Of a stretch of 51,060 nt of DNA, positions 1 to 51,060 are shown piece after piece. The stretch comes from Nitrosarchaeum sp. (lineage in GTDB: Archaea; Thermoproteota; Nitrososphaeria; Nitrososphaerales; Nitrosopumilaceae): the NCBI GenBank assembly GCA_020431985.1, contig JAGQHF010000025.1, positions 1 through 51,060 of the forward strand. The letters run 5' to 3'. The position numbers were made by a program, and so were the translations under genes. Under the pieces are notes generated by a model. It was not told the DNA's origin, made no database searches, and saw only the letters and a list, made by a program, of their open reading frames with translations. Numbering within the stretch: the first letter of the stretch is position 1; each line of letters begins with the position of its first letter.

Positions 1-63
1 TACAACTAGATCTTCCTTAAGCAATTCCATATAGACAATTTTTGCCTTAGCTTCACTTACCAT
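1..63 (-). CDS. FAD/NAD(P)-binding reductase, N-terminal fragment (runs off window)
   Basis: Only the first 21 codons lie in the window, read leftward from an ATG at 63. The peptide begins MVSEAKAKIVYMELLKEDLV and matches the start of the reductase at 11722 (MVVDNKATVTYVQLLKEDLV) over its whole length, so this is a paralog of that ferredoxin-NADP reductase-like enzyme. In that family this strand opens the FAD-binding barrel. A TATA-like stretch around 84-98 (ATACATTTAT on the minus strand) sits about 26 bases upstream, as expected for a leaderless transcript. Function is inferred only from the paralog; the NAD(P)-binding half is outside the window. Confidence 0.75.
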   Translation of the reverse strand, partial: MVSEAKAKIVYMELLKEDLVV

Positions 64-224
64 ATTTAGTAAGTTAGTCAAGTTTGGATAAATGTATTTC
101 TCTATTATTACTGCCTAATCAAAGATATCTGAATGAGTCATAATTGTCATGTTACAAAATATACACGTTTTGCTAGTATGATGAAATCTTTTGATTTTTA
201 TATTCAATATTTTTTCTCAAAACT

Positions 225-389
225 ATGGCAAGGCTGAGATGCAATGATTATGGATTTGAATGTGAGTTTGTCTCTGAGGGCGAAGTAGAAAAAGTACTTG
301 ATGAATTTGGAAAGCATACTGAAGAAGAACACGGGATTGATTACTCACGAGAGGCATTGATGCAGTTTATTTTAAGACAACAAAATTAG
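225..389 (+). CDS. DUF1059 small protein
   Basis: A 54-residue protein starting MARLRCNDYGFECEF and containing an E-x-H-G-I-D segment. The layout (early Cys, G-x-x-C, then H-T-E-E-E-H-G-I) fits DUF1059, a family of predicted small metal-binding proteins widespread in archaea whose biochemical role is unknown. Candidate metal ligands are Cys6, Cys13 and the two histidines near residues 35-40. A TATA-like TTTTATATTC at about 194-205 is 20-30 bases before the ATG, supporting this start. It lies between the divergent reductase fragment and convergent hemA, so it is probably monocistronic. Confidence 0.75.
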   Translation: MARLRCNDYGFECEFVSEGEVEKVLDEFGKHTEEEHGIDYSREALMQFILRQQN

Positions 390-414
390 ATATAAAATAA
401 GGCATAGAATTTTT

Positions 415-1503
415 TTACACTCTTTTCATTGTTGCAGATAGAACAGGGATCTCTTTTGCAATGATTTTTTCTACAGCAGGAACAATTCCAGATCTAGCCT
501 TGATATTTTCTTCGTAGATTTCCGACACTTGATCTCTGAAAAGTAATTTAATTCCTGGAAGAGCTGTTATTCCCTCGTCAACGGCTCTGGGGTCCGAAAT
601 GTCTAAAATCAATGTACCTTTTGTTTTTTCTTCCATTTTTAGCTTGATTCTATCATATGTCAGCAAAAAGTAATCTGCAGTGGTTGCAACAATAATAATA
701 TCAAATTTATCAAAGTTGGCCAAAACTTCTTCAAATGTAATAGGCTTTCCCCCTAGAATCTGTGAAAAGTTATTTGCTCGTTCTATAGTTCTGCTTGTTA
801 CTTCAAATGGTATTTGTTTTGCATTCAGAGTTTTGGCTACCATTGCAGCTGGTTCACCAGTACCAATAAGCAAGACTTTTTTCTTTGCATCAAGGCCAGC
901 TTTCTCATCAACCAGCCTTACTGTTATATCACCTAAGGAAATTACATTTTTACTAATACCAGTGGAATCTCTGATAGATGTTGCTAGTCTGATAACACTT
1001 TCAAATAACTTGTTAAGTATTTTACCTGAAAATCCAGCTTGTTTCGCATTGTTAAGAGAAGTTTTTATCTCATCAAAAATTTCCTGTTTTCCAACTACAA
1101 CAGAATCAAGACCACATGCTAATCTTAACAAATGTAAATAGACATCATCTCCTTTGTAAACTTCAAGGGTTTGATCAAAATGATCAATATCAATTTGTTC
1201 CAGAGTGGAATGCTCCTCCCAAGTATCTTTAATTTTATTTAATATGAGACCTTTTCCTTCAGCACGTCTTGCGTCTGGACTATCATCGGTTTCAACATTA
1301 CTAACTGTGAATATTTCAACTCTGCTTGCTGTCTGAATAATTATGCATTCATCAACACCCGGAATACTTTTAAAAGATGTACAAGCTTTGTTTACATCTT
1401 TAAAAGCAAACCTAGCAAGAGAATGTAGTGGGACATTCTTAAAAGTTACACGTGCATTCAAAACATCAAACTTTACTTCACTCAAATTCTCACCATCTAT
1501 CAC
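415..1503 (-). CDS. hemA: glutamyl-tRNA reductase (HemA), catalytic Cys position is Ala
   Basis: A 362-residue protein with the GluTR layout: N-terminal catalytic domain, the G-L-D-S-x-V-V-G helix (about residues 131-138), a Rossmann domain with V-L-L-I-G-T-G-E for NADPH, a D-I-S-D-P-R segment, and a C-terminal dimerisation helix. In known enzymes it reduces Glu-tRNA to glutamate-1-semialdehyde, the first step of tetrapyrrole synthesis. The usual catalytic motif T-C-N-R is T-A-S-R here, so residue 59, where the thioester-forming Cys is expected, is Ala (codon at 1327-1329). The family's G-E-x-Q-I is also changed, to G-K-Q-E-I. The start is GTG, overlapping the upstream stop as GTGA, which implies co-translation with the Ala-rich gene. 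It is somewhat short for the family. Family assignment is good; activity is uncertain. Confidence 0.85.
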   Translation of the reverse strand: MIDGENLSEVKFDVLNARVTFKNVPLHSLARFAFKDVNKACTSFKSIPGVDECIIIQTASRVEIFTVSNVETDDSPDARRAEGKGLILNKIKDTWEEHSTLEQIDIDHFDQTLEVYKGDDVYLHLLRLACGLDSVVVGKQEIFDEIKTSLNNAKQAGFSGKILNKLFESVIRLATSIRDSTGISKNVISLGDITVRLVDEKAGLDAKKKVLLIGTGEPAAMVAKTLNAKQIPFEVTSRTIERANNFSQILGGKPITFEEVLANFDKFDIIIVATTADYFLLTYDRIKLKMEEKTKGTLILDISDPRAVDEGITALPGIKLLFRDQVSEIYEENIKARSGIVPAVEKIIAKEIPVLSATMKRV

Positions 1504-2264
1504 TTGATTTTATTACGTCCACCCTTAGCCGTTCTAAAAACATTCATTCCAAGGAAATAATTTTCATGTAACGATTCCAGATAAGTAAGATTATTTTCTG
1601 CCTCACGAATTTCTTTTTCACTAGCCAATGGATCATTTCTTAATTTGGCAAGCTTTTGTCTTGTTTCTTCCAGAAATTCACCTACGCCAGATTCATAATT
1701 TGAAACACCTGCATATTCAGGACTCAGTATATTTTCAGGATTGTATTTTGGTGTATTATCAGTAGGAATTTCTGCTTTTCTAGTCAACTCTTCTTGCTGT
1801 TCTGCAGATAATATAGGAACCGGGAATCTGTCCTGTTTATCGAGCCAAAATTCAGGTTCGCCCATATCTCTACGGAAGATTTCTTCACTTTGTCTTTTGA
1901 AAGTGTAATCAGGTGCTTTTGCCGCTTCAGCTTTGAGTTGTTCGGCTATGGCTTTGTACTCAGCCTCGGCTGCTTTTTCAGCAATTGCTCTAAGTTCTTC
2001 AGCCTTGGCTAATGCTGCCTTTGCTGCAATCTCTGCTTCTGCTGCTGCTTTTGCCGCAGCACCTGCCTCTGCTGCTGCTTTTGCAGTTGCTTCTGCCTCT
2101 GCTACTTTTGCAGCTTTCTCAGCTTCTGCTGCTTTTGTAGCAGCCTCCACTTTGGCTTTGTCAGCTTCTGCGGTTTTATCAATAGCATTTTGTTTTTTTT
2201 CTTCAACTGATGCTGAATTTTCAGATATTTCTACTGATTTAGGGTCATTTTTTTCTTCAGACAT
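1500..2264 (-). CDS. Ala/Glu/Lys-rich coiled-coil protein, unknown function
   Basis: A 254-residue protein in two parts. Residues ~20-110 are an Ala-Glu-Lys low-complexity stretch of A-E-A / A-K-A-A units, almost certainly a long helix or coiled coil. Residues ~115-254 are ordinary sequence with R-R-D-M-G-E-P-E-F-W and P-E-Y-A-G-V motifs and a final basic tail. There is no signal peptide or membrane segment. The ATG at 2264 was preferred to a TTG three bases upstream. Its stop overlaps the GTG of hemA by four bases, so the two are probably one operon, but nothing in the sequence gives a tetrapyrrole role. I do not recognise the family. Confidence 0.7.
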   Translation of the reverse strand: MSEEKNDPKSVEISENSASVEEKKQNAIDKTAEADKAKVEAATKAAEAEKAAKVAEAEATAKAAAEAGAAAKAAAEAEIAAKAALAKAEELRAIAEKAAEAEYKAIAEQLKAEAAKAPDYTFKRQSEEIFRRDMGEPEFWLDKQDRFPVPILSAEQQEELTRKAEIPTDNTPKYNPENILSPEYAGVSNYESGVGEFLEETRQKLAKLRNDPLASEKEIREAENNLTYLESLHENYFLGMNVFRTAKGGRNKIK

Positions 2265-2401
2265 CAAGTTTTACTAAAATTGCCTGAATTTTAATATTCT
2301 TCTGGCATACTAGGGATAAATTATCGAATTGCTTCATAGTCTGCTTATTAAAATACAAACGACCAAGATCGCGCAAATGGCAAATTAGTAAAAGATAATG
2401 G

Positions 2402-2476
2402 CGCCCTCGGCGGGATTTGAACACGCGTCTCAGCCGTGACAGGGCCGAATTCTAGACCGGGCTATACTACAAGGGC
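2402..2476 (-). tRNA. tRNA-Asp (GTC)
   Basis: A 75-base cloverleaf with acceptor GCCCTTG/CGAGGGC (one G-U pair), anticodon loop CTGTCAC giving GTC, and T-loop TTCAAAT. There is no intron and CCA is not encoded. It faces away from tRNA-Lys 92 bases to the right. Confidence 0.95.
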
Positions 2477-2568
2477 ACAAATTTTCTGGTAAGAATTGCC
2501 AGATTAAAAGTTTCTGCCACGTAGATGTGTAAAAGACTAAATTATACGCATCAAGAATTTTTTGATGT

Positions 2569-2642
2569 GGGTCTATGGCGCAGCCAGGTAGCGCACCGGA
2601 CTTTTAATCCGGTTGTCGAGGGTCCGAATCCCTCTAGACCCG
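2569..2642 (+). tRNA. tRNA-Lys (TTT)
   Basis: A 74-base cloverleaf with acceptor GGGTCTA/TAGACCC, anticodon stem CCGGA/TCCGG, loop CTTTTAA giving TTT, and T-loop TCCGAAT. No intron. Its 3' end is three bases from the stop codon of the convergent argH. Confidence 0.95.
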
Positions 2643-2645
2643 CTG

Positions 2646-4106
2646 CTATTTTACAATATTACCAACCTTCACTGACAAGTTATCAAATGCGCTAGTTAGA
2701 TCATGTTGCCGTTTTAAAATTTGGGTCCTACAAGAATTAATTTTATTCATTCGAGTATTGAGCATTCGTTTTTGTTCTTCATATCCTGAAGAACCCAATG
2801 ATTTTCTCTCTTTAAGAGAGGATTGAATCGTAGTGGTTTGAATTATTTTTTGAACAAGGTCAGGTTTGACATTAGTGTTGTTTGTGGACTGGGTGACTTC
2901 TTTTATTGTGAGTTTGTTGAGAGGTTTTTTTGAAGCATAGGCAATATGTACAAGGTTGCCCGTAATTTTATGGGATAACCTAAATGGAACACCTTCCTTA
3001 ACAAGATTTTCTGCAATATCTAATGCTACCAAATAGCTAGATGCTGAAGTCTTTTTCATCTGTTTTTCTTTCACATGCATAGTAGAAATGACAGATTTGA
3101 GGATTAACAGTGCAGAGATTGCTGTTTTGGAAGTTGACCATATTGCCGGTTTTACTTGCTGCAAATCACGTCCATATCCAGATGCTAGTCCCTTTATTGT
3201 AGTTAGTATGGCAGTAAGGTGTCCAATTACTTCTGCAGTTTTGCCTCTGGTCAACTCTAAGATATCGGGATTTTTCTTCTGAGGCATCACGCTTGATGGA
3301 GATGTAAATTCATCTGCTAAATCAATGAACGAGAATTCGGAGGTAGACCACAGTACAAAATCCTCTGAGATCTTGCTTAGATTTGTCATCAATATTGCAA
3401 TCATCGATACATATTCTGCAACAACATCACGACTGCTTGTTGCATCTAGTGAGTTCTCTACAATTCCATCAAATCCAAGTAAAGTCGTTGTGTTGTTTCT
3501 ATCTATGGGGAGACTAGTTCCCCCAACAGGGCCTGCACCTAGAGGATTTTGATTTACATGTTCAAAGGTTGCATATAGGCGTTCAAAATCTCTTAACAGA
3601 ACATCGGCATATGCTATTAGGTAATGGGAAAATAGTCCAATCTGAGCTTGTTGAAGATGAGTATATAGCGGTACAATGGTTTTTTGATGTTTTTTTCCTA
3701 CACGGATCATCTCCTCAGATAGATCAAGAATGCAATTGCACAAAATGTTGAGATCATCACGAATTTTCAATCTTATGTCCAAGGCTACCTGATCATTTCT
3801 GGAGCGAGCTGTATGCATTTTACCACCACTTGCCATTCCAGCATTTTTTATTACAAGTGTTTCAATAAGTTCATGGATATCCTCTGCATCTGAATTAACA
3901 GTAAGTTTTGTATTTTTTAGATTCTCTAATGACAATAGAATTTTTTTTGCATCGTTTTTTGTAATGATTTTTGTCTCATATAGCATCAAAACATGAGCTT
4001 GACTGCCTATGATATCATATAACGCAATATCCAAGTCGTCATTTATTGATGAAACATAATCTAGAGTTACAGAACTTAAATCATTACCTAGACGTGAACG
4101 ATACAT
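2646..4106 (-). CDS. argH: argininosuccinate lyase
   Basis: A 486-residue member of the fumarase/aspartase superfamily. It splits argininosuccinate to arginine and fumarate, the last step of arginine synthesis, in the cytoplasm. The superfamily signature S-S-x-M-P-Q-K-K-N-P is intact at about residue 270, and the N-terminal S-R-N-D-Q-V region and the T-H-L-Q-Q-A-Q segment are also present. The length is normal. The start ATG at 4106 has a TATA-like TATATATAG about 25-30 bases upstream in the 52-base gap to the divergent DUF59 gene. It ends tail to tail with tRNA-Lys with only three bases between. Confidence 0.95.
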   Translation of the reverse strand: MYRSRLGNDLSSVTLDYVSSINDDLDIALYDIIGSQAHVLMLYETKIITKNDAKKILLSLENLKNTKLTVNSDAEDIHELIETLVIKNAGMASGGKMHTARSRNDQVALDIRLKIRDDLNILCNCILDLSEEMIRVGKKHQKTIVPLYTHLQQAQIGLFSHYLIAYADVLLRDFERLYATFEHVNQNPLGAGPVGGTSLPIDRNNTTTLLGFDGIVENSLDATSSRDVVAEYVSMIAILMTNLSKISEDFVLWSTSEFSFIDLADEFTSPSSVMPQKKNPDILELTRGKTAEVIGHLTAILTTIKGLASGYGRDLQQVKPAIWSTSKTAISALLILKSVISTMHVKEKQMKKTSASSYLVALDIAENLVKEGVPFRLSHKITGNLVHIAYASKKPLNKLTIKEVTQSTNNTNVKPDLVQKIIQTTTIQSSLKERKSLGSSGYEEQKRMLNTRMNKINSCRTQILKRQHDLTSAFDNLSVKVGNIVK

Positions 4107-4157
4107 TACATTAGACTCTAGAATGGTTATATATAGTATAGACGTTTTTTCATTTAC

Positions 4158-4481
4158 ATGAGTCAGGATATCAAACAGATGAGAGTTAAGATCTTCGATG
4201 AGCTTTCAAAAATTGTTGATCCAGAAATTAACACATCGATTACAGAACTAGAATTGATTGATGAAGTGGATATCAACAGTAGCAATGTTAAGGTTGATTT
4301 ACATCTTACAAGTCCATTTTGTCCTGCAGTTTTTGGGTTTAAGATTTGTCAAGACATTCACGACAATCTACTCAAAGTGGACGGTATTGATGATGTCAAG
4401 GTTAACGTTTCAAACCACTTCATGGCGGAGCAAATTAACAACCAAGTAAATAACAGTCCAAATCCCAAAAAACAGAACTAG
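4158..4481 (+). CDS. DUF59/MIP18-family protein (SufT/PaaD-like)
   Basis: A 107-residue protein with the DUF59 core: V-D-P-E-I-N-T-S-I near residue 21, L-H-L-T-S-P-F-C-P near 48, and V-K-V-N-V-S at the end of the fold. In other organisms this family helps mature iron-sulfur proteins (SufT, MIP18) or belongs to phenylacetyl-CoA oxygenase systems (PaaD). No phenylacetate genes are nearby, so an Fe-S assembly role is likelier by inference. The conserved Cys in the S-P-F-C-P loop (about residue 54) is present. Its stop overlaps the end of convergent sdhB by four bases. Confidence 0.85.
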   Translation: MSQDIKQMRVKIFDELSKIVDPEINTSITELELIDEVDINSSNVKVDLHLTSPFCPAVFGFKICQDIHDNLLKVDGIDDVKVNVSNHFMAEQINNQVNNSPNPKKQN

Positions 4482-5245
4482 CTTCTAAACCCTAGCATAT
4501 ATCCACGAAGTAGTTGAATTCCCATTGCAGGATCAACGCCTTTAGGACATACTTGACTGCATGAACCTGCAAAATGACATCTCCAAATACCGTGAGATTC
4601 ATCTATAATCTTGAGCCTGTTGTCTTTTCCTTTGTCACGACTATCGGCTACATATCGATATGCTTGTGCCAAAGCTTGCGGCCCAACGAATGATGAATCA
4701 GTGGCCATAGTAGGACATGCTGAATTACATAGTCCACATTTAATACAATTAGAGAATTGAATAAATTGTTCTAGTTCTTCTGGTGATTGTAAAATTTCCT
4801 TTGTATCTGACGAGACATCAGTATCATCGCGGATTAGATATGGTTTTACCTTGTGATGGGAATTGAACAACCTATCAAATCTAACAGCCAAATCTCGAAT
4901 TATAGGGAAATTATGCATTGGCTCTACTGTGACTGTATCTGAATTAAGCTCAGATATTTTAGTAAAACATGCTAGCCTTGGTTTTCCATTAATTACCATG
5001 CCACAAGAACCACAGGTTGCTTGTCTGCAAGAGTATCTAACTGCAACCGAATGATCAAAGTGTTTTTTGACATCCAATATAGCCTCAAGAACTGTAGTCC
5101 ATTTTTCTACAGGTACCTTAAATTCCATAAACGATGTGTCTGAATCTTTTTGAGGATTAAATCTGGCAATTCGTAGCGTGATAGACTTTGATGAAGAGAC
5201 AGCTGAAGATGTTTTTTCCTCTGCAATACTTGGTGTCTGTGCCAT
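4478..5245 (-). CDS. sdhB: succinate dehydrogenase iron-sulfur subunit
   Basis: A 255-residue SdhB with three cluster motifs in order: 2Fe-2S ligands in S-C-R-Q-A-T-C-G-S-C-G and a later Cys; 4Fe-4S ligands C-I-K-C-G-L-C-N-S-A-C-P; and a third C-H-F-A-G-S-C-S-Q-V-C-P-K-G motif for the 3Fe-4S-type cluster next to the quinone site. It carries electrons from the SdhA flavin to the membrane subunits. It is the last gene of the sdhA-C-D-B operon, one base after sdhD. Twenty or so polar residues precede the first domain and are unlikely to be a signal peptide. Confidence 0.95.
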   Translation of the reverse strand: MAQTPSIAEEKTSSAVSSSKSITLRIARFNPQKDSDTSFMEFKVPVEKWTTVLEAILDVKKHFDHSVAVRYSCRQATCGSCGMVINGKPRLACFTKISELNSDTVTVEPMHNFPIIRDLAVRFDRLFNSHHKVKPYLIRDDTDVSSDTKEILQSPEELEQFIQFSNCIKCGLCNSACPTMATDSSFVGPQALAQAYRYVADSRDKGKDNRLKIIDESHGIWRCHFAGSCSQVCPKGVDPAMGIQLLRGYMLGFRS

Positions 5246-5246
5246 T

Positions 5247-5591
5247 CTATATCATCCCCGTATTTACCATAATTATTGTTCGTGAACCATATGCTATTAG
5301 ACCAATCATAGCAGCAACACAACCATAAGACACTGCCTTTTCATAAATTCTACCCTGTTTTAATTCTAACAAGATGACTCTTAATCCATTAAATCCATGA
5401 ATGGATAATAGTATTAAGATTATCTCAAGAAGTCCTGCATATGGCAAAAACTTGTAGTTTTCAATTACACTTTCATATTCTAAAGATTCAGCAAATCCTT
5501 GTGTAAGGCGCATTAGTATATGCACAGCTACAAGTCCAATAGCCGCCAAGGCTGTACCATAATGAATTTTCATTATATGACTTTCTCTCAT
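5247..5591 (-). CDS. sdhD: succinate dehydrogenase membrane anchor subunit
   Basis: A 114-residue membrane protein with three predicted helices (about residues 10-30, 45-65 and 82-105). The His residues in A-V-H-I-L-M-R and S-I-H-G-F-N-G-L-R are candidate haem or quinone-site ligands, and the G-x-N-G-L-R pattern also occurs in the neighbouring SdhC. The ATG at 5591 follows the sdhC stop by one base; an in-frame GTG nine bases earlier would overlap sdhC and is the alternative. C versus D naming rests on order and is not certain. Confidence 0.85.
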   Translation of the reverse strand: MRESHIMKIHYGTALAAIGLVAVHILMRLTQGFAESLEYESVIENYKFLPYAGLLEIILILLSIHGFNGLRVILLELKQGRIYEKAVSYGCVAAMIGLIAYGSRTIIMVNTGMI

Positions 5592-5592
5592 T

Positions 5593-6027
5593 TTATTCAC
5601 CAAACATAACAGCCATTCCGTATACCATGGCAATCGCAGCAAGTACAATAGCAGAGTATATTCCTATCTTGTGTTGTGAATTTTGAGATGCCGGAAGATA
5701 GGGATAATCAGGTCGCGCTGGTTTTCCAACACCTATTCCTCCATGACCTAGCATAACACGAATGCCATTAACTGTATGAAATACACACATTCCAATCACC
5801 AAGGTCAAAAACAAGTGTCCTTCAGTTGTCTGAGTCAAATCCAAAAATTCATCCCAACCAACTTGTCCTCGTAAGATATTGCTAGTTTCATAAATGTGGG
5901 CAATGAAATATCCAAGTAATCCCAAGCCAGTTAGACGCATTAACCAATACGCTATTCTCTCTATTCCGTATCGTCCTGGATTGGCCATTCCGCCAATTCC
6001 TTCTTTGTGTTCATCGTGTGGATTCAT
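5593..6027 (-). CDS. sdhC: succinate dehydrogenase cytochrome b-type subunit
   Basis: A 144-residue protein with three predicted membrane helices at about residues 30-48, 72-93 and 118-140. His43 in A-H-I-Y and the His residues around V-F-H-T-V-N-G-I-R...G-H-G are likely haem b or quinone-site residues. It starts directly after the stop of sdhA with no gap, so it is translated from the same message. With the second membrane subunit it forms the quinone-reducing anchor of complex II. Confidence 0.88.
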   Translation of the reverse strand: MNPHDEHKEGIGGMANPGRYGIERIAYWLMRLTGLGLLGYFIAHIYETSNILRGQVGWDEFLDLTQTTEGHLFLTLVIGMCVFHTVNGIRVMLGHGGIGVGKPARPDYPYLPASQNSQHKIGIYSAIVLAAIAMVYGMAVMFGE

Positions 6028-7740
6028 CTAGTATTTTCTCTCCACTGGTTGATATTTTGTAATTGTTACTGGATGTGTTTTCATAATTGGTTCTTTTAGA
6101 TCATAATACGCTAGAGTGTGATGAAGGAAATTTGCATCATCACGTTTTGTGTAATCGGTTCTTGCGTGAGCTCCGCGAGATTCTTTTCTGTTTATTGCAC
6201 CAATCAGAACAACTTCTGCAGTTCGTATCATAGAATCTAGTTCCATGACATTAGTAAAATTAGTATTGTATTCCTTAGCTTTATCATCTACATGTTTCCA
6301 TGTCTGCTCTTTAAGTTGACGAATTTTTTTAAGGCCTTCAACCAAGTTTTTCTCATCTCTATACACATAGGCCCTTTCATTCATGGTATCGGTTAGTTCT
6401 TGGCGTATTTCATACGGATTTGCATCTCCATGACCTCGAAATATTCCATCATAGATTCGTTTTTCTTCAGCAGCAACTAAGTGATGTGGCCAAGGATTAT
6501 TGGGGATTCCTTTTTCGATATAATCAACTGCCAGTTCGCCCGTAATTTTTCCCCATACAATGCATTCTGAAGTAGAGTTTGCTCCTAATCGGTTAGAGCC
6601 ATGAGTACTATTGCATGCAGCCTCACCTGCTGCCCATACTCCTTTTAATTCTGTTGCTCCATCAATATCAGTATGTATACCACCCATCATATAGTGGCAC
6701 ACAGGTCTAACATCAAGAATTTCTTCAGCAGGATCAATGCCTGAGAATTTAATAGATATTTCCCTAATGCCGCCTAGTTTTTCTTTTATCTTTTCATCAC
6801 CTAAATGACGTAAATCAAGTTTCATGCAATCGACTCCAGTTTCATGTTTAAATCCACGACCCTCATTAATCTCAGTCATCATTGAACGCGACACAATATC
6901 TCTAGGTGCAAGTTCCATTTTACCAGCAGCATATTTTTTCATGAATCTTTCTCCCTTGTTATTTAACAGATATCCACCTTCACCACGAGCGCCTTCGGTA
7001 ATCAATATTCCAGAAGGTAAAATTCCAGTAGGATGAAATTGAACGAATTCCATATCTTTTAGCGCCATACCAGCTCTAAAGGCCATATCTAGTCCATCAG
7101 GTGTTGACGATAATGCATATGTAGAAAAGCTATACAATCTTCCAGCTCCTCCAGTTGCAATAATGAGTGCTTTTCCTTTGATAGTATAGAAGGTTCCAGA
7201 TGATAATTCAATCGCAGTAATTCCCATGAATTGTTTTCCATCATGAATGATTGAAGTTGCAAACCATTCGTTGAGATATTCTATGTTGTCATATTTCTGG
7301 CATGTGTCATACAATGTTTGCATTTCAAAGAACCCAACTTTATCTGATGCATAGGTTGCTCTTGGGAAGCTGTATCCTCCAAATGCACGTTGATCTATTC
7401 TTCCGTCGTTTCTTCTAGACCAAGGCATTCCCCAACGATCTAATTGATAAACTTGCTTTGGCATTTCCATACAGAGTCTTTCAGCAACATCTTGGTCTGC
7501 AAGAAAATCACTGCCTTTAACTGTGTCATAAATATGGGATTCTATAGTATCCCCTTCATCTTCAAAAAGCACGGCAGCTGTTCCTCCCTCAGCAGAAACA
7601 GAATGAGAACGCATTACTTGTAGTTTAGAAACTATTCCAATCTTTATTTTTGAGTTTTTATGGGCTGCCGCAATTGCTGCTCTCAATCCTGCCAGTCCAG
7701 AACCACAAATTATCAAATCAAATTCTATAGAACTTACCAT
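6028..7740 (-). CDS. sdhA: succinate dehydrogenase flavoprotein subunit
   Basis: A 570-residue SdhA with the N-terminal dinucleotide fold I-C-G-S-G-L-A-G-L-R, covalent-FAD segment M-R-S-H-S-V-S-A-E-G-G (His46 the probable attachment site), substrate-site segments Q-F-H-P-T-G and G-A-R-G-E-G-G, and capping-domain S-N-R-L-G-A-N-S. It oxidises succinate to fumarate and links the carbon cycle to the respiratory chain. In ammonia-oxidising archaea, which fix carbon by the 3-hydroxypropionate/4-hydroxybutyrate cycle, the succinate pool also connects to that route (family knowledge). It is the first gene of the operon; a TATA-like CTACATATTTAACC lies at 7764-7778. Confidence 0.96.
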   Translation of the reverse strand: MVSSIEFDLIICGSGLAGLRAAIAAAHKNSKIKIGIVSKLQVMRSHSVSAEGGTAAVLFEDEGDTIESHIYDTVKGSDFLADQDVAERLCMEMPKQVYQLDRWGMPWSRRNDGRIDQRAFGGYSFPRATYASDKVGFFEMQTLYDTCQKYDNIEYLNEWFATSIIHDGKQFMGITAIELSSGTFYTIKGKALIIATGGAGRLYSFSTYALSSTPDGLDMAFRAGMALKDMEFVQFHPTGILPSGILITEGARGEGGYLLNNKGERFMKKYAAGKMELAPRDIVSRSMMTEINEGRGFKHETGVDCMKLDLRHLGDEKIKEKLGGIREISIKFSGIDPAEEILDVRPVCHYMMGGIHTDIDGATELKGVWAAGEAACNSTHGSNRLGANSTSECIVWGKITGELAVDYIEKGIPNNPWPHHLVAAEEKRIYDGIFRGHGDANPYEIRQELTDTMNERAYVYRDEKNLVEGLKKIRQLKEQTWKHVDDKAKEYNTNFTNVMELDSMIRTAEVVLIGAINRKESRGAHARTDYTKRDDANFLHHTLAYYDLKEPIMKTHPVTITKYQPVERKY

Positions 7741-7810
7741 TTTTCAGACAGACTTCCTATATGCGGGTTAAATATGTAGTATTAGAGTCAAATCATCAAA
7801 GAATTAATAT

Positions 7811-7834
7811 ATATCGCTAGTGATATCGCTAGTG
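7811..7834 (+). repeat. two perfect 12-base tandem repeats abutting the PadR start
   Basis: The unit ATATCGCTAGTG occurs twice head to tail and the second copy ends one base before the ATG at 7835. Each copy is also part of an imperfect dyad (ATCGCTAGTGAT). It lies between the TATA-like TTAATATATA (about 7804-7813) and the expected transcription start. That is a typical place for an operator, and autoregulation by the PadR protein is the simplest reading (inference). Confidence 0.6.
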
Positions 7835-8335
7835 ATGATTTCAGAATGGGTTCAGAGAGTAGGAAGTGCAGTTCCTAGAGGATTTTCAAGGTATTTTATC
7901 TTAGAACTTTTGAAAAAGAAACCACATACGGGAAAAGAAATTATCGACTATGCAGTAGAACAGAGTGGAGGAATATGGAAACCCTCACCAGGATTGATCT
8001 ATCCATTACTGGGAAGACTTCTAGATGAGGGACTGATTGAAGAAACAAAAGATGGGAAATACCAGATCACGAAGAGAGGTGCAGATACAGCAGAAGATGT
8101 AGATAAGATAAATGACATAGTAAAAAAACAGCTAGATGTACTCTTTAGACTTGGAAATGTGGGTCAATTTGTAGCAATGGATTTGTTAGAAAGAATATCC
8201 ACTATGGGTTCAATTCTTAGTTCAAATGTGACAAATATGACAAATGAGGAAACTCAGAAGTACCGAAAATTTTTACAAAGTGAATTGAATAGGATAGACG
8301 AAGTGAAAAGAAAAAGAGAGATTAAAATCGACTAG
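7835..8335 (+). CDS. PadR-family transcriptional regulator
   Basis: A 166-residue winged-helix protein: P-R-G-F-S-R-Y-F-I-L-E-L-L, then the PadR-typical P-S-P-G-L-I-Y-P-L-L-G-R-L-L-D-E-G-L-I-E recognition region and wing, then a C-terminal helical dimerisation domain. PadR proteins usually repress nearby detoxification or transport genes and respond to small molecules. The ATG at 7835 fits a leaderless start; an in-frame GTG at 7820 is possible but would put the tandem repeat inside the gene. The likely target is itself and perhaps the MFS-lyase pair downstream, with divergent sdhA also in reach. Confidence 0.88.
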   Translation: MISEWVQRVGSAVPRGFSRYFILELLKKKPHTGKEIIDYAVEQSGGIWKPSPGLIYPLLGRLLDEGLIEETKDGKYQITKRGADTAEDVDKINDIVKKQLDVLFRLGNVGQFVAMDLLERISTMGSILSSNVTNMTNEETQKYRKFLQSELNRIDEVKRKREIKID

Positions 8336-8379
8336 AAAATTCTGAAAAGTAAAAATTCACCTGATTTCGAAAGATTGTA

Positions 8380-9669
8380 GTGACGTTTCTTACAAAACAA
8401 CAAAAATCAATCATTTTTGGTTCATGGCTTGGATGGTCACTTGATGGGTATGATTTAGTGTTAATGTTACTTGTGATTCCACTGATTAGCACGTTATTTT
8501 TTCCTACAGAAGATTCAACATTTTCATTATTAGCTACATTTGCTGCATATATTATAACATTAATTATGCGTCCCTTTGGTGGAGCATTTTTTGGTAATTT
8601 TGGAGACAGATATGGAAGAAAAAAAGCAATGATAATTACAATAATGGGATTTTCCGTTGCTACTTTTGCAACAGGATTATTGCCCACGTGGCAAATGGTC
8701 GGATTTATGGCACCGATATTACTAATAGGGTTGAGATTTATTCAAGGATTCTTTGCAGGTGGAGAATGGGGAAGTGGTGCAGTGATAACAATGGAAACTG
8801 TTCCTAAAGAAAAAAGAGGACTACTGTCAGGATTCTTACAGAGTGGGTTTAACTTTGGATTTGTAATTGCATCGGCGGTATTTTTTATCGCAGTGTCTAT
8901 TTTTTCTGAAGAACAGTTTGTTGAAATTGGATGGCGAGTAATGTTCTTTACAGGAATAATTCCAGGTCTTGTGGCACTATTTGTAAGGTTTAGAATGAAT
9001 GAGTCAGAGATATGGCTAGAAAAACAAAAACAGAAAAAAACAGAAAAATCACCATTAAAAAAACTGCTTTCTACAAAGGAAGGACAAAAAAGATTTTTCT
9101 TTTCTTTGATTTTAATGACTGGTTTGATGTATGCATATTACACATCAATTGGATTTTATCCCACATTTTTGCAAAATTATACAGATGTTGAAAAATCTGA
9201 AGTTTCAATGTTAATGGTCATAGGTACGACAACGTCGCTGTTTGGACAAATTTTTACTGGTTATATCAGTCAAAAAATAGGCAGAAAGAAAACAATTGTA
9301 GTTTTTGCAACGGCGGCGATGATAATAGCCATTCCTGCAGTGTATGGATTGTATAATGCTGAAGACACATATGAAAGAATTGCTTACACGGTTATCCTCA
9401 TTATTGTAGCAACAACAGGATTTGGACCAATTCCAGCATTTCTTTCGGAAAGATTTCCAACAGAAGTAAGAAACAGTGCGAGTGGATTTATCTATAATGG
9501 GGGATTAATTTTTGGTTCTTGGGCACCGTTGATTGCAGTTACAATGCTGTCAAATGCCACAGAATTAATTCCCATTCTATTAGGTGCTAACATTATTGTA
9601 GGCTCTATGATTATTTTAATTGGTGCTAAGATTAATCCAGAGACACGGGATGTTGACATATCTAGGTAG
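8380..9669 (+). CDS. MFS transporter, metabolite:H+ symporter type
   Basis: A 429-residue major facilitator with about 12 predicted helices. Loop 2-3 reads G-N-F-G-D-R-Y-G-R-K-K, the MFS signature; the half-repeat copy is Y-I-S-Q-K-I-G-R-K-K. The R-F-I-Q-G-F-F-A-G-G-E-W-G segment is typical of the metabolite:H+ symporter group (carboxylates, sialate, aromatic acids). It therefore probably imports a small organic acid with protons; the substrate cannot be read. The start is GTG. It lies between the PadR regulator and a lyase of the isocitrate-lyase family, which suggests uptake and cleavage of one compound (inference). Confidence 0.88.
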   Translation: MTFLTKQQKSIIFGSWLGWSLDGYDLVLMLLVIPLISTLFFPTEDSTFSLLATFAAYIITLIMRPFGGAFFGNFGDRYGRKKAMIITIMGFSVATFATGLLPTWQMVGFMAPILLIGLRFIQGFFAGGEWGSGAVITMETVPKEKRGLLSGFLQSGFNFGFVIASAVFFIAVSIFSEEQFVEIGWRVMFFTGIIPGLVALFVRFRMNESEIWLEKQKQKKTEKSPLKKLLSTKEGQKRFFFSLILMTGLMYAYYTSIGFYPTFLQNYTDVEKSEVSMLMVIGTTTSLFGQIFTGYISQKIGRKKTIVVFATAAMIIAIPAVYGLYNAEDTYERIAYTVILIIVATTGFGPIPAFLSERFPTEVRNSASGFIYNGGLIFGSWAPLIAVTMLSNATELIPILLGANIIVGSMIILIGAKINPETRDVDISR

Positions 9670-9708
9670 TTGTTAAAATCATAAATAATTTAGAATAAAA
9701 ATACATTT

Positions 9709-10587
9709 ATGAAAAAATTACAAAATTTGTTAAAATCAGATAGACCACTTGTTATTCCAGGTGTCTATGATGCTATTGGAGCTAAGATTGCCCAAAAAGT
9801 AGGATTTGATGCAATGTTTCAAACAGGATACGGGACATCTGCTACGCTGCTTGGAATGCCAGATTATGGATTTATTGGGGCAACGGAAACAATTGAAAAT
9901 GCACGAAGGATATGTAATTCAGTTTCAGTACCAGTAATAGTTGACTCAGATACTGGATATGGAAACGCACTAAGTGTTTGGAAACTTGTAAAGGAATTAG
10001 AAGCTGCAGGAGCTGCTGGAATATTTCTTGAAGATCAAAAGTGGCCAAAGAGATGTGGACATATGCAAGGAAAAGAAGTGACATTGCAGGAAGAATATAC
10101 AGAGAAACTAGGAGCTGCAATTGATGCACGAGAAAGTAAAGATTTCATCATTGTTGCAAGGACAGATGCAAGGGCTACAGAAGGATTAGATGCAGCAATT
10201 GCGAGAGGATTACAAAATAAAAAAACAGGAGCTGACGCGATTTTTATTGAGGCGCCTAGATCCATGGAAGAAATGGAAAAAATTGGAAAAACAATCGACG
10301 CACCTCTGGTTGCAAACATGATAGAGGGAGGAGCAACTCCAATGAATTCGGCTCAAGTACTATATGAAATAGGATTCAAAATCATTTTGTACCCACTATC
10401 AGTATTATTTGCTAATGCATTTGCCACGACTCAGATCTTACAAGAATTAAAACGGGCAGGCACTACAGCAAAACTTGCAAAAAATGTAGTGACTTTTGAT
10501 CAATTCAATGATTTAGTGGAACTACCTAAATTTAGGAATCTAGAAAACAGATACAAAAGTCAAAGTAAAAGAAAAAATTTCAAGTAA
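9709..10587 (+). CDS. isocitrate lyase/PEP mutase family, 2-methylisocitrate-lyase-like
   Basis: A 292-residue TIM-barrel protein. V-D-S-D-T-G-Y-G-N holds the Mg-binding acids, and P-K-R-C-G-H-M-Q-G-K-E is the mobile loop with catalytic Cys, in the K-R-C-G-H form seen in 2-methylisocitrate lyase (PrpB) rather than the K-K-C-G-H of isocitrate lyase. A-R-T-D-A-R and E-A-P are also present. The predicted reaction is a retro-aldol C-C cleavage of a (methyl)isocitrate-like acid to a 2-oxoacid plus succinate or an analogue; a different substrate is possible because the family is broad. No methylcitrate synthase or dehydratase is in the window. Confidence 0.85.
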   Translation: MKKLQNLLKSDRPLVIPGVYDAIGAKIAQKVGFDAMFQTGYGTSATLLGMPDYGFIGATETIENARRICNSVSVPVIVDSDTGYGNALSVWKLVKELEAAGAAGIFLEDQKWPKRCGHMQGKEVTLQEEYTEKLGAAIDARESKDFIIVARTDARATEGLDAAIARGLQNKKTGADAIFIEAPRSMEEMEKIGKTIDAPLVANMIEGGATPMNSAQVLYEIGFKIILYPLSVLFANAFATTQILQELKRAGTTAKLAKNVVTFDQFNDLVELPKFRNLENRYKSQSKRKNFK

Positions 10588-10594
10588 AGCGCAG

Positions 10595-10882
10595 TTATGC
10601 TGCGTTTCTCTTTACTTCAATTTCTATTGTTGAAACGTTTCTTGTTCTACCGTCTTGTGACTCTAATGATTCGGAGCCAATTCTAATATTTCCGATAGAG
10701 TAACCTGCGTTTTCAGTTTTGCGTGCAATAATTTGAGCTACGTCTACAGCACGACCAATGCTAAGACCTCTAGCTTTGATGTTGACTGCTGGTAAGTTTG
10801 CCAGTTGAATCAGCGTAGATGTGACATACGCCATCAAGGGTTTCTTACCAATGAATATGGTGTCTCTGGCTTCGGTTGACAT
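10595..10882 (-). CDS. albA: Alba chromatin protein
   Basis: A 95-residue Alba-superfamily protein that binds DNA and RNA as a dimer. I-F-I-G-K-K-P-L-M-A-Y-V carries the lysine pair where Sulfolobus Alba has its acetylated Lys. A-R-G-L-S-I-G-R-A-V-D-V-A and the C-terminal beta hairpin with G-R-T-R-N-V-S-T-I-E-I are intact. The message probably starts close to the ATG: a TATA-like CTTAAATACC lies about 20 bases upstream. It is convergent with the lyase, seven bases apart. Confidence 0.95.
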   Translation of the reverse strand: MSTEARDTIFIGKKPLMAYVTSTLIQLANLPAVNIKARGLSIGRAVDVAQIIARKTENAGYSIGNIRIGSESLESQDGRTRNVSTIEIEVKRNAA

Positions 10883-10990
10883 AGATTTGTTGGTATTTAA
10901 GGATAATTTAAAGCTAAAAGGAAATTTCTTGAAATAATTTCACGGAAAATAGATTGAAGTGTTATTAACAAGAATATGAAAATCTAAGAA

Positions 10991-11542
10991 ATGGTAGAAA
11001 TGTACTACAGTTTGAATTCTGGAACTGAAGATGAGAAAATCACAATACTGGAATCCCTGAGAGACGCAGACAATGTTGAAACAATTAAAAAAATCATTGC
11101 CAAATTGGATGATGAAAGCATACAAGTTAGAGGAGAGGCTTTCAGTTCATTAATTTTGAATAAAAACGATATTTCAGATGTTTTAATTGAAAATCTCAAT
11201 TCAGAAAACAAGAATATAAGAGCATACACCGCTTTAGTGTTGGCAAATCGAAACGAAATAAATGCCATTCCTAAAATTATGAAATTAACAAATGATGAAC
11301 GATCGATAGTTAGATCTTGTGCATTAGGAGCATTAGGTCATCTTAAGGCAAAACAATCAGTAGGAGTAATAGAACACTGTTTGACCGATTCAAATTTAGA
11401 AGTAAAGAAAAGTGCAGTTCATGCAGCTATTTTCACAGATTTTAAATTGTCAAAAGAGAAGATTAGAGAAATTTCTGAAAAATCCGATCCAGAATTAGAT
11501 AGATTGCTTCTAAGAATTAAAAATGGACCGGAAGGGATTTGA
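10991..11542 (+). CDS. HEAT-repeat protein
   Basis: A 183-residue all-helical protein with about five HEAT-like repeats, each with a variant of V-R-x-x-A-x-x-A-L (for example I-Q-V-R-G-E-A-F-S-S-L, I-V-R-S-C-A-L-G-A-L-G and V-K-K-S-A-V-H-A-A). Such proteins are protein-interaction scaffolds; some relatives are phycobilin-lyase-like, but nothing points to a specific partner here. The last six codons (N-G-P-E-G-I) are read through the 3' end of tRNA-Ala on the other strand, so the true end overlaps a tRNA gene by 19 bases. Confidence 0.75.
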   Translation: MVEMYYSLNSGTEDEKITILESLRDADNVETIKKIIAKLDDESIQVRGEAFSSLILNKNDISDVLIENLNSENKNIRAYTALVLANRNEINAIPKIMKLTNDERSIVRSCALGALGHLKAKQSVGVIEHCLTDSNLEVKKSAVHAAIFTDFKLSKEKIREISEKSDPELDRLLLRIKNGPEGI

Positions 11543-11597
11543 ACCCTTGATCCGATGCATGCCATGCACCTATCCTACCAGACTAGACGACCGGCCC
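11524..11597 (-). tRNA. tRNA-Ala (GGC)
   Basis: A 74-base cloverleaf with acceptor GGGCCGG/CCGGTCC, anticodon stem GGTGC/GCATC, loop ATGGCAT giving GGC, T-loop TTCAAAT and discriminator A. The acceptor has G3-U70, the classic AlaRS identity pair. Its 3' end overlaps the last 19 bases of the HEAT gene on the opposite strand. Confidence 0.95.
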
Positions 11598-11721
11598 AAT
11601 AATCAGAAATCTGATCGATTTACACACTTTGAAATGGTTATTAACGTTTAGCGGTTAAATTGAAAACTTGACGTGGATTTAGCACAAGATATTTAACCAG
11701 AATTTTGATGATTCTATTGTT

Positions 11722-12567
11722 ATGGTAGTGGATAACAAGGCGACTGTTACCTATGTTCAGTTGTTGAAGGAAGACTTGGTAATAATTAGATTAGTTCCAA
11801 AAGATGGTCCCGTTCCAGAGTACAAAGCTGGACAGTTTATCACATTAGGATTACCGAATCCTGCTGAAGGAGGTAAAATAGTTAGAAGGGCATACTCAAT
11901 TGCATCACACCCAGAGAATAGAAAATATGTTGAACTCGTAATACGATGGGTTAGAAAACCACTTCCTGGTAGACTAACTACACAGATATTTAATTTGAAA
12001 GAAGGAGATGAAATATTATGGTTGAAACCGACAGGTAGAGCATTACTGATCAATCAAGAAATGCCAAGTGGCGAATCAGATAATAGGAGAATTGTTTGTA
12101 TTGGAGGTGGAACAGGTATTGCACCATTTGTTAGTTTTGCACAACATCTTCATGCTGTTGAGGACAAACGAGAGATTGTCGTGTTACATGGTGCAAGTTA
12201 TGTCGATGAATTAAGTTACAAGGATCTTTTGACAGGACTAGAATATGATAGTAAAAAACGAGGAAAAGAAACATGGAATTTCAAATATAGAGCAGCAATT
12301 AGTAGGCCACAAGAATGGTTTAACAGATCTTGGTCTGGTCAAATAGGTAGAGTAGAGACATTTTTGAGACCAAGAGATAGTGGGATGTCACCATTAGAAG
12401 AATTAGTAGGAGATAAGATTACGAAAGAGAACACAATTTTTTACGTATGTGGTTGGCAAGGAACCATTGACGGTGTTATGGATTTCTTAAAACCAAAAGG
12501 ATTTGTTACAGAGCATGATAAACGTGAAGACGGAAGCTTTGAAGTGAAATACGAATCATACGGATAA
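11722..12567 (+). CDS. ferredoxin/flavodoxin-NADP+ reductase-like flavoprotein
   Basis: A 281-residue two-domain reductase. The FAD barrel has R-R-A-Y-S-I-A-S (the R-x-Y-S FAD-binding motif). The NAD(P) domain begins at I-G-G-G-T-G-I-A-P-F and ends with Y-V-C-G-W-Q-G, a variant of the usual C-G-x-P. It probably passes electrons between NAD(P)H and a ferredoxin; the long ferredoxins at 23-24 kb are candidate partners (inference). A TATA-like GATATTTAACC at 11687-11697 is 25-30 bases before the ATG, supporting a leaderless start. A paralog begins at the left edge of the window. Confidence 0.88.
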   Translation: MVVDNKATVTYVQLLKEDLVIIRLVPKDGPVPEYKAGQFITLGLPNPAEGGKIVRRAYSIASHPENRKYVELVIRWVRKPLPGRLTTQIFNLKEGDEILWLKPTGRALLINQEMPSGESDNRRIVCIGGGTGIAPFVSFAQHLHAVEDKREIVVLHGASYVDELSYKDLLTGLEYDSKKRGKETWNFKYRAAISRPQEWFNRSWSGQIGRVETFLRPRDSGMSPLEELVGDKITKENTIFYVCGWQGTIDGVMDFLKPKGFVTEHDKREDGSFEVKYESYG

Positions 12568-12609
12568 AAAATATTAAAGAATTATTATCTCCGTGCAGAC
12601 TGAATTTGT

Positions 12610-12683
12610 GGGGACGTAGGTTAGCTTGGTATACTGCCAGTCTCGGGTGCTGGAGATCATGGGTTCAAGTCCCATCGTCCCCA
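12610..12683 (+). tRNA. tRNA-Pro (CGG)
   Basis: A 74-base cloverleaf with acceptor GGGGACG/CGTCCCC, anticodon stem CCAGT/GCTGG, loop CTCGGGT giving CGG, T-loop TTCAAGT and discriminator A. No intron. It lies 42 bases after the reductase and is read in the same direction. Confidence 0.94.
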
Positions 12684-12729
12684 TTCAAAAGTAAATCATT
12701 GAAATATAACGCTAGTTACCAACACAATA

Positions 12730-13335
12730 ATGAAAACCGCATTGTATCTTGCACATTTAAATCCGGTTACTAAGGCACATATAGAAATTATTGAGGAATT
12801 AAAGAAAAAGGCAGACATTGTAAAAGTGATGCCAGTAGTTTTTAAAATGAATGATGTTGAGATAAACAGCAAAAGTTTTCCGTTTGATTTCAAGGTAAGA
12901 AAGAAGATGCTGGAATCAGTGTTTGGTAACTCGATTGTTATTACAGATGATTATGCTTTTTTTGCTCCTTTTAAGAAGTATTTCCCACCACTCTTAGCCC
13001 CAAAATCATGGGAATTAAGAAAAAAAGTGCTCAATGGAGTTACGGGAGAATTTTTTTCATATACTGGAGATAAAGCTGAGGGAATTATGTTAAGAATTTA
13101 TAGATTAAGACCTCAAGTTGGACAAAGAAAAAAGTTGTCTGCTGCATCTGTTAAAGAAAAGATGTATGACGCAGCATTAGGAAGAGATACAAATTGGAAA
13201 CTATCTGTAACGAAAAGTATTGCAGACATTATTGAAGAAGAATGGAAAACTGTCACAAAGTATGCAAGATCTGAAGATATGACAACAAGAATTGCAGGAA
13301 TGAAATTTCCAAAAGAGGGTTGGGCTTCCAAATAG
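12730..13335 (+). CDS. nucleotidyltransferase-like Rossmann protein, unknown substrate
   Basis: A 201-residue protein starting with A-L-Y-L-A-H-L-N-P-V-T-K-A-H, which resembles the H-x-G-H region of cytidylyl/adenylyltransferases (the N-P-V-T-x-x-H form recalls NadD-like enzymes), with the first His of the motif replaced. The rest has no clear I-S-S-T-x-x-R motif, although S-A-A-S-V-K-E-K may stand in its place. It may make a nucleotide-linked cofactor or may have lost catalysis. It is the first of a rightward run (ilvE, Gfo/Idh, Trm112, acyltransferase), 28 bases before ilvE. Confidence 0.6.
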   Translation: MKTALYLAHLNPVTKAHIEIIEELKKKADIVKVMPVVFKMNDVEINSKSFPFDFKVRKKMLESVFGNSIVITDDYAFFAPFKKYFPPLLAPKSWELRKKVLNGVTGEFFSYTGDKAEGIMLRIYRLRPQVGQRKKLSAASVKEKMYDAALGRDTNWKLSVTKSIADIIEEEWKTVTKYARSEDMTTRIAGMKFPKEGWASK

Positions 13336-13363
13336 ATTAATACTGAACGAATCAAAAAAACAC

Positions 13364-14281
13364 GTGGGTTTACCATTATCAAAATTCGCTTGGTTTGATG
13401 GAAAGTATGTTCTGACTGAAAAGGCTAAAGTTCCAATAACTACACATGCAATCCATTATGGCACATCAATCTTTGAAGGAATTAGAGCATATTGGAATTC
13501 AGAAAATCTTTTTGTTTTTAGATTAGAAGATCATGTGAAAAGATTCCGACGTTCTGGACAACTCTATGACATTTCATTAAATTTCTCAGATAAACAGATT
13601 ATTGATGCAATAATCAAAATATGCAAAAAGAATCAGATTAGAAAATCATGCTATATCAGACCATTTTATTTTGTGGGGAGTTATGGAATTAATTTACATG
13701 TTACAAAGAAGGCACCTACTCATGTTGCAATATTTACATTTCCTTTTGGGGATCTTTTTAATAAAAATGGGATCACCGCAGGAGTGGTATCTTGGAGAAA
13801 GTTTTCAGACCAATCTACTCCACCCCAAGCAAAAATGGGTGGTAACTATCTAAATTCCATCATTGCAACCCAAGAGGCAAAACGAAATAACTTCGATGAA
13901 GCAATACTTCTAGATCATTGTGGAAATGTGAGTGAAGCGCCTGGAGAAAATATCTTTATTGTTAGGGATGAAAAGATCATAACACCATCTCTTTCATCAT
14001 CTGCACTTGATGGAATAACACGTGATACAATAATCAAAATAGCGTTAGAGCAAGGGATAAAAGTTGAAGAAAGAGAAATTCCAAGAAGTGAGTTGTCCAT
14101 GTCAGATGAAATTTTTCTTACAGGTACAGCTGCAGAGGTCACGCCAGTAATTTCTATTGATGGAAAGCAGATAGGTACTGGAAAGCCTGGCAACATTACA
14201 AAAAAGATGATCAGAGAATACACAGATATTGTAATGAACGGAAATGAGAACTATAAACACTGGTTAACTTCGGTGTACTAG
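13364..14281 (+). CDS. ilvE: branched-chain amino acid aminotransferase
   Basis: A 305-residue fold-type IV PLP enzyme. Lys157 in K-M-G-G-N-Y-L-N-S carries PLP, and D-E-A-I-L-L-D-H-C-G-N-V-S-E-A and the C-terminal F-L-T-G-T-A-A-E-V-T-P-V are the family signatures. It makes Leu, Ile and Val from their 2-oxoacids with glutamate. The start is GTG, since no ATG precedes the conserved W-F-D-G-K. Its stop is directly followed by the ATG of the sugar dehydrogenase with no spacer, so the two are co-translated even though their pathways differ. Confidence 0.93.
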   Translation: MGLPLSKFAWFDGKYVLTEKAKVPITTHAIHYGTSIFEGIRAYWNSENLFVFRLEDHVKRFRRSGQLYDISLNFSDKQIIDAIIKICKKNQIRKSCYIRPFYFVGSYGINLHVTKKAPTHVAIFTFPFGDLFNKNGITAGVVSWRKFSDQSTPPQAKMGGNYLNSIIATQEAKRNNFDEAILLDHCGNVSEAPGENIFIVRDEKIITPSLSSSALDGITRDTIIKIALEQGIKVEEREIPRSELSMSDEIFLTGTAAEVTPVISIDGKQIGTGKPGNITKKMIREYTDIVMNGNENYKHWLTSVY

Positions 14282-15217
14282 ATGAAGATTGTACAAATAG
14301 GTACTGGAGGATGGGGGAAAAACCACACTCGTATTCTATCACAGTTAGGAGTACTTGCTGCAGTGTGCGATTCCAATGTAGAAAGGAGTGAAGAATACGG
14401 GAGAAAATATTCCGTAAATCACTACACCAAGCTTGATGATCTATTAAAGAATGAAGAATTTGATGGTGCTTTTGTAGTTACTCCAACATCAACGCATTCT
14501 GAGATTGCAACAAAACTAGTAGAAGCAAAAAAACATGTCTTTGTGGAAAAGCCATTATCATATAGTTCCGAACAAGGAGAACGATTGGCGGAGATTGCAA
14601 AGAAAAACAAAGTACTTCTTACCTGTGGATATATTGAACGATTCAATCCTGCAGTTAACATTGTTAAAAAAATCATTAGAGAAAAAAAATACGGAGAATT
14701 GGTCATGTTAGAATTCCATAGGGAAAACAGAATGCCTTTACACATAAAAGATGTAGGTATAATTTATGACACTTCAGTTCACGATATAGATACGGCAAAC
14801 TGGCTTTTTGACGAAATGCCTGTAGTGGTCTTTGCTAGATCAGGTCAAATCAATCATGAGCATGAGGATTTTGCAACCATTATGCTTGGATACAAAAATG
14901 AGAGAACCGCAATAATTTCATCCAACTGGATAACACCAAAAAAGGTGAGAACTTTTAGCGCAGTGTGTACAGATGCAGTGATTTCTTCTGATTTTATCTC
15001 ACAGGAAGTTAGAATTGAAAAAAACGAAGATACTGAAATTCCTAGAAATGAAAAGAGAGAACCTTTGCTTTTAGAGATACAGGAATTTTTAAGTGCGATT
15101 GAAGAGAATAGAGAACCCCTTGTAAAAGTAAATCAAGCAGTAAATGTGACAAAAATTGCAGAAGCTGCACTTTTATCTAGTCAAAAAGGTGTACCAATCT
15201 ATCTAGATCTGAAATGA
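14282..15217 (+). CDS. Gfo/Idh/MocA-family sugar (UDP-aminosugar?) dehydrogenase
   Basis: A 311-residue NAD(P)-dependent oxidoreductase with Rossmann motif Q-I-G-T-G-G-W-G-K-N-H at the N terminus, the family E-K-P motif (V-F-V-E-K-P-L-S, about residue 90), and a catalytic region with H-D-I-D-T-A-N-W-L. With the hexapeptide acyltransferase two genes on it resembles the WlbA/WbpB plus WlbB/WbpD pair that oxidises and acetylates UDP-N-acetylated sugars for surface glycans; the aminotransferase of that pathway is not in the window. The UDP-sugar role is inference. Its stop overlaps the next ATG as ATGA. Confidence 0.82.
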   Translation: MKIVQIGTGGWGKNHTRILSQLGVLAAVCDSNVERSEEYGRKYSVNHYTKLDDLLKNEEFDGAFVVTPTSTHSEIATKLVEAKKHVFVEKPLSYSSEQGERLAEIAKKNKVLLTCGYIERFNPAVNIVKKIIREKKYGELVMLEFHRENRMPLHIKDVGIIYDTSVHDIDTANWLFDEMPVVVFARSGQINHEHEDFATIMLGYKNERTAIISSNWITPKKVRTFSAVCTDAVISSDFISQEVRIEKNEDTEIPRNEKREPLLLEIQEFLSAIEENREPLVKVNQAVNVTKIAEAALLSSQKGVPIYLDLK

Positions 15218-15483
15218 ATATAACAATGATGAATATCCTAGCATGTCCTATAGACAAAAACTATCCACTTGAATTATTTGGAATAAAAAAGAATGGAAAT
15301 ACGATATTTGAAGGAGTGCTTTTCTGCACTAAATGTTCAAGATTTTACCCAATAATTGAGGAGATACCAATAATGCTGCCTGACGAATTGCGAGACGAGA
15401 AACAAGAGATGAAGTTTTTGAATGACAATAAAGCCGCGCTGCCTAAGAAAATCATTACTGAGGCGAATCCATGGCATCTGTGA
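15214..15483 (+). CDS. Trm112-like zinc protein
   Basis: An 89-residue protein with the Trm112 pattern: N-I-L-A-C-P-I-D-K-x-Y-P-L-E-L near the start, F-C-T-K-C-S-R-F-Y-P-I-I-E-E-I-P in the middle, and P-D-E-L-R. Trm112 activates several methyltransferases acting on tRNA and release factors in archaea and eukaryotes. It overlaps the sugar dehydrogenase by four bases (ATGA), so it sits inside an apparent sugar operon. That may reflect gene packing rather than function. Confidence 0.85.
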   Translation: MNITMMNILACPIDKNYPLELFGIKKNGNTIFEGVLFCTKCSRFYPIIEEIPIMLPDELRDEKQEMKFLNDNKAALPKKIITEANPWHL

Positions 15484-15488
15484 TATAA

Positions 15489-15965
15489 TTGGTCATAAAT
15501 TTCATATCAGAAAAAGCTAAAATTGGCATAAACACAAGAATTTGGCATTTTTCATACATTGGAGACAATGTGGAAATTGGAGACAATGTGAAGATCGGTT
15601 CATTAGTGCATATTGATTATAATGTAAAAATCGGGAATGACACTAAAATTGAAGGGCAGGCATACATACCTCCACTTTCCAGAATAGGAAACCGTGTTTT
15701 CATTGGCCCTGCGGCAGTTCTTACAAATGACCCATATCCAATGTGTGATAGGATGGTAGGAGTAGTAATCGAAGATGATGTGATAATTGGTGCCAGAGCA
15801 GTTCTTAAAGCAGGAATAAAGGTGGGCAAGAACAGTGTGGTTGCAATGGGTTCGGTAGTTACAAGAGATGTACCAGAAAATTCAGTAGTGATGGGAGTTC
15901 CAGCAACAATAAGGTACACCAGAGAAGAATACGATAAAAAACAGAGAAGATGGAAAGAATCTTAG
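15489..15965 (+). CDS. left-handed beta-helix (hexapeptide) acyltransferase
   Basis: A 158-residue protein made of hexapeptide units (I-G-D-N-V-E, I-G-D-N-V-K, I-G-S-L-V-H, I-G-N-D-T-K and so on) with the loop N-D-P-Y-P that carries acceptor-site residues in WlbB/WbpD-like N-acetyltransferases. It probably forms a trimer and acetylates a nucleotide-linked aminosugar with acetyl-CoA. The start is TTG at 15489, five bases after the Trm112 stop, because there is no ATG before the first repeat. The last four bases overlap the convergent small membrane gene. Confidence 0.85.
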   Translation: MVINFISEKAKIGINTRIWHFSYIGDNVEIGDNVKIGSLVHIDYNVKIGNDTKIEGQAYIPPLSRIGNRVFIGPAAVLTNDPYPMCDRMVGVVIEDDVIIGARAVLKAGIKVGKNSVVAMGSVVTRDVPENSVVMGVPATIRYTREEYDKKQRRWKES

Positions 15966-16192
15966 GACTGGATCTCTTTTTTGAATATCCAATTTTTTAA
16001 CTTTGAAAGTATAAGAATCCAAACTGCAACTAAAATCAGTGCAATGATTGCCTTAACAACAGATGATAAAAACCAATCTATGTCACCAAATCCTGTAATT
16101 GAGATTGGACCCAAAATTAGCACTACGATGCCTCCTCCAAGAATTATCAGAATCCACATTCCTAACAAAAAACCAAATAATCCCTTTTTCAA
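15962..16192 (-). CDS. small two-helix membrane protein
   Basis: A 76-residue protein with two predicted membrane helices (about residues 5-30 and 43-65) and a basic C-terminal tail (K-L-K-N-W-I-F-K-K-E). I do not recognise the family. Its ATG overlaps the stop of the GT4 gene (ATGA), making it the last gene of the gins23-mcm-hel308-GT4 operon and a candidate membrane partner of the GT4 enzyme. Its 3' end overlaps the acyltransferase tail by four bases. Confidence 0.65.
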   Translation of the reverse strand: MKKGLFGFLLGMWILIILGGGIVVLILGPISITGFGDIDWFLSSVVKAIIALILVAVWILILSKLKNWIFKKEIQS

Positions 16193-17181
16193 AATCGTAT
16201 CCCCATAAGAAAAGAAGTAATGATTGCAAGACTGCCAGAAAACAACGCTAGTTTAAAGATTGCATGTCCTACCTGTTTTTCTGTTAATGGCCCCCCTGCA
16301 AGAATCAATCGTACAAGAGTTATTGGTGCAGAGGGATCTTTGGTTGCACGTAATCTGAACTGCTCGTCATGATCTACTGGTTTTCCCTTGATTTGTCTAT
16401 GTTCTACTATGCGTTTTACACTAGAGAGGAACAAGAAGGAGTTTATTACTGCAGGTAGAAGAGCAATTGCTGCTACAATTTCAGCATTACCAACAATTGC
16501 TATTGTGCCATACATAGCACCAAAAGCAAGAGCTCCTGAATCCCCAGGAAATATTTTACTTGGAATTTTATGATACTTGTAAAATGCCAAAGCAACGAAA
16601 CCCAATGGCATACTGGCAATAGCAATTTCATAATTTTGCATTACAAATAATCCGATAGTTAGTGAAAATCCAGCTATGGTCATAAAACCACTTGCTACAC
16701 CATTTAAAACATCGATGGAATTGATTGTATTTCCTGTGATTGGGATCATTAGTATTATCACACCAAGATACAATACTGGAATTTGTACTTCGCCAAATAG
16801 CGGAAAAGCAAGATTAGAATCATAAGTTCCAAGCAGAATGATAGGCACCGCAGCAACAGTAAGTGCTACAGGCTTAAACCAACCACCCATGACTTTTCTG
16901 TCATCCACATATCCTATCAAAAACGCTAGCAAGCTTGTTATCATTATTGCCAAGATTTCAGTTCTTTGTAAAAATAAATACAAAGTTGCCTCAGATACAA
17001 GTATTCCCAAAATTATGGATGGCCCACCCGGTCTTACTACCATTATATTCTCTCTTTTGTTCATATCTTTAACCGCGAGGTTATGTTTGCTCAAATATTT
17101 GATAAGGGAGGGTATAGACACATACACAGCAAAAAAAGCTACAATACATGATATAACAGAGGAAATGATTAGCTCAGGCAA
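16189..17181 (-). CDS. GT4-family polyprenyl-phosphate sugar-1-phosphate transferase
   Basis: A 330-residue membrane enzyme with about ten predicted helices and the family motifs Y-V-D-D-R-K-V-M-G-G-W, N-S-I-D-V-L-N-G-V-A-S-G and F-P-G-D-S-G-A-L, plus a long cytoplasmic loop with K-P-V-D-H-D-E-Q-F-R. Relatives (Alg7/AglH/WecA/MraY) move an N-acetylhexosamine-1-phosphate from UDP onto a lipid phosphate. In an archaeon that is most likely the first step of N-glycosylation on dolichol phosphate. The start is TTG, directly after the helicase stop; no ATG precedes the first helix. Confidence 0.88.
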   Translation of the reverse strand: MPELIISSVISCIVAFFAVYVSIPSLIKYLSKHNLAVKDMNKRENIMVVRPGGPSIILGILVSEATLYLFLQRTEILAIMITSLLAFLIGYVDDRKVMGGWFKPVALTVAAVPIILLGTYDSNLAFPLFGEVQIPVLYLGVIILMIPITGNTINSIDVLNGVASGFMTIAGFSLTIGLFVMQNYEIAIASMPLGFVALAFYKYHKIPSKIFPGDSGALAFGAMYGTIAIVGNAEIVAAIALLPAVINSFLFLSSVKRIVEHRQIKGKPVDHDEQFRLRATKDPSAPITLVRLILAGGPLTEKQVGHAIFKLALFSGSLAIITSFLMGIRF

Positions 17182-19308
17182 TTATCTAACCTTGCGCAAT
17201 TCTGCCTTTATGTTATCTGCTAGAGTTGAACCAATTTTTTCAATTTCTGCCAATTTTTTCACAGGAATCTTAGCAAGATCATCATTAGTCTTTAAACCAT
17301 GCTTGTAAAGCATGCGTGCTCTTACCCGCCCTATGCCCTTGATTTTCACCAGGTCAAGTAATTCTTCCTTGATTCCATAAACAATTCTTGTTCTAAGGTT
17401 TGCAAGTTCATCAAGCAGATCTATACGCTCAACATGTTTTGATATCTCACGTAGACAATACATTAGCCAATCTGCAGTTTCTACCATGCGATGTAAATCT
17501 CCTGATTCTACCCCAAATTGATCAGAAATGGATAATTCTGAAGATTCTGTTATCCAAGCATGAAGAGCCATAAGACTTCTAGAACAATCATATTCAGAAA
17601 TAGACTCTAACAGCTCAGACTGATGATTTTCGATAAGAATACTAGCCGTTTCATAATCTTTATTCCGCATTGCAAATTTTGGAAAGAATTCCTCAGTGGA
17701 TGATATCAAATGGATTAATCCAAGTGTGTGTTTTCCTTTTTTAGATACATTTTCAATCGTGTCTCTAAAATAGGTTGCAGTTAATGGATCAATGTAGAGC
17801 ATTGATGTTTTTTTGCCAAATTCAGTTGCAGCATATCGATCTCCTTTATTCAGAATAAGATTTTGAGTTTTCAAGAACCGCAATGATACATCAATTGCAA
17901 ATTTTACTGTTGGTTTCCTAGATTGAATCCCACCAAATGTCTGCAAGAAAAAGTCAAGTATTTCCTCTTTTTTTATGCCAGGATTTGTAGCAATTATACT
18001 TAGTACATGCGTTCTAAGCGATTTATCTTCAGTTATTTTTGATACAATCGATTCGGGTTCTCCATTAACATAATAATCTAAAAGATCATCAGTGTTTGCA
18101 TTTCCTACGATTATAGATTCGCCAAAATCATCATATTGTGGACGGCCTGCTCGGCCACACAACTGCTTATATTCTAAAACACTAATTGGCCTATTTGCTC
18201 CAATTTTGGCGTTGTATCGATTGATATTTGATATCACAACCCTTCTTGCAGGCAGATTAACACCAGCAGCGAGAGTAGGAGTAGAAGATAATAGTTTTAT
18301 CAATCCTTTACGGAACTCATCCTCAATTATATCTCGGCAATTTTGATTCAATCCAGCATGATGAAAGGCTACACCCTTTTTGACAAGATCTGCAAGAACA
18401 GTAGTCAAATCAGTATGCTCGTTATTCGCAAGGATTTTTTTTGATACAGTTTCGAGAGTTTTGATTTCATTCACTTTTAAGAGTCTAGAAATGGCATCAG
18501 ATGCCTTTGTGGCCAGTGATTTGGAACGAGTTCTAGTTTCCGCAAATATCAATGACTGTCCACCATCCATAACTGATTGCACTCCCAAATCAATAGCTGT
18601 TCCTCGAATACTGCGTTCTACATGAAACATTCTTCCATCGTTCATAATGACTCGATCTCCATCACACACTCCCTCAGATAGTGGTACAGGTCTCCATTTA
18701 TTTTCAACAAGTACGCAGCCCAACCACTGTGCAATATCATCAGAATTAGTGATAGTGGCACTGAGACCAACGATTTGAGGTCGTTTTTCTAAAAGTTTTA
18801 GTTTTGTCAGTATCATCTCGAGTGTTGGCCCTCTATCATCATCACCTATGAGATGAACCTCATCAGCGATGACCAGACCTATATCATCTATCCAATCTGC
18901 ACTATGACGTATAATGGAATCCATCTTTTCATTTGTTAGAATCAAGACATTATTCTTGCTCAGATTTTTGTCAATACTTTCAAAATCTCCAGTAGATATT
19001 CCAACCTTGAATTTATTTTTGAAGGTAATCTTTTCTAGTTTTTTAAATTCCTTGAATTTTTCAGCTGCTAAAGCTCGTAGTGGACTAAGATAGATCACTT
19101 TACCGGTATTTTGTGAAATGTAACTAATCATTGCAAGTATGGCAATTAGAGTTTTACCGCTTGCCGTGGGGGCAGAAACCAGAATACTCTGACCATCTAG
19201 TAAGCCTTCCTTTATGCATGCTTCTTGTGGAGGGTACAGACACTCAAAACCCTCAGACAACAGAAAATCAATTGCGGGTTGTGAAAGTTTTAGTTCTTCT
19301 ATTTTCAT
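17182..19308 (-). CDS. hel308: Ski2-type DNA helicase, Hel308 family
   Basis: A 708-residue superfamily 2 helicase. Motif I is A-P-T-A-S-G-K-T (about residue 45), motif II D-E-V-H (about 150), motif III S-A-T, and motif VI G-R-A-G-R-P. The C terminus has a ratchet-like helical domain and a helix-hairpin-helix pair (I-K-G-I-G-R-V-R-A-R and I-E-K-I-G-S-T-L-A). Hel308 unwinds lagging strands at stalled forks with 3'-5' polarity. Its ATG overlaps the mcm stop as ATGA, so it is co-translated with the replicative helicase. Confidence 0.92.
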   Translation of the reverse strand: MKIEELKLSQPAIDFLLSEGFECLYPPQEACIKEGLLDGQSILVSAPTASGKTLIAILAMISYISQNTGKVIYLSPLRALAAEKFKEFKKLEKITFKNKFKVGISTGDFESIDKNLSKNNVLILTNEKMDSIIRHSADWIDDIGLVIADEVHLIGDDDRGPTLEMILTKLKLLEKRPQIVGLSATITNSDDIAQWLGCVLVENKWRPVPLSEGVCDGDRVIMNDGRMFHVERSIRGTAIDLGVQSVMDGGQSLIFAETRTRSKSLATKASDAISRLLKVNEIKTLETVSKKILANNEHTDLTTVLADLVKKGVAFHHAGLNQNCRDIIEDEFRKGLIKLLSSTPTLAAGVNLPARRVVISNINRYNAKIGANRPISVLEYKQLCGRAGRPQYDDFGESIIVGNANTDDLLDYYVNGEPESIVSKITEDKSLRTHVLSIIATNPGIKKEEILDFFLQTFGGIQSRKPTVKFAIDVSLRFLKTQNLILNKGDRYAATEFGKKTSMLYIDPLTATYFRDTIENVSKKGKHTLGLIHLISSTEEFFPKFAMRNKDYETASILIENHQSELLESISEYDCSRSLMALHAWITESSELSISDQFGVESGDLHRMVETADWLMYCLREISKHVERIDLLDELANLRTRIVYGIKEELLDLVKIKGIGRVRARMLYKHGLKTNDDLAKIPVKKLAEIEKIGSTLADNIKAELRKVR

Positions 19309-21389
19309 ACTCGGTTATAGTGACCGGGTTTTGATTCATAAATAGATGCTTCGCGAAGCATTCTTCGAATATAGTTTCGTGCCTCTTCTTCAGTGAACTT
19401 TTCAGTTTTTTCAAGCTCTTTTACAAATTCTCGTTCTTCAACGGCTACTTTGTTATCCCCTTCAAGAGATTTTAGGACATCCATGAACAGCTGCATTTTA
19501 GATACTTCACTTCGCGGTCGTCCTTGCAAAACTCCAAGATCAACCTTACCGGTATTTACATCAACACCTGCATCTTGCAGCATGCTTTGGATTAGAAATA
19601 TTGCTCGTTCAGCATCTTCTTCCTCTACCTTGTCTTTCATCAATAGTCTCGCTCTCGCTGTTGCTAGTCTAATAATGCCACCTAATTGTCTTGGAGTTAC
19701 GGTGATCATTTCTTCGGATTCTACATTTCGCATTTGGAGGTAATAATCCAGAATTTTTTCTTCTGCTTCCTTTGTTAGATCCGGCATATGTCTTTTGGAA
19801 TAAGCTAAGTATTTGGTAAGCAAATCAACATCAACAACAGAACGTCTATCTGTTCCCTGAGGAGTATGTAATTCTATTATGTGCCGTGCAATTTTTTCAT
19901 CTTTTTCCCGTCCAGGAATATCCCTTACAACGAAAATCAAGTCAAATCTGGTCAATAATGGGATTGGAAGATTAACATTCTCTGTAATATTTTTGAAAGG
20001 ATCATACTTGCCATACATAGGATTAGCTGCGGCAAGAATTGATGTCCTTGCATTGAGCGTAGCAACAATACCCCCTTTTGCAATACTGGCAGATTGCTGC
20101 TCCATTACTTCATGTAAAGCACTACGGTCTTCAGGCTTCATTTTGTCGAATTCATCAATACATACAAGGCCTTGATCACCTAACACAACGGCACCTGCCT
20201 CTAGCATCATTATTCCCGTTTTATCGCGCACTACAGCAGCTGTAAGTCCAGCTGCTGTAGATCCTCTGCCAGAGGTATAAAGACCTCTTGGAGCTATTCG
20301 TGCACAAAATTTCAGCATTTCACTTTTTGCAGTACCAGGATCTCCAACAAGAAATACGTTGATATCTCCTCTTATCTTGCTTCCATCACCCAATGATCTT
20401 TGATTAGAACCTACGATTAGGAGTAAAATAGCTTCTTTGATAAGCGACTGTCCTTGAATATGTGGCGCAAACGAGTCAATTAGTCTTTGATATACATCTG
20501 GGCTTTGTCCTAATGCGCGGATAATCTTTTCATCTTCAGGCGATATTTCTTCTCGTTCTATCTTTCTCGAAGACTTGTCTCCGCGGCCTCCCAAGAATTC
20601 TATATTGTTTCCTTCAATTCGTAATCTATACAGACCACTATGGCCACGAGTGACGCCTGAGACAGACTCTTGTTCTACTCTCACAACACCTGTGAGAATT
20701 ATCCTATCTCCTGGTCGTGCGTTGTCTACAAGATCTTGTCTAATTGTTACATCAATATAATGAGGAAGTTGTCCAGGCGGCAGATCCTCAGGCAGTTCCT
20801 GCAATCTTAAAATCTGAAAATCAATAAACTTGCTAGATTCAGGTTTTAGCTCAAAATCTCTTTGTTTACATGCAGGATTATCACATACAACAGGTACTTT
20901 CACATCCATTCCTTTTAGCTGTACAACTTTCGTGATATGTTCATCAGGACATACAAAGGTCAGTTCTTTGGCAAGTGGTTTTACCTCCGATGCCCGAACA
21001 ACCATCCCCGAAACACTAGTTATTCTGCCAATTGTCTCAGCATTGATTTGTCGTAAGCTACGCTGAAGTGGATAGTTTACTAGTCTTACACGAATCTGAT
21101 CTTTGATCTTTTCAGCATAACTGGTAAATCTAATCTGGAGAATTTCTTTTATTGCTCTAGAAAATGCGTTAAAAACTCTGTCAGGTTCCTCAGAAAAGAG
21201 AATTTCAATCTCGGGCTCAATTACCAAGTCGTTATAGTCAACAAGAATGAACTTGGTATCTTTTGGCATCATCTCGTCAATTGCTTCTACATATCGATAG
21301 TTGCCGGATTTGTCTTTAAACCTAGTAAGAAAATCTTTCACTTTGTCAGATAGTGCAGATTCTGTGTATGCATTTTGGACGTTACTCAT
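19305..21389 (-). CDS. mcm: replicative DNA helicase MCM
   Basis: A 694-residue MCM. The N-terminal domain has a zinc site (C-P-D-E-H then C-D-N-P-A-C). The AAA+ domain has Walker A G-D-P-G-T-A-K-S near residue 350, Walker B C-I-D-E-F-D-K-M and arginine finger L-L-T-R-F-D-L. A C-terminal winged helix ends the protein. The first zinc pair is C...H rather than C-x-x-C, which is within the variation of archaeal MCMs. It sits between gins23 and hel308 with four-base overlaps on both sides, so the CMG-type helicase subunits are made from one mRNA. Confidence 0.96.
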   Translation of the reverse strand: MSNVQNAYTESALSDKVKDFLTRFKDKSGNYRYVEAIDEMMPKDTKFILVDYNDLVIEPEIEILFSEEPDRVFNAFSRAIKEILQIRFTSYAEKIKDQIRVRLVNYPLQRSLRQINAETIGRITSVSGMVVRASEVKPLAKELTFVCPDEHITKVVQLKGMDVKVPVVCDNPACKQRDFELKPESSKFIDFQILRLQELPEDLPPGQLPHYIDVTIRQDLVDNARPGDRIILTGVVRVEQESVSGVTRGHSGLYRLRIEGNNIEFLGGRGDKSSRKIEREEISPEDEKIIRALGQSPDVYQRLIDSFAPHIQGQSLIKEAILLLIVGSNQRSLGDGSKIRGDINVFLVGDPGTAKSEMLKFCARIAPRGLYTSGRGSTAAGLTAAVVRDKTGIMMLEAGAVVLGDQGLVCIDEFDKMKPEDRSALHEVMEQQSASIAKGGIVATLNARTSILAAANPMYGKYDPFKNITENVNLPIPLLTRFDLIFVVRDIPGREKDEKIARHIIELHTPQGTDRRSVVDVDLLTKYLAYSKRHMPDLTKEAEEKILDYYLQMRNVESEEMITVTPRQLGGIIRLATARARLLMKDKVEEEDAERAIFLIQSMLQDAGVDVNTGKVDLGVLQGRPRSEVSKMQLFMDVLKSLEGDNKVAVEEREFVKELEKTEKFTEEEARNYIRRMLREASIYESKPGHYNRV

Positions 21390-21934
21390 TTAATCACTCC
21401 TCGAATTTGCCTTTCAAACTCGTGACTATTATCATAAATTGATTTGAAAAAAACTGCCTCTTCGACAGTAATTTTATTGTATAGATCTGATGTGAGTTTA
21501 ATAGAATCTGCAAGCCTTACGATCTTGCCTCTCCTCATCCTGAATAACTCTAGGAGAATGCTTTCAACATGATTAAAATCATCTTTATCAAGTTCTCGCA
21601 TAGATTGTTTCAATTTTATGTAAAAATGTGGATCTAGTGTTGACAGTTGATATTCTCCAACCATTTTTTCTTTAGATAATGCTTGTTTCAGTTCTGTAAT
21701 CATGTCAGGTGTTTCCAATACACCAAGATTGTTCTCAGACAGAGTTTTTCCAATCCATTGCGGTAAATTAAGCACCTCACCTTGTGAACCCTCTATTTTG
21801 ATTCCAGCCACATTGAACTTGATATCTTGATTGAGGGTGACCTTGGCATCTTTTAGGTTATATCCGATAGTATGTAATTTTTCTATTGTTTCTATTTTCA
21901 TTACAGGATCACTTTTTTTCACAAAGTTCCACAT
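21386..21934 (-). CDS. gins23: GINS complex subunit Gins23
   Basis: A 182-residue GINS protein with the small beta domain first (L-N-L-P-Q-W-I-G-K-T-L) and the helical domain after (L-L-E-L-F-R-M-R-R-G-K-I-V-R-L-A). That domain order is the Psf2/Psf3 (Gins23) arrangement rather than Gins51. GINS joins MCM to Cdc45/GAN at the fork. Pairing with mcm in one operon is also known from Sulfolobus (gins23-mcm). The start is the ATG at 21934, and the stop overlaps the mcm ATG by four bases. Confidence 0.85.
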   Translation of the reverse strand: MWNFVKKSDPVMKIETIEKLHTIGYNLKDAKVTLNQDIKFNVAGIKIEGSQGEVLNLPQWIGKTLSENNLGVLETPDMITELKQALSKEKMVGEYQLSTLDPHFYIKLKQSMRELDKDDFNHVESILLELFRMRRGKIVRLADSIKLTSDLYNKITVEEAVFFKSIYDNSHEFERQIRGVIK

Positions 21935-21944
21935 GTATCGGATC

Positions 21945-21982
21945 GATCAATTCTATTCACTAATTGGTTAGAACAATTGATC
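21945..21982. promoter_or_regulatory. 8-bp inverted repeat in the gins23/rfcS divergent promoter region
   Basis: GATCAATT at 21945-21952 is mirrored by AATTGATC at 21975-21982, with nearly 30 bases between arm centres. It lies 11 bases outside the gins23 start and well upstream of rfcS. It could bind a dimeric regulator common to the two replication transcripts; a chance palindrome in AT-rich DNA cannot be excluded. Confidence 0.35.
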
Positions 21983-22094
21983 CTAATTAATCACTGGCTG
22001 ATCGCTGTTATCATGGCCATCATCAGATTTGAATTTACAGCATAATACAATAACCAATTCGAACTTATTAATGGGTACAAAACCCATAGTACTC

Positions 22095-23048
22095 ATGTCA
22101 GTCAATGGAATGTGGGTTGAGAAATACAGACCTAAGGTATTATCTGAAATTGTAAATCAAAAGGAGATCATAGGCAGTTTAAGTGCATTAATCAAGGATC
22201 CTACAGACATGCCTCACTTACTATTTTCTGGATCTGCAGGAGTGGGAAAGACCACTACAGCTCTATGCATTGCAAGGCAAGTATTAGGAGAGTATGTCAG
22301 AGATTATACTCTCGAGCTAAATGCGTCAGATGAGAGAGGAATAGGCATGGTTAGAGAAAAAGTAAAAAAATTCTCGCGATATGCAGGAATGGCAGAAGTA
22401 CCATTTAAGATAATAATTTTAGATGAGGCCGACGAAATGACATCAGATGCTCAAACTGCTTTACGTAGAATAATTGAGGATACAGCCAGATACTGTCGAT
22501 TTATACTCATTGCAAACAATATCTCAAAAATTATAGACCCCATACAAAGCAGATGTGCTACCTTCAAGTTTACATCAATTCCAGAAGAAGATATAATTTC
22601 TCATCTGGAAAATATTGCAAAAAAAGAAAAGGTAAAAACTGAAAAAAAAGGTCTTAAGGCAATTTATGATTATTCGGAGGGAGACCTCAGACATGCGATA
22701 AATATTATGCAGGCAACAGCAAGTTTGGGAGCAATTACTGAAGAACATGTAAAGTTATCAGCTGGACTCACTAAGACAACGGATGTAGATGATGTTCTGA
22801 ATATGGCATTGTCGGGAAAGATTACTGATGCAAGAGAAAAAACAATAGAATTGATAAAAGTTTATGGAATGTCAGAATCAGATTTTTTAAAATACATAAA
22901 CGCGGCAGTGTTTAAATCAAAACATGAAAAGATATCAGACATTCTAAAAATCATTGCAGAGTATGATTACAGAATTCTGGTTGGAGCTAATCCAGAAATT
23001 CAGCTCTCAGCTTTATTAGCAGAACTTGGAAACTTAGAAAAGAAATAG
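22095..23048 (+). CDS. rfcS: replication factor C small subunit
   Basis: A 317-residue AAA+ clamp-loader subunit: W-V-E-K-Y-R-P at the start (RFC box II), Walker A G-S-A-G-V-G-K-T-T, Walker B L-D-E-A-D-E-M-T, S-R-C motif Q-S-R-C-A-T-F, and a C-terminal collar domain. It loads PCNA. The open frame extends 22 codons further to a TTG at 22029, but the ATG at 22095 gives the usual N terminus and has a TATA-like CTTATTAA at 22063-22071, about 25-28 bases upstream, so it is preferred. The stop codon directly abuts tRNA-Ser on the other strand. Confidence 0.95.
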   Translation: MSVNGMWVEKYRPKVLSEIVNQKEIIGSLSALIKDPTDMPHLLFSGSAGVGKTTTALCIARQVLGEYVRDYTLELNASDERGIGMVREKVKKFSRYAGMAEVPFKIIILDEADEMTSDAQTALRRIIEDTARYCRFILIANNISKIIDPIQSRCATFKFTSIPEEDIISHLENIAKKEKVKTEKKGLKAIYDYSEGDLRHAINIMQATASLGAITEEHVKLSAGLTKTTDVDDVLNMALSGKITDAREKTIELIKVYGMSESDFLKYINAAVFKSKHEKISDILKIIAEYDYRILVGANPEIQLSALLAELGNLEKK

Positions 23049-23132
23049 CGCAGAGAGAGGGATTTGAACCCCCGTATGCTTGCGCACACAGGCTCTCAAG
23101 GCCCGCGCCCTACCGAGCTAGGCGACCTCTGC
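23049..23132 (-). tRNA. tRNA-Ser (TGA)
   Basis: An 84-base type II tRNA with a long variable arm (GTGTGCG/GCATAC region), acceptor GCAGAGG/TCTCTGC, anticodon stem CGGGC/GCCTG, loop CTTGAGA giving TGA, and discriminator G as required by SerRS. Its 3' end is immediately next to the rfcS stop codon with no base between. Confidence 0.94.
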
Positions 23133-23211
23133 AAAGAAAGGTCATTACTAGTGATTAAAATTTGTTGAGGAAACAATATTTTAAAATTAAAAAGAAAAAG
23201 AAAAAAATTCT

Positions 23212-23748
23212 TTAGTCGTGTGCGTGTGGATTTACTGAGCCGCCTTTCATTTCAACAAAGGTGCCGGCTGCCTTTTCGTGATATGATTGATATGATGGTT
23301 CAATCAAGATTGCCTTTTCTGGACAAGCTTCTTGACATGCCATGCATTGTGTACAATCATGTTCTCTGATTGGTTGTGATTTGTCGGTATAATCTAGACG
23401 TTCGTCTTGCTCAGTCTTACCTGTTCCCTCAAAAGTATTATCCAAGCAATCAGCTGCTGGAATATCTTTCTCGGTTCTGTACCATTGAAATGTTTGAACT
23501 GGACATACACTCATGCATGAGCCTTGAGCAGTACATTCATCCCAGTCAACAGCGACCGTTGTGCCGTGAATACCAAGTGGTACTTGTTCTTCACCATGTG
23601 CCTCGTATGCAGCTTTTACCTCGTCATTTGAGAATGCTGCACCGTCGGATCTACCTTTACCCCAGATAAAGTGAAAATTCTCTCCATCTGCATGGCTTGT
23701 TTTACCAACCACTTCTAGATTTTCAACAAATTTTTCATCTATTGGCAT
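23212..23748 (-). CDS. long ferredoxin of the Sulfolobus zinc-ferredoxin type, paralog 1
   Basis: A 178-residue cytoplasmic electron carrier. Two cluster motifs: C72-T-A-Q-G-S-C78-M-S-V-C82-P and C132-T-Q-C135-M-A-C138-Q-E-A-C142-P. The fold up to residue ~90 follows the Sulfolobus 7Fe/8Fe zinc ferredoxin (G-I-H-G-T-x-V-A-V-D-W then cluster I then V-F-Q-W-Y). The family Asp between the first two Cys is Gln75 here, so cluster I has no fourth ligand and is expected to be 3Fe-4S. His19, His26 and His61 are candidate zinc ligands. A ~35-residue insertion separates the two cluster halves. It has its own promoter (23769-23783). Confidence 0.9.
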   Translation of the reverse strand: MPIDEKFVENLEVVGKTSHADGENFHFIWGKGRSDGAAFSNDEVKAAYEAHGEEQVPLGIHGTTVAVDWDECTAQGSCMSVCPVQTFQWYRTEKDIPAADCLDNTFEGTGKTEQDERLDYTDKSQPIREHDCTQCMACQEACPEKAILIEPSYQSYHEKAAGTFVEMKGGSVNPHAHD

Positions 23749-23768
23749 ATGTTGGTTATTCCAAAATA

Positions 23769-23783
23769 TTATTTAAAGCTAGA
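23769..23783 (-). promoter_or_regulatory. BRE/TATA promoter of ferredoxin paralog 1
   Basis: The 15 bases TCTAGCTTTAAATAA (minus strand) are identical to those upstream of ferredoxin paralog 2 and lie the same 21 bases before the start codon. It is a near-ideal archaeal box that predicts strong, nearly leaderless transcription. Confidence 0.75.
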
Positions 23784-23887
23784 CAAAATTAGTACAGACT
23801 AAATGGCGATTTTCTTAGAAATATTGCATAAAACCGGAATGATAACAAACAAGTTAAACGAATTCTACGTATTTACAGAGAATATGA

Positions 23888-24441
<554 letters not shown>

Positions 24442-24528
24442 TAAGAAGAAAATGAGAAATTACAATGAATTTAGTGCTTATTATTGATTCCTTACGTTCA
24501 TAATGTTGTTGATTAGATTTTGAATGAA

Positions 24529-25194
24529 ATGGACATTATAAAATATGATGTTTATCGCGGGCCAAATATTGGGATCTACATTAATGTTAATGACAAACAT
24601 GTAATGGTTCCTATGGGATTTGCTGAATCAAAAGCAGAAAAGCTTGCAGCATACCTTCAAGCAGAATATATGTATGTGTCAATTGCAAATACAAGGTTAC
24701 TTGGTGCATTGGCAGTAATGAACAATAGAGGAATTTTGTTACCGAAGACTGCATATCAAAGTGAGTATGATATGATAAAGAAGAATACAGATTTGGAGGT
24801 AGGTATACTAGATTCAAAATATACCGCCCTTGGAAATTTAATATGTGCAAATGACAAAGGAGCAATAGTTTCTCCTTGGCTGTCAAAAAATGATGTAGAC
24901 ACAATACAGGATGTTCTAGGAGTAGAAGTACTGCAAAAAAGAATTGCAGGATACAACCAGACAGGTGCGGTATTGACAGCAAACAATTCTGGTGCAGTGG
25001 TTCATCCAGAAGCTGATGAGAAAGATATGAACATGTTTGCAAATGTTCTAGGTGTAAAAATAGAGCAGTCTACTGTTAACAATGGTATTCCCTTTGTATC
25101 ATCAGGAATTTTAGCAAACAACAACTGCATAGTTGTAGGTACACTTACCACGGGTCCCGAAATTATGATGATGACTAGAGCTTTTCTAAATTAA
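24529..25194 (+). CDS. eif6: translation initiation factor aIF6
   Basis: A 221-residue pentein-fold protein: five repeats with N-N-R-G-I-L-L-P, N-D-K-G-A-I-V-S-P and N-N-S-G-A-V-V-H-P turns. It binds the 50S subunit and blocks joining to the 30S. The length is normal for archaea. The ATG at 24529 is preferred over a TTG nine bases upstream. The last 20 bases overlap the end of convergent hisS, in both cases within coding sequence. Confidence 0.93.
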   Translation: MDIIKYDVYRGPNIGIYINVNDKHVMVPMGFAESKAEKLAAYLQAEYMYVSIANTRLLGALAVMNNRGILLPKTAYQSEYDMIKKNTDLEVGILDSKYTALGNLICANDKGAIVSPWLSKNDVDTIQDVLGVEVLQKRIAGYNQTGAVLTANNSGAVVHPEADEKDMNMFANVLGVKIEQSTVNNGIPFVSSGILANNNCIVVGTLTTGPEIMMMTRAFLN

Positions 25195-26458
25195 AGATAG
25201 ACATTGGATTGTCCGTAATGGTCTCAATATCAATCAGTTTTTCTGTTCCATTTTTCATATCGCGAAGTACAATTTTGCCATTTTCAAGTTCCCTAGGAGC
25301 TACTATAACGCAATACTTTGAACCAGATGCACCATCCATCTGTTTTTTGAGGGTTTTTCCTGTAAGGTCGATATTAGATGGGATTTTGTTCAGTCGGAGA
25401 AGAGATGCAATCGACATAGCAACTTTTTGCATTTCGTCGTTGACATACAAAATTGATATCCTGTTAGGAGTCGATGAAGGAATTATTCCCTGTTCATGCA
25501 TTGTCAGAATAATTCTTTCTACACCGCCTGCAACACCGGTTGCTCCAATATCTTCTCTTCCAAAAGCTCTAGTAAGAGTATCATATCGTCCCCCTCCAGC
25601 AAGTGCACCAAGTGTAGAGTTTCGGTCAAATACCTCAAACACCATTCCGGAATAGTAGTCAAGTCCCCTTACTATTCCAAAATTAATTCGTACATTTGAT
25701 ACGCCTCTATTCTCCAATGAGTCAATCAATGATTTTAGATCATCCCATGATTCTAGTTGAGATGTATCAAACTTCGCTTCAATCTCTTGTATCGTTCCAG
25801 TTATTTGAGAAAACTCTAGAATTTTTTCCAAATTGGTAAGGCTGTAACCTTTTTCTTGGAATTCTTTTAGGATTTGTTCTTTGGATTTTTTTTGGATTTT
25901 ATCTACTGCACGCAATATATCGGAGACAAGCAGTGGATCTCTTGAGTCAAATATTTTGTTAATATAAGACTCTACAAGATTTCTATTATTAATGTCAATT
26001 ACGATGTTTTTCATTAGGAGAGAATCGAATAATCTAGAGGTCATCTCAATTATCTCCGCTTCAGATTCTGTGCTTGGCTTTCCGTAGATTTCCAAATCCC
26101 ATTGGTGAAAATAGCGATATCTTCCTTTCTGTGGTTCATCATATCTAAATACACCTCCAAAAGCAGACATCTTGGCAGGAAGTTTTAGCGATTTTTGAGA
26201 GGCAACATATCTAGTAAGGCCCATCGTAAAGTCAAAACGCAAAGCCACTTCCCTTTCACCTTTATCTTTAAAATAATAGATCTCATCTCGTATTGCCGGA
26301 CCAGACTTTGTTTCAAGAACTGATAGTAACTCAATCGGAGAGGGATCCATGAAGGAAAATCCATACAGGGTTGAAAGTTGTTGAAAATGGCCTCTAATAT
26401 GCTCAAGCTCACCATTCTCTTGGGCTTCAAAATCTTTCATTCCACGTGGTAGTTCCAA
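25175..26458 (-). CDS. hisS: histidyl-tRNA synthetase
   Basis: A 427-residue class II synthetase. Motif 2 is F-R-Y-D-E-P-Q-K-G-R-Y-R-Y-F-H-Q, the histidine-A signature R-G-L-D-Y-Y-S-G-M-V-F is present, G-G-G-R-Y-D follows, and motif 3 with G-A-T-G-V-A-G-G-V-E-R is near residue 310. The C-terminal anticodon-binding domain is complete. It charges tRNA-His. The ATG at 26458 fits the family N terminus (P-R-G-M-K-D). Its tail overlaps aIF6 by 20 bases. Confidence 0.96.
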   Translation of the reverse strand: MELPRGMKDFEAQENGELEHIRGHFQQLSTLYGFSFMDPSPIELLSVLETKSGPAIRDEIYYFKDKGEREVALRFDFTMGLTRYVASQKSLKLPAKMSAFGGVFRYDEPQKGRYRYFHQWDLEIYGKPSTESEAEIIEMTSRLFDSLLMKNIVIDINNRNLVESYINKIFDSRDPLLVSDILRAVDKIQKKSKEQILKEFQEKGYSLTNLEKILEFSQITGTIQEIEAKFDTSQLESWDDLKSLIDSLENRGVSNVRINFGIVRGLDYYSGMVFEVFDRNSTLGALAGGGRYDTLTRAFGREDIGATGVAGGVERIILTMHEQGIIPSSTPNRISILYVNDEMQKVAMSIASLLRLNKIPSNIDLTGKTLKKQMDGASGSKYCVIVAPRELENGKIVLRDMKNGTEKLIDIETITDNPMSIFNLEKL

Positions 26459-26568
26459 GATAATTGATTCTTGAGAGATTGTGATTTAGATATTTCTGTA
26501 AGAATAACTATATGCCAAATAGGCCAAATGTTGAGTATGGTTCTAAATAATGAATTGAGAGTTGAAAG

Positions 26569-27366
26569 TTAAATTTTGAAGAGATCTTTTGCGTTTTTGT
26601 ACATAAATCCATCCCTGTATTCTTTTTTGATTTTCAGTTTTGCCACAAAATTAAGATATGAATCCATAGTACTTATTGGCCAGTCTGTACCGTATAATAG
26701 ATATCGTGGTTCCCCTGCATAGTTTATCAATTCTGCTACTTTTTCTTTGATCATCTTTTCAAAAAAGTGATCGAAAGATCCCACAACAAGACCCGATACA
26801 TCAGCATAGACATTTTTATTTTTGTAGATTACCTCTTGAGCATCTTGAATCCAAGGGTTTCCTAAGTGGCATAGCACCATCTTTAATTCAGGATTATCAA
26901 CTGCAACTTCATCTAGATTAAGCGGCCTTGCAAATCTAAGCTTGCCTTTCTCAGAGTATGTGTCTCCCGTATGAAACATTGCCGGTATTCCAAACTCTAT
27001 GCAGGTATCATAGACCTTTTGGTATCTCTCATCATATGGGTAATAATGCTCATATCCAGAATAGATCTTCAGACCCTTTATCTTCCCATCCTTTATCCAT
27101 TGTTTGTAATTTTTTAGATCCTCATCTGTATGGTTATCAATTGTAAATCCAGCCACTACTCCTAGATTATCATATTTTTGTATGGCATCGATTATTTGTT
27201 TTGTAGAGGGACGCTCTTTGTTTACCTTGTATGAAGATAAGATTAAAGCATAATCAACATTGTTACTTGCCATCTCCCTTTGGAGCATATCAAGTCTATC
27301 CTCCAAAAGAGGAATGTTTTGCATTAATTCATATTGGTTTACGTGGACATGACAGTCAATTATCAT
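26569..27366 (-). CDS. amidohydrolase-family (TIM-barrel) metal hydrolase
   Basis: A 265-residue amidohydrolase-2 protein: D-C-H-V-H-V-N at the N terminus (metal His pair), M-F-H-T-G-D-T in the middle, V-L-C-H-L-G-N-P-W and Y-G-T-D-W-P near the end (the metal Asp). Relatives are decarboxylases and hydrolases of cyclic acids; the substrate is not readable. The ATG at 27366 overlaps the GNAT stop as ATGA and begins right at the metal motif, so it is preferred over upstream in-frame starts. Co-translation with GNAT suggests a common pathway. Confidence 0.82.
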   Translation of the reverse strand: MIIDCHVHVNQYELMQNIPLLEDRLDMLQREMASNNVDYALILSSYKVNKERPSTKQIIDAIQKYDNLGVVAGFTIDNHTDEDLKNYKQWIKDGKIKGLKIYSGYEHYYPYDERYQKVYDTCIEFGIPAMFHTGDTYSEKGKLRFARPLNLDEVAVDNPELKMVLCHLGNPWIQDAQEVIYKNKNVYADVSGLVVGSFDHFFEKMIKEKVAELINYAGEPRYLLYGTDWPISTMDSYLNFVAKLKIKKEYRDGFMYKNAKDLFKI

Positions 27367-28019
27367 CGTTCTACAAAATTTGGATTTTTCCACTCAATAA
27401 AAGTTGCATAGTTCAGCGACCGTGGATCCTTCATGTAGTTGGGAAGAATTTTGATGAATTTGAATCCATTTCTTAGTTGAAAACAAAGAACAGGTTCCTT
27501 GATTTGCCCGCGCTTTACTTTCTTGACATAATCTTCAACGTTCATCTCCTTTGCATAGTTGCAATAATTGATGAGTCTGCCGCCCGCAATTATTCTACGT
27601 AGATTTAGTTTTGTAGCAAGATCTCGCCTTGCTTGGTACAGTTTTGTGGCAATGCCCAATCTTCGATAGTCTGGATGAGTGGACACATCTGCACCATAAA
27701 GAGAATCACCTTTTGGATTATGGTTTTCAAACAAGCTTGAACCACATGCCTCTTTCCATGTATGTTCTTTATATTCGGGGTCTAGTGTTATTATCAGACT
27801 ACTGCAAGAACCGACTATATTTCCCTTGTATTCTGCACAAAACTGTCCCTCAGGAAATACTTTTAGATGTTCTTCTAGCTGGAATGGTTTCCAATAAACA
27901 CCTTCTGCAGCCATTGTTGGAAAAGATACTTTTTGTAGTTCGACAATTTCTGGAATGTCATCAGTACTTAAGTTACGAATTATCAGTTTGGAAATTCGTT
28001 TATTTGGCAAATCAGTCAT
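27363..28019 (-). CDS. GNAT-family N-acetyltransferase
   Basis: A 218-residue protein with the GNAT core: an N-terminal beta-alpha-beta, then D-V-S-T-H-P-D-Y-R-R-L-G-I-A-T-K-L-Y with the acetyl-CoA pyrophosphate loop (R-R-x-G-I-A). A 60-residue C-terminal extension with C-F-Q-L-R-N-G-F-K-F follows. The acceptor is unknown. It overlaps the amidohydrolase by four bases and starts 55 bases after the end of the aminotransferase, so the three may be one transcript. Confidence 0.82.
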   Translation of the reverse strand: MTDLPNKRISKLIIRNLSTDDIPEIVELQKVSFPTMAAEGVYWKPFQLEEHLKVFPEGQFCAEYKGNIVGSCSSLIITLDPEYKEHTWKEACGSSLFENHNPKGDSLYGADVSTHPDYRRLGIATKLYQARRDLATKLNLRRIIAGGRLINYCNYAKEMNVEDYVKKVKRGQIKEPVLCFQLRNGFKFIKILPNYMKDPRSLNYATFIEWKNPNFVER

Positions 28020-28074
28020 GATATGATTTCATTGCAATTTAGTTTTGTTGTTTGAATAAGATATGGATCATGTA

Positions 28075-29433
28075 TCATCTAGTATGAACTGCCTCTTTGT
28101 TTTTTTGTGAAGATGAAATTCTTTTTTGTTTAAGATCATCAAGATATCGATTTATCATTGTTAGACCATCTACAATTTTTGGGGCATTGTTTTTAACAAA
28201 TTCTATTTTGTCCGAACTTGTTTTTGGTGTGTTGTTGACATAGTTTTCCATGGCTTTTGCCCCATTATAATCAATGAATGCAATTCTTGCACTAAAATCA
28301 GTTCTCTCTAAGACAAGGCTGTCTCCACCCACCAATGCTGTATGATATGGATGTTGGATTAATGATTCCGAAAACTTTTGTGAAGTCATTATCTTGTTTG
28401 CAAGAAAGTCATCAGTGTATGCATTAAAATCTGCAAGTAGGTAAAAAGTGGATTCAGGTTTTGTGGTTTTTACTCCTTCAATTTTGTTTAATATATTATA
28501 GCTGTACTCACCCATGATTTGATGGATTTTTCTTGTAATCTCAAAGTATTCATCCATCTCCCTACTGTCTGAGAATCCAGCGATTGCTGCATGTTGTATA
28601 GGAGTAGAGGTGGCAGTATACTCGGTTGCAAGAATCTTTTTGAACTGCTGTTTTAGGTCAGTTGCGTGTTGTGGAAATATGACATATCCTAGCCTGTATC
28701 CACCTGCTGCATGAGATTTTGAGAGACCGTTTGTGACAAATGTACCTTCTGGATATATCTTACCCATGCTAACAAATTTGTTAATGTCATATGTTGTAAG
28801 AGCATAGATCTCATCAGAGATTACAATGATGTTGTGTTTCCTGCATACATCTGTGATCTCTTCTAGCTCAAGCTGTGAATATACAAGTCCTGTTGGATTG
28901 TTCGGATTGTTTAGGATGAGAATCTTTTGCCTATCATGTAATCTTAAAGTAAGATGTTCAAGTTCGTTGGGAGTTATCTTGCCATTTTTGGCAACGTGTA
29001 GCATGTGGTAATTCTTCTTGAGATATCTTATTTGAGGAAGGTATCCAAGCCAAGCAGGAGTAGGAAGTATTACTGTACCGTGTAAAATCTCCAACAAATT
29101 AAAAATCAATTCTTTTGTTCCGGGGCCAACATATACTCGGCTTGGATCAACATCAAATCGAAAATTGTGCTTGTTGTACTGAGATATTGCTTCACGTAAT
29201 TTTTGGATTCCGGGAACCGCCGCATAGGCTCCCTTATCTGCATTTGCGATAAGGGCATTTTTTACTGGTTCTGGTACTGGAAACGGAGATTGACCAAAGG
29301 CAAATCCATAAAACCCAAAACTGCATGCCGGATGAGTGCAATTTGAGTGAAATTCTTGCAGGAATGTATTTAGTTTGAGATTTTCTGGCATCTCAATATC
29401 TTCTACCTGTTGATCAATTACGAACTTACGCAT
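28075..29433 (-). CDS. class I/II aminotransferase
   Basis: A 452-residue fold-type I PLP enzyme. N-N-P-N-N-P-T-G is the substrate/PLP asparagine region, S-D-E-I-Y the PLP aspartate-tyrosine pair, and G-L-S-K-S-H-A-A-G-G-Y-R the Schiff-base Lys. An N-terminal extension of about 35 residues contains two Cys (N-C-T-H-P-A-C). It is closest in pattern to aspartate/alanine-type enzymes, but substrate cannot be assigned. It is the head of a minus-strand group with GNAT and amidohydrolase, 42 bases after a small hydrophilic ORF. Confidence 0.85.
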   Translation of the reverse strand: MRKFVIDQQVEDIEMPENLKLNTFLQEFHSNCTHPACSFGFYGFAFGQSPFPVPEPVKNALIANADKGAYAAVPGIQKLREAISQYNKHNFRFDVDPSRVYVGPGTKELIFNLLEILHGTVILPTPAWLGYLPQIRYLKKNYHMLHVAKNGKITPNELEHLTLRLHDRQKILILNNPNNPTGLVYSQLELEEITDVCRKHNIIVISDEIYALTTYDINKFVSMGKIYPEGTFVTNGLSKSHAAGGYRLGYVIFPQHATDLKQQFKKILATEYTATSTPIQHAAIAGFSDSREMDEYFEITRKIHQIMGEYSYNILNKIEGVKTTKPESTFYLLADFNAYTDDFLANKIMTSQKFSESLIQHPYHTALVGGDSLVLERTDFSARIAFIDYNGAKAMENYVNNTPKTSSDKIEFVKNNAPKIVDGLTMINRYLDDLKQKRISSSQKNKEAVHTR

Positions 29434-29475
29434 TATTTCTCTAGAATTTCATTAAAGTTAACTGTTAACATGCTA

Positions 29476-29655
29476 TCATGCGTGTTGTCTGTGCTGCGTA
29501 CGTTTTTGCTTATGTTGTTTATATTCTAATGAAATGTCATAGGTTGGATATAGACTGGAAAATGCTTCATCTATATTCACTCTTGATTCATAATCTTCAG
29601 GTACATTTTGAGGAAAATTTTCAGCCTCACCATGTTCTGAATTGGAATGCTTCAT
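29476..29655 (-). CDS. small hydrophilic protein, unknown
   Basis: A 59-residue ORF starting MKHSNSEHGEAENFPQ and ending in a His/Lys/Arg/Gln-rich tail (K-Q-H-K-Q-K-R-T-Q-H). It has an acidic front half and a basic tail, with no membrane segment. A TATA-like TTTAAAAAAT is about 26 bases before the ATG, as for other leaderless genes here. It lies upstream of the aminotransferase on the same strand and fills most of the 366-base gap between that gene and the divergent acetolactate-synthase-like gene. I know of no family for it. Confidence 0.45.
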   Translation of the reverse strand: MKHSNSEHGEAENFPQNVPEDYESRVNIDEAFSSLYPTYDISLEYKQHKQKRTQHRQHA

Positions 29656-29698
29656 TTATGGTATCTCGGATCAGTCACTATTTTTTAAATTGTTAATT

Positions 29699-29727
29699 AG
29701 TTGATCTAAACCTAGCTATGATCAACT
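29699..29727. promoter_or_regulatory. 8-bp inverted repeat between divergent promoters
   Basis: AGTTGATC (29699-29706) and GATCAACT (29720-29727) are perfect complements with centres 21 bases apart, two helical turns. It sits between the promoter of the small ORF and that of the acetolactate-synthase-like gene, so a dimeric regulator bound there could act on both (inference). Confidence 0.4.
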
Positions 29728-29799
29728 CATAAATACGAAACAAATGGGATTTGTGCATGATTAAACGCAGGATATTATTATCTATTATACCAACACATA

Positions 29800-31557
29800 T
29801 TGCATATCTTGGTATCTGAAACTAACATTGTGGAAAGTTTGCCATTGGATGATAAACATGAAAAAATGAAGGCATCAGATCTTTTGGTAAAATGCCTAGA
29901 AGCTGAAGAAGTTGAATACATCTTTGGAATTCCAGGAGAAGAAAATGCAGATATGATGATTTCGCTTTTAGAATCTAAAATTAAATTCATTTTAACCCGA
30001 CATGAGCAGGGAGCCGCATTTATGGCTGATGTTTATGGGAGACTAACGGGAAAAGTAGGAGTTTGTCTTGCCACTCTTGGTCCTGGTGCCACAAATCTTG
30101 CTACTGGAGTGGCAAATGCAAACATGGATAGATCCAGATTACTTGCAATAACTGGCCAAAAAGACTCACATCTTTTGCACAAAGAATCACATCAAAACAT
30201 GGATGTAATAACAATGTTCAAACCAATAACGAAATGGAACTGGTCAATAAGAAATCCCAAGAATATTCCAGAGATAGTAAGAAGGGCATTTAAGATTGCT
30301 TTATCCGAAAAGCCAGGAGCTACTCACATTGAGTTGCCACAAGATATTGCAAAAGGGAAATCAAATATTCCACCAATAATTCCTCAAAAAATTTTCAGAG
30401 CAAAGGCAAATGAGACATTGATAAGTAATGCCGCTTCAATAATCATGCAAGCAAAAAGGCCAATCTTGTTTATTGGAAACGGTTGCATAAGAGAAGATGC
30501 AAGTACAGCAATTCGTCGATTTTCAGAAGAGACAGGCATATGCTCAATGAATACGTTCATGGCCAAAGGAGTGATAAGAGATGATCATGAAAGACACCTA
30601 AGAACAATTGGCATCAAGGAAGCTGATCATGCATTACTTGCAATGAAAGAGGCAGATGTTGTTATTGCTGTAGGATTGGATCTTGTTGAGTATAGCCCCA
30701 AAAGCTGGAATTCTAATTTGGATAAGATAATAATTCATGTTGATTTTACACCATCTGAAGTTTACACATTTTATAGGCCAGAAGTGGAAATCGTGTCAGA
30801 TATAGAATATGCCATAGATTCCATTTTGGATGAGATGAAGAAGCAAAAACAAAAATATCCAAATTCATTTGTTCTTCCACGAAAAGAGATTCCAGAAGTA
30901 TTTAGTAGAATAAAGGAAGAAGTAGAAATCAGATCAGAATCATTCAGAGATGATTTTTCATATCCAATACAGCCTGAAAAACTCGTTATAGATGTCAGAA
31001 ATGCACTTGATGAGAAAGATATCGTGCTTTCGGATGTTGGTGCTCATAAGATGTGGATTGCAAAGATATACCAAACATTTGAGCCAAATACTTGCATAAT
31101 TCCAAATGGATTTTGCTCGATGGGATTTGCTCTACCAGGTGCAATGGCAGCCAAGATAGTATTTCCTCAACGAAACATTGTTGCAATGTGTGGAGATGCA
31201 GGATTTTTGATGAATGTGCAGGAGCTTGAAACTGCAGTACGTCTAAAGATTCCAATGATCGTCATAGTATGGTGTGACAAAGATTTGGGACTTATTTCAT
31301 TAAAACAACTTGACGAGTTTGGTAAGACAGGCTATACGAATTTTGAAAATCCAGATTTTGTTACTTTGGCCAATAGTTTTGGAGCGCGAGGATATCATGT
31401 GAAATCTGTCAAAGAGTTTGAGGACGTTTTAGAACAAGCAAAACAAGAAAAAGAAAAACCTACAATAATTGCAGTTGATGTCAACTATTCTAGGAATCGT
31501 ATTTTACTTGACGACAATTTTTCTGAATATTTATCCAATCTTAAAAACTATGGATGA
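29800..31557 (+). CDS. acetolactate synthase-like TPP enzyme
   Basis: A 585-residue thiamine-diphosphate enzyme. F-G-I-P-G-E-E-N carries the catalytic Glu, and G-A-T-N-L-A-T-G-V is the FAD/TPP-domain signature. The TPP/Mg motif is G-D-A-G-F-L-M-N then D where Asn is common. It joins two 2-oxoacids, for example pyruvate to acetolactate. It has no small subunit next to it and resembles AlsS-type single-subunit enzymes (Q-E-L-E-T-A-V-R-L). The start is unsure: TTG at 29800 or 29809 lies about 20-28 bases after TATA-like sequence at 29773-29790; the ATG at 29866 begins the conserved part. Confidence 0.83.
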   Translation: MHILVSETNIVESLPLDDKHEKMKASDLLVKCLEAEEVEYIFGIPGEENADMMISLLESKIKFILTRHEQGAAFMADVYGRLTGKVGVCLATLGPGATNLATGVANANMDRSRLLAITGQKDSHLLHKESHQNMDVITMFKPITKWNWSIRNPKNIPEIVRRAFKIALSEKPGATHIELPQDIAKGKSNIPPIIPQKIFRAKANETLISNAASIIMQAKRPILFIGNGCIREDASTAIRRFSEETGICSMNTFMAKGVIRDDHERHLRTIGIKEADHALLAMKEADVVIAVGLDLVEYSPKSWNSNLDKIIIHVDFTPSEVYTFYRPEVEIVSDIEYAIDSILDEMKKQKQKYPNSFVLPRKEIPEVFSRIKEEVEIRSESFRDDFSYPIQPEKLVIDVRNALDEKDIVLSDVGAHKMWIAKIYQTFEPNTCIIPNGFCSMGFALPGAMAAKIVFPQRNIVAMCGDAGFLMNVQELETAVRLKIPMIVIVWCDKDLGLISLKQLDEFGKTGYTNFENPDFVTLANSFGARGYHVKSVKEFEDVLEQAKQEKEKPTIIAVDVNYSRNRILLDDNFSEYLSNLKNYG

Positions 31558-31610
31558 ATTCCTAAAAGCAATAACTAAGTACAATCTTTCTTTATACAAA
31601 TAGACTGAAA

Positions 31611-33392
31611 ATGGCAGGTTCTGGCGTAACTGAATTCCTAGCGTTACTGGCTCTATTATTGGGCGGAGGTATGATAGGGGCAGGCATAATGAAGAAGATA
31701 AAATTTCCGACCATTATAGGATTTATCATAATAGGAATGATTGCAGGCCCCTATGGGCTTGGAATTGTAAAAGATGTTGATCTTATCAACCTGCTTGCAG
31801 AGTTAGGAATCATAATTTTGCTTTTTGTTGTAGGATTAGAATTTAGTCTGCAAAAACTAAGACAAGCAGGTATAAAAGCAATAATTGTTGGGTTGACCGA
31901 GTTATCCATCATGTTCTTCTTGGCATACATAGGAGCATTTTCGTTAGGATGGTCACATATAGAGTCGTTATATCTTGCAGGAATTTTGTCAATTAGCAGT
32001 ACGGCGATATCGTTAAGACTGATGCGAGACATGAAGCTTGTCAAAACAAAGGAATTCAATACTGTAATCACCATTCTCATAGTTGAAGATCTGGCGGCAG
32101 TTTTACTACTTGTAATTTTGGATAATGCATCAGCAGGTCAAGGAATTGCAATCACTGATGTAGGAATATTGATACTTCAAAGTTTGGCTTTCTTTGTAGT
32201 AGCACTGGCTGCTGGAATAAAGCTTGTACCAAAATTACTTGACAAAATACATGGATTAGACATTCAGGAAGGCCCATTCATTACTGCATTAGCTCTAGGA
32301 TTCGGGTTGGCAGTTCTTGCACATTTTTTAGGTCAGAGCTCGGCAATTGGGGCATTTATCATGGGAATGATAATTGCTTCATCAAAACATTCGGAGCCCA
32401 TAACAAAGAGAGTTTTACCGTTGCGTGATTTTTTTGGAGTAATATTTTTTGTATCCATAGGCATGTTGGTAAACATCACTGTAATTCCGGATGTCGTGTT
32501 GATTTCAATTCCAATCATTATTTTAGCAGTTATTGGAAAATTCGTGGGGAATTTCTTTGGTTCAACAATGTCTGGACATGACTTTGTTGGAGCATCAACG
32601 GTAGGTTCTGTGATGGTTCCAAGAGGTGAATTCTCATTTATCATGGCAAAACAAGCGGTGGATGGAGGTGCGGTTCGGGATTCCCTCTATCCGATTACAA
32701 TGTTGGTTACACTTGCTACAATGTTTTGTATGCCAATATTACTCAAAGTCCTTCCAACCCTTGCAGACAAGAAGAGTTCGATTCCAATGCAAATTATTAA
32801 TCCCATATTCATTGTAGGTAAATTCTTCAATCAACTCATGCAATCATCAGATGATGATAGTAAACTAAATCAAATGCTGAGACAATATGGTCCAAAACTA
32901 TTTGTGAATATAGTAATTGTAATTGCGATTTTAGCTGCAATGGATTATCTTAATGAATATATCGTTGCTATAATAACGGATTCCGGGATACCTCTTCTGA
33001 TAGAACCAGAACTATTACTTACTGTGATCAGTATAATATTGATTGCATATCCAATTCTGGCTCTTCTTGGTAAAGTTGAAAAAATTGTTACCAATGTATC
33101 AGATATCATATCTACGAAGCTTTTGCCGGGAGATACAAGTCAGATAGAAAGAAAACCAATGCACAGACTGATTAGAAATATCTTCTTTATAGGAGTAGTA
33201 CTGATTTTGGTTGCATTAATCCAACCATACTTTGCAGAGATTTCTGAGATAGAATTTTTATCCATAATGATAACTGTTGCAGGTTTTGGTGTGGCAGTAA
33301 TATTAATTGCAGATAGCATTATTGTGTTTCATAAAATATCGCATAGCCATATCATGGATAGTCTGCTCAAAGAAGACGAAAAAGAAGAATAG
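31611..33392 (+). CDS. CPA2-type Na+(K+)/H+ antiporter
   Basis: A 593-residue membrane protein. The first ~385 residues are the CPA2 transporter core, about 12 helices, with G-F-I-I-I-G-M-I-A-G-P, S-I-S-S-T-A-I-S, V-E-D-L-A-A-V and Q-S-S-A-I-G-A-F. A second membrane block (about residues 435-570, four helices) follows and ends in an acidic tail E-D-E-K-E-E. No TrkA-N or UspA regulatory domain is visible. It exchanges a monovalent cation for protons; which cation is unknown. It starts 53 bases after the acetolactate-synthase-like gene. Confidence 0.88.
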   Translation: MAGSGVTEFLALLALLLGGGMIGAGIMKKIKFPTIIGFIIIGMIAGPYGLGIVKDVDLINLLAELGIIILLFVVGLEFSLQKLRQAGIKAIIVGLTELSIMFFLAYIGAFSLGWSHIESLYLAGILSISSTAISLRLMRDMKLVKTKEFNTVITILIVEDLAAVLLLVILDNASAGQGIAITDVGILILQSLAFFVVALAAGIKLVPKLLDKIHGLDIQEGPFITALALGFGLAVLAHFLGQSSAIGAFIMGMIIASSKHSEPITKRVLPLRDFFGVIFFVSIGMLVNITVIPDVVLISIPIIILAVIGKFVGNFFGSTMSGHDFVGASTVGSVMVPRGEFSFIMAKQAVDGGAVRDSLYPITMLVTLATMFCMPILLKVLPTLADKKSSIPMQIINPIFIVGKFFNQLMQSSDDDSKLNQMLRQYGPKLFVNIVIVIAILAAMDYLNEYIVAIITDSGIPLLIEPELLLTVISIILIAYPILALLGKVEKIVTNVSDIISTKLLPGDTSQIERKPMHRLIRNIFFIGVVLILVALIQPYFAEISEIEFLSIMITVAGFGVAVILIADSIIVFHKISHSHIMDSLLKEDEKEE

Positions 33393-33469
33393 TTTGAAAA
33401 CTATTATTGAGAGCTGATTGTAAATAAAAGAACTGTAATACAAATGAGTTATATCACATATAGTAGAAA

Positions 33470-33682
33470 TCAGCAAGGAATGGATAGTATGTTTTTCTTT
33501 GTGATTTTAAGAGAAGGATCAACAAATGAAATGGTCGGAAAACACGTATAATGAAATTTAATATCAGTTATTGTGTCGCATTTAATACATTTTAACTGAT
33601 TTACTTGTCTACAATTTACGCATCTAGAATACCCAATTAGATCATTTCCACATAATCTACACAATGTATCTGGCAATTTCAT
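33470..33682 (-). CDS. small zinc-ribbon-like protein
   Basis: A 70-residue protein with three Cys pairs, C8-x2-C11, C21-x2-C24 and C32-x2-C35, then H44 and C47; enough ligands for two zinc sites. The last 20 residues are basic. The ATG at 33682 is preferred to a TTG one codon upstream. The family is unknown to me, though similar Cys-rich microproteins are frequent in ammonia-oxidising archaea. It is convergent with the antiporter. Confidence 0.6.
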   Translation of the reverse strand: MKLPDTLCRLCGNDLIGYSRCVNCRQVNQLKCIKCDTITDIKFHYTCFPTISFVDPSLKITKKNILSIPC

Positions 33683-33811
33683 CAACTTTATCTTGAGAAA
33701 ATATTAGATACTAATTAATCATGAATCAAATGATATCATACTAAATGAGATCAACTGATTATTTTGTCTGATTGAAATCATGATTATTCCTCAAAATAGA
33801 ATTGATTTAAG

Positions 33812-33898
33812 ATGGATTCTGATCATGTATTGGAGAGGTTAATTATCAGAAGGTGCAAACAGTACCCAATGAATGAGGTAAAACTTTGCACTGCATAA
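33812..33898 (+). CDS. possible 28-residue microprotein
   Basis: A short ORF starting MDSDHVLERLIIRRCKQYPM, two bases before the next ORF's ATG (33901). Length is too small to trust by itself. It is listed because three ORFs follow one another here with almost no spacing. It could also simply be leader sequence. Confidence 0.25.
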   Translation: MDSDHVLERLIIRRCKQYPMNEVKLCTA

Positions 33899-33900
33899 AC

Positions 33901-34068
33901 ATGCTTCATATACACAGTCATCATTTGGCAAAAAAAATGGAAAACCAAAATAGAGAAAAAATTGGAAATAAAATAATCCAGAATATGCAAGACTTACAAA
34001 ATAATAGCACTGGATGGATTTTAGGTATCACCAAACAGATTAGAAAATCTAGTGTGATTAGGAGGTGA
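33901..34068 (+). CDS. small basic protein, unknown
   Basis: A 55-residue ORF, His-rich at the start (M-L-H-I-H-S-H-H) and basic throughout, with a predicted helix of K, N and Q residues and a final I-R-K-S-S-V-I-R-R. The open frame extends to a TTG at 33886; ATG 33901 is preferred. Its stop codon TGA is the end of the Shine-Dalgarno AGGAGGTGA that serves the next gene, so the two are translationally coupled. No family recognised. Confidence 0.4.
   Translation: MLHIHSHHLAKKMENQNREKIGNKIIQNMQDLQNNSTGWILGITKQIRKSSVIRR
34060..34068 (+). promoter_or_regulatory. perfect Shine-Dalgarno AGGAGGTGA
   Basis: This nine-base run is fully complementary to the conserved 3' end of archaeal 16S rRNA and lies four bases before the ATG at 34073. 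It stands out because many genes in this window appear leaderless and have no such site. It confirms the start of the small Cys-rich gene and implies that it is internal to a transcript. Confidence 0.8.
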
Positions 34069-34072
34069 AATA

Positions 34073-34240
34073 ATGATTTGTGGAAACTGTGGAAACTTGG
34101 GAAGTTGGCGTGATCCTACATGTAACAAATGCGATGTAAAATTACATCAAAAAAACTGTAAAAGTCGTTCTGCAGATTGTAAATGTCATCAAATAAATGA
34201 AAAAATGTGGTTTACAAAAAAAGCCCAGACAGTCCAATAA
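34073..34240 (+). CDS. Cys/His-rich microprotein
   Basis: A 55-residue protein with C3-x2-C6, C17-x2-C20, H25, C29, C36-x-C38 and H39, enough for two zinc sites. The start is fixed by the Shine-Dalgarno four bases upstream. The first half looks like a zinc ribbon (M-I-C-G-N-C-G-N...C-N-K-C). A hairpin followed by a T-run at 34269-34294 probably ends the transcript. Function unknown; such proteins may bind nucleic acid or other proteins. Confidence 0.65.
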   Translation: MICGNCGNLGSWRDPTCNKCDVKLHQKNCKSRSADCKCHQINEKMWFTKKAQTVQ

Positions 34241-34268
34241 TTAGGTCAGAATAGAGAATCAGAATATA

Positions 34269-34294
34269 TGCCCACAACTTGGGCAAAATTTTTC
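34269..34294 (+). terminator. hairpin plus T-run after the microprotein gene
   Basis: TGCCCA (34269-34274), loop CAACT, TGGGCA (34280-34285), then AAA and a run of T. It is 28 bases after the stop at 34240. Archaeal termination mostly needs only a T-run, so the hairpin may instead protect the 3' end. Confidence 0.5.
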
Positions 34295-34585
34295 TATATA
34301 AAATCAACACAATACAATATTTGAATGATAAAAAGATGTTAAGTTGAAAAGAATTCAATCCACTCGTATATTTTATTCTCTAAGTCAGGGCTTTATTGTT
34401 TTAGTCCACTTCTTTAAGATATTTTCTATAGGTTACAAGTTTGCATTAAGAATAATTCAAATTTTTAGATTAGTCTTAACAGCTAGATGATCTTATCCGT
34501 CATAAGAGCAAGTTAAAAATTATGTGAAGAAAAGATACGATAAAATATACGAGTTATTATCATGCAAAAAGGAAATTAGAACTTT
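34295..34585. other. intergenic, no gene seen
   Basis: Very AT-rich. I see no ORF with a credible start, no tRNA and no repeat. A TATA-like AAAATATACGAG at 34541-34552 is the likely promoter of the coiled-coil gene at 34586. Confidence 0.5.
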
Positions 34586-34882
34586 ATGTTAGCAGATAAC
34601 AAAGAACAGAAAAAACCTTTTAGAAATATAATTAGGGAAAAACAAGATAAAATTTTGGAAAAAGCTCTAAAAAAATATGAAGAAGAGATTGAACAGGAAA
34701 AGAGATCTTTGTCAAAAATCGAAGATGTGGAAAAGATGGCAGAGGCAATAAAAGTACATTATTGGAGAGCAATAGTAGAAAATAATTCAAAAGTCAATGA
34801 AAATAAACAAAAATATAATCTAAAAATTCAACCATCAAAACTCTATAAAAAAATACAAACGCATTTGCATATGAATCAATGA
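34586..34882 (+). CDS. charged coiled-coil protein, unknown
   Basis: A 98-residue, highly charged protein; residues ~15-60 are a heptad-like Lys/Glu helix (I-L-E-K-A-L-K-K-Y-E-E-E-I) followed by a basic segment. There is no membrane helix or Cys. A TATA-like box at about 34541-34552 lies upstream. Its stop overlaps the ATG of a 40-residue ORF as ATGA, so the two may be co-translated. Family unknown. Confidence 0.5.
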   Translation: MLADNKEQKKPFRNIIREKQDKILEKALKKYEEEIEQEKRSLSKIEDVEKMAEAIKVHYWRAIVENNSKVNENKQKYNLKIQPSKLYKKIQTHLHMNQ

Positions 34883-35001
34883 AGATAGATAGCCTTGAAC
34901 ATCTCACAATACATGTAAATAAAATTTCAAAATTGAGACAACGAATTTTTCTAGTAAGAATGGAATTAGATAAGATATTGTGCTTGATAATTAAGAATTA
35001 A
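34879..35001 (+). CDS. 40-residue ORF overlapping the coiled-coil gene
   Basis: It starts MKIDSLEHLTIHVNKISKLR and ends with a Leu/Ile-rich helix (M-E-L-D-K-I-L-C-L-I-I-K-N). The ATGA overlap with the upstream gene is the arrangement seen in real operons of this window and is the main reason to list it. It could form a heteromeric helical bundle with its neighbour (inference). It is too short for family assignment. Confidence 0.4.
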   Translation: MKIDSLEHLTIHVNKISKLRQRIFLVRMELDKILCLIIKN

Positions 35002-35337
35002 TTGAATTTTTTTAATAATATGTTTAGATATTTCATCTAAAATAGAGTTTGAATTGTGTATGTCAGAGTCATCTCACATATGCATCATGTAGAACAGAAA
35101 TTTTCTACAAATGTTGTACTTAATGGCATTTCAAGATCTATGGTACATCCACATTAGGAATTCCTTTACAGTATTTACAGTAAAGTTTCTGTTTTCTAAT
35201 GATTATGGGCTTGTTCATGAGCAAGTATTAGTTTTGATATACTTTTACATAACATTTGATATGTGGATGCTAAATCAACAAAAGGCATGCCACAAACCAA
35301 TATCTATTGTATAATATACCAACAATCACGAAGTTAT
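35002..35337. other. intergenic with a hairpin and a possible gene relic
   Basis: A 7-bp hairpin, TGTAGAA/TTCTACA, lies at 35088-35109. On the minus strand a 30-codon ORF (35196-35288) begins M-P-F-V-D at a site that resembles the start and promoter of the gene at 38756. Plus-strand ORFs here look like chance frames. TATA-like GTATAATATAC at 35309-35319 probably serves the 44-residue ORF at 35338. Confidence 0.4.
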
Positions 35338-35472
35338 ATGAGCCAATTAGTGTGTGAAACAAAGCAACTAGAATCTAAAAGTATGATTGAGAAAATAAGA
35401 AAACATGAAACAAAATTTCTTAATGGAATAACATGGCAAGATCTTTTGGTTCCACGAAATCTTGAGGATTAA
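35338..35472 (+). CDS. 44-residue ORF, unknown
   Basis: It starts MSQLVCETKQLESKSMIEKI and contains a W-Q-D-L-L-V-P segment. TATA-like TATAATAT at 35310-35317 is 21-28 bases before the ATG, which fits a leaderless gene and argues for this start over a frame that opens at 35263. Mostly helical and charged. Family unknown. Confidence 0.4.
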   Translation: MSQLVCETKQLESKSMIEKIRKHETKFLNGITWQDLLVPRNLED

Positions 35473-35623
35473 ACATAATGAATTTATCAAAAAATTTGCT
35501 AAATTTAAAAAAAATCAAGAAACAGTAAGACTAAAGATTTGACGGAAAATAAAAAGAAACTCCTGCTAATTTTGAATTATATGAAATTTAAATCCAAATT
35601 CAAGCAATAGGGTTGAATAACAA

Positions 35624-37501
35624 TTGAAAATCGCATACATTCTTGTAGGAACGATGGTAGGAATTTTCCTAATTTTTGCATTATATGGCATGGTGGTTTT
35701 TGACCTGAGCATTCAGGAGATGAAAAAACTTTTGTCAGCACGAAATGAAGGTTTTACTTTTAACATGATACAGGATATAGACCAGAGATTAGAAAATAGA
35801 ATTGCCGCTCTTAAGGTTTTAACAGAAGTTCCAGAAATTCAAGATGCGATAATAGAGTCAAACCTAAAATTTCAGCGAATTCAAGACATCAAGGAGTATC
35901 TAAGTATTAAAGAACAAGAAATTCAGACAATTGAGATTACTCCATTTCTAAAAGAAATACTTGATAGTGATTTATCAGGAGAGTTAAAGGACAAGAGTGA
36001 ATTTTATAAAGACGAATATGGTTTTGATGTGTTTGAAGAATTATTTGTAACTAACATGTATGGTGCAAATGTTGCAATAGGCGCAGGATATTCAGATTAT
36101 GTTCAGAGTGATGAAGAATGGTGGCAAAAATCAAAAGATGATGGAATTTACTACGGAATACTAGAATATAGCGACCAATATGAGACAAGAGTAATTCCAA
36201 TAGGATTTAGGATTACAGATAAAGACAATAATTTCATAGGAGTAATGAGGGTAGTTCTTTCACTAAATGACATATTGGAAGATTTTGATGATGAGGTGGA
36301 ACTAGTAAATAATCAACATAGGAATGTTCTTCTTTTAGATGAAAATGGTAAAATAATCTATTCACAAGCAACACAGAATTCAAGCGATGTAGTTCCATAC
36401 TTTAGTCAAATTGTGAATAATAGAGATGTAGGGTTCTTTGAACTTGATGATATAGTTGATGACATTAAATTGATATCTTTTGCAAAATCTACAGGTTACA
36501 AATCGTTTGAGGGGTTTGGTTGGACCGTTGTAATCGAACAGGATAGCTCCTCATTTGTTGATGAGTTTGTGGATATGAGAAATTCAATAATTCCTGTGTT
36601 CATAGTAGGGATTATTTTTTCAATTGTTTTTGGTTTAGGTGTAACAAGACTGGTAACAAAACCCCTAAAAGAACTTGTATCAACAGCCAAATCTTTCTCA
36701 AAAGGAGATTTCACAGTAAGCACTAAAAAACCAAAAGTAGATGAATTACAAGAAATACAAAATTCGTTTAAAACAATGGCTGTATCTTTAGAAAAACTCA
36801 TAGAAACAGAAAAACAATTAGCTGAAGCCCACGCAAGAATAAAAGATGAGAGATTTAGGGCCATAGGGGAGCTTGCTGCAAATATGGCTCATGATCTAAA
36901 GAACCCATTAGGAACAATCAAAACAAGTTCAGATATCATAAATCGAACCTTCATCAATAAGGATCCAGAACTTGTCGAAGTTTTTAAGAGAATGGATCGA
37001 GCAATTGATAGAATAACTCATCAGGTGCAAGATGTCTTAAATTTTGTTAAGACTACTCCACTAAATATTTCCAATGTTGAGATTAATTCAGTGTTAGAGT
37101 CCTCAATTAAGTCCATAAGCATACCTCCGAACATAACCATAGAAACAGATGCCAGAAAAATAAATGTAGAATGTGACGACCGAAAAATAGAAGTGGTCTT
37201 TAGCAATATAATCCTAAATGCAATACAGGCAATCGGAGATAAAATAGGATACATTAAAATTCACATAAAAGAGGTTGATAATTCCTTACACATTGTGTTT
37301 GAGGATTCTGGAGATGGAGTACCAGAAAACATACTTACACAGATTTTTGAACCACTGGTTACCACAAAAGAAAAGGGAACTGGGTTAGGACTTTCCAGTT
37401 GTAAAAACATCATAGAACAACATAATGGAAGAATCGAAGTAAAAAATAATCCGACAAAGTTTACCGTTATACTCCCCAAAAAATATGTTAATCATTTCTA
37501 G
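35624..37501 (+). CDS. membrane sensor histidine kinase
   Basis: A 625-residue kinase. One membrane helix (about residues 5-25), a ~300-residue extracytoplasmic sensor of double-Cache type (D-E-E-W-W-Q-K-S-K-D-D-G-I is typical), a second helix (about 325-346), HAMP, then HisKA with H423 in M-A-H-D-L-K-N-P-L-G-T-I. The ATPase domain has N-I-I-L-N-A-I-Q-A (N box), D-S-G-D-G-V and G-T-G-L-G-L-S-S. Phosphate should go to the response regulator 35 bases downstream. The start is TTG at 35624, no ATG being available before the first helix. The ligand is unknown. Confidence 0.92.
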   Translation: MKIAYILVGTMVGIFLIFALYGMVVFDLSIQEMKKLLSARNEGFTFNMIQDIDQRLENRIAALKVLTEVPEIQDAIIESNLKFQRIQDIKEYLSIKEQEIQTIEITPFLKEILDSDLSGELKDKSEFYKDEYGFDVFEELFVTNMYGANVAIGAGYSDYVQSDEEWWQKSKDDGIYYGILEYSDQYETRVIPIGFRITDKDNNFIGVMRVVLSLNDILEDFDDEVELVNNQHRNVLLLDENGKIIYSQATQNSSDVVPYFSQIVNNRDVGFFELDDIVDDIKLISFAKSTGYKSFEGFGWTVVIEQDSSSFVDEFVDMRNSIIPVFIVGIIFSIVFGLGVTRLVTKPLKELVSTAKSFSKGDFTVSTKKPKVDELQEIQNSFKTMAVSLEKLIETEKQLAEAHARIKDERFRAIGELAANMAHDLKNPLGTIKTSSDIINRTFINKDPELVEVFKRMDRAIDRITHQVQDVLNFVKTTPLNISNVEINSVLESSIKSISIPPNITIETDARKINVECDDRKIEVVFSNIILNAIQAIGDKIGYIKIHIKEVDNSLHIVFEDSGDGVPENILTQIFEPLVTTKEKGTGLGLSSCKNIIEQHNGRIEVKNNPTKFTVILPKKYVNHF

Positions 37502-37536
37502 GAAAGTTTTATGTTTAGAGAGAACACCTCAAGCCT

Positions 37537-37902
37537 ATGGACAATAAGAAGACAATTCTTTTAATTGACGATGATTCTGATCTTTTGGAAAATACTTCAT
37601 TTATGATAAAAAGTTCAGGATTTGATGTACTGACCGGTGAAAATGGCTTGGATGCAGTAAAAAAGTACAAAGAATTTGCTCCAAATTTAGTAATAATGGA
37701 TGTCAAGATGCCCCAGATGGATGGATTTGAAGCATTTTTTAAGATAAAGCAATATGATCCTAACGCAAAAGTAGTGCTTATAACCGCATACTCAATTGAC
37801 GAGGAAAAACACAACAAGGCACAGAGTATGGGCTTAATTGACACTGTTTCAAAACCATATTCTTTTGATACAATTGAGGATATCGTGAATAGATATGCCT
37901 AG
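37537..37902 (+). CDS. single-domain response regulator
   Basis: A 121-residue CheY-like receiver with acidic pocket D-D-D (residues 11-13), phospho-acceptor Asp55 in V-I-M-D-V-K-M-P, Thr83 and Lys106. There is no output domain, so it acts by protein contact. It is downstream of the histidine kinase and almost certainly its partner. The convergent gene at 37899 overlaps its last four bases and carries helix-turn-helix-like features; it may be the effector but shares no promoter. Confidence 0.92.
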   Translation: MDNKKTILLIDDDSDLLENTSFMIKSSGFDVLTGENGLDAVKKYKEFAPNLVIMDVKMPQMDGFEAFFKIKQYDPNAKVVLITAYSIDEEKHNKAQSMGLIDTVSKPYSFDTIEDIVNRYA

Positions 37903-38756
37903 ATTTGTAATTTTTTGATGGTCTTAAACTTTAGTTCGTAAAAATTGATGGCTTCGTCTACAAACCTATAATACCATACTTTCAAACTACTGTCTTTGAA
38001 GATATTTTTCCATTGCCTGGTGTCTATTGAATTGTGTTTGCTCGTATTCTTTAATTTTGAAGGAACAAGTAATGTGGTATAAAACCAATATGAAATCTGA
38101 TTAGCAAGGTCATTTTCATCAATCTGTTCAAAATTGTTTTGATATTTTATGTTAAGATAAGTCATCAATTCATAAACTGGAAATTTCGTAATATTGGCAA
38201 TCTGAATATTGTCCATAAATAAACCACCGGCTAGAATTTTTAATCGATATATTTCGTTTCCAATAATATTTTTGAGATACTGCCATTTTCCAAAAACCAT
38301 TGGTAAAACATTGGAGTATTTTTCTGCCATTTGATCAATCTGTTTGTCAGTCATATCAAGTACATCTAGACAATAAAGTATGCCATGTAGAGAAAGCCGG
38401 TATTGATCGGCGGGTCCTTTGAGCATACTTTTTCCATCCTTAACAACCAAACCAATTTCCATTAATCCAGGAAGATGTTTTCCTCTAGAGCTTCGTCCTA
38501 ACAATAATCTTCGATACTCTTTTTCTTTTGATCGGATATTTGTTGTGTCACGAAGATGTGTTTTAGCCATTCCCCATGTTGTCAGGGTTCCATTCAATGC
38601 AAGAATTTCAAGAATTGTCTGGATATTTTCATGATGTTTTGGACCTGATTTTTTTCTAAATGAAATTGTCCCAAATGTTCGTTGTGCCATGGGTCGCGTA
38701 TACATCTTGTATGCATGTAAATTACCATAAAATGTTCCTTGATCAGATGAAGGCAT
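37899..38756 (-). CDS. winged-helix-like protein of unknown family
   Basis: A 285-residue soluble protein. Residues ~40-100 look like a winged helix (I-Q-T-I-L-E-I-L-A-L-N-G-T-L-T-T-W-G then R-L-L-L-G-R, then L-M-E-I-G-L-V-V-K-D-G). The rest is helical with several Trp/Tyr (W-F-Y, W-Y-Y). No known catalytic motif. TATA-like TATAATAT at 38778-38785 is 22-29 bases before the ATG, so the leaderless start at 38756 is good. It may be a DNA-binding regulator that senses with the C-terminal part, but this is inference. The 5' region resembles a relic at 35282-35317. Confidence 0.6.
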   Translation of the reverse strand: MPSSDQGTFYGNLHAYKMYTRPMAQRTFGTISFRKKSGPKHHENIQTILEILALNGTLTTWGMAKTHLRDTTNIRSKEKEYRRLLLGRSSRGKHLPGLMEIGLVVKDGKSMLKGPADQYRLSLHGILYCLDVLDMTDKQIDQMAEKYSNVLPMVFGKWQYLKNIIGNEIYRLKILAGGLFMDNIQIANITKFPVYELMTYLNIKYQNNFEQIDENDLANQISYWFYTTLLVPSKLKNTSKHNSIDTRQWKNIFKDSSLKVWYYRFVDEAINFYELKFKTIKKLQI

Positions 38757-38785
38757 GCCACAAATGGATTCTATTAGTATAATAT

Positions 38786-39169
38786 CTTTTGTTAATATAT
38801 TGTGTGAATAAAATGCTTCATGTAAGACACCATAAAATCAATAACCAAAGTAATTGATCAATATCTAGAGAATCCTGAAACAGATGAAATTATCTAAAAT
38901 TGATGATAAGAATGCAAATATCAAAACCGAAAATATTTGAAAATAGAAAATAAACGATTAGACTTGGGGAATACAAAGTATTTTACTATAAAAATATCCA
39001 TGAGTTGAGGGATTGCATTGACAATGAAAAACAAGTGCTAATTACTGCTAATCAATGAAGAATTCAAGATGATATGAAAAACGAATGAATGATCAGCCAG
39101 AACAGAATTTGCGGAACACCAAAAGAGTCATTGTCATAGACTAAGATTTTACAAGCTGTTCATGATAAA
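38786..39169. other. intergenic, no gene seen
   Basis: About 380 AT-rich bases with stop codons in every frame and no ORF beyond 20 codons, tRNA, or palindrome of note. It lies between the promoter of the gene at 38756 and the end of the TPR gene. Confidence 0.6.
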
Positions 39170-40033
39170 TTATTTTAACATAGCCACAGCCTTGACTATG
39201 ACAAATTTAGGTTTCCAACTAAGGGGATCTTTACTAAGCTGGTGTGCCTTTATGAATAATGGAAATGCCTCTTTGTCACGATGAAGCTCTTGTAATGCAT
39301 TAGCTTTATTTACCAATGCGCCAATTCTGTCAGGTTCTATTTCTAGTGCTCGATCGAAATATGGAAGAGAATCTTCATAGTGTCCTTGTTCCATCAGAGT
39401 CACACCTTTGTTTATTAATGCGGCCATAAGGGTTTCTTGTCGTAATTTATCATCATTTGCTAGTGCTCTGTCAAAATATTTTATAGCCTCATTAGGATCC
39501 CCATAAATGGACATAACGATTCCAGCGTTTACTACTGCTCGATAATCAACAGTGCCTCGTTGTTCTGTGAGTTTTATTGCATTATCAAATAGTTGTTTTG
39601 CTCCATTGAAATTCCCCTGTCGAGCAAGAATAATGCCTTTGTTAATCATGGCTTGAATATCTTTCGGATCTTTTTCAAGGGCAGCATTGAAGAATTCTAA
39701 GGCTATGACATTGTTGGAGTTTTGTAATTCCTCAACACCCTGTTCAATTAACTCCTGTGTAGTATCAGAGGAATCAGGATGTGCAATTACCTGATTTTCA
39801 TTCAAATTCAAAATACCATTATCAACCAGATATCGAATAGCGTTTAAAAACTCTGTTTCAGATATTTTTCCTTCACCATACCAAAGTGCCGTGTTTTTTA
39901 TCCAATCCGGCACTGCAGCATATGAGTTTTGTAAAAATAAGCCAGATAAAAATATCAAAAAGATAGTTGTTAGAACTAATGCCCTCAACAGTTTTACTGC
40001 CTTTTGCTGGTTATTACATGTTTTGTCAAACAT
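39170..40033 (-). CDS. membrane-anchored TPR protein with 'WIK' module
   Basis: A 287-residue protein: a hydrophobic N-terminal helix at residues ~17-37 (signal peptide or anchor), then a V-P-D-W-I-K-N-T-A-L-W-Y module (about 41-76), then about five TPR units (for example A-L-E-K-D-P-K-D-I-Q-A, A-I-K-Y-F-D-R-A-L and A-L-E-I-E-P-D-R). The TPRs should form an extracytoplasmic scaffold. The same W-I-K module occurs twice at the C terminus of the sugar dehydrogenase at 45.5 kb. The ATG at 40033 is preferred over a TTG five codons upstream. Confidence 0.78.
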   Translation of the reverse strand: MFDKTCNNQQKAVKLLRALVLTTIFLIFLSGLFLQNSYAAVPDWIKNTALWYGEGKISETEFLNAIRYLVDNGILNLNENQVIAHPDSSDTTQELIEQGVEELQNSNNVIALEFFNAALEKDPKDIQAMINKGIILARQGNFNGAKQLFDNAIKLTEQRGTVDYRAVVNAGIVMSIYGDPNEAIKYFDRALANDDKLRQETLMAALINKGVTLMEQGHYEDSLPYFDRALEIEPDRIGALVNKANALQELHRDKEAFPLFIKAHQLSKDPLSWKPKFVIVKAVAMLK

Positions 40034-40189
40034 ATCCAAATAGTACAATAATTAGGATGGTGGAAGTTAATACCACTGGCAGAATTTTTGTGTTATTACT
40101 TTCCCAAGATTGGGAAGAATGTAACTAGAAAAACTAGATAGCGTTTTTGGATAATACTAATTAAATAACGAAAAAAAATTTAAGAGAAC

Positions 40190-40585
40190 ATGGTAATTAT
40201 TACTCCAGAGGAAGTTAAGAAATTAGAGATTGCGTGTAAAAAGATTCTGCAAGAAAAAGAGATAGGACATGTAGGAGTGATCAACCCTCTTGGACGACTG
40301 GTAGCTGGAGGATTTAGTAACAACGTAAAACCATTACTGGATGAAGACAAAATCCGTATGGTATACATGCAAATGCAGCTTGATTTTAACATGAGGCAGG
40401 AGCTTGATATTGTTCTTGGTCCTATTGACTATATATCATCAAGGAGAACAAAACAGCTGATAATCAGTGTTCCAATAGGAGAAAACTTGGTACTAATTAC
40501 TGCTGAACCCAATACAGATGACAAAAAAATCATCAGAAAAGCAGAAGAATTATTTGATGACATAACGATTTCAACTCTAAAATAA
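40190..40585 (+). CDS. conserved hypothetical, possibly roadblock/longin-like
   Basis: A 131-residue alpha/beta protein. The segment H-V-G-V-I-N-P-L-G-R-L-V-A-G-G-F followed by a long helix and then Q-L-I-I-S-V-P-I-G-E-N-L-V-L-I-T-A-E recalls the roadblock/longin pattern, but that match is weak. No catalytic residues, Cys or membrane helix. It lies 57 bases before the regulator at 40643. I recall similar uncharacterised proteins in this archaeal group but cannot name the function. Confidence 0.55.
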   Translation: MVIITPEEVKKLEIACKKILQEKEIGHVGVINPLGRLVAGGFSNNVKPLLDEDKIRMVYMQMQLDFNMRQELDIVLGPIDYISSRRTKQLIISVPIGENLVLITAEPNTDDKKIIRKAEELFDDITISTLK

Positions 40586-40642
40586 ATAGAATTCTTTCTA
40601 TTTTAGGTGAATTTATACTACGGATATAACGTAAGGAGCAAA

Positions 40643-41938
40643 ATGGGACTTTCAAAGTCAACACTTGCTGGATTGAGAGTTTTTTCACCTTTATCAATCC
40701 AGACAAATGATTTGGATTTTCTAGAAGCAATGAGATTTGAAACAGATGGAATTCGTTTTCAGGAAAATATCGATAAGAAAGTGTTAATTGATTTGTTGTT
40801 GAAACGAACTAAAATTGTAAAACCAAAAAAACACCTTCCCTCAAAAACAACAGAGATAAAGATTCTATTTGATGGGTTTTGCGACAGGCTTGATAAAACT
40901 TTGATGATTAGAAATGAAGAATATACAATAGAGGATATAAAGTGGGATAAAATTGATGAATTTTGCAATACTCTTAGAAAAATTGAAAGAAGTGATGATC
41001 GAAAGGTACGATGGGCATTATACTATTTGTGGTGTCAAGGGAAAACCAGTATTTCACTAAAAGAAACAGAAGAAATGCTACAAGGTTTCCAAATAAAGGA
41101 TATTTCCAAGATCATAAAGAGAATTCTAAAACATGAAGTGTCATCAGGTCTTGTTGCAGAGATTCAGGGAGATATTCTAAAAATCAATCATGATCGAGAG
41201 GACAAGATGGTATGGCATTATCTTGGAGACGAAATTGAAGAATTGACCAGACATTCTCCAGGAGAAATTGAAAAAGAAATACTTGAGATGATAGATGAGG
41301 GATCATTTTCTGCGACAGAATTATCAGATCTTCTTACAATTGATGAAGCCACCATATCAAGAACATTGTCAAAATTAAGAAAAAATGAAAAAATTGTGTT
41401 ATCTAGCTTTGGTAATAAGGGAGCAAGATATTATACAACAAATTGTGATAACTGCCCTTTCGGAACAACAAAAGCAGCATGTAGGAAAGAGGCACTCTCA
41501 TTCATCATAAAGTACTTTCAGGATTATTTTGGAGTGGATCTTACAGCACCTGACTTTGAAGGAATTGAAGAGAATCAAGCAATTTTAAGGATTAAACGAA
41601 TCATTCAATATGCAAAAAAAGAGAAAGATACGAAACTCGAGAGGCATGTAAGTGAAGGATTAATGAATTTGTTTGGAACCGTGGTTGACAAGACTCTGAA
41701 AACAAGGCAAAAAAAACTGAAACTTTCTGATACAAAATTAAACAATGAGCAATTATCAAAGTTGCCTTTCTTGTTTAGTTTAGGTATGTACAAAGGAGCT
41801 CAAATGAGCCATGACATGGTAAGTGTATTAGTCAAAAGTACAGAAAACATAACACAAGCTGAGAAAATGAAAATACATAATGCTATGAGTGAACATACAA
41901 AACAATTTCTCAGATTTACAAGTGTCAAAGAAAAATAA
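40643..41938 (+). CDS. winged-helix regulator with Cys-rich segment
   Basis: A 431-residue protein. Residues ~210-275 are a winged helix (I-E-K-E-I-L-E-M-I-D-E-G-S-F-S-A-T-E-L-S then T-I-S-R-T-L-S-K-L), followed by C-D-N-C-P-F-G-T-T-K-A-A-C, three Cys that could bind zinc or, with a further ligand, an Fe-S cluster. The N-terminal 200 residues and the helical C-terminal part are not recognised. A frame open to GTG at 40607 was trimmed because TATA-like TTTATAC at 40612-40618 is 25-31 bases before the ATG at 40643. Confidence 0.7.
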   Translation: MGLSKSTLAGLRVFSPLSIQTNDLDFLEAMRFETDGIRFQENIDKKVLIDLLLKRTKIVKPKKHLPSKTTEIKILFDGFCDRLDKTLMIRNEEYTIEDIKWDKIDEFCNTLRKIERSDDRKVRWALYYLWCQGKTSISLKETEEMLQGFQIKDISKIIKRILKHEVSSGLVAEIQGDILKINHDREDKMVWHYLGDEIEELTRHSPGEIEKEILEMIDEGSFSATELSDLLTIDEATISRTLSKLRKNEKIVLSSFGNKGARYYTTNCDNCPFGTTKAACRKEALSFIIKYFQDYFGVDLTAPDFEGIEENQAILRIKRIIQYAKKEKDTKLERHVSEGLMNLFGTVVDKTLKTRQKKLKLSDTKLNNEQLSKLPFLFSLGMYKGAQMSHDMVSVLVKSTENITQAEKMKIHNAMSEHTKQFLRFTSVKEK

Positions 41939-42109
41939 AATTCAAAGATAGATAATTTACTTATGTAAGAAGTTCACAAACAATAATCGAAATAGAAATT
42001 GTACAACATACGTTAGAATCTCGTGGGAAGTTTCGTTGAAAAATATATCAAATGAGATAACGTGATTAATTTAGCATTCTATTTTTGCAAATGTGTTAAT
42101 TATATTGTG

Positions 42110-42904
42110 TTATTTTTCATATAGATTTATGGTAAACTTTGTAATCCAAGGGTGTAGTTCATCTGGAACAATTATCAGCAAACCGCCATTTTTTGAAACG
42201 TTGTTACACGTTCCGCTATAGCTTTGCTTGTTTTGTCCATAACATTCTTCTTCAGCATAATAGTCAAAAGATTGTTGATTATTAAAGAAGTCAAAAGATT
42301 CATGCTCAGATTTTACAAAATAGACATCAAAACCAATTTGCTGATTATCAGTCTTGATACTATAATCGTATGATGTAACATCCTTCATAGAACAAATTGG
42401 AATGAATTGTGCGTATCCAGTTTTGAGTTTTTGTTGTTGAACGTTTACATCATAAATAAGATTATCAACATCAGGATAAATTGAAATGTCTGGATCAGTG
42501 CTAAGCTGTGATCCTTGCATGTATTCTATTTCATGTCGTAAGGTATCAACTGCTTTTCGATATAACATTGGTTGCCATTCTTCCTGACAATCACTAAAAC
42601 TATGCTTTAATTCAACATATGGCTTGTTGCTTAAGTATTGTAGGTGATTGGCATTATATTGAAGATCTTTTGCATTAAAACTGAGATTTTTATTTTCTTG
42701 TTTTGTTTTGTGCCATGAGTTTGTTACTTCAAAAAGAATGTTCTTGTTATCGCTGTTCCATTCTGGTTGTAAGTGAACATAAATCGAATATTTGTTTGCT
42801 ACTTGTTCAGTTGGAGAAGCAAATAATTCATGGCCAAATAACATATTAGCCAAGATTAACAAAAAAGCAGCCACGGGAATTACAATGTAAAAGTATTTCT
42901 TCAT
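42110..42904 (-). CDS. exported or membrane-anchored protein, unknown
   Basis: A 264-residue protein with a hydrophobic N-terminal helix (about residues 4-25), then a soluble domain rich in Gln, Asn and Tyr with about four Cys (D-C-Q-E-E-W, I-C-S-M, E-C-Y-G and T-C-N-N), likely two disulfides outside the cell. The C terminus (G-L-L-I-I-V-P-D-E-L) looks like a final beta strand. No family known to me. Confidence 0.65.
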   Translation of the reverse strand: MKKYFYIVIPVAAFLLILANMLFGHELFASPTEQVANKYSIYVHLQPEWNSDNKNILFEVTNSWHKTKQENKNLSFNAKDLQYNANHLQYLSNKPYVELKHSFSDCQEEWQPMLYRKAVDTLRHEIEYMQGSQLSTDPDISIYPDVDNLIYDVNVQQQKLKTGYAQFIPICSMKDVTSYDYSIKTDNQQIGFDVYFVKSEHESFDFFNNQQSFDYYAEEECYGQNKQSYSGTCNNVSKNGGLLIIVPDELHPWITKFTINLYEK

Positions 42905-42980
42905 TTATCCACCCAGAAATACAATATGCCAGTTTTTGATATCAGAGATGTTTCATAGCAACGTGAATCAATAATGATTT

Positions 42981-43373
42981 TCACAAACCCCCACCTTGTT
43001 TTTCACTTAATTCAATCTCATAATCGTTTGGGTCTTTAATGTAGACCGATCTCGATTTTTCAAATTCCACAGGACCACCATATAATATCTCGACTTTCAT
43101 TTCGTTACACTTTTCAATTATTTCTTCAAAATTTTCAACATTAAATCCGAAATGAGCGATTCCTCCTTCAGGAGACATCGTGGGCACCTCATACATACAA
43201 AGTTTGATGGCATCATTGCCAATTATTTGTGATGGTACGCCTAACTTGTTTGGATTTTCCTTCTGTTTTATTTCAAAACCGAATAGATTATTGTAGAATT
43301 TTGTACTTTGTCTAAGATTTTTTACTTTCATATTCACATGATCTATAGAAGTGGCATTAAGAAAATCATTCAT
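42981..43373 (-). CDS. glyoxalase/VOC-family protein
   Basis: A 130-residue vicinal-oxygen-chelate protein with two beta-alpha-beta-beta-beta halves: I-D-H-V-N-M-K-V-K at the start, H-F-G-F-N-V in the middle and Y-I-K-D-P-N-D-Y-E-I-E-L at the end. The metal ligands are probably His12, His74 and Glu near the end. Members isomerise, cleave or sequester small molecules; no substrate can be named. Confidence 0.85.
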   Translation of the reverse strand: MNDFLNATSIDHVNMKVKNLRQSTKFYNNLFGFEIKQKENPNKLGVPSQIIGNDAIKLCMYEVPTMSPEGGIAHFGFNVENFEEIIEKCNEMKVEILYGGPVEFEKSRSVYIKDPNDYEIELSEKQGGGL

Positions 43374-43474
43374 GAATTCAATAGACTAATTTTCTATTTA
43401 ATTTTAGTTATACATGCAAAAAATCCATCATAATCTTGTTAAAAATTGAAAACAATCTATCGTAATGGCTTTGT

Positions 43475-43651
43475 ATGCATATAGTAGATTACATATCAAA
43501 CATAGGTCAACAGAATGCATATACCAAGAGTTTAATCGCTCCAGTAATAACTCCATGTATGGAATTACAATGCGGATGTACAATTGATGAGGTTGGAGGG
43601 ATCCTTTTGTCCGAATGTAAAGGGCATAAACAGTCAAATTTTAGAAAATAA
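43475..43651 (+). CDS. small Cys-rich protein
   Basis: A 58-residue ORF with M-E-L-Q-C-G-C-T-I-D-E and S-E-C-K-G-H, a compact Cys/His site. An overlapping minus-strand frame of similar length has no such pattern and is the likely shadow. A clear TATA box is not visible. Function unknown. Confidence 0.45.
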   Translation: MHIVDYISNIGQQNAYTKSLIAPVITPCMELQCGCTIDEVGGILLSECKGHKQSNFRK

Positions 43652-43737
43652 CTAGAATTGTCTTTTTAATCCAGAGATTTGCCAGTAGATGAACAAATCA
43701 TTAGTAATTTCTTTAATATCAATCACTAATTTTTGAT

Positions 43738-43833
43738 ATGTCATATGCTAATATGGATTTTTTAGATGTACTTGAGAAATGGGCACGAGTGATTGGAGTT
43801 AATTCGGACCGAGATCCAGAGCAAATCGTGTGA
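43738..43833 (+). CDS. 31-residue microprotein
   Basis: It starts MSYANMDFLDVLEKWARVIG and has an amphipathic helix. TATA-like TTTAATATC at about 43712-43720 is about 20-26 bases upstream, the usual distance here. It is very short, so only a weak call. It lies 53 bases before the uracil-DNA glycosylase gene. Confidence 0.3.
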   Translation: MSYANMDFLDVLEKWARVIGVNSDRDPEQIV

Positions 43834-43886
43834 AGTATCTAGTTTTCCCATCAAAAGATAATAGATAAAACCACGCATTACAACAA

Positions 43887-44567
43887 TTGAGCAAAGTTAA
43901 AACAAATAGAACATTAATAGAACTCAACAAACGAATTACATCATGTACAAAATGTCCTAGACTAATTAATTACATTCATGATATTGCAGAAAACAAAGTT
44001 CGTAGATTTCAAAATGAGACATACTATGGAAGGCCACTTACAGGATTTGGTGACATCAATGCTAGGCTTCTGATTGTCGGTCTTGCACCTGCTGCTCATG
44101 GAGGAAATAGAACAGGAAGAATGTTTACAGGTGATTCATCTGGTGATTGGCTTGCAAAAGTAATGAACAAACATGGGTTTTCTTCAATCCCCACAAGCCA
44201 AAATAAAGATGATGGAATGATGCTGTATGACGCATTTATTACAGCTGCAATCAGATGTGCTCCACCTCAAAACAAGCCAGCAAGAGAAGAGATTGACAAC
44301 TGTTTTGGATTTATTCAGGATGAACTGAAAATACTAAGAAATGTAAAGCTAATCTTGTGTCTTGGTAAAATTGCATACGATACAACATGTAGACTACTTG
44401 ATGTGAAACCAGAAAAATTTGGTCATGACAAGTTGTTTTCATATGGAAGATACAAAGTTTTAACATCATATCACCCCTCAAAACAGAATACACAGACAGG
44501 AAGATTATCATGGGAAGACTGGTCGAATGTTTTTGCAAGAGCAAAGAAAACCATTAGAAATACTTAG
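43887..44567 (+). CDS. uracil-DNA glycosylase, family 5 (UDGb)
   Basis: A 226-residue DNA repair enzyme. C20-T-K-C23 and two later Cys are the 4Fe-4S ligands. Motif 1 is G-L-A-P-A-A-H-G-G-N-R-T-G-R, the form of UDGb with no polar catalytic Asp or Asn at the usual site. Motif 2 is S-Y-H-P-S-K-Q-N. UDGb removes uracil and also hypoxanthine in known members. The start is TTG at 43887. Confidence 0.9.
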   Translation: MSKVKTNRTLIELNKRITSCTKCPRLINYIHDIAENKVRRFQNETYYGRPLTGFGDINARLLIVGLAPAAHGGNRTGRMFTGDSSGDWLAKVMNKHGFSSIPTSQNKDDGMMLYDAFITAAIRCAPPQNKPAREEIDNCFGFIQDELKILRNVKLILCLGKIAYDTTCRLLDVKPEKFGHDKLFSYGRYKVLTSYHPSKQNTQTGRLSWEDWSNVFARAKKTIRNT

Positions 44568-44592
44568 ATTTTTAAAAATTTTCTTATTTCTC

Positions 44593-44895
44593 ATGAAAGA
44601 TGATATCATTGCGTTTATTGATGTAACATATGCAGAGATAGCCTTAATGCCAATAGAAGATTTGGATAAAAAAATAGCACATAATATTGAAGCATATCTG
44701 GATAAAATAGATTGTTTGAGTGAAGATGAAAAGATAAGTATGCGTGAAAAAGTCAAAGATACTAGGAAAATGAAATTTCGTTTTTCACAAGAGATAACAC
44801 AAGACATTCCAAAGGATAGAATCCAGATTGCATTATCGCAGTTGGCAAAATTATTTCGTGCTCTAAATAACGATATAAAAAAAGATGAAAAATAA
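44593..44895 (+). CDS. small helical protein, unknown
   Basis: A 100-residue, mostly helical acidic/basic protein starting MKDDIIAFIDVTYAEIALMP. A longer frame opens at 44527 inside the glycosylase gene, but the ATG at 44593 has a TATA-like TTTTTAAAAA about 20 bases upstream and removes the overlap. No known motif. Confidence 0.5.
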   Translation: MKDDIIAFIDVTYAEIALMPIEDLDKKIAHNIEAYLDKIDCLSEDEKISMREKVKDTRKMKFRFSQEITQDIPKDRIQIALSQLAKLFRALNNDIKKDEK

Positions 44896-44912
44896 AGCAA
44901 AAACTAGAGAAA

Positions 44913-45163
44913 ATGGAAATTAAGAATTTAAGCTTATTTTTTGTTGGAATTATTATAATAATTCTAGGTACATTGATTGTAATGTTTGACTATCCACAAA
45001 TTCAATATTTGGAAAACGTGATGACAGAATCACATTTAATGTTGGAAGGAACTGACAGAGATCTATATCAAAGACTCAAAATTGAATTTATGGTAGGGGA
45101 GGGGTTTTGTTAGTAGGCATAACATTGTTATGCATAGGAACATTCAGGAAATCAAAATTCTAA
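44913..45163 (+). pseudogene. two-helix membrane protein interrupted by a frameshift
   Basis: The frame from ATG 44913 encodes 66 residues: one membrane helix (about residues 7-27), then a loop with M-L-E-G-T-D-R-D-L-Y-Q-R and G-E-G-F, and stops at 45111-45113. Moving to the next frame at the GGGGTTTT tract (45101-45108) gives L-V-G-I-T-L-L-C-I-G-T-F-R-K-S-K-F and a stop at 45161-45163, a clear second membrane helix with a basic end. One missing T restores an 83-residue protein. It may be a sequencing error in the homopolymer, a real mutation, or recoding. Confidence 0.65.
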
Positions 45164-45250
45164 ATTAAGATTTACTTTACGAATTTAATTTTTAGATATA
45201 ACTTGCACGTAGAAATTATCAGTATGATCTAAATATAAATTCGCCAAACC

Positions 45251-45286
45251 ACGATTAGTTGGAGCTGTCACCAAGCAACTAATCGT
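45251..45286. other. 11-bp perfect hairpin in an intergenic region
   Basis: ACGATTAGTTG (45251-45261) and CAACTAATCGT (45276-45286) are perfectly complementary with a 14-base loop. It lies 88 bases after the frameshifted membrane gene. It could be part of a small RNA, a 3' end structure or an operator. There is no typical poly-T next to it. The rest of the 319-base gap (45164-45482) shows no gene. Confidence 0.5.
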
Positions 45287-45482
45287 TGTTGGTCTTAAGT
45301 TTCAATCTTATTGTTAGTTGCATTTGTTATATAGGAAATTTTCAAAAAGTTACAATCACTAAATTTATGATCAGTTCATTAAAAATTGTGATTGGATAAC
45401 CAAAAGCATCATAGATACAAACTATAGAATATGGAAATATTTCTATGCCAGATAATATTAATGATCAAGTACTAACAAGCAT

Positions 45483-46928
45483 ATGAAAAGTATTCTGATA
45501 ATTTCTTTGTTTATTATAGTGCCCGCATCTTATGCACAAGAATATCCAGAATATGGAGTGAGAGTAGAAACTGTTGCTGATAATCTATCTGTGCCTTGGA
45601 GTATCGACTTTGCGCCTGATGGAAGAGCATTTTTTACAGAAAGAGGTGGAACTGTTTGGGTAATTCAAAACCAATCAAAACCTCAACCAATAACGTCATT
45701 TGATGTCTCAGATGGAGAAGGAGGATTACTTGGAATAACGTTAGATCCTCAATTTGAACAAAATCATTTTGTCTATCTCTATTTTACGTATAATGATTTT
45801 TTCGAGACAAAAAATAAAGTTGTAAGATATCTAGAGTCAGAAAATACACTAATCGAAGATATGGTTCTACTAGAACCATTTATCGGTGCTTCATATCATG
45901 ATGGAGGAAGGATAAGATTTGGCCCAGACGGTAAACTCTACATTACAACGGGGGATGCAGGATTTCCTGCCATGTCGCAAAACAAAGATAGCGTGGTTGG
46001 AAAGATTCTAAGAATCAATTCAGATGGGACAATTCCAGAAGATAATCCATTCAGAACACAGGTGTATTCATTCGGACATAGGAATCCACAGGGAATTGAT
46101 TGGGACAAGAATGGAATGATGTTTTCCACAGAACATGGACCCTCAGGATGGAGAGGAATCGCACATGACGAGATCAACAAAATCATCTCAGGTGGTAACT
46201 ATGGATGGCCTGAGATCATAGGTGACGAGATAGGTAAAGACATGATTAAACCGATATTGCACTCAGGACAGGAGACTTGGGCTCCATCAGGTTCTACATT
46301 TTACTACGGAGAAAAAATTCCGCAATGGACTGGAAAGTTTTTTGTCGCTACGCTGCGAGGAGAACACCTACACATGATATCATTTGATGAAGGTAAAATT
46401 TCTTCTCATGAGAAATTGTTTGAGGGGGAATTTGGAAGATTGCGAGATGTAGTTGAAAGTCCTGAAGGGGATATTTACTTGCTTACAAGCAACAAAGACG
46501 GTAGAGGCAATCCATTCCCAAATGACGATAAAATTCTAAAAATAACACCTATGAATACAATTAATAATTTTGAAGAATGTATAGATGTAGGAACCGTGAT
46601 TGAGTCACATCCAAGACAATGTACAACACAAGATGGATTGCGTTTTATTGAGGGAATTTCACAGGTTCCATCTTGGATAAAACAAATTGCAAAATGGTGG
46701 TCATCAGAAGAAATTTCAGATGGAGAATTTTCATCAGGTTTTGAATATCTAATTAATAACAACATTATTCGTGTTCCACCATATGTTGTAGCAGAAAAAG
46801 AACCAGAATCGGAGATTCCATTATGGTTGCGTAAAAATGTGGACAAGTGGGTTCAAGGATTGACTTCAGATGAAGAATTTTTAAAAAATATAAAATGGAT
46901 GATTGAAAATGACTTTATCAAAACTTAA
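45483..46928 (+). CDS. secreted PQQ-type sugar dehydrogenase with two 'WIK' modules
   Basis: A 481-residue protein. A signal peptide (residues 1-18, ending A-S-Y-A), then a six-bladed propeller of the soluble glucose/aldose dehydrogenase family: L-S-V-P-W-S-I-D-F-A-P-D-G-R, Y-H-D-G-G-R-I-R-F-G-P-D-G, T-G-D-A-G, F-G-H-R-N-P-Q-G, E-H-G-P. These hold PQQ and Ca sites in known relatives. After residue ~390 come two modules, V-P-S-W-I-K...W-W and I-P-L-W-L-R...K-W, about 36 residues each. It would oxidise sugars on the cell surface. No PQQ biosynthesis gene is in the window, so the cofactor is unproven. Confidence 0.85.
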   Translation: MKSILIISLFIIVPASYAQEYPEYGVRVETVADNLSVPWSIDFAPDGRAFFTERGGTVWVIQNQSKPQPITSFDVSDGEGGLLGITLDPQFEQNHFVYLYFTYNDFFETKNKVVRYLESENTLIEDMVLLEPFIGASYHDGGRIRFGPDGKLYITTGDAGFPAMSQNKDSVVGKILRINSDGTIPEDNPFRTQVYSFGHRNPQGIDWDKNGMMFSTEHGPSGWRGIAHDEINKIISGGNYGWPEIIGDEIGKDMIKPILHSGQETWAPSGSTFYYGEKIPQWTGKFFVATLRGEHLHMISFDEGKISSHEKLFEGEFGRLRDVVESPEGDIYLLTSNKDGRGNPFPNDDKILKITPMNTINNFEECIDVGTVIESHPRQCTTQDGLRFIEGISQVPSWIKQIAKWWSSEEISDGEFSSGFEYLINNNIIRVPPYVVAEKEPESEIPLWLRKNVDKWVQGLTSDEEFLKNIKWMIENDFIKT

Positions 46929-47051
46929 TGTTAGTTTTTATACATACTATTTTCCGAGGGAGGGATGTGTACAAATACAAATTCTTTTTTTCTCCTCAAA
47001 CGAAACATGAAATAAAAGACGTAAAATTTGGATATAAAGTTCGAGTAGAAA

Positions 47052-47744
47052 TTATCTATTATCAGTTGACAGTTTTTTCCTTCTGCTAGAAATTACAACT
47101 TCAATAATCAGCCAGCCAATAATCACGGATAGTACCGTAATTGCAGACCACAGGAAATCAGATGAAGGATCGCCTGTTTGTGCTGGAAGATGTTCCGCAT
47201 CATCAATCATTAGGGATTTGGACATTGCACCACGCATGGCAGATTCTTCTGGAAGCGGAGTCACGTCTGCCGGAATTGATTGGATGAATTCGGGGTTAGA
47301 TGAAGGCCCAGATTGAAGCATCTGAGAGGAAAACCATGCTGCAATTGAGGCTCCACCAAGAGTGGCAAGTCTATGAATACGACTAAATGAATTAAATAGA
47401 GATTTACTTTTTTTTGCTGGTTGTTCCATGGCAGAAGGTAGTATGACTATAGCAACTTTATCTACAGTGTAAAATTTCACATCATGTGATTTGGTATTTT
47501 TTCCAACGTTATCTATTTTCACAACTCCAGCAGTTTGCATTTTTTTTAAATGATGAATGACTAAAGGCAATGACAAGTCAGTCTTTTGAGATATTTGGTT
47601 GGCTGACAATGAATTATTGAATAGTAATTTCAGGATTTGCCTACTAGAGTCTGATGAAAGAATTTCTCCAATAATTTTTAATTTTTCATCCTCAGTAGAC
47701 AGAATATCAATTTTGTCAGAAACATTGGCTTCATCGGAGCTCAT
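47052..47744 (-). CDS. membrane-anchored ArsR/MarR-type HTH protein
   Basis: A 230-residue protein. Residues ~22-95 are a winged helix (S-S-D-S-S-R-Q-I-L-K-L-L-F-N-N-S-L-S-A-N-Q-I-S, then L-S-L-P-L-V-I-H-H-L-K-K-M as recognition helix). A Ser/Lys-rich linker follows, then a probable helix at about 125-142 and a stronger one at about 198-220. The loop between contains P-A-D-V-T-P-L-P. Such proteins are common in ammonia-oxidising archaea and may bind DNA at the membrane. The signal it senses is unknown. Confidence 0.78.
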   Translation of the reverse strand: MSSDEANVSDKIDILSTEDEKLKIIGEILSSDSSRQILKLLFNNSLSANQISQKTDLSLPLVIHHLKKMQTAGVVKIDNVGKNTKSHDVKFYTVDKVAIVILPSAMEQPAKKSKSLFNSFSRIHRLATLGGASIAAWFSSQMLQSGPSSNPEFIQSIPADVTPLPEESAMRGAMSKSLMIDDAEHLPAQTGDPSSDFLWSAITVLSVIIGWLIIEVVISSRRKKLSTDNR

Positions 47745-47963
47745 TAAAATGATTTAGGAATAATTTGTATTATTAAGACTTCTACTTTTTGAATATCTAG
47801 GATCTACTTTTTATTTAAGAAATGAGTACTAATAGATGAAAGCTGGCACGATATCCTATGTCATAATGTTGGCGATTGTTTACCGGTCTGAGCATACTTG
47901 CAGGGCTGTGTAAAGATTGAACCGCAAAAGTCGGCTTTCAGAACTTATCAATCAGACGCACAT

Positions 47964-48137
47964 CTATGATCTAGATCTTGTCCTAAGAATCGCACTGCAA
48001 CAAGGACACCGGATAGAGTCAACATCCATGAATAATCCACAAAAGGTACACCTTTTCTGGCCAATTTCATATCGAAGACTATTCCGAACAGATTTGCCTT
48101 CAAATTTATAACAAAGGCCTTTACAGGTTCTTGCCAT
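47964..48137 (-). CDS. Cys-rich microprotein C, zinc-ribbon type
   Basis: A 57-residue protein with C5-x3-C9-x20-C30-x2-C33-x10-C44-P-C46-C47 and a basic end (L-R-T-R-S-R-S). The Cys spacing is identical to that of the gene just upstream. It belongs to a C-K-G-x-C...G-Q-K-R-C...C-P-C-C pattern which I recognise from ammonia-oxidising archaea; function is unknown. Its ATG shares one base with the upstream stop (TAATG), so the two are co-translated. It is the last gene of a three-gene operon. A plus-strand frame over the same bases (47917-48111) is a shadow. Confidence 0.72.
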   Translation of the reverse strand: MARTCKGLCYKFEGKSVRNSLRYEIGQKRCTFCGLFMDVDSIRCPCCSAILRTRSRS

Positions 48138-48310
48138 TATACTATCTCCCTAGTTAGGACATTATGACAACATGGACATCGGTGGTATTTTGAAATGATG
48201 TGTTCATCACAAACCGAGCACCATTTTTTGTAAATTGATGAATTCTTTTTTCTAAATGACGCGTTTGCTTGATAATATCTACAAATACTAGAACAAAAAT
48301 TTGTGCTCAT
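48137..48310 (-). CDS. Cys-rich microprotein B, zinc-ribbon type
   Basis: A 57-residue paralog of gene C with C6-x3-C10-x20-C31-x2-C34-x10-C45-P-C47-C48 and an end L-T-R-E-I-V. The seven Cys give two metal sites with one sharing partner or His. Its ATG overlaps the stop of gene A as ATGA. It may bind zinc or iron; control by a Fur/PerR-type protein next door (inference) would fit either metal. Confidence 0.72.
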   Translation of the reverse strand: MSTNFCSSICRYYQANASFRKKNSSIYKKWCSVCDEHIISKYHRCPCCHNVLTREIV

Positions 48311-48477
48311 AGTACACCTCTCAACACCTGTTTAGCTCGTTGAAAGTTAGAATTACACTTTTTGCAGTAAATACAATTGTTATCAATTTTCACACTAACG
48401 CTACCACACTTTATGCAAATCTTGACTGAATGATTCACTGTTTCATATTTTGCATGTTTCTTATTCATAGCACTCAT
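48307..48477 (-). CDS. Cys-rich microprotein A
   Basis: A 56-residue basic protein with C21-x2-C24 and C35-x2-C38-x2-C41, a single zinc-ribbon-like site, not closely similar to genes B and C. It is the first gene of the operon; TATA-like TTTAATA (minus strand, about 48499-48505) is 22-28 bases upstream and overlaps one of the two palindromes. Its stop is ATGA-overlapped with gene B. No family known. Confidence 0.65.
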   Translation of the reverse strand: MSAMNKKHAKYETVNHSVKICIKCGSVSVKIDNNCIYCKKCNSNFQRAKQVLRGVL

Positions 48478-48485
48478 AGTATTAT

Positions 48486-48500
48486 TAGGAATTATTCCTA
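48486..48500. promoter_or_regulatory. 7-1-7 palindrome, proposed Fur/PerR operator 1
   Basis: TAGGAATTATTCCTA is a perfect 7-1-7 inverted repeat, the form of Fur and PerR boxes. It lies 9-23 bases outside the start of microprotein A and touches its TATA-like box, so binding should block that promoter. Confidence 0.72.
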
Positions 48501-48519
48501 TTAAAGTGTTATTATTTAA

Positions 48520-48534
48520 TAGGAATTATTCCTA
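48520..48534. promoter_or_regulatory. 7-1-7 palindrome, proposed Fur/PerR operator 2
   Basis: A second identical copy of TAGGAATTATTCCTA, 34 bases from the first. It lies 10 bases upstream of TATA-like GTATTAAATAC (48545-48555) of the Fur-family gene, at the place where BRE/TFB or an activator would bind. Autoregulation is the natural reading (inference). Confidence 0.72.
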
Positions 48535-48575
48535 ATAAGAATAAGTATTAAATACAGAATTCATCAAGATAAATT

Positions 48576-48998
48576 GTGCATACAGAGCAGATTGTTACAA
48601 TACTCCGGAATGAAGGACACAGAGTAACACCTCAACGAATTGCAATAATAGATTATCTTATACATACTGAGGATCATCCAAGTGCAGAAAATGTTCATGC
48701 AATAGTAAAAAAGAGATATCCAATGGTAAGTCTATCAACAGTATACAAAACACTGGACCTGTTAAGACAAAAGAAGCTTGTAAATGAGATTGAAGTTGAG
48801 GGAGAAGCTAGATTTGATGCACATGTAGACGATCATATCAATTTAGTGTGTCTTAGCTGCGGAAAAATTGAAGATATTGATGAAAATCTGCTAAAGAATA
48901 TTCAATCCAAGGTTGCAAAAAGATCAGAATATGTGATAATAAAAGCAAGCTTTGAGTTGCACGGATATTGCAACAAGTGCAAATCAAAATATCAATGA
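48576..48998 (+). CDS. Fur-family metalloregulator, PerR-like
   Basis: A 140-residue protein: N-terminal winged helix (R-V-T-P-Q-R-I-A-I-I-D and S-L-S-T-V-Y-K-T-L), hinge, and dimerisation domain. C92-x2-C95 and C132-x2-C135 form the structural zinc site. Of the PerR sensor residues, D81 (Asp in PerR, Glu in Fur), H34 and H87 are present, but the second His of D-H-x-H is Asn89. So it is PerR-like with an altered site and may sense iron, manganese or peroxide differently. The GTG start is 21-31 bases after the TATA-like box. It diverges from the microprotein operon. Confidence 0.9.
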   Translation: MHTEQIVTILRNEGHRVTPQRIAIIDYLIHTEDHPSAENVHAIVKKRYPMVSLSTVYKTLDLLRQKKLVNEIEVEGEARFDAHVDDHINLVCLSCGKIEDIDENLLKNIQSKVAKRSEYVIIKASFELHGYCNKCKSKYQ

Positions 48999-49053
48999 GT
49001 GAATTAAAAAAACTTCGAAACTTCTTTAAGATGGTTAAAAAACAAGAAAAAAC

Positions 49054-49308
49054 ATGTTATCATATATGCTTCTAAATTGTAGTCCAGGTTCAGAATCAGA
49101 AGTAATATCAGAGATAAGTGAACTTCCTGGAGTGATAGAGGTAAATGGAGTTTTGGGCAAATATGATGTCTTTGTCAAAATTTCTGCTGACAATCCAGAA
49201 ACTATGGAATTAACAGTTGCACAAATAAGAAAGATAAGGATGCTCAGTAGTCATACTCTTCCTGTAGTATATGGACAAGGTGGAACAATCGATAAAGAGA
49301 TCAACTAA
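49054..49308 (+). CDS. stand-alone Lrp/AsnC effector domain (RAM)
   Basis: An 84-residue protein that is only the alpha/beta ligand domain of Lrp/AsnC regulators: Y-M-L-L-N-C-S-P-G-S-E at the start, L-P-G-V-I-E-V-N-G-V-L-G-K-Y-D-V-F-V-K-I in the middle. There is no DNA-binding part. Such proteins (SMRDs) bind amino acids and can form rings or mix with full regulators. The ATG at 49054 matches the family start. Confidence 0.85.
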   Translation: MLSYMLLNCSPGSESEVISEISELPGVIEVNGVLGKYDVFVKISADNPETMELTVAQIRKIRMLSSHTLPVVYGQGGTIDKEIN

Positions 49309-49332
49309 TAGAAATTTGATTAAAAAATAGGG

Positions 49333-49530
49333 TTAATCCATAACCCTAAGCTGTTTTTCCGTATCTCGGATAAAGTCCTCATATTTCATAATCTGAGTTG
49401 TTAGCTTAAATGCCGTCATTTGATCCTCATTTCTTTTGGAGCCCAAAAGAGGTTTTCTTTGTGTCATTAGTATTTGCTGCTCTTCTGTTGCTCTGAGAAT
49501 ATCATTCCTGAGATCTTCTCTTGTAGCCAT
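49333..49530 (-). CDS. small coiled-coil protein
   Basis: A 65-residue, mainly helical protein starting MATREDLRNDILRATEEQQI with heptad-like Leu/Ile. Conserved-looking basic loop K-P-L-L-G-S-K-R-N. No Cys or membrane segment. Downstream end faces the Lrp-type gene. Function unknown. Confidence 0.55.
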   Translation of the reverse strand: MATREDLRNDILRATEEQQILMTQRKPLLGSKRNEDQMTAFKLTTQIMKYEDFIRDTEKQLRVMD

Positions 49531-49848
49531 AAATGTATTAAGCGGATTTTGAACTTAAGATTTTCTTTGATATAAAAAGGACTAGAACTAAGTAAAATAC
49601 ATCATTTTGGAACAAACTAATAAAATATTTGACATTTTTGATAGAACTTATTTCAGGTAGAAATTATTCGAGGCTTTGTTATAAAAACACTTGATGATAA
49701 CTACTGGTAACTAACCACATGCAAGTCATCAAATCCTGAAAAGCAAACTAGATAAATTACCATTTTTAGAATGTCAATGGTTACTAATAATGAGATCATC
49801 TGAGGTAAAAGAAACTAAATTAATGGTCATAAATTTTTACAAATCCAA

Positions 49849-50265
49849 TTGAGTTACAATTTTCTAGATCATGCCACAGATGCTATAATTGAGGTAAGAG
49901 CTAAAGACATCAGAGAAGCATTTGTGATTGCGGCTAATGCAGTGATAAATTTAACAATTGAGCAAGACAAAGTAGAAGAACGAAACTATAAAGAATTTAC
50001 AGCTAAAGGAAAGGATCTAAGATATTTGCTTTTTAATTGGCTTGAAGAGATAAACTTTGTTCTTATTACAGAAGGATTTGCAATAAGGAGAATAGAGACA
50101 GAGTGGGTAAAAGACAACGAATATACGATTAAAGCAAAAGCTTTTGGAGAAGAATTAAACTTTGCAAAACACGGATTCAAGGTAGAGATAAAGGCACCCA
50201 CCTTCTACGATATGGAAATCAAGGATGTGGATGGGGCTTACCTAAGATTTTTACTTGATTTATAG
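49849..50265 (+). CDS. archease
   Basis: A 138-residue SHS2-domain protein with N-F-L-D-H-A-T-D at the start, L-L-F-N-W-L-E-E-I in the middle and I-K-D-V-D-G-A-Y-L-R-F-L-L-D-L at the end. In other organisms archease turns over the RNA ligase RtcB (tRNA splicing) and supports tRNA methylation. The start is TTG with a TATA-like ATAAATTT about 20 bases upstream, around 49827. The 318-base gap to the left holds no gene I can see. Confidence 0.92.
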   Translation: MSYNFLDHATDAIIEVRAKDIREAFVIAANAVINLTIEQDKVEERNYKEFTAKGKDLRYLLFNWLEEINFVLITEGFAIRRIETEWVKDNEYTIKAKAFGEELNFAKHGFKVEIKAPTFYDMEIKDVDGAYLRFLLDL

Positions 50266-50346
50266 AGAAAAGGTGAATATTTCTTTGCAAAAAACAAGAA
50301 GAAGTTATACGCATTTTTTAAAAATAAATTCTTAGTCAATATTGAT

Positions 50347-51060
50347 ATGCGCTCAAAATTAGCCGTGTTTGCAGTTTTTTTTATGTTTGTTCTCATGACC
50401 ATGCCAGCATATGCAAATATTACTTCACTCTCCCTAGAAAAGGGATTCTATACAATAGATGAGAATTTTAAGTTTATTGGCACACAAGAAGGGAAAAATA
50501 CAGTTTTTGTCGTGATTCGTGATTCATTTGGAGACTTTAAAGGAATGCTTTCTGATCCGTCCCCTGATCAAGGAGTATTTGAAGTAATTCCAAGGCCAGT
50601 AGGTAATTTCTTTGAAAAGAAAGGCATCTACAATGCAACTGCCTTTATAGATAAGCAAAAGGAAGAGGAAGGATTTACGGTAAAATTGGAATTTGATGGG
50701 AAGAAAGTGTTTGTGGTTCCAGATTTTGTTTTAACTTTGAAATCAATCTCAGATAAGACAGTTGAAGAAAAAAAGACTTTGTCGTTTACTGCTACTCTAA
50801 CTGAGTCGGTATCAGGAGCCATGTTTAGCCTAGAGAAAAACCCTCCAAATGGCGCGGTTATAGATCCAGATACGGGTCACTTTACATTTACTCCAACCGC
50901 ATCTCAAGCTCCTGGTGTTTATCAATTTGATATAGTTGTAACAAAAGGAGCACAGACAGACAGGGAGACAATTAAAGTCACAGTAACAAAAAAGATAGAA
51001 CAACCGGAACCACAACCGGAACCACAACCGGAACCACAACCGGAACCACAACCGGAACCA
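50347..51060 (+). CDS. secreted Ig-like protein with PEPQ repeats (runs off window)
   Basis: At least 238 residues from ATG 50347. A signal peptide (about residues 1-22, ending P-A-Y-A), a beta-rich N-terminal domain, then a putative Ig-like/cadherin-like domain (P-P-N-G-A-V-I-D-P-D-T-G-H-F-T-F-T-P), then at the right edge Q-P-E-P repeats. The Ig-like segment is typical of surface-layer or adhesion proteins. The remainder is outside the window. A TATA-like AAAAATAAAT lies at about 50320-50330. Confidence 0.75.
   Translation, partial: MRSKLAVFAVFFMFVLMTMPAYANITSLSLEKGFYTIDENFKFIGTQEGKNTVFVVIRDSFGDFKGMLSDPSPDQGVFEVIPRPVGNFFEKKGIYNATAFIDKQKEEEGFTVKLEFDGKKVFVVPDFVLTLKSISDKTVEEKKTLSFTATLTESVSGAMFSLEKNPPNGAVIDPDTGHFTFTPTASQAPGVYQFDIVVTKGAQTDRETIKVTVTKKIEQPEPQPEPQPEPQPEPQPEP
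51001..51060 (+). repeat. five 12-base tandem repeats encoding Q-P-E-P
   Basis: The unit CAACCGGAACCA occurs five times without a mismatch up to the window edge. In frame it encodes Gln-Pro-Glu-Pro, an extended linker typical of surface proteins. The lack of synonymous change implies recent expansion or ongoing slippage. Confidence 0.95.

Follow-up and report, generated by a model that had tools for sequence, protein, structure and literature searches.

A PerR-type regulator facing three Cys-rich microprotein genes in Nitrosopumilaceae: a probable autoregulated switch

Introduction

Which genes does a Fur-family regulator control in an ammonia-oxidising archaeon, and to what signal does it respond? 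The question is raised by a contig from Nitrosarchaeum sp. (JAGQHF010000025.1; the whole 51,060-nucleotide stretch analysed is called the window below), on which a fur gene faces three small Cys-rich open reading frames (ORFs) across a pair of identical palindromes. Ammonia-oxidising archaea are aerobic ammonia oxidisers exposed, in ocean and soil alike, to stress from peroxide and trace metals, and in the literature we searched we found neither a PerR or Fur regulon for them nor an operator-defined metal- or peroxide-responsive regulon of any kind. We think it probable that the locus is a self-contained, autoregulated PerR-type switch controlling the three microprotein genes, its DNA binding, repression, signal and metal content all being predictions from sequence. 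Regulator, operator and targets are all at hand here for in vitro testing, and the locus is an entry point to a large family of microproteins. In most lineages the three microprotein genes appear to have replaced a known iron-storage gene (dps).

Layout of the locus

The regulator gene (fur/perR; 48576..48998, + strand) encodes a protein of 140 residues, from a GTG start that aligns with the ATG of the fur genes of relatives. On the opposite strand lie the genes for microproteins A (48307..48477, 56 residues), B (48137..48310, 57 residues) and C (47964..48137, 57 residues), whose junctions overlap, on our reading of the ORFs, as ATGA between A and B and as TAATG between B and C. Microprotein A has a zinc-ribbon-like C-x2-C ... 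C-x2-C pattern, while B and C have seven Cys each in the same spacing, C-x3-C-x20-C-x2-C-x10-C-P-C-C. Between regulator and operon stand two exact copies of the 15-bp 7-1-7 palindrome TAGGAATTATTCCTA, neither assigned to a strand and 34 bp apart: P1 (48486..48500), which lies 8 bp before the ATG of A, and P2 (48520..48534). The first-pass annotation had described the twin identical palindromes, the three overlapping Cys-rich ORFs of 56-57 residues and the common Cys spacing of B and C, and in all of this it was right.

Its placing of one palindrome at the operon's TATA-like box and of the other just upstream of the regulator's needs a slight correction: the operon box sits between the two sites, and the second site sits between the two TATA boxes. 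The spacer (48501..48519, - strand) contains the TATA-like element TTAAATAATAA (48519-48509), the predicted promoter element of the operon. The corresponding candidate for fur, TATTAAATA (48546..48554, + strand), was read in the sequence and is kept in relatives; its position about 26 bp before the GTG would be consistent with a leaderless fur mRNA.

The ORF that comes right after fur (49054-49308) encodes a stand-alone Lrp/AsnC ligand-binding domain, 84 residues long, and a close relative of it also follows fur in locus L017. At the contig end, a repetitive Leu-Trp-Phe-Arg ORF (50830-51051) probably results from reading a low-complexity repeat on the wrong strand or in the wrong frame.

The regulator

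The Fur protein matches the family model PF01475 over profile positions 2-120 of 121 with 104.1 bits, above the curated cut-off of 23.1, and it is the single full-length Fur homologue in the window's genome. Among PDB entries it matches B. subtilis PerR best (2FE3, 7.8e-23), and next a Fur and a streptococcal PerR. Members of the family can be told apart by a few residues: Asp as against Glu at position 104 distinguishes PerR from Fur, the PerR residues oxidised by peroxide are His37 and His91, and a Zur can be recognised by Cys at the position of Asp85 and by the lack of His37 (PMC4866751). In the alignment to B. subtilis PerR, the archaeal protein has D100 at Asp104, as a PerR does, and it has the peroxide-oxidised His pair together with Asp85 (H34 at His37, H87 at His91 and D81 at Asp85); D81 and H34 are not what a Zur would have at these positions. 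All of these residues, and N89 at the position of His93, are invariant in the 14 relatives aligned, and so is the structural zinc site formed by two CxxC pairs (C92/C95/C132/C135). Because the equivalents of Asp104, His37 and His91 are present and the Zur Cys is absent, the regulator is, by its signature residues, PerR-type, and the Fur/PerR-like assignment of the first-pass annotation is upheld.

In two respects the protein departs from a textbook PerR. The ligand His93 is replaced by Asn (N89) in all 14 relatives, and the NCBIfam PerR equivalog model scores 135.8 bits where its cut-off is 180, for which reason we do not call the regulator a PerR orthologue. The PerR of group A Streptococcus also has Asn (N101) at the His93 position, and its N101A mutant still binds DNA (PMC3931707). 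Separately, an additional Fur paralogue that has diverged further (59% identity) and is accompanied by neither palindromes nor microproteins was seen in Nitrosopumilus 13_July_SF_Bin28 (L136, also G315:C4:31086-31463).

The twin operators

A single palindrome of this kind is unremarkable, since the window holds seven perfect 7-1-7 palindromes and about six per window are expected from 100 first-order Markov simulations. An identical pair within 200 bp, on the other hand, occurred in none of 100 such simulations of the window, and at one mismatch or fewer the genome, 1.82 Mb in size, has no sites besides P1 and P2. Fur-like sites stand at the same upstream place in all 19 of the Nitrosopumilaceae genomes with a strong Fur match (more than 98 bits, found in 19 of 121 genomes and called Fur+ here), and the spacing of the pair is nearly always 34 bp. 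Some loci have one weak site (L005, L008, L009 and L013), and in a few P2 is degenerate or one site is missing (L013, L118, L121 and L205). Among 17 further distinct loci that were left out of motif building, both sites scored above threshold at exactly 34 bp in 14, and at least one site did so in all 17; 3,400 shuffles of these out-of-sample regions yielded no pairs and 17 single sites.

Measured over 34 loci, the information per column amounts to 1.59 bits for P1, 1.55 for the spacer and 1.47 for P2, against 0.53 on the coding side, with conservation concentrated on site, spacer and site. The whole 49 bp from P1 to P2 is one conserved, predicted promoter-operator unit, which we take to act as one because the spacer carries the operon's TATA-like element. 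As in Fur/PerR operators, a 15-bp 7-1-7 inverted repeat thus lies over the predicted promoter of its target and is kept in relatives; the operator sequence itself differs from that of bacterial PerR/Fur boxes, although some P2 sites have the half TGATAAT. The first-pass annotation had staked its reading on finding palindromes and microprotein genes beside the fur homologs of relatives, and in the Nitrosopumilaceae both are conserved there, strongly so.

The proposed switch

In an unstressed cell, a dimer of the regulator loaded with metal (Fe or Mn) would sit on both P1 and P2. The TATA-like element TTAAATAATAA lies between the sites, and P1 is for that reason predicted to fall over the start site of the operon, about 25 bp downstream of the element, where the bound dimer would stop initiation of A-B-C. 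The regulator's own promoter would be held down by bound dimer as well. On exposure to H2O2, the Fe-bound His ligands H34 and H87 would be oxidised, like His37 and His91 in B. subtilis, or the metal would be lost, and the dimer would come off the DNA; A, B and C would then be made together, along with more regulator. The three products would act in the metal or oxidative stress response as small zinc-ribbon-like proteins, most likely binding metal through Cys4 sites. The site P2, which has a TATA box on either side and closely precedes the one belonging to fur, may serve repression of fur, added repression of the operon, or activation. What was originally proposed as a metal- or peroxide-controlled unit is in this way narrowed to a PerR-type one by the signature residues and by dps in the operon position elsewhere (see below), the wiring being predicted.

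The size of the regulon

With up to two mismatches allowed, 33 sites are found in the window's genome, almost all of them, besides the twin pair, inside ORFs; a handful fall between genes (C136:8926, C210:12522 and position 47755 of the window) and have no shared context. A relaxed Fur-box pattern gave three sites beyond the pair in the same genome, two of them inside ORFs, while the third, TGAGAATnATTCTCA, recurs in the congener G025 beside a different gene. Neither search produced another convincing operator in the window's genome, and the stand-alone ferritin/dps loci that we examined had no strong box (best 10.8, against 12-23 for most operators). As the other candidate sites are mostly within ORFs or lack a shared context, the regulator seems to serve its own divergon and little else, barring its use of sites unlike this motif. 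The intergenic site in the window (47755-47769, TAGGAATAATTTGTA) is a half-conserved one with two mismatches, 10 bp before an ArsR-like gene (47052-47744, - strand), and could be chance.

These searches also bear on the nature of the signal. If the regulator were Fur proper, responding to iron, or a manganese switch, it would sense metal status and not peroxide, and A-C would be made under metal limitation or excess. That PerR and Fur sites are nearly alike, that the change of His93 to Asn might alter the choice of metal and that iron also acts on dps would all fit such a regulator. Nothing resembling an iron-uptake regulon appears, however, there being no further convincing operator in the genome; position 104 is Asp, not Glu, in all 14 aligned relatives (the rule of PMC4866751), and the top PDB match is a PerR. 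We consider a metal-status switch unlikely, though worth keeping in mind, and prefer the peroxide-responsive, PerR-type switch.

The microproteins

Microproteins A and B, and nearly always C, are encoded divergently beside fur in the Nitrosopumilaceae, and the order fur-A-B-C is held in nearly all genomes with readable flanks, the gene order being fixed while the flanking genes vary between genera. The exceptions are G058, with dps and a truncated A-like ORF; G050, with dps, C and B and no A; G187, with A and B and no C; and L122, with A, a C-like gene and B. Extra C-like copies are present in L133 and L183. Microprotein B was found in 17 of the 19 Fur+ genomes (83-112 bits) and in none of the 102 Fur- genomes (best 34 bits), so that full-score matches are confined to the former; one of the two Fur+ genomes without a B match, G110, has its fur at a contig end. 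The co-occurrence of B and Fur has a Fisher p of 8e-19, in a statistic that ignores relatedness, but Fur+ genomes turn up in six genera, and all but one of these genera contain Fur- genomes too.

The Cys residues are invariant among orthologues, four in A (whose orthologues occupy the same place), seven in B and seven in C. Taken from unsaturated pairs only, as dS was saturated for many pairs, dN/dS is 0.02-0.04 for B, 0.03-0.08 for fur, 0.05 for C and 0.19 for A, the last two values coming from one pair each and that for A from congeners. With dN/dS at 0.02-0.19 wherever dS is unsaturated, A, B, C and fur are, as judged by these ratios, real genes under purifying selection. The most divergent of the microproteins in the window's genome is A.

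Microprotein C has relatives in 120 of the 121 Nitrosopumilaceae genomes searched; a genome can have as many as 18 of them, and the window's genome has 13. The C orthologues above 100 bits are located at fur loci. One further C orthologue above 100 bits, in G220, stands on a contig that breaks off directly behind it, and in G100 an additional copy with a high score lies on a different contig. More widely, C-like 'RCPCC' microproteins occur in 221 of 300 genomes of the class: besides the Nitrosopumilaceae, several related taxonomic families have them, and other families of the order lack them. Within this large microprotein family, B and C are homologues.

Neither B nor C matches a Pfam model or comes near the cut-off of an NCBIfam model, and a fold search with structures predicted by AlphaFold, for C at pLDDT 72 and for B at pLDDT 77, returned no significant match; the non-significant ones include zinc ribbons, ribosomal zinc proteins, Nop10, rubrerythrin and nigerythrin. 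We considered and set aside the zinc ribbon of anaerobic ribonucleotide reductase for A, for which the Pfam and NCBIfam matches are weak and below cut-off, and metallothioneins for B and C, whose content of about 12% Cys is too low for that class. The C-x2-C motifs in the window are CIKCG and CKKCN in A, CSVCD and CPCCH in B, and CTFCG and CPCCS in C. All three proteins are shorter than 70 residues, but each has at most one strict C(P)XCG motif where the C(P)XCG micro-proteins have two; CPCCG is found in many C relatives. Motifs of the C(P)XCG type can be metal-free, and AlphaFold2 is unable to decide the matter (PMC11241148). Metal buffers, redox-sensitive metal binders and adaptors of ribosome or polymerase are all candidates for what A-C perhaps are.

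The dps link and the history of the locus

In four loci (G104, G058, G050 and L133) the operon begins, behind the same box P1, with dps, and in all of these but G058 microprotein genes come after it. In streptococci dps is a proven PerR target (PMC3458967). Two Nitrososphaera genomes (L134 and L135) have fur divergent from dps across a single P1-like box (TAAGAATGGCTCTTA and TAAGAACTATTCTTA), with no P2 and no microproteins. The Fur tree, which was built on short proteins and has many weak inner branches, places the Nitrosopumilaceae in one clade (99/96), joined to Nitrososphaera (98/93), and the dps-bearing G058 and G050 are among the deepest branches of that clade. From the tree, and from the presence of dps at the operon start in Nitrososphaera and some Nitrosopumilaceae, we infer that the fur-dps divergon came first: the version with a single palindromic box seen in L134 and L135 is likely the ancestral form, to which P2 and A-B-C were probably added before dps was mostly lost.

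A Zur-like switch, sensing zinc and controlling A-C as zinc stores or zinc chaperones, is highly improbable, for although the zinc-ribbon Cys patterns of A-C would suit it, the partner in other lineages is dps and not a zinc gene, and the equivalents of Asp85 and His37 are invariant, where Zur has Cys and no His37 (PMC4866751). We give just as little credit to the idea that a different factor uses the sites, or that they are there for fur autoregulation alone, with A-B-C as neighbours without shared control: C-type proteins do occur in many Fur-less genomes, and the family as a whole is independent of Fur, but P1 lies over the predicted operon start site, Nitrososphaera has its single P1-like box before dps and no P2, B is found only alongside Fur, and the gene order is constant despite differing flanks between genera.

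A further and more tentative suggestion, which may well fall short, is that a PerR-dps divergon was re-tooled in the Nitrosopumilaceae. Three zinc-ribbon-like microproteins would have been inserted behind dps and dps mostly lost, bringing the first microprotein to the start position of dps under the same operator. The near-sole output of an archaeal peroxide switch would then have become a set of Cys-rich microproteins that perhaps buffer metal or serve as adaptors of the ribosome or of RNA polymerase.

Comparison with known systems

The closest parallel is bacterial PerR, of B. subtilis and of streptococci, with its targets dps, mrgA and dpr. The archaeal locus has in common with it the Fur fold, the zinc CxxC pairs, the equivalents of Asp104, His37, His91 and Asp85, and a 7-1-7 operator, as well as, in several archaeal lineages, the partner gene dps. 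It differs in having Asn at His93 (as in N101 of group A Streptococcus), in the operator sequence TAGGAATnATTCCTA, in the divergent twin operators, in a regulon of nearly a single locus, and in the microproteins that replace dps in most genomes. Rubrerythrin is a PerR target in clostridia, and its rubredoxin-like domain has a C-x2-C ... C-P-x-C knuckle in common with the microproteins, which for their part lack the diiron domain, have an extra N-terminal C-x3-C and show no significant sequence or fold match to it.

Among archaea, Sulfolobus solfataricus likewise has a single Fur-family regulator, SSO2244, whose gene was induced 4.25-fold by peroxide (PMC2739297). It differs from the present case in that its regulon is unmapped and no microprotein partner is described, as far as the parts of that report dealing with SSO2244 go. 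The Haloferax C(P)XCG zinc-finger micro-proteins (HVO_2753, HVO_0758 and others) are, like A-C, archaeal one-domain proteins of fewer than 70 residues with two Cys pairs; they are predicted zinc fingers and have been implicated in stress adaptation (PMC11241148, PMC10716476, PMC6562870). In A-C, by contrast, not every pair ends in CG, the number of Cys in B and C is seven, with a CPCC knuckle in each, and the proteins are tied to a named regulator.
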